From positions 1-33,215 of the forward strand of contig JAJYIU010000012.1 of the NCBI GenBank assembly GCA_021789895.1: 33,215 nt of DNA, in the 5' to 3' direction. The notes under the pieces were generated by a model, which was not told where the DNA came from, ran no database searches, and saw only the letters and a list, made by a program, of their open reading frames with translations. Both the position numbers and the translations under genes were made by a program. Below are positions 1-33,215 of the stretch, piece by piece. The DNA is from Acidobacteriota bacterium. Lineage in GTDB: Bacteria > Acidobacteriota > Terriglobia > Terriglobales > SCQP01. Position 1 is the stretch's first letter, and each line of letters starts with the position of its first letter.

Positions 1-693
1 CCTGCCGCCGTTGTCGCCTTTTCCGTCCCATTGCCATGCGCGCATTCTACTCACTCACACCCCTCCTCGCGCAAACCTTTTTTAGATCCGTATCCAGACT
101 TTCACCACAGGCTGCTAGACAAGTTCCTGGTCGAAGTCGAGAAGTTGGAAAAAGGTCGAAGGATTACTGAGCGTGACCATCAACTCCTCCGAAGTAGCAC
201 ATTGGCCCATGAAGAATTGATGAAACTCACCCTCGGAGATGATGCAGCTTTAACAGAAGAAACCATTATCGAAACATTGGAGCGCGTAACCTCGGAGATT
301 AAGCGCGAGGAAGCCACGAAAGTTGCGGCTGAAGTATTGGCGCACCAAAACACTCAGCAAGAACTCAATTCTGAGAGTGAGAAGCGGAGCCGGCTGCAGG
401 AGCGGCTTTATTGGAAGTGTGACAAATCTGCCCATAGAATCGCGGTATCCATTGGTATAGCCATCACGGTTTTGCTCATCGTCGGATTGGTTGCCGGAAT
501 CGGGTTCAAAACCATGAACCAGTTGCTTGGATGGGTTTTGATCGCCGGAACCGCTTTCTGCCTAGTGTTCACGGTTGCCAATTTTCTCTTTGGGACAACT
601 GTTAAAGGTGTGTTGGAGAAACTGCATGGGTATCTACTTAAGAAATTCCTGGCGCAGGAATCGAGTGTTACAGGCGTAGTTCTTGAGCAATGA
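1..693 (+). CDS. Hypothetical membrane protein, probably missing its N-terminus
   Basis: The frame is open from the left edge. The first possible start is a TTG at 31, and no in-frame ATG occurs until about residue 64, so the true start may lie outside the window. The N-terminal two thirds is charged and helical, with a Glu/Lys-rich, coiled-coil-like stretch at roughly residues 75-125 counted from the TTG. Two hydrophobic segments follow, near residues 138-160 and 165-190, and then a short basic C-terminal tail. This suggests a cytoplasmic domain anchored by a C-terminal membrane hairpin. I do not recognise the family. Codon use and GC are visibly less biased than in genes further right, which fits an accessory region. 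The next feature, 20 bp downstream, is the start of a broken Schlafen/AlbA_2-type gene. Confidence 0.6.
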   Translation, partial: PAAVVAFSVPLPCAHSTHSHPSSRKPFLDPYPDFHHRLLDKFLVEVEKLEKGRRITERDHQLLRSSTLAHEELMKLTLGDDAALTEETIIETLERVTSEIKREEATKVAAEVLAHQNTQQELNSESEKRSRLQERLYWKCDKSAHRIAVSIGIAITVLLIVGLVAGIGFKTMNQLLGWVLIAGTAFCLVFTVANFLFGTTVKGVLEKLHGYLLKKFLAQESSVTGVVLEQ

Positions 694-712
694 TGGGAGC
701 CGCAGGTTGAAC

Positions 713-775
713 ATGCCTACCACTCCAGACCAAATCGACCTCTGGCGCGCTACACCGAAAGAGCACCAGCAGCTA
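713..775 (+). pseudogene. N-terminal fragment of a Schlafen/AlbA_2-type ATP-binding protein gene, cut off by a repeat array
   Basis: An ATG at 713 opens a peptide of about 21 residues beginning MPTTPDQIDLW and ending in a KEHQQL motif. From memory, this matches the start of AlbA_2 (divergent AAA-4, Schlafen-like) proteins, where EHxxLEFKEA normally follows immediately. Here the frame runs into the GGGGACGTCC/GAAAACTG repeat array at the point where that conserved block should begin. After this only repeat-encoded Gly/Asn/Trp/Lys residues are read. No continuation of the gene is recognisable on the far side of the transposase. The simplest reading is that the element inserted into or replaced the gene, leaving only its first codons. 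The short length limits certainty about the family. Confidence 0.45.
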
Positions 776-784
776 GGGAAAATT

Positions 785-1047
785 GGGGACGTCCTGGAAA
801 ACTGGGGGGGAAAACTGGGGACGTCCTGGGGAAAACTGGGGACGTCCTGGGAAAACTGGGGAAAACTGGGGAAAACTGGGGAAAACTGGGGACGTCCTGG
901 GGAAAACTGGGAAAACTGGGGACGTCCTGGAAAACTGGTGGAAAACTGGGAAAACTGGGGACGTCCTGGGAAAACTGGGGACGTCCTGGGGTTAACGGGT
1001 TTTCGGGAAAACTGGGGACGTCCTGGGGAAAACTGGGGACGTCCTGG
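785..1047. repeat. REP-type tandem array: nine GGGGACGTCCTGG units with GAAAACTG spacers
   Basis: GGGGACGTCCTGG is present at 785, 817, 838, 888, 918, 957, 977, 1014 and 1035. The spacers are built from a short unit close to GGAAAACTGG. Four exact copies of a 10-bp unit run from 851 to 890. The core GGACGTCC is self-complementary. The unit GTTAACGGGTTTTC follows the copies at 977 and 1035, so a 28-bp block is repeated at an exact 58-bp interval. The array lies next to the 3' end of a RAYT gene. RAYT transposases are known to be associated with such REP sequences. Long open frames across the array are a by-product of the repeats. Confidence 0.9.
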
Positions 1048-1062
1048 GGTTAACGGGTTTTC
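1035..1062 (+). repeat. Left REP-like end flanking the RAYT gene
   Basis: This 28-bp block consists of GGGGACGTCCTGGG followed by GTTAACGGGTTTTC. It is repeated exactly at 977-1004. It touches the stop codon of the transposase, which is read from the other strand. An inverted, slightly diverged copy lies at the opposite end of the transposase gene (1818-1846). The pair therefore looks like the two recognised ends of a REP/RAYT unit. Confidence 0.75.
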
Positions 1063-1765
1063 AGCGAAATAGCGTGAGCTGTTGTTGCTCATCTTCCGCC
1101 TTGGCTTGATTCGGAGCCTTCTTCTTCGGGCGGCCGGGACGCCATTGCCGGCCCGTGCGTTCCCGCATCTCCTCCACGAACCGCTCGTCGCCGAAGGGCC
1201 GACTTGCATACGTACAACTCCGTAGCTCATCGGCCCCCATCTCACTCTGGCCGAGGACCGCCGCCCATTCCGCTGGGCCGGCTCGCTCCCACCACTCCAT
1301 CTCCAGCAAGTGGTCCAAATCTTGCCCGTTTATATGCGCCCGCGCGCTCGACCAGCGGTAGTCCGCAGCGCTCTCCACCATCCGGGCGCGAACCGGGTTG
1401 CGCTCCACATACGCCAAGGCCCGCCAAAGGTGGATCGGGCCCAGCGCGCAGGAGAAAAACCGATTCTGCCACAAGTGCCCGCTATGCGCCCAGCGCGCAT
1501 TGGAGTATTGGGCGTAGCGGCCGTGAATCCGGCTCAGGCTGATCGCCAAGGCATCGGCCTTCAACGGAAGAATCACCAGGTGCTGGTGGTTGCTCATCAA
1601 GCACCAGCCCAACAGCCGGGCATGTTCCGGATCGAGGTGCTGGCGCAGCAGACTGATGTAGGTTCGCCGATCCTCGTCATCGAGGAAGACTTCGCAGCGA
1701 TCCACGCCGCGCTGTGTCACGTGATAGGGAATCCCGGCGACCACGCATCGATTTCGGCGGGGCAT
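1061..1765 (-). CDS. REP-associated tyrosine transposase (RAYT, IS200-like Y1 family)
   Basis: This is a single-strand-acting Y1 transposase that would bind and cleave REP hairpins. Counting from the ATG at 1765, the YHVTQRG motif is at residues 14-20 and the metal-binding HUH motif (NHQH) at 59-62. The catalytic tyrosine lies in GRYAQYSN (Y84 or Y87), followed by a GHLWQNRF block and YVERNPVRARMV. The C-terminal extension is basic and Gln-rich. Length (234 aa) and motif order fit full-length RAYTs. In-frame starts also exist upstream (ATG at 1807, TTG at 1819). I prefer 1765 because MPRRNR is the usual family N-terminus. A small inverted repeat (GCCAC/GTGGC) sits directly before this start and may limit translation. 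The gene is enclosed by inverted REP-like sequences and appears intact. Confidence 0.88.
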   Translation of the reverse strand: MPRRNRCVVAGIPYHVTQRGVDRCEVFLDDEDRRTYISLLRQHLDPEHARLLGWCLMSNHQHLVILPLKADALAISLSRIHGRYAQYSNARWAHSGHLWQNRFFSCALGPIHLWRALAYVERNPVRARMVESAADYRWSSARAHINGQDLDHLLEMEWWERAGPAEWAAVLGQSEMGADELRSCTYASRPFGDERFVEEMRERTGRQWRPGRPKKKAPNQAKAEDEQQQLTLFR

Positions 1766-1817
1766 GCCACGATTGTGGCCCGGCCTGCGCCCAAATGCCA
1801 TCCCCATCTTCGGGTAC

Positions 1818-1846
1818 AAAAACCCGTTAATCTCAGGGACGTCCCC
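1818..1846 (-). repeat. Right REP-like end, inverted relative to the left copy
   Basis: Read on the minus strand, this is GGGGACGTCCCTGAG followed by ATTAACGGGTTTT. It matches the left REP at 1035-1062 apart from a small indel and a few substitutions. GGGACGTCCC is a perfect 10-bp palindrome here. The block overlaps the extreme 5' end of the longest possible transposase frame. Only one copy is present on this side, against nine related cores on the other. Confidence 0.75.
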
Positions 1847-2507
1847 GGTTTGCTCGAAATGAAAATAGCATCGGACTTCTTAATCGCGGACTGATCCCTG
1901 TCGGCTCGCCCTCTATTCAGTTTCTTATAATGCCCACGATCAGCATATGTATAGTTCATAATCCCAGCTCACGCCGTGGCCGTGGCCGTGGCCGGTTCGC
2001 ATAAATGCGGTTGTACTTTGCCGCCAGCCACCCGCACCGAGTGAATTTCGTCCAGCTTTTATGCGGGTTTTATGCCGGCGGCCCGCCGCCCGCATCCCGG
2101 TTGACTAGTCCGTTACCCTTTGCCGCCACTGGTAAAATCCCACCTCCATGCCGCCCTTGAAAAGCATTTAACTACTGTCCAATCAGCCACTTAGCCCTGA
2201 ACTCCCGCCGTCGCGCCGCCGCCCTCGTCCGCCCTCCCGCCCGCTCTCCATGATCGAAGTTTATAGGTTAGTTACTATCCCGCCGCAGGCCCTTCCGAAC
2301 CGCGCCTGCAAGCCATAGAAATCTAAGAGAAAATATTTATTGTGATAACGTTTTATTTTTAAAATGCATGTTTCAGCGATTTTCTTGTATTTAATATAGT
2401 ATCCATGCGCAAATTCTTGGATTCGCTTATTCTTCGCTAAAATAAGCGCATATACCCATGATGTCATTGGAGTTATTCGATAAAATCCGAGTTATTAAGT
2501 GCCATGC

Positions 2508-2513
2508 TATAAT
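2508..2513 (+). promoter_or_regulatory. Possible -10 element for the ATPase gene
   Basis: A perfect TATAAT lies about 130 bp upstream of the ATPase start, inside an AT-rich tract. No good -35 hexamer is present at the right distance. TTAAGTGCCAT (2495-2505) ends two bases before it, where a regulator could control the promoter. The same 11 bp occurs at 4540-4550. Confidence 0.4.
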
Positions 2514-2541
2514 GAGATTGTGGAGTCAGAAGACTCGAGCG

Positions 2542-2567
2542 CGGTGGGGGAATGGCTTCCCCCGCCG
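2542..2567 (+). promoter_or_regulatory. Strong hairpin in the ATPase leader
   Basis: An 11-bp stem with one G-U pair, CGGTGGGGGAA against TTCCCCCGCCG, closes a TGGC tetraloop. A smaller stem (GAGTC/GACTC, 2523-2536) comes just before it. Both lie between the putative promoter and the ribosome binding site. No T-run follows, so a simple intrinsic terminator is unlikely. An attenuator or protein-binding RNA element is possible. Confidence 0.45.
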
Positions 2568-2627
2568 GCGCGCGCTTGCATTGGCGTTGTCTGCGGCTGA
2601 TCGCGGTCGGCTTATAGCTCATCGCTC

Positions 2628-2641
2628 GAAGGAGTCCTTCT
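2628..2641 (+). promoter_or_regulatory. Ribosome binding site within an inverted repeat
   Basis: AAGGAG at 2629-2634 is seven bases from the ATG at 2642, one of the best Shine-Dalgarno sites in the window, and it fixes this start. It is embedded in GAAGGA-G-TCCTTC, so it could pair with the bases just after it and be partly hidden. Confidence 0.6.
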
Positions 2642-4456
2642 ATGTCTGCCACGCCCGTTTCCCCCTCGCCCGCTCCCCCCGCCACTCCGCCCGCTTCGTC
2701 GCAAGGCTGGCCGCCAACTCCGCCCGATCCCGCTGCCCCTTACGACCCGGCCGACCCCATGCCCTGGCTGCGCGATCCGGAATTGTTCGATCGCAATGGC
2801 CCTGATCTCTTCGACCAGGCCGATCCGCAAACCCTGCGCGCCGCTTTGGCCGGCTTCTTGGCCCCGCCGCCCGCGGACGAACCCGAGCCGGCGTCTCCCG
2901 AAAATCTGCTCGACTTGTTGGGCAAATATCAGGCCTTTCACGACGAAAATCGCCGCCCCTTCCTCCGCCTCCTGCTCGACCCATCCCCATCCCCGCCTGA
3001 GGCCGCCCCGCCCGCCGGTGCCGTCTCGCCCGCCTCGGCTTCGCCCGGCGCTCCTGCCTCGCCTGCCGCCGCCTCGCCCCTGCCCGCACTCTCCGCCGCC
3101 GATCGCGAACAAACCGCCGTCTTCCACGCCTTGCCGCTCGCGGAAGCCGCCCCGCTCCTGTCCCGTCTGCATTACCTCTCCGCCGGCGCGCTGCCACCCC
3201 AGCCTTTGCTCCGCCGCTCCCTGGCCTTGCTGCGCCTGGAGGCCCTCCAGCCCTCCGCCGAGCGTCCCGTCTTCAACCGCTTTGCCATCGTCAATGGCGT
3301 TGGCTGGCTCGATCTCTGCGACCGCCGCGGACGCGCCGTCGAGCTCGCCCCCGGCCGGTGGAGCGTTTATCAGAATCCCGCCCCCCTCTTCCTGCGCTCC
3401 CGCCATCAGCTCCCGCTCCCCTTCCCCCAGTGCTTCCTCCCCGACCCCGCGCAAAACGCCCGCCAGATTGACCGCCTCCGCCCCTTCCTGCCCGCTCTCT
3501 CCGCTCCCGATTGGCTCCTGCTCCTCGCCTGGCTCGCCGCCTGCTGCCTTCCCAGCTTCCCCCGCCCGCTGCTCTGCCTCCTCGGTCCTTCCGGCTCGGG
3601 TAAATCCACCCTCGCCCTCCTCCTCCGCCGCCTGCTCGACCCCAGCCGCCGTGAATCCCTCCCGCTCGCTTCCCCTGCCGCGCTATCCCAATCGCTCCAC
3701 GATTACGCCTTGCCCATCTTCGACCACCTCTCCCCTCTCGCCCCCGCCCAGCTCGATCGGCTCTGCCGCGCCGTCTCCGGCGATTCCCTCGCCGTCCCTC
3801 AGCCCGATGGAGATTTCCAGCTCTTCCCCTTCCGCCGCCCCATCGTTCTCGCCGCCCGTGAACTCCCCTCCCATGCCCCCGAATTCCTCGACCGCGCCCT
3901 CATCCTCCCGCTCCCGCCCCCCGGCCCTGATCGCCTCTTTATCGAAGACGCCTATTGGACTAACTTCTATTTCCTCCGCCCCCGCCTGCTCGGCGCCCTG
4001 CTCGATCTGGTCTGCCAGGCCCTGCCCCATTACCAGGCCCGGGCTCAAAAAAATTCGGAAGCCCTTGCCCATGCCCAAACCGTCCCCTCGCTTCCGCCCG
4101 CCCTCGCCCGCTGGCCCGCCTTCGCCGCCTGGGGTGCTGCGGTCGCGGCCGTCCTCGAGCTTCCTCCCGACGCCTTCCCCTCCGCCTTCGCCGCCCAGGC
4201 CGCGCGCGTGCGCGACTCCCTGCTGGAAGTAGAGCCGCTCGTGGATTCCCTGCTCGCCCTCCTCGCCCGCCAGCCCCGTTGGCAGGGCGCCGCCGAAGAC
4301 CTCCTCGCCGCCCTCGATGCCCCCGCCTCCCGCTCGGCCGTCATCGCTCTCGGCATCCAGCTCCGCCGCTTGCAGCCGATCTTCGCCGCCTGCGGCGTCC
4401 GCCTCGGCTTTTCCCGGAATAATGGCAAGCGCTTAATCAGCCTCGAAATGCAATGA
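2642..4456 (+). CDS. Primase-helicase-type ATPase from a mobile element
   Basis: This 604-residue protein has a Pro/Ala-rich N-terminal third (about residues 1-150). A region resembling the pre-ATPase domain of phage and integrative-element replication ATPases follows (VNGVGWLDL and a PLPFP motif). The P-loop is GPSGSGKST at 315-323. A Walker B-like strand (LPIFDHL, D361) and an RRPIVLAARELP strand come next. EFLDRALILPLP then supplies a likely arginine finger. The family is related to D5/SF3-like helicases and usually lies beside a primase-polymerase. No primase, integrase or other element gene is present here, so the gene looks isolated. Coding-strand composition is extremely pyrimidine-rich compared with neighbours, suggesting separate ancestry. 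The start is fixed by AAGGAG. Iteron-like repeats follow directly after the stop codon. Helicase activity is inferred from family resemblance only. Confidence 0.65.
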   Translation: MSATPVSPSPAPPATPPASSQGWPPTPPDPAAPYDPADPMPWLRDPELFDRNGPDLFDQADPQTLRAALAGFLAPPPADEPEPASPENLLDLLGKYQAFHDENRRPFLRLLLDPSPSPPEAAPPAGAVSPASASPGAPASPAAASPLPALSAADREQTAVFHALPLAEAAPLLSRLHYLSAGALPPQPLLRRSLALLRLEALQPSAERPVFNRFAIVNGVGWLDLCDRRGRAVELAPGRWSVYQNPAPLFLRSRHQLPLPFPQCFLPDPAQNARQIDRLRPFLPALSAPDWLLLLAWLAACCLPSFPRPLLCLLGPSGSGKSTLALLLRRLLDPSRRESLPLASPAALSQSLHDYALPIFDHLSPLAPAQLDRLCRAVSGDSLAVPQPDGDFQLFPFRRPIVLAARELPSHAPEFLDRALILPLPPPGPDRLFIEDAYWTNFYFLRPRLLGALLDLVCQALPHYQARAQKNSEALAHAQTVPSLPPALARWPAFAAWGAAVAAVLELPPDAFPSAFAAQAARVRDSLLEVEPLVDSLLALLARQPRWQGAAEDLLAALDAPASRSAVIALGIQLRRLQPIFAACGVRLGFSRNNGKRLISLEMQ

Positions 4457-4463
4457 GTCGCAA

Positions 4464-4602
4464 AAGGTCATCTCAAGGTCATCTTAGGGTCATCTCAAAA
4501 TGCAACATGGCACTAACTATGTATCTGAAAACTATGCCTTTAAGTGCCATAGGGTCATCTGTGCCATGTTTTTAGCTATACTGCGAACATTCAAATTTGA
4601 AT
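4464..4602. repeat. Iteron-like repeats and palindromes after the ATPase gene
   Basis: GGTCATCT occurs at 4466, 4477 and 4488, an exact 11-bp period close to one helical turn, with a fourth copy at 4553. ATGGCACT (4507-4514) and AGTGCCAT (4543-4550) form an inverted pair, and GTGCCAT recurs at 4561. A perfect 14-bp palindrome, ATTCAAATTTGAAT, lies at 4589-4602. TTAAGTGCCAT at 4540-4550 is identical to 2495-2505 upstream of the ATPase. The arrangement resembles replication-origin iterons or a cluster of operators. Its function is inference. Confidence 0.6.
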
Positions 4603-4622
4603 TGCGGCGTGTCTGGTGAAAA

Positions 4623-5063
4623 ATGCATAAATTGGGCCTCAAGACACTCGTTCCCTTCCTCGGTTTGCTATCCGCATCGGCGTTGGCTGGGCGGCCGCCG
4701 GGCGCCGCCCGGCCGGCAGGGCTGATCGCCCGGAGCAAGGCCAGTCTGGCCCGCAACCGCTCCCGCCAAAACGGCTCGTCCACGCGCCCGGCATCCGGCG
4801 CTCGCCGCGCCGCCGGACAAGCGGCGCTGGCGCAGCGGGGCTACGGTGCGTTGCCGGTCGGCTTCGAGCGCAACCAGGGGCAGGCGGCCGCGGGCGTGCT
4901 TTACCTCGCGCACCGGCCGGGTTTCACATATAACGGCGGACGCCGCGCCGAAGGCCGGCGCCGGCCACGCCCCGGGCGGCCATGTGCAGCCAGGCCGTGT
5001 ACGGTTGCATGCTTGGGCAGAAACCGGGCGCGCCGGATGGCGTTGCCTGCATCGGATCCATAA
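4623..5063 (+). pseudogene. Truncated SBBP-type secreted protein (lead domain only)
   Basis: The frame starts with a signal-peptide-like segment (residues 1-22, ending ASALAG), followed by an Arg/Ala-rich stretch. Residues 73-101 contain YGALPVGFERNQGQ and VLYLAHRPGFTYNGG. This matches the conserved opening of large acidobacterial SBBP/beta-propeller secreted proteins, normally LPLSFEANQGQ..VKFLARGPGY. Such proteins usually run well beyond 600 residues. Here recognisable sequence ends soon after and the frame dissolves into Arg/Pro-rich residues before stopping at 5063, ten bases before the next gene. No SBBP repeats are seen. I read it as a decayed or truncated gene, although a short secreted product cannot be excluded. 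Confidence 0.5.
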
Positions 5064-5072
5064 TGGAAAACC

Positions 5073-7928
5073 ATGAAGCGGCGTGAATTTCTGAGCGCGG
5101 CGGGCGGGACGGGAGCCAATCTGGCGCTGTCCACCGCCTGGTCCCGGGGCGTCGCGGCGCCCTATCGCATCACCGTCCGCCGAACGGGGGCATCCGCCGC
5201 GGGCGAGGCCTCGGCGGATTTGCCTTCCGGCGAGCCGGCAGCGCCAAGCGGCGGCGCCGCCCCGCTGCAGCTCGCCTCCAACGTGGCCCTGGCCTCGGGC
5301 GCGCCCCTGGGCGGGCTGGGCGCCGGCTCGGTCGAGTTGCGCCCCGACGGCTGCTTCCACGATTGGGAAATCATGAACACCGGACGCTGGGCGGCCGCGC
5401 CCCCGCCCCCGGCGAGCGAGCGCGCCCAGCCGCCGGTTGCGCCCCACCTCGAGTTCCTGCTGCGCACCGCCCGCGCCGGCGCGCCGCCGCAACTGCGCCG
5501 CCTCTACCTGCGCGCCCGCGAAAACGATCTCTACTCGCTCGCCTACGCGCAAGACGTCGAAGCCATCGAATACGAGGCCTGGTTCCCGATGATCGGGCTG
5601 CGCTACCGCGACCGCACGCTCCCGGTCGAGGTGAGCGCGGCGGCGTTTTCGCCCTTCTTCCCCGGCCATGCGCGCGCCTCCGCGACGCCCGGCTTTCACC
5701 TCGTTTTTACGCTGCATAACCGCTCGCGCCAGGCGGTGGAAGCCTCGCTGCTCGCGGCGCTCGATAACCCCATCGTCTCGACCCTCGCCGATCGGCGGCT
5801 GCGCAACACCGTCGCCCGCACTCCCGCCGGCGCCCGGCTGCTGCTCGCCTCTGAGGCGGAGCCGGAAAACCGCGGCGACCTGGGCAGCCTTTGCCTTTCC
5901 GTCGCCGGCGGCGAGCCGTCCTGGATCAGCGGTACCTTCCGCCAGTACGCGCTGCCCGGCTTGTGCCGCTGGAACAGCCGGCGTATGTACTGGATGCTGC
6001 TCGACCTGCTGCAGGATTTTTATCGGACCGGGCGGCTGCCCAACGCTGGCGCCGGGCGCGATCCGGCGAGGCTCTTCCAACTGCGCGGCGCCGCCATTGA
6101 CGCGCTTTCGCCGGCGGATATGGCGAGCTGGCTCGAGCGCCTCGCCGCCGACGCGCTCTTTCGCCGCGTGATCGAGGAAGCGCGCGCGGCGGCGCCGGCG
6201 CACGCCTTGAGTGCCGAGTCCATGCGGACGCTGCTCCATGAAATCGCCGCCAACCTCGATGGCGACCTGGCCGGCGGCGAACGCCGGCACTCGACCTGGG
6301 GCGCGGCGGCGCTCGCCTCCACGCTGCGGCTCGAGCCGGGCGAGCGCGTCCAGGCGCGCTTCACCTTCGCCTGGCATTTTCCCGATCACCGCAATCAGCA
6401 CGGCGAAGACATCGGCCATCGCTACGCCGCCTGGTTCGCCGACGCCGCCGCGGTCAATGCTTACCTCGAGCGCAATTACGCGCGCCACCGCGCGCGCACC
6501 GAGGGCTTCGCGCGCACCTTGGCCGAAACCTCGCTCGGTGCCCCGCTGGCGTTTGCCTGGTCGAGCCATCTCGGCACGCTGATCAAAAATTCCTGGTGGA
6601 GTCGGGACGGCCATTATGCCATCTGGGAAGGCCTGGGCTGCTGCGGGCTGAGCACCACCGATGTGGATTACGACGGCAGCTCGTCCATCGTCGCCCTGTT
6701 TCCCGAGTTGAAGACCCGGCAGATGCGCGACATTCTGCGCTTCCAGAACGCCGCCGGCCAGGTGCCGCACAACTATAGCCGCGGCTTCGATGCCGTGGAC
6801 GAGAGCGGCTATGGCCGGGTGGACATGAATCCGCAGTTCGTCATGATGGTCTGCCGCGACTATCTCTGGACCGGCGACCGCGCATACCTGCGGGCGGTGT
6901 GGCCGGGGGTGCTGAAAGCGATGGAATATACCGCCTCGCTCGACACCAACGGCGATGGTTTGCCTGATAAAAACTGCGGCTTCCAGACCTATGACGCCTG
7001 GCGCATGCGCGGCAGCCCCTCCTACATCGCCTCGCTCTGGATCGGTGCGCTGCGGGCGGTGGTGCGGCTGGCCGGGGATTTGCGCGATCCGGCCGCGGCG
7101 CGCCGCTGGTCGGGCTGGCTGGAAAAAGCCTCGGCCAGCTACGACCGCCTGCTCTTCAACGGCGAGTATTACAGCCTGTGGGTGGATGACACCGCGGCGG
7201 CGGGCGGGGTCAAGCGCGACGAGATCTGCATGAGCGACCAGATGAGCGGCGAATGGTTCAGCCGCCTGATGGGCCTCGCCACGACCACCGATGCCGCCCA
7301 CCTGGCGCGCGCGGCGGAAAGCGTCTGGCGAAATAATTTCAGCCCCGAAACCGGACTGCGTAACGCCACCGCGCCGCGCGGCGGCCCGGGGCTGCTGGTG
7401 ATGGATAATCTGCAGGCGGGCGGCGTCTGGTCGGGCATTGAATACGCCTTCGCCTCGTTTTTGATGGACCACGGCCGCTATGCCGACGGCGCCCGCATTG
7501 TCGCCGCCGTCCACCGCCGCTACCTGCGCGCCGGCATGCCCTGGAACCACGTCGAGTGCGGCACGCATTACACCCGCGCGATGAGCAGTTGGACGACGCT
7601 GCTGGCGGCCACCGGCTTCAAGCCCGACCGCCCGGCGCGCGCGCTCACGCTGCTGCCTGCGGTGCCGGACGATTTCCATGCCCCCTGGGTGACCGCCGAA
7701 GGCTATGGGCAGATTCGCCGCCGCGGCGGGCGGCTGGCGCTTGCCTGCCGCGCCGGCAAAATCGAGTTTCAAACCCTGCGGGTGCGCGCGAACGGCGCGG
7801 CCGCGCCGCGGATTGCGCTGGCGGGAATGCCGCTCGCGATGAAAATGCGGCGCGAAGGCGAAGCCGCCCGGCTGGATTTTCCCGCGCTCGTAACCGTCGC
7901 TGCCGGCAAGACGCTGGTGGTGAGCTAA
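5073..7928 (+). CDS. Exported GH116 family beta-glycosidase (GBA2/DUF608-like)
   Basis: A 951-residue glycoside hydrolase of the bile-acid beta-glucosidase/glucosylceramidase family. The N-terminus MKRREFLSAAGG looks like a Tat signal. The N-terminal beta-domain opens with the hallmark GGLGAGS (80-86) and FHDWEIMNTGRW. In the (alpha/alpha)6 domain, WEG (E519) aligns with the GBA2 nucleophile and TYDAW (D641) with its acid/base Asp. DTNGDGLPD and the GGVWSGIEY and PWNHVECG blocks are also present. Catalysis therefore looks intact. Likely substrates are beta-glucosides or beta-xylosides handled outside the cytoplasm; the exact sugar cannot be told. A weak GGA site precedes the ATG. The gene seems monocistronic. 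The 1106-residue frame on the opposite strand is a codon-bias shadow. Confidence 0.85.
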   Translation: MKRREFLSAAGGTGANLALSTAWSRGVAAPYRITVRRTGASAAGEASADLPSGEPAAPSGGAAPLQLASNVALASGAPLGGLGAGSVELRPDGCFHDWEIMNTGRWAAAPPPPASERAQPPVAPHLEFLLRTARAGAPPQLRRLYLRARENDLYSLAYAQDVEAIEYEAWFPMIGLRYRDRTLPVEVSAAAFSPFFPGHARASATPGFHLVFTLHNRSRQAVEASLLAALDNPIVSTLADRRLRNTVARTPAGARLLLASEAEPENRGDLGSLCLSVAGGEPSWISGTFRQYALPGLCRWNSRRMYWMLLDLLQDFYRTGRLPNAGAGRDPARLFQLRGAAIDALSPADMASWLERLAADALFRRVIEEARAAAPAHALSAESMRTLLHEIAANLDGDLAGGERRHSTWGAAALASTLRLEPGERVQARFTFAWHFPDHRNQHGEDIGHRYAAWFADAAAVNAYLERNYARHRARTEGFARTLAETSLGAPLAFAWSSHLGTLIKNSWWSRDGHYAIWEGLGCCGLSTTDVDYDGSSSIVALFPELKTRQMRDILRFQNAAGQVPHNYSRGFDAVDESGYGRVDMNPQFVMMVCRDYLWTGDRAYLRAVWPGVLKAMEYTASLDTNGDGLPDKNCGFQTYDAWRMRGSPSYIASLWIGALRAVVRLAGDLRDPAAARRWSGWLEKASASYDRLLFNGEYYSLWVDDTAAAGGVKRDEICMSDQMSGEWFSRLMGLATTTDAAHLARAAESVWRNNFSPETGLRNATAPRGGPGLLVMDNLQAGGVWSGIEYAFASFLMDHGRYADGARIVAAVHRRYLRAGMPWNHVECGTHYTRAMSSWTTLLAATGFKPDRPARALTLLPAVPDDFHAPWVTAEGYGQIRRRGGRLALACRAGKIEFQTLRVRANGAAAPRIALAGMPLAMKMRREGEAARLDFPALVTVAAGKTLVVS

Positions 7929-7939
7929 GCCGCCGGCCT

Positions 7940-7981
7940 GCGGCTCATGGCGGTCGGTTATCGCCCGCCGCCAGCCGCCAT
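7940..7981 (+). terminator. Hairpin after the GH116 gene
   Basis: GCGGCT/AGCCGC and an inner GGCGG/CCGCC pairing, or alternatively ATGGCGG/CCGCCAT, can form a long GC-rich stem shortly after the stop codon. No U-run follows, so termination efficiency is uncertain. Confidence 0.3.
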
Positions 7982-8038
7982 CCTTCATTGGCGGTCATGG
8001 GGGAAAAGGTTTAAACTGCGCTTGCTCGGGACGCCAAA

Positions 8039-8899
8039 ATGATGAAAAAAGCTGTCTGGACTTTAGCTTGCATTCTCTTGGTAGCCTTGCCGGCGCTGGG
8101 GCAGGGGAAGCGCGTGGAGGCGATGCCGGCGCCCGCGCCGGCGCCCCCGTCGCCGGCGGTCAGCCAGCAATTGCTGAACGCCAAATTGATCCCCCAATGG
8201 GCGGCGCGCGCCCAGGCGTTGACCAAAAATTTCGCCTGCCCCGGCGATGTCTCCGCCAAATCCTGCGCCGGTTTTCTGCGGCTGATCGCCGCCGGCGGCA
8301 GTGGCGCTTCCGGCAATTTATTGGCGGAAAGAGCCCTGGCGGCGCAGTTTTCGGTGATGGACTACCGGCAAAAATACTACTTGGCGCTGCTGTATGTCAT
8401 CTTCGATCATTGGACCAACCAATTTGCCGTGGTTTCTTTCGTGGCGCGCCATCGCCGTACGCCCGGCGGCCGCTACCCGCTGGTTTACCCGCTCATGACC
8501 TATGGCCATTATTTAGGCGGAAAAGTAATCGCCCTCGCGATCAATCGCAAAACGGCTTGGCCCGATGCTCAAGGCGTGTTCGGTTTTACCTCCGCCGGCA
8601 ATAGTAACTGCCGCGCCCGTACCGGCATCTACAACTCCTGCGTGCAGGTTTCGTTTTATCACTCCGGACCGTATGCCGTGAGCTCCGTCGAAACCACTCT
8701 CGTCGGCAAAACCATATTGAAAACCGCGCTCCGCGTGGACAAACTTTCCGGCGGCAATTTGTGCGGCCTTTCCCGCCTGATGCCCGACCGCTTGAAATAT
8801 GAATTCAACCGCAACGGCCGTTTCATGATCGAGCAGGCTCACGCGGTCGGCTTTTTCATGTGCCCCAAAAACCTGGAATCCAAAAGGTTGAAACCTTAA
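8039..8899 (+). CDS. Secreted hypothetical protein with six cysteines
   Basis: A 286-residue protein with a clear Sec signal peptide (basic MMKK, hydrophobic core, cleavage near ALGQ at about residue 22), then a Pro/Ala-rich linker. The mature part has six Cys residues: FACPG, SCAG, NCRAR, SCVQ, LCGL and MCPK. Their number suggests up to three disulfides and an extracytoplasmic location. There is an aromatic-rich central segment around residues 105-160, including MTYGHYLGGK. I recognise no family or catalytic motif. Two ATGs lie in tandem at 8039 and 8042, and no strong ribosome binding site is visible. It stands alone between the GH116 gene and a permease remnant. Confidence 0.7.
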   Translation: MMKKAVWTLACILLVALPALGQGKRVEAMPAPAPAPPSPAVSQQLLNAKLIPQWAARAQALTKNFACPGDVSAKSCAGFLRLIAAGGSGASGNLLAERALAAQFSVMDYRQKYYLALLYVIFDHWTNQFAVVSFVARHRRTPGGRYPLVYPLMTYGHYLGGKVIALAINRKTAWPDAQGVFGFTSAGNSNCRARTGIYNSCVQVSFYHSGPYAVSSVETTLVGKTILKTALRVDKLSGGNLCGLSRLMPDRLKYEFNRNGRFMIEQAHAVGFFMCPKNLESKRLKP

Positions 8900-8970
8900 A
8901 GGCCGGACAGCGCCGGGGAGGTTGAGTAAGCTTTCAGATTTATTGCCGTTGTTTATAAGCGGCATAGAAC

Positions 8971-9356
8971 ATGCGAACAGGGCATAGAATTTGGCGCCAT
9001 TGCTGGCGCCAGAAGCGCAATACGCCGCCGTTGATCCTGATGTTGGGTATCGCATGGGCGGCGCCACCGCGGTCTTTAATCTTATTCATTTCGCCGTCAT
9101 GAATCCCTTGCCGTTTCCGCATGCGCGGCGATTGTTAGCGCTAGGAGGCTTGCCAGGCCATTTGCGTGCATGGCAGGTCCCCGCATTCGAGCACATGGCG
9201 CGGATGGGCAACACCGAAGTGATTGTCCGCCGCGAAATCATTCCCGGGCAGACCGCCGCTGCTATCGCCCCTGCCCGCCGCGATGCATGTGAAGCGCCTC
9301 CCTCCCGTCGGCTGCCTGCGGGGGGAATGAGCCGGCGGCTGGCCAGCCGGACCTGA
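8971..9356 (+). pseudogene. Frameshifted remnant of an ADOP/MacB-like permease
   Basis: Two overlapping frames each carry half of the conserved N-terminal membrane motif of acidobacterial duplicated permeases (normally LxLGIGANTAIFSLVxAVLLRPLPYP). In the frame from the ATG at 8971, the peptide reads RQKRNTPPLILMLGI. From about 9052 the other frame continues GGATAVFNLIHFAVMN, PLPFPHARRLLALGG. Joining them needs a shift near 9050. The permease family is about 800 residues long; here similarity fades after about 9170 and the frame ends at 9356 without further membrane segments. This is a dead fragment, and it accounts for most of the gap between the secreted protein and the minus-strand operon. 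Confidence 0.5.
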
Positions 9357-9407
9357 ATATGGAGCTTGCACGCGGTTTACTCCCGCAATCTCGGCAGTCG
9401 GTGTGCC

Positions 9408-10739
9408 TCAGGCGCGCGCCAGAAAGCCGCGGAAGTTTTTTACCTCAGCGGCGTAGCCGGGAAAGACCGCGGCCAGGCCGGCGGGATCGTTGGCGGCGAC
9501 GCTCAAATGGCGGGTCAGCACTTCCGCGAGCACGTCGCGGAAATCGGTGGTGAGGGCGAGGTCGCGGCCCTGATAGAGTTGTTCCGGCTCGAGGCCGGGC
9601 CAGCGGCCGTAAACCTTGCCGCCCGCCACCGGCCCGCCAAGCACGAACATGACGTTGGCGTGGCCGTGGTCGGTGCCGGCGGTGACGTTTTCGCGCACCG
9701 TGCGCCCGAACTCGGACATGGAAACCAGGACGACGTCTTCAGCGCGGTCGCCGAGATCGGCCCAGAAAGCGGAAAGTGCGCCGGCAAACTCGCGCAAGCG
9801 GGCGGCAAGCTGCCCTTCGGCCCCGCCTTCGGCGACATGATTGTCCCAGCCGCCAACGTCGGCGTAGGCGACTTCGACGCCGACATCGGCTTTGATGAGC
9901 TGCGCAATCTGGCGCAGGCTGGCGCCCAGGCCCTGGCGGGGATAATGCGCGCCGGACGCGGGACGATATTTTTTGGGATCGAGTTGGCGGACGATGCGCA
10001 GAGCCGCGAAGGTATCGCGTCCGGCGGGCTCGAGCAATGCGTCGCTGGAGCTCTCGTACATCGCCTGAAAGGCCTGGGCGGCGGGGGCGGCGGCGGGCCC
10101 ATAGCCGACGCGGAAGGCGGCGAGATTGGCAATCGCCACGGCGGGAGCGGGCCCGCGCAGCGAGAGCGGCATTTGCGCGTCAATCGCAACCGCGCGCAGA
10201 GGGGATTGTCCGGCGCCCAACCAGGCCGGCGCGCCGGAAGCGGCCGGCGCCAGGCGCGCGCCCTGCTCGCAATCGGGACAGCGGGCGCGGAGGACGCGGT
10301 TGAGCCAGCCGCTGGTGGTGGCCTTGACCCCCGGCGTGCCGGATTCCATGTAGTCCTGGGCATCGAAATGAGAGCGGGTGGGGTCGGGCGAGCCGGCGGC
10401 GTGGATAATGGCGAGGTGGCGGGCGTCCCAGAGCGGCTTGAGCGGAGCGAGCGCGGGGTGGAATCCGAAGAAGCCGTCGAGGTCGAGCGCGGCGCGCGGG
10501 TCGCCGGCGGCGGGGCGCGGTATGGCGATCGTGGGGCGCGCCGGATAGTAATTGCGCTCGGCGTGGGGAATGACGATGTTCAAGCCGTCGGCGGCGCCGC
10601 GCTGGAAGATGGCGACCAGAATTTTCTTTCGCTGCGCAGGCTCGGCGGCGGCGGCGCGCGCCAGCCAGGCGGGCAGCGCGCCGACTCCGACCAGCGAGAG
10701 CGTGGATTGGCGAAGGAAGATGCGGCGGGTGATGGCCAT
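9408..10739 (-). CDS. Exported DUF1501 family protein
   Basis: A 443-residue protein with a Tat-like signal (MAITRRIFLRQ and a hydrophobic stretch to about residue 30). DUF1501 landmarks follow in order: FQRGAADGLNIVIPH, SHFDAQDYMESGTPG, GGWDNH, MSEFGRTVREN, TDHGHAN and TTDFRDVLAEVL. The fold is related to alkaline phosphatase/sulfatase enzymes, but the reaction of DUF1501 proteins is not established. It is the second gene of a pair. Its Shine-Dalgarno GAGGA overlaps the stop region of the DUF1800 gene only ten bases upstream, implying translational coupling. This pairing is common in Acidobacteriota, Planctomycetota and other soil bacteria. Confidence 0.88.
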   Translation of the reverse strand: MAITRRIFLRQSTLSLVGVGALPAWLARAAAAEPAQRKKILVAIFQRGAADGLNIVIPHAERNYYPARPTIAIPRPAAGDPRAALDLDGFFGFHPALAPLKPLWDARHLAIIHAAGSPDPTRSHFDAQDYMESGTPGVKATTSGWLNRVLRARCPDCEQGARLAPAASGAPAWLGAGQSPLRAVAIDAQMPLSLRGPAPAVAIANLAAFRVGYGPAAAPAAQAFQAMYESSSDALLEPAGRDTFAALRIVRQLDPKKYRPASGAHYPRQGLGASLRQIAQLIKADVGVEVAYADVGGWDNHVAEGGAEGQLAARLREFAGALSAFWADLGDRAEDVVLVSMSEFGRTVRENVTAGTDHGHANVMFVLGGPVAGGKVYGRWPGLEPEQLYQGRDLALTTDFRDVLAEVLTRHLSVAANDPAGLAAVFPGYAAEVKNFRGFLARA

Positions 10740-10749
10740 GGCGGAGTCC

Positions 10750-12759
10750 TCAATAACGCTGGAAATCGGGGGAACCGACGAGCAGGGCGGCGGCGAGCTG
10801 GCGGGCCGCGGCCGGAGAGGCGCTAAAGCGCCCGGAAGACGATGCCTGGCGCGCGAGCGCCTGATCGAGCGCGGCGCGCGTGGAGGCGGAAACCTGCCCG
10901 CCGAGCACCAGGCGCAGCATGGAGTCTCCGGCGCCGGCGGCTTGGGCGCTGCCGGCGAAGCGGGCGAGTTTGACCTGCGCGCCGGGAACCTGATTGTGGG
11001 CGAGGGCGAGCGCGAAATTCATGCGGTCCACCAGCCCGGCGCTCGAAACCCAATCGGGATTCTGATTGGAGTAGCCGTTGGGCGGAAAGTCGAGAAACAA
11101 AGGCTCGCCCATCGCGGCGGTGATCTGCACCAGGCGCTCGGGGTTGGTAACCCGGGCATCGAGTGCCCGCACCGCGCTGACCACCATCTGGAACGGGGCT
11201 TTGACCTTGTCGCGGCGGAAGGCGGGCTGCCAGAATTCGGGCGCGTCAATCATCGCGCGCATCACCTGGCGCAGGTCGCCGCCGCTCGATTCCCAGGCGG
11301 CCACCATGCGGTTGACCAGCGCCGCGGGAGGATGGTCGGAGACGAAGCGCTGGGCCAGCTCGGTGGAGATGTGCCGCGCGGTGACGGGCGAGTTGGCCAG
11401 CAGTTGCAATAATTCCAGCCCGTCCTGCACCCCGCCGGCGTTGATGACATGGCCGAGCACGACTTTTTTGCCGGCGGCATGCACGCGGGCATTGAACCAG
11501 AAGCGCGGCGAGAACTGCGGCCGGTAGATGGTCCAGCCGGTGAGGCAGAGCGCGGCCTGGTCCACGTCTTTTTGGGTATAGCCGGTATCCACGCCGAGGG
11601 TGTGCAGTTCGAGCAGCTCGCGGCCGTAGTTTTCATTGACGCCGCCGCGGGGGATGGCGCGCGGGTGCCGGCGGGCGCGCCCTGCCGAAGCTGCGCGCAT
11701 CGCCGCTCGGGGAGAGGGGAAAAAGGCGGCGGGAAAGCCGAAGGGGCGGAAGCCGGGCCGCATCGGGCGCCCGAACATCGCCCGGGACGCGCGCGGGCGG
11801 GCCGAAGCGGGCGCCACCGAGCGCCAGTTGTCGAGATAAAACAGCATGGCTGGGCTTTGAGCGGTGGCCAGCAGCAGGTCGGAAAACTTGCCCAGCACAT
11901 GCGGGCGGATGACGTTTTCTTCAAACGCGGTGGCGAGGTAGCGGTCGGCGCCTTTAAAAAAGTAAACGTTGAAGTGGTTGTACCAGAAATCGGCGAGCAC
12001 GTCGGCAAGCTGGCGGCGGGAATAGATGGCGCGCAGCATGCGCGCCTGCTGCAGGTCGGTCAGTGGAACGATTTGCGGGGCGCGTTCGATTTCGACGGCG
12101 CGCTGCTGATCGGCGGGCAGCCAGACGGCGAGCTGCATCAGCGCTCCGCGTGGCAGCAGGGCGATCGCCTGGCTGCGGGCCGAGGCGTCGAGCGATTCCC
12201 AGGCGGCCAGGCGGCGCGGCCAGGGAGCGCGCAGTAGTTGCTGGAACGTACTGGGGCCGAGCAGGTTGCGCAACTGTTGCATGCGCCGGCGGCGGCGCTG
12301 CGCCTGCTCCTGCGGCGTGTTTTTCCGCTTGAGCCGCCGTTGATATTGCTCGATCTCGCGCCGGACAATGGCCCGGGACACGGGGCTTTCCGGCATCGGC
12401 AAACGGCCTTGCGCAATGGCCTTGACCACGCCTGGCGGGGGAAACATGTGCGCCAGGCGGCGGGAAGACATGCGCAAGGTGGCGTAGAGATCGAGCCGGA
12501 GCTGGAGCTGGGGATTCTCGGGAATGCGCGCCGGATGCAGTTGCAAGTCGATCCAGCGGCGCAGGCCGATTTTTTCCACCGCGGCGGCCTCGCCCGGGCG
12601 CGGCCCCCAGGTAAGGCGATCGAGGGCGTAAAGAATCCGCCGGCGCGAGGCGCCCCGGCCGGCGGCAGTGCTTGCCGGCGAGTGCGCGGCGCCGGCGGAA
12701 ACGCAGGCTAGCGCCACCACGGCGGCGGATTTCAGCCGCCAGCTCAACCTTCCCCACAT
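10750..12759 (-). CDS. Exported DUF1800 family protein
   Basis: First gene of the DUF1800-DUF1501 pair. From the ATG at 12759 it begins MWGRLSWRLKSAAVVALACVSAG, a typical signal peptide. The open frame extends upstream to 13017, but that part overlaps gyrA and has no signal character. An ATG at 12783 is an alternative start. DUF1800 features include YALDRLTWGPRPGE near the N-terminus, FWYNHFNVY in the middle, NENYGRELLELHTLGVD followed by YTQKDV and LTGWTIYRP, and a C-terminal PPNGYSNQNPDWVSS. A basic, Pro/Arg/Ala-rich insertion precedes the NENYGRELLELHTLG block. The function of the family is unknown; the protein is predicted to act outside the cytoplasm with its DUF1501 partner. Confidence 0.85.
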   Translation of the reverse strand: MWGRLSWRLKSAAVVALACVSAGAAHSPASTAAGRGASRRRILYALDRLTWGPRPGEAAAVEKIGLRRWIDLQLHPARIPENPQLQLRLDLYATLRMSSRRLAHMFPPPGVVKAIAQGRLPMPESPVSRAIVRREIEQYQRRLKRKNTPQEQAQRRRRRMQQLRNLLGPSTFQQLLRAPWPRRLAAWESLDASARSQAIALLPRGALMQLAVWLPADQQRAVEIERAPQIVPLTDLQQARMLRAIYSRRQLADVLADFWYNHFNVYFFKGADRYLATAFEENVIRPHVLGKFSDLLLATAQSPAMLFYLDNWRSVAPASARPRASRAMFGRPMRPGFRPFGFPAAFFPSPRAAMRAASAGRARRHPRAIPRGGVNENYGRELLELHTLGVDTGYTQKDVDQAALCLTGWTIYRPQFSPRFWFNARVHAAGKKVVLGHVINAGGVQDGLELLQLLANSPVTARHISTELAQRFVSDHPPAALVNRMVAAWESSGGDLRQVMRAMIDAPEFWQPAFRRDKVKAPFQMVVSAVRALDARVTNPERLVQITAAMGEPLFLDFPPNGYSNQNPDWVSSAGLVDRMNFALALAHNQVPGAQVKLARFAGSAQAAGAGDSMLRLVLGGQVSASTRAALDQALARQASSSGRFSASPAAARQLAAALLVGSPDFQRY

Positions 12760-12943
12760 GCGTACAGACCCAGCCTTGACCATGGTTGGATAAAACCCGG
12801 CGGGCAGGAATAAGTTGCGGCCAATCAAGACTCCTGATGTCAAATCGTAAACCCGGCGAAACGGTGCGAAAACAGCCCTGGTAGAGTGGCGCATATTCCA
12901 GTAAAATAAGAAGTTACGACCTGCCTGCAAGCGCTCATTCATC

Positions 12944-15463
12944 ATGCCTGACGACAATCTGACACTACCCCTCGGCGGCGGCGAAGACGGCGGGAAAAAC
13001 CTTCTGCCCATCAACATTGAAGAAGAGATGCGGCGGTCCTACCTGGACTACGCCATGTCGGTGATCATCGGCCGGGCGTTGCCGGATGCGCGCGACGGCT
13101 TGAAGCCGGTGCATCGGCGGATTCTCTACGCAATGTTTCGCGAAGGGCTGCTGTCGAACAAGAAGTATTCGAAGTGCGCCGGGGTAGTGGGCGAGGTGCT
13201 GAAGAAGTACCATCCGCACGGCGACATGGCGGTGTACGATGCGCTGGTGCGTATGGCGCAGGATTTCAACCTGCGCTACCCGCTGATTGATGGCCAGGGG
13301 AATTTCGGCTCGGTGGACGGGGATCCGCCGGCAGCCTACCGCTACACCGAAGCGCGGCTGGCGAAGATTGCCGAGGAGATGCTGGCCGACATCGACAAAG
13401 ACACGGTTGACTTCACGCCGAACTTCGACGAATCCACCGAGGAGCCGGTGGTGCTGCCGACGCGCATCCCGAACCTGCTGATCAACGGGGCCGATGGGAT
13501 CGCGGTGGGCATGGCGACCAAGATTCCGCCGCACAACCTGACCGAAGTGCTGGACGCCACGCTGCTGCTGCTGGAGCAGCCGAACGCGCCGCTGGAGGCG
13601 TTGATGCAGCACGTCCAGGGGCCGGATTTCCCCACCGGCGGTGTGATCTACGGGCGCGAAGGCATCCGGCAGGCCTACACCAGCGGGCGCGGCAGCTTCA
13701 TGGTGCGCGCGCACTCGCACGTGGAGACGCTGGCGAAGGAGCGCGAAGCGATTGTCGTCACCGAAATTCCCTACCAGGTGAACAAGGCGCGGCTGATCGA
13801 GCACATCGCTGCGCTGGTGCAGGAAAAAAAGATCGAAGGCATCAGCGACCTGCGGGACGAGAGCGACCGCGATGGCATGCGGATCGTGCTCGAGTTGAAG
13901 CGCGGCGAGCAGGCGGAAATCATCCTCAACCAGCTCTACAAGCACACCAATTTGCAGACCAGCTTCGGGATGATCCTGCTGGCGGTGGTCAACGGACAGC
14001 CGCGCGAGCTGGGGCTGGCCGACGCGCTGCGGCGCTTCATCGAGCACCGGGTGGACGTGGTGCGGCGGCGCTCGGCCTACGAGTTGGCGAAGGCGCGGGA
14101 GCGCGAGCACATCCTCGAAGGCTACAAGATCGCGCTCGATCACCTGGACGCGGTCATCAAGCTGATCCGCGCCTCGGCCAGCCCGAAGGAAGCGCGCGAG
14201 GGCCTGGTGGCCAAGTTCGCGCTCACGGAAAAGCAGGCACAGGCGATCCTCGATTTGCAACTGCACCGGCTGACCGGGTTGGAGCGGCAGAAGATCTTGG
14301 AGGAGCTGGAGGAGATACGCAAGCGCATTGCGTACCTGGAATCCATCCTGGCGAGCGATAAGAAGCTGCGCGGGGTGATTCGCGACGAGCTGAAGGAAAT
14401 CCGCAGCGAGTATGGCGGGGAGAAAGACCCGCGGCGGACCCGGCTCGAAGACCAGGCGCGGGAACTGAGCCTGGAAGACCTGATTCAGGAAGAGACGGTG
14501 GCGCTGACCATCACCCATTCGGGCTACCTCAAGCGCACCGCGATTTCCACCTACCGGCACCAGCGGCGCGGGGGCAGCGGGCGGATCGGCGCGGGCACGC
14601 GCGGTGAAGACTTCGTCGAGCACCTGTTCATCACCTCGACCCACAGCTACATCCTGGTCTTCACCCAGACCGGACGGGTGTACTGGCTCAAGGTGTATGA
14701 AACGCCGGACGCCGCGGCCAACGCTAAGGGCAAAGGCATTACCAACCTGGTCAATTTCCAGCCGGGCGAAAAGCACTGCGCCCTGCTGCCGGTGCGCGAC
14801 CTGAACCGCGAAGACGAAACCATCGTGATGGTGACGCGCAACGGAGTGATCAAAAAATGCGCCGTCAGCGACTTTTCCAACCCCCGCTCGGGCGGGATCA
14901 TCGCCATGGGAATCGAGCCCGGCGACTACCTGGTGCAGGCCAAATTGACCGACGGGAAGAGCGAAATCTTCCTCGCCAGCGAACAGGGCAAGAGCATACG
15001 CTTTTCGGAAAGCGGAGTGCGGGCGATGGGCCGCAATGCCTACGGCGTGCGCGGCATGACGCTGGCGGAAAACGACCACCTGGTGGGAATGGAGATCGCG
15101 CGCCACGACAAGCAGTTGATTCTGAGCGTGACCGAAAACGGCTACGGCAAGCGAACCCCGCTGGGCGCCTACCGGCTGCAAAGCCGCGGCGGCAGCGGGG
15201 TGATCAACATCCGCACCTCGGAGCGCAACGGCCGGGTGGTGGGCGTGATGGCGGTGGAGGAAGACACCGAGATCATGATCATCAGCCAGCAGGGTAAGAT
15301 CATACGCGTGGGCACGGCGGAGATACGGGAAGCGGGACGGGCGACGCAGGGAGTGCGGCTGCTGCGACTGGATGAAGGCGACCGGGTGGCGGCGGCCAGC
15401 GTAATCCCTCCGGAGGAAACGAACGGCAATGGGCCGCTGCAGCCCGAGTTGGGCGGCAAGTAG
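12944..15463 (+). CDS. gyrA: DNA gyrase subunit A
   Basis: The 839-residue breakage-reunion subunit of gyrase, which introduces negative supercoils together with GyrB. Visible landmarks are [19 protein letters not shown] near residue 34, the catalytic tyrosine Y134 in YRYTEAR, and [18 protein letters not shown]. The C-terminal beta-pinwheel contains the gyrase-specific box QRRGGSG, so it is GyrA rather than ParC. The quinolone-resistance segment reads [10 protein letters not shown] (90-99). M95 falls at the position of E. coli S83, while D99 keeps the equivalent of D87. No clear Shine-Dalgarno precedes the ATG. The gene diverges from the DUF1800 gene across about 185 bp. Confidence 0.97.
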
Positions 15464-15528
15464 GCGGCGCACAATGAAAGCAGGCGGCGAGGATCAATCC
15501 CCTGCTGCTGAATCGCTGGAGGCGGAAA

Positions 15529-15993
15529 ATGTTGCGACGGGGCTGGTTGTATTTGCTGGCAGGCTTACTGGCTTGTTTGACGCTGGTGCCGATGGCGCCG
15601 GCGGCGGGGTCCGCGCCCTGGCCGGCAAGCCGGGCGATCACGCCGCGGCAGGCGGCGGCGGAACTGCGCCGGACGGGCGCCGCGCGGCCGAAGGTGATCC
15701 AGGTCGGGTTCCTGGTGCTGTATAAAGGCGGGCATATCCCGGGAGCGATTTATGCCGGGCCGGCCAGCAGCACGGCTGGGCGGCAGCGCCTGCGCCGGCT
15801 GGTGGCGCATTGGCCGCGCCGGACGCGGATTTTAATTTACTGCGGCTGCTGCCCGATGACCGAGTGCCCGAATATACGCCCGGCGTGGCAGGTCCTGCAG
15901 AAAATGGGCTTTCGGCGGGTGCAGGTCATCGAACTGCCGGCCAATTTCGCCCGCGATTGGGTGCGGAAGGGGCTGCCGCACACGCGCGATTGA
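15529..15993 (+). CDS. Exported rhodanese-like protein
   Basis: A 154-residue protein with a signal peptide (MLRRGWLYLLAGLLACLTLV, cleavage near residue 26). The rhodanese fold follows: ITPRQAAAEL, GHIPGAIYAG (68-77), then the active-site loop YCGCCPMTECPN with C105 in the catalytic position. C107, C108 and C113 lie close by, which is unusual for this loop. It probably performs sulfur transfer or thiol redox chemistry in the envelope; the substrate is unknown. GGAGG at about 15518 supports the ATG. It follows gyrA by 65 bp in the same direction. Confidence 0.8.
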   Translation: MLRRGWLYLLAGLLACLTLVPMAPAAGSAPWPASRAITPRQAAAELRRTGAARPKVIQVGFLVLYKGGHIPGAIYAGPASSTAGRQRLRRLVAHWPRRTRILIYCGCCPMTECPNIRPAWQVLQKMGFRRVQVIELPANFARDWVRKGLPHTRD

Positions 15994-15998
15994 TCGCG

Positions 15999-17090
15999 TC
16001 AGTTGGCGGGCGCGGCGGCGGCGGCGACGTGGCGATAGCGCGGGGTGAAGCCGAGCGCGCGGGCGCGCTGCAGCAGGCGCTCCAGATCGGTATCGATGCG
16101 GGCGCCGGCCAATTCGGTAACTTCATCTTCCAGCGGTAGATCGAAGTCGTCGGCGCCCCAGGCCAGGCCTTCGAGCGCACGCTCGTTCTGGGTGAGCACG
16201 GAGGTGCGCAGGCGGGGGATGTTGTCGAGGTAGGCGCGGCAGAGCGCGAGGTGGCGCAGGTATTCTTCGGCGGCGATTTCGCTCCCGCCCAGGACGGTGT
16301 TGTAGGGCTTGTAGCTCCAGCAGAGAAAACTCGCCAGCCCGCCGGTTTCATCCTGGAACTGCCGCACCCGTTCCAGATGCTCGATCCGCTCCTCCAGGCT
16401 TTCGTCGAAGCCGATCACCATCGTGGCGGTGGTTTTTAGGCCGGCGGCGAGCAGGGCGCGTTGTGCGTCGAAGAAATCGGCGACGCGGTATTTGAAACGG
16501 CTGTGGCGGGCGCGGAAGTCTTCGGTGAGGATTTCGGCGCCGCCGCCGGTAACCCAGCGCACGCCGGCATCGCGCAGCCGTACGGCAGCGTCGTCCAGGC
16601 TGAGCCGGGCGCGGTCGGCCAGGTAAAGAAACTCGGCTACGGTGAGGGCGTAAAATTCCAGCCGCTCGCCATAACGCTCGCGGATGGAGGCAAACAGCCG
16701 GCAGTAGTAATCCAGCGGCAGATGGGGGTTGAAGCCGCCGTTAAAGCCGGCTAAATCTCCGCCGCGAGCGAGCAGGTCGTCAATTTTGGCGAAGACGGCT
16801 TCGCGGTCGAGCACATACCCGCCGGGCTCGCCGGGAAGTTTGTAAAAGGCGCAATAGTCGCACTGGGCGACGCAGACGTTGGTGTAGTTGATGATCCGCA
16901 TGATCAGGTAGGTGCAGTCATGCGGGCAATGAAAGCGGGCGCGCACGGCGCCAGCCAGCGCCTGCCAATCGGCATCGTGGGCCTCGTGCCAGAGCCGGCG
17001 GGCTGTTTCCGGCTGCAGGCGCTCGCCGCCGGCCAGGCGGCCCAGCAACTCGGCGGTTTCGGCGCGGGGCGGCAGGACAGAGGAAGGCAT
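15999..17090 (-). CDS. mqnC: Radical SAM cyclic dehypoxanthinyl futalosine synthase (MqnC-like)
   Basis: A 363-residue radical SAM enzyme of the futalosine route to menaquinone. The [4Fe-4S] ligands are C73, C77 and C80 in CVAQCDYC. GGYVLDREAVFAKID, NGGFNPHLPLDYY, WVTGGGAEIL, KTTATMVIGF, QDETGG, LDNIP and GADDF follow in the order expected for MqnC. The usual QGGxNP is replaced by NGGFNP. The ATG at 17090 was preferred over the longer open frame to 17219, whose extra residues do not look conserved. No other mqn gene is nearby. It is convergent with the rhodanese gene, five bases apart. Confidence 0.78.
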   Translation of the reverse strand: MPSSVLPPRAETAELLGRLAGGERLQPETARRLWHEAHDADWQALAGAVRARFHCPHDCTYLIMRIINYTNVCVAQCDYCAFYKLPGEPGGYVLDREAVFAKIDDLLARGGDLAGFNGGFNPHLPLDYYCRLFASIRERYGERLEFYALTVAEFLYLADRARLSLDDAAVRLRDAGVRWVTGGGAEILTEDFRARHSRFKYRVADFFDAQRALLAAGLKTTATMVIGFDESLEERIEHLERVRQFQDETGGLASFLCWSYKPYNTVLGGSEIAAEEYLRHLALCRAYLDNIPRLRTSVLTQNERALEGLAWGADDFDLPLEDEVTELAGARIDTDLERLLQRARALGFTPRYRHVAAAAAPAN

Positions 17091-17251
17091 GCTTCTACCA
17101 GCGTAATCGCAGCAGGCGGGTATTGCCAAGCCGCGCCGGCGGAGCGGCGACGCGCAAACCGCAAGTCGCGGGACGGAAGTAGCTTTTACGGCTTTTGGCA
17201 GTCCAAGGGACAAATTCACTGAGTAGTTAATAGTCCCCTGGTAAATAAAAT

Positions 17252-17280
17252 TTGCAGTCCTCTACCGCTTTTAATAGAAT
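17252..17280 (+). promoter_or_regulatory. Possible sigma70-type promoter for the DedA gene
   Basis: TTGCAG (17252-17257), a 17-bp spacer and TAGAAT (17275-17280) lie about 100 bp upstream of the DedA start, in a locally AT-rich stretch between the divergent mqnC and DedA genes. The -10 is good and the -35 is weak. Confidence 0.35.
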
Positions 17281-17381
17281 TCAGTTTGCATTACTACTAA
17301 AACTGGTAGGAAGCCAGAGCAGCGCCAGCGGACAGGCGCGGGATAATAGCGCCGGACATTAATGAGAGCTGAAGAATCCGC

Positions 17382-18032
17382 GTGCAATATTTATTACTTC
17401 ATTACGGATACGCCTTCCTTATTCTGGGACTGATTCTAGAAGGCGATGCGACCCTGGTGGCGGCGGTGATTCTGGCCGGGGACGCTTATTTCAGTCTGCG
17501 CTGGGTAGCGGGCCTGGCGTTCGGCGTCAGTTTCCTGGCCAATGAGATTCTGTATGAGCTGGGGCGGCACGGCGGGCGGCGCTATTTGCCCGACGTTTCG
17601 GCTTCGCGGGTACGGCGCTGGCTGCATGGGAATTTCGGGCGCCTGACGCTGATGTTTTCGCGTTTCATGTGGGGGTTTCGGCTGCTGATTCCCTGCGCCG
17701 CGGGGGCAATGCATATCCGCCGGCGGCTGTTTCTGCTTTGCAACCTGGCCGGGGCGGTGATCTGGACGGGCATCCTGGTGTATTTCGGGGTGGCGATTCA
17801 AGAGATGCTGCTTTCGCTGCGGCATAGCCTGGTGCAATACCAGTCGAACCTGGCGGTGGGGCTGTTCCTGCTGGGCTTGACGCTGGCGATTGGCTCGATT
17901 CCACGGCAACTGACGCGGCGCAACGCCCGCAAGCCGCCGCACAGCCTGTTGCGCCCGGAGCAGGAAGGCAGCCTGAGCTGGGTGGAAGCGGCCGGCGAGA
18001 GCGTACCTCCGGGCGAGGTATCGAGATCCTAA
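17382..18032 (+). CDS. DedA family inner-membrane protein
   Basis: A 216-residue multi-spanning protein of the DedA/VTT family, associated with membrane-potential homeostasis and lipid-carrier flipping. An N-terminal re-entrant segment contains LILEGDATLVAAVILAGDAY with the conserved acidic residues. NEILYELGRHGG carries the Gly-Arg motif. The FSRFMWGFRLLIPCAAGAM block holds the functional arginines, followed by two or three further membrane helices. The C-terminal tail from about residue 180 is hydrophilic and probably disordered. The GTG start follows a purine-rich stretch, and no in-frame ATG fits better. Members with this motif set can transport undecaprenyl phosphate or phosphatidylethanolamine; which applies here is unknown. 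Confidence 0.82.
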   Translation: MQYLLLHYGYAFLILGLILEGDATLVAAVILAGDAYFSLRWVAGLAFGVSFLANEILYELGRHGGRRYLPDVSASRVRRWLHGNFGRLTLMFSRFMWGFRLLIPCAAGAMHIRRRLFLLCNLAGAVIWTGILVYFGVAIQEMLLSLRHSLVQYQSNLAVGLFLLGLTLAIGSIPRQLTRRNARKPPHSLLRPEQEGSLSWVEAAGESVPPGEVSRS

Positions 18033-18184
18033 CAACTTGCGCGCGGTTGACGGAAGCTGGTCAAGCGCCGCCTTCTATGGCAAGATGACGGGGCGGCTGC
18101 TTTTAAGCCTCCGGCTACGGTTCGTCCCGAGAGAGCCGGCAGAGGCGCAGGGCGGCAGCGCGAGAGAAGCTGAGGGTTAGGAAA

Positions 18185-18454
18185 GTGATCAAACAAGATA
18201 TTGTCAACGAGGTGGTGCATCGCACCGGCCTGCCCAAAGCCAAGGCGGAGCAAGCGGTGGAAAGCATATTCGATCGCATGAAACAAGCGTTGGAGCAGGG
18301 CGAGCGGATCGAACTGCGCGGGTTCGGCGTATTTCAGGTACGCCCACGCAAGACCGGCATCGGGCGCAATCCCCGCACCGGCCGGCAGGTGACGATTCCG
18401 CCGGGCCGGGCGGTGCGCTTCAAGCCCGGTAAAGAGCTCTCGATCATCGAATAA
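18185..18454 (+). CDS. HU/IHF family DNA-binding protein
   Basis: An 89-residue nucleoid protein of normal family length. It has the helical dimerisation part (residues 1-40), ELRGFGVF, and the DNA-contacting arm GRNPRTGRQVTIPPGRAV ending in FKPGKEL. It starts at a GTG preceded by TTAGGAAA. The conserved intercalating proline lies in RNPRTG. HU versus IHF cannot be decided from sequence alone; isolated genes of this type in the phylum are usually called HU. It bends DNA in chromosome packing, replication and regulation. Confidence 0.93.
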   Translation: MIKQDIVNEVVHRTGLPKAKAEQAVESIFDRMKQALEQGERIELRGFGVFQVRPRKTGIGRNPRTGRQVTIPPGRAVRFKPGKELSIIE

Positions 18455-18455
18455 C

Positions 18456-18484
18456 GCCGGACGCCGGCCGGGCTGTTTATTAAA
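18456..18484 (+). terminator. Weak terminator candidate after the HU gene
   Basis: A GCCGG/CCGGC stem with a three-base loop lies directly after the stop codon and is followed within a few bases by TTTATTAAATTT. The stem is short and the T-tract impure. Confidence 0.3.
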
Positions 18485-18659
18485 TTTATGCAGCGCGATT
18501 TCCCGCCGGGGAGCGGGCAGGCGCCGCCAAGCTGCGTGCATCTAAATATAGATATTCCCAGCGTTTCGTGAGCAGTGCGGCGAGATGTCATGCCTTGAGA
18601 AACCCGCAAGGGCGGCGGAGACGCCGGCGCCGGGACGGTGCTGGCCTAAACTAGAGGGA

Positions 18660-19601
18660 ATGCCAGCCGCGGAGAGCGATTTTGCCTTACCCCTGCCGGT
18701 GATCGTGCCGCCGGCGATTTATCGCCCGCGCCGGCTGCTGCCGGCAGTCCTGTTCCTGCTGACAGCCTTATCCATGCTGGTAGTCGGGGCGCGTATGCAG
18801 TACAACTTCGACCGGGTGCGCCCGCCATTCCGCACTTTCAATGACGTGTTGCCGTTTCTCTGGGCCTGGCGGCATCCGGGCATGCTTTTGCTGGGTGCGC
18901 CCTTCTGCGCGACGCTGCTGGCCATCCTGCTGGCGCACGAATTGGGACACTATATCGCCTGCCTGCACTATGGGATGGCGGCTTCCCTGCCCTATTTTCT
19001 GCCCGCGCCGACGCTGCTCGGTACGCTGGGGGCGTTTATACGCATCCATTCTCCCTTTCCCAGCCGGCGGGCGCTGATTGATGTCGGCATTGCCGGGCCG
19101 CTGGCGGGTTTTGCGATTGCGGCGCCGTGCTTCTGGCTGGGGTTGCGGGAATCGTTTCTGCGTCCTTTTCCGGCGGCGGCGGCAGGTTTGAATTTCGGCT
19201 GGCCGGCGGCGGCGCGCCTGCTGCTGCCGCTGGCGCAGCCGGGGGTGGCGGCGGGGCAGCTCTATCTTTCACCGGTGGCCCGCGCCGCCTGGTTTGGCTT
19301 TCTTGCGACCATGCTGAATCTGATACCGGCCGGACAACTGGACGGCGGGCACATCCTCTACGCCGTGGCGCCGCGGCTGCACCGTTGGGTTTCATGGCTG
19401 CTGGCCCCGGCACTGGCGCTGGCCGGCTGGCGGTACTGGCAGGGTTGGTACATCTGGGCGGGATTTGTATTGCTGATGCAAGGACGCCATCCGGGCGTGC
19501 CGTACGGTCCGCCGCTGGGCCGGCGGCGGCGCGCGCTGGTAGTGGCAGGGGCAATAATACTGGCGATCACGTTTACGATCGTGCCGGTGCGGGTGGGCTG
19601 A
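18660..19601 (+). CDS. Site-2 protease family membrane metallopeptidase
   Basis: A 313-residue zinc metalloprotease in the membrane. From the ATG at 18660, HELGH is at 93-97 (zinc ligands plus catalytic Glu). The third ligand lies in NLIPAGQLDGGH, with LDGGH at 227-231. At least six hydrophobic segments are visible, and there is no PDZ domain. The overall arrangement resembles EGY1-type/M50 proteases. The frame is open from an ATG at 18585, but those 25 extra residues look non-conserved. Such proteases release membrane-bound regulators or clear signal-peptide remnants; the substrate is unknown. The gene ends 75 bp before the convergent priA. Confidence 0.82.
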   Translation: MPAAESDFALPLPVIVPPAIYRPRRLLPAVLFLLTALSMLVVGARMQYNFDRVRPPFRTFNDVLPFLWAWRHPGMLLLGAPFCATLLAILLAHELGHYIACLHYGMAASLPYFLPAPTLLGTLGAFIRIHSPFPSRRALIDVGIAGPLAGFAIAAPCFWLGLRESFLRPFPAAAAGLNFGWPAAARLLLPLAQPGVAAGQLYLSPVARAAWFGFLATMLNLIPAGQLDGGHILYAVAPRLHRWVSWLLAPALALAGWRYWQGWYIWAGFVLLMQGRHPGVPYGPPLGRRRRALVVAGAIILAITFTIVPVRVG

Positions 19602-19675
19602 AGCGATTTCGAAGCAATACATTCCACAGCCATTTTCTTTATATCTCTATATTCAATGGCAAGTAGTGTTGCGGC

Positions 19676-22438
19676 TCAAGCGAGGGTGACGGGGTCCACA
19701 TCCACCACCAGGCTGGCCGGGGAAAGCGCCAGCGCGGCGGCAAGCGGCCGCAAGCGCTGCAAGAGCTGGCGCAAGGCGGCGCGCCGCGGCGATTTCAACA
19801 ACAACTGGTAGCGGAACTCGCGCTTGATGCGGGCGACCAGGGCGGGAGCGGGACCGAGGATGCGGACCGGCGGCGGCGCGCCGGCGGCGGCCTGGGCGGC
19901 ATCGAGACCGCGGCGCAGGCGCAGGGCGGCCTCGCGCACGGGCTCATCCTCCGGCCCGCGCAGTTGCACCAGGGCCATGGCGGCGAAGGGAGGCCAGGCC
20001 AGTTGGCGGCGGAAATGGCTTTCGCGCTCCCAGAACGCGGGGTAATCGGCGGCGGCGGCGGCGCGCACGGCATAGTGCTCGGGAAACAGGGTTTGCAGAT
20101 AGACTTCGCCGGGGAGGGCAGCGCGGCCGGCGCGGCCGGCGACCTGTGTGAGGAGCTGAAAAGTGCGTTCGGCGGCGTGGAAGTCGGGAAACAGCAGGCC
20201 GAGATCGGCCTGAACGACGCCGACCAGGGTGACGCCGGGCAGGTCGTGTCCTTTCGCAATCATCTGGGTGCCGAGGAGGATATCCAACTCGCCCTGACGG
20301 AAGGCGTTGAGGACCCGGGCGAAGTCGCGGCGTCCGCGCACGGTATCGCGGTCGAGGCGTCCCAGGCGGGCGGCGGGAAAGAGGCCGCGCAAGTGTTCTT
20401 CGACCTTTTCGCTGCCGGCACCGAGAAAATAAATGTGCTCGCTGGCGCAGGCGGGACAAACGCGCGGGGTGGGCTGGGAAAATCCGCAGAGGTGGCAAAG
20501 CAGGCAACCGGAGCGCTTATGCCAGGTCAGCGGGGCGGAACAGTCGCGGCAGGCAAGGGTCTGTCCACAGGAGCGGCAAAGCGCCACCGGGGCATAGCCG
20601 CGGCGATTGATCAGCACTAGCGACTGCTCGCCGCGATCGAGGCGGGCGGCGAGCGCGTCGCGCAGCGGCGGCGAGATCACCAGTTCGGGGCGGGACTGGC
20701 CGGGCGCGGGCGCCTCCGACTGCGCCTGGCGGCGGAAGATCTCGCGCATGGCAACCAGCTCGACCCGCGGCAGCGGACGGGCATCGACGCGTTGGGGCAG
20801 CTCCAGCAGGCGGTATTTGCCGGCGCGGGCGTGGCGATAGCTTTCGAGCGAAGGCGTGGCGGAGCCAAGCAGGGCGACGGCACGCTGGCGGCGGGCGCGC
20901 ATGAGGGCGAGATCGCGGGCGTGATAGCGCGGCGAGGTCTGCTGCTTAAAGGAGGCATCGTGCTCTTCATCCACGATGACCATGCCCAGATCGGGCAGGG
21001 GAGAAAAGACGGCAGAACGGGTGCCGATGACCAGGCGCGCTTCGCCGCGGCGGGCGCGGTACCACGCGGCGCTGCGCTCGGCCGGGCCGAGTGCGGAATG
21101 CAGGATGGCGACGCGGCCGGGGAAGGCTTGCTCGAAATCGGCTTCCAGGGCGGGGGTCAGACCGATCTCCGGAGCCAGCAGCAGCGCCGAGCGTCCGCGC
21201 GCCAGGCAGGCAGCGATGGCCTCGAGATAGACCGCGGTTTTTCCGCTGCCGGTCACGCCGTGGAGTAAAAACACCGGCGGGGCCGGCGCGGCGCCCGAGG
21301 CAGCGGCGGCGGCGTTGCGAACGCCGGCTGCAGAGGCGGCAGTGTTGGAGCCGGCGGGGGCGAGAGCGCCCATGGCGCAGGTTGGGATGGCGGGATTATC
21401 GGCAGCGGCGTCGAGCGCGGCGACGATGCTTTCGAGCGCAGACGATTGGGCGGAATTGAGCCGGGTGATGCGCGGGCGCGCGGCCCATTCCGGCGGAGCG
21501 GGCGCCAGCGGACGCGGACAAGCGGAAATGGCTTGGCGGCGCAGCAGCGCGCGCAGCACGGCGCGGGAAGCGAGCGGGGCGAGCGCGGCGGCGCTGAGCT
21601 CTCCGCCGGCGGCTTCGAGGGCAGCAAGGACGCGGGCGCGGGCGGGGGAGATTCTACCGGTAGCCTTTCTGGAAGATTCTTCCCTGCGGGGGAGGCTCGC
21701 CAGCCGGTAATAGATTTCTGAGGGAGCGGCACGGCGGCGGGGGGCATCGTTGCGGCACTCGATCCAGCCACGGCGCAGGGCGCGTTGCAAATCGAGCGGG
21801 CGCAAGCCGCGGTGGCGCAGAATGCCGGGCAGTTGCAGACCGCGCTCGGCCGCGCGCAGGCAGGCAAGTTCTGGATGAGCCGGCGCGCCGGCGGAAGGGA
21901 GCGCGGGCAGAGCCATCTGCGCCGGAGCGGCGGCGGCGCGCAGGCGCTCGATCTCGGCGCGGCCGGCATCGGTCAGCGCCAGGCGGCGCGGGCGTATGAG
22001 GTCGGGAGGCAGGGCGCATTGCAATATCTCGCCCAGTCCGGCCTGGTAATAATCCGCCGCCCAGCGCAGCAGCTCGAACAGCGTGGGATCGAGCAGCGGT
22101 TCCCGATCGAGCAGGCAGGCGACGGGACGCACCTGATCGCGGCGCAGGCCGGAGGGAAGCTCCGTCGCAAGCCCGAGCAAGATCCCGACGCGATGCTGCT
22201 TGCGCCACGGCACCAGCACGCGCAAGCCGGGCACGGGCTCCAGGTCGAAACGATAACTATAGGTAAAGCTGTCGCCGTGCGCGGCGGGCAAGGCCACCTG
22301 CACCAGGAGGGATTCGGCGGAATCTGCAGCCGCCGCCGCCGCGGGCGGGCAAGCGCCCTGGTCGCGTGCCGGCACGGGAACCGTGGGACTGGCGAGATCA
22401 TGTATGCGGCCGCCTGGCATAGCGATATTTTGACTCAC
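19676..22438 (-). CDS. priA: Primosomal protein N' (replication restart helicase PriA)
   Basis: A 920-residue superfamily-2 helicase that reloads the replisome at stalled forks. The N-terminal DNA-binding domain begins VQVALPAAHGDSFTYSY. The P-loop is HGVTGSGKT with GSGKT at 397-401, and the helicase motifs VIVDEEHD, LLGSATPS and GTQMIAKGHD, QVAGRAGR are present. Four CxxC pairs (CRSC, CRDC, CHLC, CPAC) bind two zinc ions. PriA is usually 730-820 residues; the excess comes from an Ala/Pro-rich N-terminal leader and an Ala-rich insertion just before the P-loop. The first start is a GTG at 22438, with an ATG at 22420 in frame. The gene diverges from the exopolysaccharide operon, and GTTC-N7-GTTC repeats lie just upstream. 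Confidence 0.95.
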   Translation of the reverse strand: MSQNIAMPGGRIHDLASPTVPVPARDQGACPPAAAAAADSAESLLVQVALPAAHGDSFTYSYRFDLEPVPGLRVLVPWRKQHRVGILLGLATELPSGLRRDQVRPVACLLDREPLLDPTLFELLRWAADYYQAGLGEILQCALPPDLIRPRRLALTDAGRAEIERLRAAAAPAQMALPALPSAGAPAHPELACLRAAERGLQLPGILRHRGLRPLDLQRALRRGWIECRNDAPRRRAAPSEIYYRLASLPRREESSRKATGRISPARARVLAALEAAGGELSAAALAPLASRAVLRALLRRQAISACPRPLAPAPPEWAARPRITRLNSAQSSALESIVAALDAAADNPAIPTCAMGALAPAGSNTAASAAGVRNAAAAASGAAPAPPVFLLHGVTGSGKTAVYLEAIAACLARGRSALLLAPEIGLTPALEADFEQAFPGRVAILHSALGPAERSAAWYRARRGEARLVIGTRSAVFSPLPDLGMVIVDEEHDASFKQQTSPRYHARDLALMRARRQRAVALLGSATPSLESYRHARAGKYRLLELPQRVDARPLPRVELVAMREIFRRQAQSEAPAPGQSRPELVISPPLRDALAARLDRGEQSLVLINRRGYAPVALCRSCGQTLACRDCSAPLTWHKRSGCLLCHLCGFSQPTPRVCPACASEHIYFLGAGSEKVEEHLRGLFPAARLGRLDRDTVRGRRDFARVLNAFRQGELDILLGTQMIAKGHDLPGVTLVGVVQADLGLLFPDFHAAERTFQLLTQVAGRAGRAALPGEVYLQTLFPEHYAVRAAAAADYPAFWERESHFRRQLAWPPFAAMALVQLRGPEDEPVREAALRLRRGLDAAQAAAGAPPPVRILGPAPALVARIKREFRYQLLLKSPRRAALRQLLQRLRPLAAALALSPASLVVDVDPVTLA

Positions 22439-22451
22439 CGCGGCCGGCGCG

Positions 22452-22502
22452 GTTCCCTTTTAGTTCCCGACCTCGAACTGCACTCCCGTTCTGAACCTGT
22501 TC
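22452..22502. promoter_or_regulatory. Two GTTC-N7-GTTC direct repeats (LexA-like sites)
   Basis: GTTC-N7-GTTC occurs at 22452-22466 and again at 22488-22502, between priA and the exopolysaccharide operon. Two inverted GAAC copies (22475 and 22493) also lie in this stretch. GTTC-N7-GTTC is the alphaproteobacterial LexA box. Use of the same motif in this organism is an inference. priA starts 14 bases from the first site. Confidence 0.45.
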
Positions 22503-22571
22503 ACATCAGCTTTTGGCCCGCCGTTGTCCACACCCTCGGTCCTACGCAGGGGGGCTTTCATCCAAATCGGA

Positions 22572-23174
22572 ATGAACTTACGCATTACATTGAAGCCCGG
22601 CCGACGAGCGGGATGGCCGCGGCGACTGGCGCGTATGCTGGCCGGCGCCGGGGCGGCGTTTTTTCTTGCCGGCGGAACCTACAGCGCGACGGTTCCGAAG
22701 CCGGCAAAGGGATATGTCATCGGGCCGGCGGATATGCTGGCGATCAACGTTTGGCGGCAGCCGCAATTGAGCCTGCAGGCGCCGGTGCGTCCGGATGGGC
22801 GGATTACGTTGCCGCTGGTGGGCGAACTGCGCGCGGGCGGGCGGACGCCGCTGGAGCTGGCGCTGGTGATCCAGCGGCGGCTCCAGCGCTACATTGACCA
22901 GCCAAGGGTGACGGTGGCGGTGCTGGAGGTGCGCAGCCGCAGTTTCAACGTCCTGGGACGGGTGATGCATCCGGGCGCATTCGCGCTGGCGCGTCCGGAG
23001 CGGGTGCTGGATGCGCTGGCGCTGGCGGGCGGCTTCGCGCCCTTTGCGCATAAAAACCAGCTGTACATTTTGCGCTGGACGGGCGAGCGCGTCGCCGTGC
23101 CGTTGGCTGCGGTGCTGGCCGGCAAAACGCCCGATCCGGGGCTGAATTCAGGCGACACCCTGGTGGTGCCATGA
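22572..23174 (+). CDS. Wza-like polysaccharide export protein
   Basis: First gene of the exopolysaccharide operon, 200 residues. A Tat/Sec-like N-terminus is followed by the polysaccharide export domain (about 46-121), with YVIGPADMLAINVW, VRPDGRITLPLVGE and VTVAVLEV. One SLBB-type beta-grasp domain follows (about 125-175, FNVLGRVMHPGAF and LDALALAGGF). No lipobox cysteine is seen, unlike classical Wza. It would form or gate the periplasmic part of the export channel. An in-frame TTG upstream at 22524 is less likely than this ATG. The stop overlaps the next start as ATGA. Confidence 0.85.
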   Translation: MNLRITLKPGRRAGWPRRLARMLAGAGAAFFLAGGTYSATVPKPAKGYVIGPADMLAINVWRQPQLSLQAPVRPDGRITLPLVGELRAGGRTPLELALVIQRRLQRYIDQPRVTVAVLEVRSRSFNVLGRVMHPGAFALARPERVLDALALAGGFAPFAHKNQLYILRWTGERVAVPLAAVLAGKTPDPGLNSGDTLVVP

Positions 23175-24448
23175 ACTGGCGGGGGCTGTGGCTGTTGGGC
23201 GGGCTGGCGCTCGGGCTGGCGGCGCAAACCAACCGGTATGCGCCAAGCCCCTGGGCGGCAAGCGAACCTCCCCTGCTGGGGCCGGCCACGAGCGCGGCTG
23301 CGCCCGGCGCCGCCGCGGCCACGCCGGTCGCGGGCGATCTGGTGCGGCTGAGCTGGAACCAGAGTTTTGCGTGGGATGCCTATAGCGGCGCCAACACGGT
23401 CCGGCGGGATCGGGACTGGCAATTAGGGCCGCAGGTGGAGTGGTGGGCGGGCGGGCGGCGCTGGCAGTGGAGTTTCGCTTATGCGCCCTGGTGGTGGCGC
23501 TTTGCCCGCCAGCCGGGGCGCAACTGGTTCAATCAGACCTTGAATGCGAGCGCCGGGCTGGAACTGCGGGCGCAGGATTGGCTGCGGGGCAGCCTGGGCT
23601 GGCTGCGGCGCGATGGCGGCGAAGGCAGCGGGGCGGCGATGGGATCCGGGCTGGGAACGGCGGGGCCGCAGGCGGGCGAAGTCCAACTGGGCGGGCGGCT
23701 GGAATGGCTGCACGCGGCCTCATCGCGTTCCTGGTGGCAGACCTATCTCGCCCTCGGGAACCGCCACTACGACTTCAACCCGCAACTGGAAATTTCGCCC
23801 GTGCGCCATCGCAGCCGCGAAGCCGGAGTGCAATATAGCCGCCGCTTCCGCCCGCGCTGGAGCTGGCGGGCGCGCGGCTTCCTGCGCCAGCAGGAGCAGT
23901 GGGGCCGCTCGCGGGTGCGGCTGCTGGCCGGCTGGGGCGAGTTGAGCTGGCAGCCGGCGCCGTACTGGAGGCTGTCGGTCTTTGCCGGCCCGGAGCGGGC
24001 GGTGATCGCGGTCATGCCGCGCGGCAGCAAGGTGAGCTGGCTGGGGGCTGCGGGAGGGCAGGTGACCTATCGCGGGGAATGGCGGCTGGAAGCGCAGTTC
24101 ATGCAACAGGAAAGTTCGGCGGCGGGGCTGTTGTCGGTGCCGGGGATGAGCCGCTGGGCGGAATGGCGGCTGGGGCGCGATCTGGGCCGGAACTGGCGCT
24201 GGAGCTGGCAGGCGGCGGTCGCCGACACGCTCGGCTTGAATCTTGCCGGCCCACGCGAGCGGCTGTTCAGCGCCTGGACCGGTCCGGCGCTCGCGCGCCG
24301 GCTGCGGCGGGGTTTATGGTTGCGATTCCAGGCGTCGCGGCTGTGGCAGCAGCATCGCGGCGGACGCCGGCTGGGATTGAACCAGGACCGCAGCCGGCTG
24401 GCGCTGAGTCTGCACTATCAACTGCCCCATTGGGGCTGGGAGCAATAA
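23171..24448 (+). CDS. Outer-membrane beta-barrel protein of the exopolysaccharide operon
   Basis: A 425-residue protein with a signal peptide (MNWRGLWLLGGLALGLAAQ) and a Pro/Ala linker. After that come amphipathic, Trp/Arg/Tyr-rich strands repeating every 10-20 residues to the C-terminus, typical of an outer-membrane barrel. It occupies the place of the TIGR03016-like outer-membrane proteins of exosortase-associated EPS loci, but I cannot confirm membership. Tryptophan content is very high. It overlaps the export gene by four bases, so the two are probably translated together and may form the outer-membrane exit for the polymer. Confidence 0.6.
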   Translation: MNWRGLWLLGGLALGLAAQTNRYAPSPWAASEPPLLGPATSAAAPGAAAATPVAGDLVRLSWNQSFAWDAYSGANTVRRDRDWQLGPQVEWWAGGRRWQWSFAYAPWWWRFARQPGRNWFNQTLNASAGLELRAQDWLRGSLGWLRRDGGEGSGAAMGSGLGTAGPQAGEVQLGGRLEWLHAASSRSWWQTYLALGNRHYDFNPQLEISPVRHRSREAGVQYSRRFRPRWSWRARGFLRQQEQWGRSRVRLLAGWGELSWQPAPYWRLSVFAGPERAVIAVMPRGSKVSWLGAAGGQVTYRGEWRLEAQFMQQESSAAGLLSVPGMSRWAEWRLGRDLGRNWRWSWQAAVADTLGLNLAGPRERLFSAWTGPALARRLRRGLWLRFQASRLWQQHRGGRRLGLNQDRSRLALSLHYQLPHWGWEQ

Positions 24449-24449
24449 A

Positions 24450-26000
24450 ATGAGCCGCTGGAAAGATGGCGAACCGGCCGCGGCGACGCCGGAGTTGCGC
24501 GCGCTGCTCGGGCGGCGGGGATGGAGCGCGGCGGCGGTCGCCGCCGGCGTCTGGGCGATTGCGTGGAGCCTGGCTTGGCTGCTGCCGGCGCAATTCGAGT
24601 CGCGCAGCGTAATCCAGATTGCGCCCGCGGCGGCATCACGCGATGCCATGCTGCCCAATCTCAGCGCGCCGCCGCTGGCGCAGTTGCCGGCATTGATGGA
24701 GCGGCTGATGAGCCCGGCGCACCTGGGGCGCGAGGCGCAGCGGCTGCGGCTTTATCCCCGGCGCATGGCGCGCGGCGGGCCCGCGGCGGCGGCGGCGCGG
24801 CTGCGCGCGGGCTTGCGACTGGCGCCGCTGGCCTCGACCGGCAGCCCCCGGGTTGCGCCGGCGACGGCGCTGCTGGAAGTCCGCTTCCGCGATGCCAAGG
24901 CGGCAAGAGCCGAGCGCGTGGTGGAGGCGCTGACCGCGGATTGGGTGCGCGAGCTGCGCCGGAACGCCGAGCGGCGATCGGCGCAAACGACGGCGTTTCT
25001 CGAACAGCAGGCGCAGCAAGCCGCGGCCCGGCAGGCGCGACGGGCGCGAGCGGTGGAAGCCTATCAGCACCGCTATAGCGGCGAATTGCCCGTTCAGGCC
25101 GCGGCGCTGCAGCAGGAAATCAGCGGCGATCAGGACCGCCTGGCGGCGGCGCAACGGCAGGCGCACCAGGCGCGGCAGCAGCAGCTCTATCTGGATGCGT
25201 TGCTGGGGCGCTATCAAGGGCTGCAGCGCCAGATGGCGGCCGATCCGTCCAGCCATTCGCCGGCGCGGCAGGCGCTGGAAGCGCAGCGCACGGCGATTGC
25301 CGCGCAACTGGCGCAGTTGGCGACCGAAGACACGCCGGACAATCCCGACCTGCAGGCGCTGCGCCAGAAATTGGCGGCGCTGACGCAGCTCGAAAACCGG
25401 CTGCCGGCGGCGTCGCCGGCGCAGCTGCCGCTGACGGCGGAGATGATGCAGTTGGCCAGCCAGCGGCAAGCCAACCGCCTGGCGCTGGCGGCGGCGCAGG
25501 CGGACGAGCGCCGGCTGGCTACGCGGCTGGCGCGGCGGCGCCGGCAACTGGCGCAAGTTCCGCTGCGCGGCCAGGAGTTGGCCGCGCTGGAATCGCGGCT
25601 GCAGCAGGCGCAAGCGGCTTACAGTTCGCTGGCGACCGAGGCGCAGCAAGCGGCACTGGCCAACGCGCTCGAGCTGCGCCAGCAGGGCGCGCAGACGCGC
25701 ATTCTGACGCCGGCCACGCGACCGCACGCGCCCAGTTGGCCGGACCGGGCGCGATGGAACTGGATGGGCCTGCTGCTCGGTCTGGCGGCGGGGGCGGCGG
25801 CGGCCATGTGGCAGGAAAACCGCGATGACCGCCTCTGGTCGCGCGCGGCGCTGCCCGGCGGCGCGATCTGGGCGGCAATTCCGCGCCTGGCGACGGATGA
25901 GGAGCGCCGCAGCGCGCAATGGCGGTTGGGCTGGCGCTGGGCGGCGGTGGGACTGGTTTGCGGGCTGATGGCGGCGGGAAGCTGGCTGGTGCTGCGCTGA
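24450..26000 (+). CDS. Wzz/GumC-like polysaccharide chain-length protein
   Basis: A 516-residue polysaccharide co-polymerase. There is a membrane helix at about 25-47, then a periplasmic domain with long Gln/Ala/Arg-rich coiled coils (about 165-420, including QQEISGDQDRLAAAQRQ). The Pro-containing PATRPHAPSWPD segment precedes the second membrane helix (about 436-454). A third hydrophobic segment lies at the C-terminus (about 493-515), as in the SPC chain-length proteins of exosortase-type loci. No kinase domain is fused; the ATP-binding partner is two genes downstream. It likely sets polymer length and contacts the Wza-like channel. It starts one base after the preceding stop codon. Confidence 0.8.
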   Translation: MSRWKDGEPAAATPELRALLGRRGWSAAAVAAGVWAIAWSLAWLLPAQFESRSVIQIAPAAASRDAMLPNLSAPPLAQLPALMERLMSPAHLGREAQRLRLYPRRMARGGPAAAAARLRAGLRLAPLASTGSPRVAPATALLEVRFRDAKAARAERVVEALTADWVRELRRNAERRSAQTTAFLEQQAQQAAARQARRARAVEAYQHRYSGELPVQAAALQQEISGDQDRLAAAQRQAHQARQQQLYLDALLGRYQGLQRQMAADPSSHSPARQALEAQRTAIAAQLAQLATEDTPDNPDLQALRQKLAALTQLENRLPAASPAQLPLTAEMMQLASQRQANRLALAAAQADERRLATRLARRRRQLAQVPLRGQELAALESRLQQAQAAYSSLATEAQQAALANALELRQQGAQTRILTPATRPHAPSWPDRARWNWMGLLLGLAAGAAAAMWQENRDDRLWSRAALPGGAIWAAIPRLATDEERRSAQWRLGWRWAAVGLVCGLMAAGSWLVLR

Positions 26001-26012
26001 AGGGAGCGGAGG

Positions 26013-26852
26013 ATGTACTGGAATTATTTCGGCCTGGAACGCGCCCCGTTCGCGCTCAGCCCCGATCCCTACTTCCTGTGTCCGACGGCGGCGCATGAAG
26101 AAGCGCTGGCGCGGCTCTATTACGGCATACAGGAACGCCTGGGCTGCCTGCTGCTGACGGGCGAGGTGGGCACCGGCAAGACGTTGCTGGCGCGCTGCCT
26201 GCTGCAACGGCTGCAGGCGCAGGGGCTGGCGTTTAGCTACCTCTTCGATCCGCGGCTGCGCCGCGACGAATTCTGGCATTTCGTGCTGCACGATCTCGGC
26301 CTGGAACTGGCCGAGCCGGACCAGGCGGCGCGGCTGCTGCGGCTGCAGGCGTTTCTGATCGCGCGTCACCGGCTGGGGCAGACGACGGTGCTGGTAGTGG
26401 ATGAGGCGCAGCAGTTGCCGATCGGGCTGATGGAAGAAATCCGGCTGCTGACCAATTTGGAAACACCGCGGCAGAAGCTGCTGCAGGTGGTGTTGCTGGG
26501 GCAGCCGGAGCTGGAAGCCCGGCTGGCCGAACCGCGGCTGCGGCAATTGCGGCAGCGCATCAGCCTGCGTTGCCGGCTGGCGCCGCTTTCCGCGGCGGAG
26601 ACGCAGGACTACATTCGGCAGCGGCTGCGGCGGGCGGGATCGGCAGCGGCGGAGGCATGCTTTCCGGCGGCGGCGATGGCGGCGGTGCAAAGCGCCGCGG
26701 GGGGCATCCCGCGCCTGATCAATCTGCTCTGCGACCAGGCGATGCTGGCCGCCTATGCGCGCCAGTTGAAGGCCGTATCGCCGGCGATGGTGGCGGAGGT
26801 GGCGGCGGAGCTGGAGCTGGCGGCGGAACCGGCGGCGCCGGCGTTGGCGTAA
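26013..26852 (+). CDS. ExeA-like AAA ATPase of the exopolysaccharide/exosortase type
   Basis: A 279-residue ATPase starting MYWNYFGLERAPFALSPDPYF, the signature opening of ExeA/GspA-type ATPases and of the XrtA-associated ATPase family (TIGR03015). Walker A is GEVGTGKT (50-57) and Walker B is VLVVDEAQ (126-133). LLTNLET and the LAEPRLRQLRQRISLRC block follow, then GGIPRLINLLCD. There is no membrane helix or peptidoglycan-binding domain. A good GGAGCGGAGG site precedes the ATG. It is thought to energise or regulate assembly of the export machinery; the exact role in EPS export is unproven. Confidence 0.85.
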   Translation: MYWNYFGLERAPFALSPDPYFLCPTAAHEEALARLYYGIQERLGCLLLTGEVGTGKTLLARCLLQRLQAQGLAFSYLFDPRLRRDEFWHFVLHDLGLELAEPDQAARLLRLQAFLIARHRLGQTTVLVVDEAQQLPIGLMEEIRLLTNLETPRQKLLQVVLLGQPELEARLAEPRLRQLRQRISLRCRLAPLSAAETQDYIRQRLRRAGSAAAEACFPAAAMAAVQSAAGGIPRLINLLCDQAMLAAYARQLKAVSPAMVAEVAAELELAAEPAAPALA

Positions 26853-26895
26853 GCGACTGCAAGCGGTCCGTGGCGGACCGGGAAGAGGTGGGCGG

Positions 26896-27765
26896 ATGGG
26901 CAGGATTTACGAGGCATTGCAACAGGCCGAACGCGATCGGGTCAATGGCGCGGCGGCGCTCGAGCCCTTGATGGCGGAAGCAGCGGCGAAAGCCGCCGGC
27001 GTGGCAACCGTCGAACCGGCGGCGGCGGTGATGACGGCACTGGCGCATCCGGCGGCCGGGCTGGACGAAGGCGCGAGCGTGGCAGCGCGGCCGGCGCCGT
27101 CAGCGCGGGCGTGCATGTGGGAAGCATCGCCGGGCGTGGCGGCGGAGGGTTTTCGCCGTCTGGCTCTGGAATTGGAGGCCTGGCAGCCGGGCCCGCGGAC
27201 GGCGCGCGCCGTGCTGATCACGAGCGCGACGGAAGGCGCGGGCAAAAGCACGGTTGCGCTCAATCTGGCAGCGGCGCTGGCGCGTAGCGGACAGCGGCGG
27301 GTGCTGCTGGTCGAAGCCGCCGGGTACGCGCCGGCACTGGCAGCGTGGCTGGGGCTGGGGGCGCGGCCGGGGTTGGCGGATTGGCTGCGCAGCCAGGAAC
27401 CGATACAGCGTTTTTGCCTGCGGCTGGTTCCCTGGCCGCTGTATCTGTTGCCGGCGGGCGAAGGCGGCTGGAGCCTGGAGTCGCTCGAGGCGGCGCCGAT
27501 GTGTGCGCTGTTGGCGCAGTTACGCGCCGAGCTGGACTGGATTCTGCTCGATGGGCCGGCGATGTTGCCGGTAGCGGAGGCGATGCACTGGGCGCAATGG
27601 GCGGATGGCGTGCTGCTGGTGGCGCGGGTGGGCCACAGCCGGAGGCCGGAACTGGCCGAAGCCTGGTCTCGGCTGGCGCCGGCAAAGCGGCTGGGCTGGG
27701 TATTGAACCAGGCCGGCGCGGCGGATCAATGGGCGCGCGCGGAGGCGGCGAATGGCGGCGATTGA
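26896..27765 (+). CDS. BY-kinase-like ATP-binding protein lacking key residues
   Basis: A 289-residue homologue of CpsD/Wzc-C-type tyrosine autokinases. MGRIYEALQQAER is the typical opening in exosortase-type loci. Walker A is TEGAGKST (112-119) and a Walker B-like strand is WILLDGPA (215-222). The Walker A' motif, normally VLLVDADLRRP, reads VLLVEAAGYAP, so both aspartates are lost (E140, A142). There is no C-terminal tyrosine cluster. ATP binding may persist, but tyrosine autophosphorylation is doubtful. A GAGGTGGGCGG site precedes the start. Its end overlaps the next gene by 14 bases. Confidence 0.8.
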   Translation: MGRIYEALQQAERDRVNGAAALEPLMAEAAAKAAGVATVEPAAAVMTALAHPAAGLDEGASVAARPAPSARACMWEASPGVAAEGFRRLALELEAWQPGPRTARAVLITSATEGAGKSTVALNLAAALARSGQRRVLLVEAAGYAPALAAWLGLGARPGLADWLRSQEPIQRFCLRLVPWPLYLLPAGEGGWSLESLEAAPMCALLAQLRAELDWILLDGPAMLPVAEAMHWAQWADGVLLVARVGHSRRPELAEAWSRLAPAKRLGWVLNQAGAADQWARAEAANGGD

Positions 27766-29044
27766 TGGGCTGACGCTGAGCGCGATCGGGCGGCCCTATC
27801 GCGAACGCGGCTTTCGGCTGCTGGCTTGGCTGGCCTGGATTGCGCTGTGGGGGGTGAGCTTGTCGCCGCAGGAGAACCTCTGGGCGGCATGGGGGCGATT
27901 CGCGCTGCTGGGCGGCTTGAGCGTAATGGCGCTGAGCTGGGCCGATCTTTACAGCATGTTGGCGCGGCGCGACTGGCGCCGCATGCTGGAGCGTCTATTG
28001 CTGGGCATGGGCGCGGCCTGGTGGCTCTGGAGCGGGCTGGAGCTGATCTGGCCGGCATTATGCCTGGGGCGGGGTCGGATGCTGGCGGGCGCGGCGATGG
28101 GGTTGGCGGCGATGATGGGCATGCATGGCCTGGCGGGCTGGGGCGGGCAGCGGCGCAAGCTGGCGCTGGTGGGCGAGAGCGCGCTCTGGCCGGCGCTGGA
28201 GCGCGAGTTAGCCGGGCACGCGGAATGGGGCTGGCGGGTGGTCGCGCGCGCGAGTTGGCCGGCCGCGCAGGAATGGCTCCGGCTTTGGCGGCAGTTGGCC
28301 GGCGCGGGAGCGCGCCATCTGGTGCTGGCGCAGCCGCTGCCGGAAGCCTTGCGGGCGGAGCTGACGGCGGCCGGCGCGCGCGTGCACCCGGCCGGCGAAT
28401 TCTTCGAGCAAGTCACGGGCAAAGCGGCGCCGACGCGGGTGCTCCTCCTGCCCGCGCGACGCCGCTGGCGGCGCTGGCGGGATGCCGCACTGGCAGCGCT
28501 GGCGCTGGTCCTGCTGGCCCCGCTGCTGGCGCTGGTGGCGGCACTGGTGGGGCTGGATGCGGGGCGTCCGATTTTATTCCGCCAGCGCCGGGTGGGCGAG
28601 CGCGGGCGGGTTTTCGTGCTGTATAAATTCCGCACCATGCGGCGCTCGCCGGGCGATCCGGAGGCCGGCTGGCGGCCGGCGGTCAAAAACGACCCGCGCT
28701 GCACCCGGCTGGGGCGCTGGCTGCGCCGCTGCCGGCTGGACGAACTGCCGCAGCTCTGGAACATTTTGCGCGGAGAGATGAGCTGGGTGGGCCCGCGCCC
28801 CTTTGCGGAGGAGCAGGAGCGGAGGTTGGCAGCCCGCCTGCCGGGGTACCGTTTACGCTGGCAAGTGCCGCCGGGCGCGACCGGGTGGGCGCAAATCCAC
28901 CGCGGCTACTGCCACTCGCTGGACGACAACCGGGAAAAACTGGCTTACGACCTGTTCTATATCCGGCACGCGAGCTGGCGGCTGGATTTGCTCATTCTGC
29001 TGCGCACGCCCCGCGTGCTGCTGCTGTCGCGAGGCGGGCAATGA
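27752..29044 (+). CDS. Undecaprenyl-phosphate sugar phosphotransferase (initiating transferase)
   Basis: A 430-residue polyisoprenyl-phosphate hexose-1-phosphate transferase of the WbaP/EpsL type. Four hydrophobic segments occupy about residues 20-130. A degenerate Rossmann-like middle domain follows (KLALVGES...). A fifth hydrophobic segment leads into the catalytic domain with ILFRQRRVGERGRVF, YKFRTM, RRCRLDELPQLWNILRGEM, SWVGPRP and ATGWAQI. It loads the first sugar phosphate onto the lipid carrier at the inner membrane and so starts each repeat unit. Its ATG lies within the end of the kinase-like gene, and its stop overlaps the next start as ATGA. Confidence 0.9.
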   Translation: MAAIDGLTLSAIGRPYRERGFRLLAWLAWIALWGVSLSPQENLWAAWGRFALLGGLSVMALSWADLYSMLARRDWRRMLERLLLGMGAAWWLWSGLELIWPALCLGRGRMLAGAAMGLAAMMGMHGLAGWGGQRRKLALVGESALWPALERELAGHAEWGWRVVARASWPAAQEWLRLWRQLAGAGARHLVLAQPLPEALRAELTAAGARVHPAGEFFEQVTGKAAPTRVLLLPARRRWRRWRDAALAALALVLLAPLLALVAALVGLDAGRPILFRQRRVGERGRVFVLYKFRTMRRSPGDPEAGWRPAVKNDPRCTRLGRWLRRCRLDELPQLWNILRGEMSWVGPRPFAEEQERRLAARLPGYRLRWQVPPGATGWAQIHRGYCHSLDDNREKLAYDLFYIRHASWRLDLLILLRTPRVLLLSRGGQ

Positions 29045-30177
29045 TGGCCGGGCTGGCAGCCACGGTTTTCTGGCTGGCGCTAGGGCTGCTGGCGTATGCC
29101 TATGCCATCTATCCGGCGCTGCTCTGGCTGGCGGCGACCGCGCGGCAGTCGGCGCGCGATTGGAGCTACTTGCGCACGGCCGGCAATCGCCGCGCCGAGC
29201 CGGCGGCCGCGCCGCCTTTCATCAGCCTGGTGATTGCCGCGCACGATGAAGCCAGCCACCTGGCGGCACAGTTCGAGTCGCTGCGACGGCTGGCTTACTC
29301 CAACTGGGAAGCGGTGTATGTGGCGGATGGCTGCAGCGACCGGACCGCGGAGGAAATCCGCGCGGCCGGCGATGCCCGCCTGCGGGTGCTGGAACTGCCA
29401 CAGCGCCGGGGCAAAGCCAATGCCCTGAACCAGGGCGCCGCCGCCGCGCGAGGCGAGTTGCTGGTGTTCACCGACGCCGGAACGCGGCTGGAGCCGGACA
29501 GCCTGGCCAAACTGGCGCGGCATTTCCGGCGCGCCGCCACCGGGGCCGTGTGCGGCCGGGTGGAGTTCGATCCGGCGCCGGGCACGATCCGCACCGAAGC
29601 CCGCTACTGGCGCTACGAATGCGGGCTGCGGATGTTAGAAGCGCGGCTGGGGGTCACACTGACGGCGCACGGCGGGTTGTACGCGGTTCGCCGCAGCGCC
29701 TACCGGCGGCTGGACGAGCGCACGCTGGTGGACGATCTGATGCTGCCGATGCTGGTGCGGGCGCAGGGATTCGAGGTGCTTTACGATCCGGAAGCGGTGG
29801 CGCACGACCGCGGCCCGGGAACCGCCGCCGGACAGGTGAAACGGCGGCGGCGGCTGGCGCAAGGCAGTTTTCGCGCGTTGTATCAGGTGCTGAGAACTCC
29901 CATGAACGCGACCACCGCCTGGGCATTCGTTTCGCACAAACTGCTGCGCTGGCTGACGCCGTTTTTTCTGCTGCTGCTGCTGCTGGCATCGCTGGCGCTG
30001 GTGCCGCGGCCGGCAAGTCTGGTGGTATTAGGCGCCGGCGCAGCGCTGGCCGCTGCCGCCCTGGTGCGGCGGCGCGGGCTGGCCTATTACCTGTTGGGCA
30101 TGAACCTGGCCTACCTGCAGGGCTGGTGGCGCTCGCTGCGTCCGCCGCGTGACGGCACCTGGGAACGGGTGCGCTAG
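29041..30177 (+). CDS. Glycosyltransferase family 2, membrane-anchored
   Basis: A 378-residue GT-A-fold transferase. The N-terminal membrane helix (about 5-32) precedes FISLVIAAHDE (60-70), ADGCSDRT, and the metal-binding DAG in FTDAGTRLEPD (145-147). VDDLMLPMLV (D231, D232) holds the likely catalytic base, and KRRRRLAQGSF resembles the acceptor-binding QxxRW-type motif. Two hydrophobic C-terminal helices follow. This layout is typical of inner-membrane transferases that extend lipid-linked or processive polysaccharides. The open frame begins further upstream, but the ATGA junction at 29041 fixes the start. Sugar specificity cannot be inferred. Confidence 0.87.
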   Translation: MMAGLAATVFWLALGLLAYAYAIYPALLWLAATARQSARDWSYLRTAGNRRAEPAAAPPFISLVIAAHDEASHLAAQFESLRRLAYSNWEAVYVADGCSDRTAEEIRAAGDARLRVLELPQRRGKANALNQGAAAARGELLVFTDAGTRLEPDSLAKLARHFRRAATGAVCGRVEFDPAPGTIRTEARYWRYECGLRMLEARLGVTLTAHGGLYAVRRSAYRRLDERTLVDDLMLPMLVRAQGFEVLYDPEAVAHDRGPGTAAGQVKRRRRLAQGSFRALYQVLRTPMNATTAWAFVSHKLLRWLTPFFLLLLLLASLALVPRPASLVVLGAGAALAAAALVRRRGLAYYLLGMNLAYLQGWWRSLRPPRDGTWERVR

Positions 30178-30187
30178 GCGGCAAGGC

Positions 30188-31366
30188 ATGGGCGAGCAGC
30201 CGCAATTATTGGTGCTGATCGACGCGCTGGGCTGGACGCTGGCCGAGCGCTACGGTTTTCTACATCGCCGGCTGAGTTGCCGGCAGGCGGTGCGCACCGT
30301 GCTGGGTTACAGTTCGGGAGCGATACCGACGCTGCTGACCGGGCTGCCGCCGGCCCGCCATGGGCGCTGGAACCTGCTCTTTCGCGATCCTGCAAACTCT
30401 CCTTTCCGGCGGCTGCGCGGCATGCGGCGTCTGCCCGCGTGGAGTTGCGATCACCGCGCCGGCCGGAAACTGATGCAGGTGCTGGGCCGCCGGTGGTTAG
30501 GCGCGGGTCCGGGATTCGATTGCGTCATCAGCCCGCGGCTGCTGAGCTGGTTCAGTTGGGCCGAGCCGCGTCATCTATATGCGCTCGACGGCATGCCGCA
30601 GCCGGAATTTTTCTTCCGCCGCCTGGAGCGGGCCGGGCGGCGCTGGCGGGTGTATTCCTATGCCGGCGGCGGCGACGCCGGCCTGATGGCGCGCGCCGAA
30701 GCCGACCTGCGCGCCGGCCGCGCCGAGATTTATTTTCTTTACCTCTGCGAGCTCGATCACCTGCTGCATGAAAAGCTGGGGCGGGACGAGGCGGCGATCG
30801 TCGAGCGGCTGGCGTTTTACGCGCAACGGCTCGATCGGCTGGCGGAAATTGGCGGCGCGCGCCTGACGGTAATTTCCGACCACGGCATGACGCCGGTGCA
30901 GGGCGTGGTGCGCGCCAAATTGCCAGACGGCTGGCGGATGCCGGAAGACGTGCTGGCGGTAGCCGACGCGACCATGTACCGCTGCTGGTACGCCCATCCC
31001 GCGGCCCGGCCGGCGATGGAAGCGCGGCTGCGGGCATGGCCGCACGGACGGCTGCTGACGCCGCAGGAACTGGAAGCGGAGGGGTTGGGGTTCGCCGACG
31101 CGCGTTATGGAGAGAGCCTTTGGCTGGCGGATCCGGGCTGGATGGTGGCTGGCAGCGGATTTCACACCCGCTGGCAGCCGGCGGCGATGCATGGCTACCA
31201 CCCCGATGACGCGGATTCCGATGCCGTGTGGCTGAGCGAGCTGGATACGCCGCTGCCTCCGCGCAATCTGATCGAGATGTACGGCGGGCTGTGCGCGCTC
31301 GCCGGCATCGCCGGGTTCGATGCCGCGGCGCCGGCAACCGCGTCTGCCGGGGCGGTGCAGCGATGA
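30188..31366 (+). CDS. Phosphodiesterase/alkaline-phosphatase superfamily hydrolase
   Basis: A 392-residue member of the type I phosphodiesterase/nucleotide pyrophosphatase (alkaline phosphatase-like) superfamily. The two-metal site is recognisable: IDALGW (D12), YSSGAIPTLLTG with a Ser nucleophile at 42 or 43, DHLLHEK (D190, H194), SDHGM (D231, H232) and GFHTR (H326). No signal peptide or membrane anchor is visible, so it may act in the cytoplasm. AGGCGGCAAGG precedes the chosen ATG. Lying between two glycosyltransferases, it may hydrolyse or transfer a phospho-substituent during EPS synthesis. That role is inference. Confidence 0.78.
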   Translation: MGEQPQLLVLIDALGWTLAERYGFLHRRLSCRQAVRTVLGYSSGAIPTLLTGLPPARHGRWNLLFRDPANSPFRRLRGMRRLPAWSCDHRAGRKLMQVLGRRWLGAGPGFDCVISPRLLSWFSWAEPRHLYALDGMPQPEFFFRRLERAGRRWRVYSYAGGGDAGLMARAEADLRAGRAEIYFLYLCELDHLLHEKLGRDEAAIVERLAFYAQRLDRLAEIGGARLTVISDHGMTPVQGVVRAKLPDGWRMPEDVLAVADATMYRCWYAHPAARPAMEARLRAWPHGRLLTPQELEAEGLGFADARYGESLWLADPGWMVAGSGFHTRWQPAAMHGYHPDDADSDAVWLSELDTPLPPRNLIEMYGGLCALAGIAGFDAAAPATASAGAVQR

Positions 31367-32559
31367 ACGGCGGACGGCTGGTGGTGGCCCATTTTTCAAA
31401 CGCCCGCGCCTGGGGCGGAGCCGAAGAACACATGGCGCGGCTGCTGGCGCATCTGCCGCGGGAGCGGATCCAGCCGCTGCTGGCCGCGCCGGCGGCGCTG
31501 CTGGCCAGCGGCGCCGGGCGCTGGCCGGCGGAGGTGGAGGCTCTGGCGGTCGATTTGCAATCTCCGCTGCCGGGACGCGCCGCCGTACGGCTGGCGCGCT
31601 GGCTGCGCCGGCGGCGTGTGGATGTGCTGCATGCTCACATGTTTCGCGCCAGCGCCTGTGCGGCCTGGGTCGCGGCGCTGGCGGGGGTTGGCCGGATCAT
31701 CGAAACGCCGCATGTGCGCGAAGCCTGGCGCGAGCCGCCGGCGGGCGAGGGACGCGGCTGGCGCCATTGGAAGCGCAGCTATCTCTGGGACCGCCTGCAT
31801 TCGCGCCTGATTGACCGCTATATCGCGGTCAGCCAGGCCAATGCGGCATATCTGATCGAGCAGAAAGGATTGCCCGCCGCCAAGGTAGCGGTCATTCCCA
31901 ATGGCTGCGATTTGAACTTCTGGCGCCCGCGCCCGCGGCGCGCCTGCTGGCCGGAGGCGTGGGGTTGGAGCCAGCACGATCCGCTACTGGTGCAGATCGG
32001 GAGGCTGGAGCCGCAGAAAGGGCATGGGGTATTGCTCGACGCGCTGCCGCGTTTGTGGGAGCGCTTTCCCAATCTGCATGTAGTGCTGCTGGGCGAGGGC
32101 AGCCTGCGGCGCGATTTGGAGTCGCGGATCGCCGGCATGGAGCGGCGCGGCGTCGTACGCCTGGCCGGCTACTCGCCGGATCCGCGCGACTGGCTGGCCG
32201 CCGCCTGGATCACGGTGCTGCCTTCCTGGTACGAAGGGCTGCCGCTGGCGGCGCTGGAATCGCTGGCGATGTCGCGGCCGGTGGTGGGCAGCGACGTGGA
32301 TGGCATGCCGGAAGTGGTGCGGCATGGAACGAATGGCTTGCTGACGCCGGCGGGAAAGGCGGGGGCGCTGGGAGAGGCGATTGCCGAGTTGCTCTCCAAT
32401 CGCGAACTTCGCGAAGGCATGGGCGCCGCCGGCCGGGCATGGGTGGAGCAGCATTTCAGCCTGGAGCAGCAGGTGGAGGCCACCGCCGAAATTTACCAAG
32501 CGGCGGCCGGCGCCGGGCATCAACGCGCGGCGCCGTGCACGTGGGGAGCAAGATCATGA
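31363..32559 (+). CDS. Glycosyltransferase family 4
   Basis: A 398-residue GT-B-fold transferase. The N-terminal acceptor domain carries FSNARAWGGAEEHM. The C-terminal donor domain contains PNGCDLNFWRP, IGRLEPQKGH, LGEGSLRRDLE and the nucleotide-sugar binding motif EGLPLAALESLAMSRPVVGSD (the family EX7E element), followed by GTNGLLTP. It is soluble or peripheral, acting on the cytoplasmic face of the membrane. The start is set by the ATGA overlap with the hydrolase gene. It probably adds an internal sugar of the repeat unit. Confidence 0.9.
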   Translation: MNGGRLVVAHFSNARAWGGAEEHMARLLAHLPRERIQPLLAAPAALLASGAGRWPAEVEALAVDLQSPLPGRAAVRLARWLRRRRVDVLHAHMFRASACAAWVAALAGVGRIIETPHVREAWREPPAGEGRGWRHWKRSYLWDRLHSRLIDRYIAVSQANAAYLIEQKGLPAAKVAVIPNGCDLNFWRPRPRRACWPEAWGWSQHDPLLVQIGRLEPQKGHGVLLDALPRLWERFPNLHVVLLGEGSLRRDLESRIAGMERRGVVRLAGYSPDPRDWLAAAWITVLPSWYEGLPLAALESLAMSRPVVGSDVDGMPEVVRHGTNGLLTPAGKAGALGEAIAELLSNRELREGMGAAGRAWVEQHFSLEQQVEATAEIYQAAAGAGHQRAAPCTWGARS

Positions 32560-33215
32560 GCACAATCGTGACGGAATGGCCGCGGCCCCCCTGCGCCGGC
32601 GGAGGCAATATCGGCGCGGCCGCGGCGGGTGCGGTGGCAAGCCGGCTGCTGAGCGCCACGCTGGCAGTTTATGAAGCCGCGTGGGGGCGCCGCTGGCAGG
32701 CCTTGGTTTTGACCGGAAGCCTGGCGCGGCAAGAGGAAGCCTGGACGGGTCCCGGCGGCAGATGGCTGCGCGGCGACGCCGAACTGCTGGCCGTCTTCGC
32801 GCATCGCCGCCACCTGCCCCCGCGGAGCGATCGGGATGCGCTCCAGCGCCGGCTCCAGCAGGCGCTGGGACGAGATCAAATTCAGGCGGCGGTGGAAGTC
32901 AGTCCGGTCACGACGCATTTTTTGCGCCGCCTCGGCCCCGAACTGTTTGCCTGCGAGTTGCGCCTCTGCGGGCAGGTATTGGCGGGCGATCGAGGGGTAT
33001 TGCGGCAGGTGCCGGTTTATGGCGCGGCGGAGATCGCGCTGGAAGACGGCTGGCGGCTGCTGGCGCATCGCTTGCTGGAATGGTTGGAGGCGCGCTGTAC
33101 GTGCGCAGCGCGCTATGCGCTGAGCAAGCTTTACGCGGATATGGGCACGTCGCGGCTGATTTTCGAGCACGGCTGCGAGCCCGGCTACCGTCGGCGTCGG
33201 CGCCGGCTGCGCGCC
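32556..33215 (+). CDS. Nucleotidyltransferase-like protein, cut by the window edge
   Basis: The frame begins at an ATG overlapping the GT4 stop (ATGA) and stays open to the right edge, 220 codons. Residues 52-60 (LTGSLARQE) and a later GDAELLAVF (D74, E76) resemble the GS...DxD/E signature of pol-beta-type nucleotidyltransferases. An Arg-rich helical region and EDGWRLLAHRLLEWLEA follow. The donor, acceptor and C-terminal half are unknown. Its tight coupling to the EPS operon suggests a role in synthesis or regulation of the polymer. The family call rests on short motifs. Confidence 0.6.
   Translation, partial: MSTIVTEWPRPPCAGGGNIGAAAAGAVASRLLSATLAVYEAAWGRRWQALVLTGSLARQEEAWTGPGGRWLRGDAELLAVFAHRRHLPPRSDRDALQRRLQQALGRDQIQAAVEVSPVTTHFLRRLGPELFACELRLCGQVLAGDRGVLRQVPVYGAAEIALEDGWRLLAHRLLEWLEARCTCAARYALSKLYADMGTSRLIFEHGCEPGYRRRRRRLRA

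Follow-up and report, generated by a model that had tools for sequence, protein, structure and literature searches.

A replication-type ATPase gene followed by an iteron cassette in an Acidobacteriota chromosome, probably a compact plasmid- or satellite-type rep-ori module

The window analysed here, a stretch of 33,215 nucleotides, is ordinary bacterial chromosome that carries gyrA (12944-15463) and priA (19676-22438). Near its start lies a gene for a 604-aa ATPase, preceded by an AT-rich leader and followed by a cassette of short repeats, and the features of this unit are listed in Table 1. A GH116 gene occupies positions 5073-7928, and a Y1 transposase gene with its own array (784-1048) lies at 1061-1819 on the minus strand. 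No primase or integrase was found among the window proteins scanned, as had been stated in an earlier note made from the letters of this DNA.

Table 1. Features of the ATPase unit in the window
Feature	Coordinates	Strand	Basis
AT-rich leader, 70-74% identical to the C10 and C38 leaders of the same genome (C36 and C47 partial)	2241..2506	+	
Upstream TTAAGTGCCAT, overlapping the promoter spacer, not kept in sister leaders	2495..2505	+	
Predicted -10 box TATAAT, context GCCATGCTATAAT, kept in the C36 and C38 copies	2508..2513	+	consensus match
GAGTCAGAAGACTC dyad in the predicted 5' UTR, kept in C36 and C38, nearly in C10	2523..2536	+	
Gene of the 604-aa SF3/D5-like AAA+ initiator helicase (predicted)	2642..4456	+	alignment, predicted structure, fold and profile matches
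Three direct iterons GGTCATCT, 11-bp period	4466..4495	+	repeat counts, cassette alignment
Inverted site AACATGGCAC	4504..4513	-	
AT-rich spacer, 27 bp, 70% AT vs 34% for the locus; candidate unwinding element	4515..4541	.	
Second site set: AAGTGCCAT, GGTCATCT (4553), GTGCCATGTT, then a T run	4542..4570	+	

Just 3' of the gene, GGTCATCT begins at 4466, 4477 and 4488, a spacing of exactly 11 bp, and once more at 4553. ATGGCAC occurs at 4507 and GTGCCAT at 4544 and 4561, and the site AACATGGCAC recurs inverted, without a mismatch over its 10 bp, as GTGCCATGTT (4561-4570); the T run after the second site set is the point where homology among cassette copies stops. A 14-bp palindrome, ATTCAAATTTGAAT, stands at 4589-4602 and is missing from the sister copies of the cassette. 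The earlier note had listed these repeats, inverted motifs and palindrome, and all were found where it had placed them. In the whole window, 8-mers present at least four times within 130 bp were confined to the cassette, a minisatellite at 784-1048 that is unrelated to it, and a weak GC-rich stretch at 28463-28589, and GGTCATCT forms the sole exact 11-bp-spaced triple. In 200 dinucleotide-shuffled versions of the 300 bp past the stop codon, no 8-mer reached four copies. A CRISPR or REP/RAYT source of the repeats was considered and rejected, the array of the Y1 transposase being different and without resemblance to the cassette. TATACT is located after the cassette, and no intrinsic terminator was found. 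Folding of the cassettes as RNA did not go beyond shuffled sequences in three of the four copies (z -0.7, -0.4, -2.6 and -0.4), and no Rfam family was matched, the only match being the tmRNA that adjoins the C36 copy.

On the upstream side, GTGCTATAAT at the predicted -10 box is present in the C10 leader too. The earlier note had drawn attention to an 11-bp motif, TTAAGTGCCAT, on both sides of the gene (2495-2505 and 4540-4550), and its positions are correct; no other match with at most one mismatch occurs in the window, against a mean of 0.10 matches in shuffled controls and 0 of 100 shuffles with two. As a meaningful flanking feature the motif did not hold up, since sister leaders have not retained the copy before the gene and no other paralogue with clear iterons has an exact one there. 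The leaders of copies that lack the gene have AAGATGCCATGCTATAAT, AAGATGGCGTGCTATAAT and GATTGCCATGCTATAAT in its place, and the leader consensus marks it as particular to the window copy, where it is probably part of the promoter. The suggestion of an autoregulated single-gene unit is weak for the same two reasons, and autoregulation via upstream iterons was rejected, the other paralogues with clear iterons showing scattered one-mismatch matches upstream and no exact copy.

The structure of the ATPase was modelled from an alignment of 15 homologues (pLDDT 76). The protein has a disordered N-terminus (residues 1-160), an AAA+ region at about 269-430 with Walker A at about 315-322, a helical lid after the AAA+ core and then a predicted C-terminal winged helix at about 546-603 (beta strand 546-550, helices 551-557 and 564-583, strands 586-593 and 596-603; pLDDT about 86-92). 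The best fold match of the model was SaPI5 Rep (7om0_D; Z 17.9, 367 residues aligned over model residues 80-597), followed by poxvirus D5/E5 helicases at about Z 16, PriRep1 (7pds) at 13.1 and other SF3 primase-helicases. Profile comparison matched a 573-aa protein of the Streptomyces plasmid pFP11 (419 columns, E 3e-45). Pfam, PHROGs and NCBIfam gave only sub-threshold P-loop matches, PADLOC models gave only P-loop-level matches (best E 5e-4 over 30 residues) with no known anti-phage defence system matched, and no Prim-Pol domain was found in the window ATPase. As modelled, the protein would thus combine an SF3/D5-type helicase core with a C-terminal winged-helix DNA-binding domain, and the sequence 3' of its gene reads as iterons in two sets around an AT-rich core.

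The earlier note had described the ATPase as lone, which is wrong at the genome level, as four ATPase paralogues (C40, C77, C1 and C7) are present in the window genome (G000). About six ATPase genes occur in the sister genome of the same genus, Acidobacteria MAG YP1.bin64 (G001), and three to six in each of two genomes of a related genus. The other 37 genomes of the same search yielded no ATPase relative, save one weak match in the P-loop range, and in the rest of the phylum a relative was found in 14 of 395 other sampled genomes, mostly in single copy. A tblastn search with the close paralogue C77 detected relatives on small plasmids of Streptomyces, Methylobacterium, Methanothrix and Stanieria; no plasmid record matched this close paralogue above about 30% identity. 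Phage records gave no match to the window protein, and two distant viral contigs were matched, without the cassette pattern. Among the relatives, a Prim-Pol domain is present in L078 and sub-threshold in the pH6Ac protein, and a Prim-Pol gene adjoins that of pFP11.

Repeats within 300 bp past the stop codon were counted for the 19 close homologues with enough sequence. A significant repeat family lies directly 3' of the stop in 12 of them, and upstream and coding control segments of the same loci were below significance on the same count. The thirteenth (L043) has another, longer repeat 3' of the gene, and the count was not significant for the other six (L010, L011, L037, L040, L045 and L047), although L010 has a clear inverted pair. 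L037 and L043, which are related, have ATTTGTCACC...GGTGACAAAT sites upstream instead. Whether homologous loci keep such repeats had been proposed in the earlier note as the test that could refute it; a cassette is indeed kept at the same place, but the paralogues keep its architecture and not its letters, and L011, L040 and L045 show no clear cassette.

In ten of the 12 cassettes the innermost sites face inward across a spacer of 27-37 bp, the exceptions being 44 and 114 bp; the facing sites lie 38-153 bp past the stop, and the AT fraction of the spacers is 0.53-0.90 vs 0.34-0.49 for the loci. The geometry is common to the paralogues and the repeat letters vary, with three copies of GGGTGCCGTTT at 11 bp and further inverted ones in the C77 cassette, GTGACATC three times at 11 bp in that of G001:C7, a GTGACAGTTG-type unit three times at 10 bp in G001:C13, and CGGGTGCC as two plus two inverted copies in G004:C72 and G008:C85. 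Further repeat units in G001 are TTGCCGCCAC (C43), TAGTGACGG (C45), TGCCGTCC (C31) and TACTTCCACC (C21), and in the orthologous pair G000:C1 and G001:C43 the layout is kept and the letters are changed. Other acidobacterial families have repeats at the same place, some within the coding tail, with a 9- or 12-bp period, and 3' repeat arrays occur on plasmids as well (nine copies in S. melanogenes, seven in pFP11). A sequence model of the window-type cassettes found its best match outside their own genome in the cassette that accompanies the paralogue G001:C7 (E 3.6e-4), which offers an independent check, at the level of sequence, on the relatedness of the cassettes of different paralogues.

Identity of the C-terminal domain correlates with iteron similarity among 15 homologues (Mantel r 0.35, p 0.013), a correlation confounded by relatedness. 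L036 and L039 have cores that are 79% identical, C-terminal domains that are 23% identical and different iterons, and in two G001 contigs the first 127 bp of gene body are identical, after which the last ~40 residues and the iterons differ. Identical 127-bp ends are found in C7, C9 and C13 of G001 and in C10 and C30 of the window genome. As 127 is an assembler k-mer length, such ends mark a branch point at which two genes or two strains share a body, and strain mixture could be a partial source of shared bodies with different tails. In the AAA+ core, dN/dS is about 0.23-0.36 among orthologues and close paralogues; the proteins are therefore under constraint, and this purifying selection argues against a dead remnant.

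The leader and cassette (up to 4 x 135 bp) also occur without an ORF at three or four other loci of the window genome. Window-type cassettes number four in C38, as a 135-bp tandem array, two in C36 and one in C30, with a partial one in C54 at the contig end; the C30 cassette is joined to the C10 leader by a 127-bp overlap. Although the ATPase gene is missing from the copies in C38, C36 and C10/C30, these retain the AT-rich leader and TATAAT promoter as well as a boxA-like GCTCTTTGACAATT and the GAGTCAGAAGACTC dyad, which in C10 is nearly intact. In an alignment of eight cassette copies the iterons, the inverted site and the terminal CAT-N-TTTTT are nearly invariant and the spacer is variable. 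Other paralogues have cassettes that lack a window-type leader. The ORF-less copy in C36 lies beside tmRNA, which alone proves nothing.

The GH116 neighbour has an orthologue in G001 without an ATPase gene upstream, and no element follows the G001 counterpart of the gene that adjoins the C36 copy. With synteny broken in G001, no clean empty site could be identified there, and an empty-site proof of mobility was rejected because the neighbour genes are not syntenic on both sides. As regards a transposon or MITE, the comparison showed a multi-copy leader plus cassette without an ORF, and neighbours of G000 units whose G001 orthologues have no unit beside them. Contig-average coverage was 3.8-4.3 in the five unit-bearing G001 contigs with a listed value, where no large-scale amplification is visible, and several units end at assembly breaks.

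Several other explanations were weighed against a working initiator and origin. The unit might be a decayed remnant, derived from an integrated plasmid or satellite by loss of primase, integrase and the ability to replicate, which would fit the lack of a primase, integrase or partition gene nearby, the housekeeping context with gyrA and priA, and the units that stop at assembly breaks; the open frames are nevertheless full-length, with the constrained AAA+ core described above, and cassettes are maintained with cognate iteron change in several paralogues, and we consider such decay unlikely. Protein and iteron arrays might instead form a chromosomal incompatibility or immunity device that titrates or handcuffs replication when plasmids or satellites bearing matching iterons come in, with the ORF-less arrays as decoys. 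Several orthogonal pairs per genome and arrays of up to four cassettes suit this proposal, as does the fact that replication of the units is itself a prediction, but no matching invader was found among phage records (window protein) or plasmid records (close paralogue, above about 30% identity), nor any convincing match to a known defence family, and a device of this kind seems quite improbable.

Two further proposals concern transcription and RNA. If the protein bound the 3' repeats and the promoter copy and controlled transcription of its own or a downstream gene, with no role in replication, the overlap of upstream TTAAGTGCCAT with the promoter spacer and the TATACT after the cassette would find a use; yet the upstream motif is kept neither in sister leaders nor in other paralogues, the cassettes lie 3' of the gene and the genes downstream of them differ, and an AAA+ helicase would be unusual as a repressor, which leaves regulation very unlikely. 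That leader, hairpin and cassette are parts of a functional non-coding RNA, with the ATPase gene captured between them, might be argued from the leader, promoter, GAGTCAGAAGACTC dyad and boxA-like GCTCTTTGACAATT of the ORF-less copies, but this proposal must be held extremely improbable in view of the folding results, the want of an Rfam family and the other paralogues' cassettes that occur without this leader.

Among known systems, the rep-ori of SaPI and PICI, with SaPI5 Rep, has, like the window unit as predicted, a D5/SF3-type helicase fold, a C-terminal DNA-binding domain and an origin directly 3' of the gene. SaPI Rep uses its C-terminal domain to recognise the iterons that follow its gene directly (PMC7581432), and PICI origins always consist of two iteron sets around an AT-rich region, 3' of rep (PMC6092414), a published layout that the window cassette shares. 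In contrast to these, the window unit has no primase domain or gene, integrase, xis, Stl-type repressor or packaging genes, and its genome has several copies per chromosome and ORF-less origin copies. The unit is not a PICI, because primase and integrase are absent among the window proteins scanned. The Streptomyces theta plasmids pFP11 and pWTY27 (RepA plus iterons) share 3' iterons and profile homology to the 573-aa pFP11 protein, which may be the published pFP11 RepA; pFP11 differs in being plasmid-borne, in its adjoining Prim-Pol gene and in an identity of about 27%. Binding of RepA to its own iterons is published for pFP1, pFP11 and pWTY27 (PMC3583192). SCCmec Cch2 is likewise a helicase of a chromosomal element, with iterons 3' of its gene and a C-terminal domain that binds the origin (PMC7581432), but its gene is accompanied by that of the primase/polymerase CCPol-MP, and the element also has ccr recombinases. 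The archaeal plasmids pRN1 (orf904) and pH6Ac also have a Rep helicase, the pH6Ac protein being a detectable relative, and differ in being plasmids and, for pH6Ac, in the sub-threshold fused Prim-Pol domain; for pRN1, PMC4234260 describes sequence downstream of the gene as essential in the minimal replicon.

Since the components of the window unit and their order match those of SaPI, PICI and plasmid rep-ori, we read it as a rep-ori module, and consider it likely that 2508-4576 is a compact module of plasmid or phage-satellite type embedded in a bacterial chromosome. The best reading of the sequences is of a module that would be primase-less and whose C-terminal domain and iterons would change together. 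By analogy, we conclude that the unit would work like SaPI and plasmid rep-ori. The core idea of the earlier note, a replication-type helicase followed by origin-type iterons, is hereby strengthened, with the fold, the profile match and the conserved spacer geometry in its support.

For the window protein we infer DNA binding, melting, replication and action in trans. The C-terminal winged helix would bind the cassette iterons directly 3' of its own gene, and with the two site sets facing each other across a ~30 bp AT-rich spacer, helicase rings would flank the melting point, where the protein may melt the spacer and load itself. Primers would come from host DnaG or another primase, because none is encoded nearby. 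Specificity would be set by the C-terminal domain together with the iterons cognate to it, and the two would change jointly, so that several paralogous modules could coexist in one genome. The ORF-less copies may be internally deleted or ori-only derivatives, on which the window protein could act in trans. Against the rep-ori reading stand the lack of a primase in or next to the unit, unlike SaPI, pFP11 and the fused relatives, the six close homologues short of significance on the repeat count, among them L011, L040 and L045 without a clear cassette, and the G001 metagenome contig coverage, which shows no large-scale amplification; a firing chromosomal origin would also be costly unless tightly regulated.

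The surprising part is the presence of several mutually different initiator-origin pairs per chromosome, together with origin-like cassettes without genes, and in the open-licence papers searched none was found that describes such multiple chromosomal pairs. We tentatively propose, as a possibility that may well prove wrong, a chromosomal 'solo rep-ori' class of primase-less and integrase-less initiators with their own origin cassettes, which would multiply within one lineage, split into orthogonal specificity groups as C-terminal domain and iterons change jointly, and spawn ORF-less, origin-only copies acted on in trans. Such a class might reflect selfish copying or a host service, for example by amplifying genes locally or keeping out matching plasmids. 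If true, plasmid- and satellite-type initiators and origins would be multi-copy residents of the chromosome, with several mutually orthogonal pairs per genome, raising the question of whether a chromosome tolerates or uses several extra foreign-type origins, and whether the window protein acts in trans on the ORF-less arrays. The matched pairs of C-terminal domain and iterons would then offer a natural series for reading the recognition code of SF3 initiators.

Copies of the leader and cassette without the ATPase gene (ORF-less copies) carry a conserved boxA-like element, GCTCTTTGACAATT, 3' of the hairpin (L007:4700-4725, L026:2300-2325 and the end of L097), which has been lost from the window copy, unlike the ORF-less ones. 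Judged from sequence, this conservation suggests that the ORF-less copies may give rise to an untranslated transcript requiring antitermination. The 3' end of a tmRNA gene was located about 80 bp from the end of one such copy (L026:2001-2740, contig C36 of the window's genome). A partial relic of the leader was also recorded and is listed in the table with two features of the window.

Leader relic and Y1 transposase-associated features
Feature	Location	Strand	Remarks
Relic of leader	G000:C47:48555-48605		First part of AT-rich leader only; promoter and cassette absent
Y1 transposase gene	Window, 1061-1819	-	IS200-like/RAYT-type
Dense repeat array	Window, 774-1060		GGAAAACTGG and GGACGTCC units, period ~10 bp; adjoins Y1 transposase gene

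The Y1 transposase gene and its array look like a REP/RAYT pair (window 774-1819), which is unrelated to the ATPase cassette. Another repeat, CGCCTAAAAGTAAAAGCGGC, occurred 365 times in the sister genome G001 (e.g. at L044 and L036) versus twice in the window's genome, with up to 2 mismatches allowed; it is dispersed and species-specific, having undergone an explosive expansion in a single lineage.

Upstream regions from G004, G008 and G001 (L033, L034, L037, L038, L040, L043 and L047) were compared, and most genus g4 paralogues were found to share a promoter-proximal block like CCCCCTTTAGGGGAATTGCGC ahead of the start codon, a block distinct from the leader that the window's genus carries. 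In the archaeal Methanothrix plasmid pH6Ac (L052), an 11-bp direct repeat, GTTCGAGCAAA, is present in six perfect copies some 600-670 bp upstream of a rep gene encoding 1124 aa (repeats upstream of 1608); these are its likely iterons, positioned upstream of rep, not downstream. In other acidobacterial families, iterons with a period of 9 or 12 bp were found within the C-terminal coding tail (L081 in G110:C43 and L083 in G182:C27), so that origin-like repeats double as code for protein repeats.
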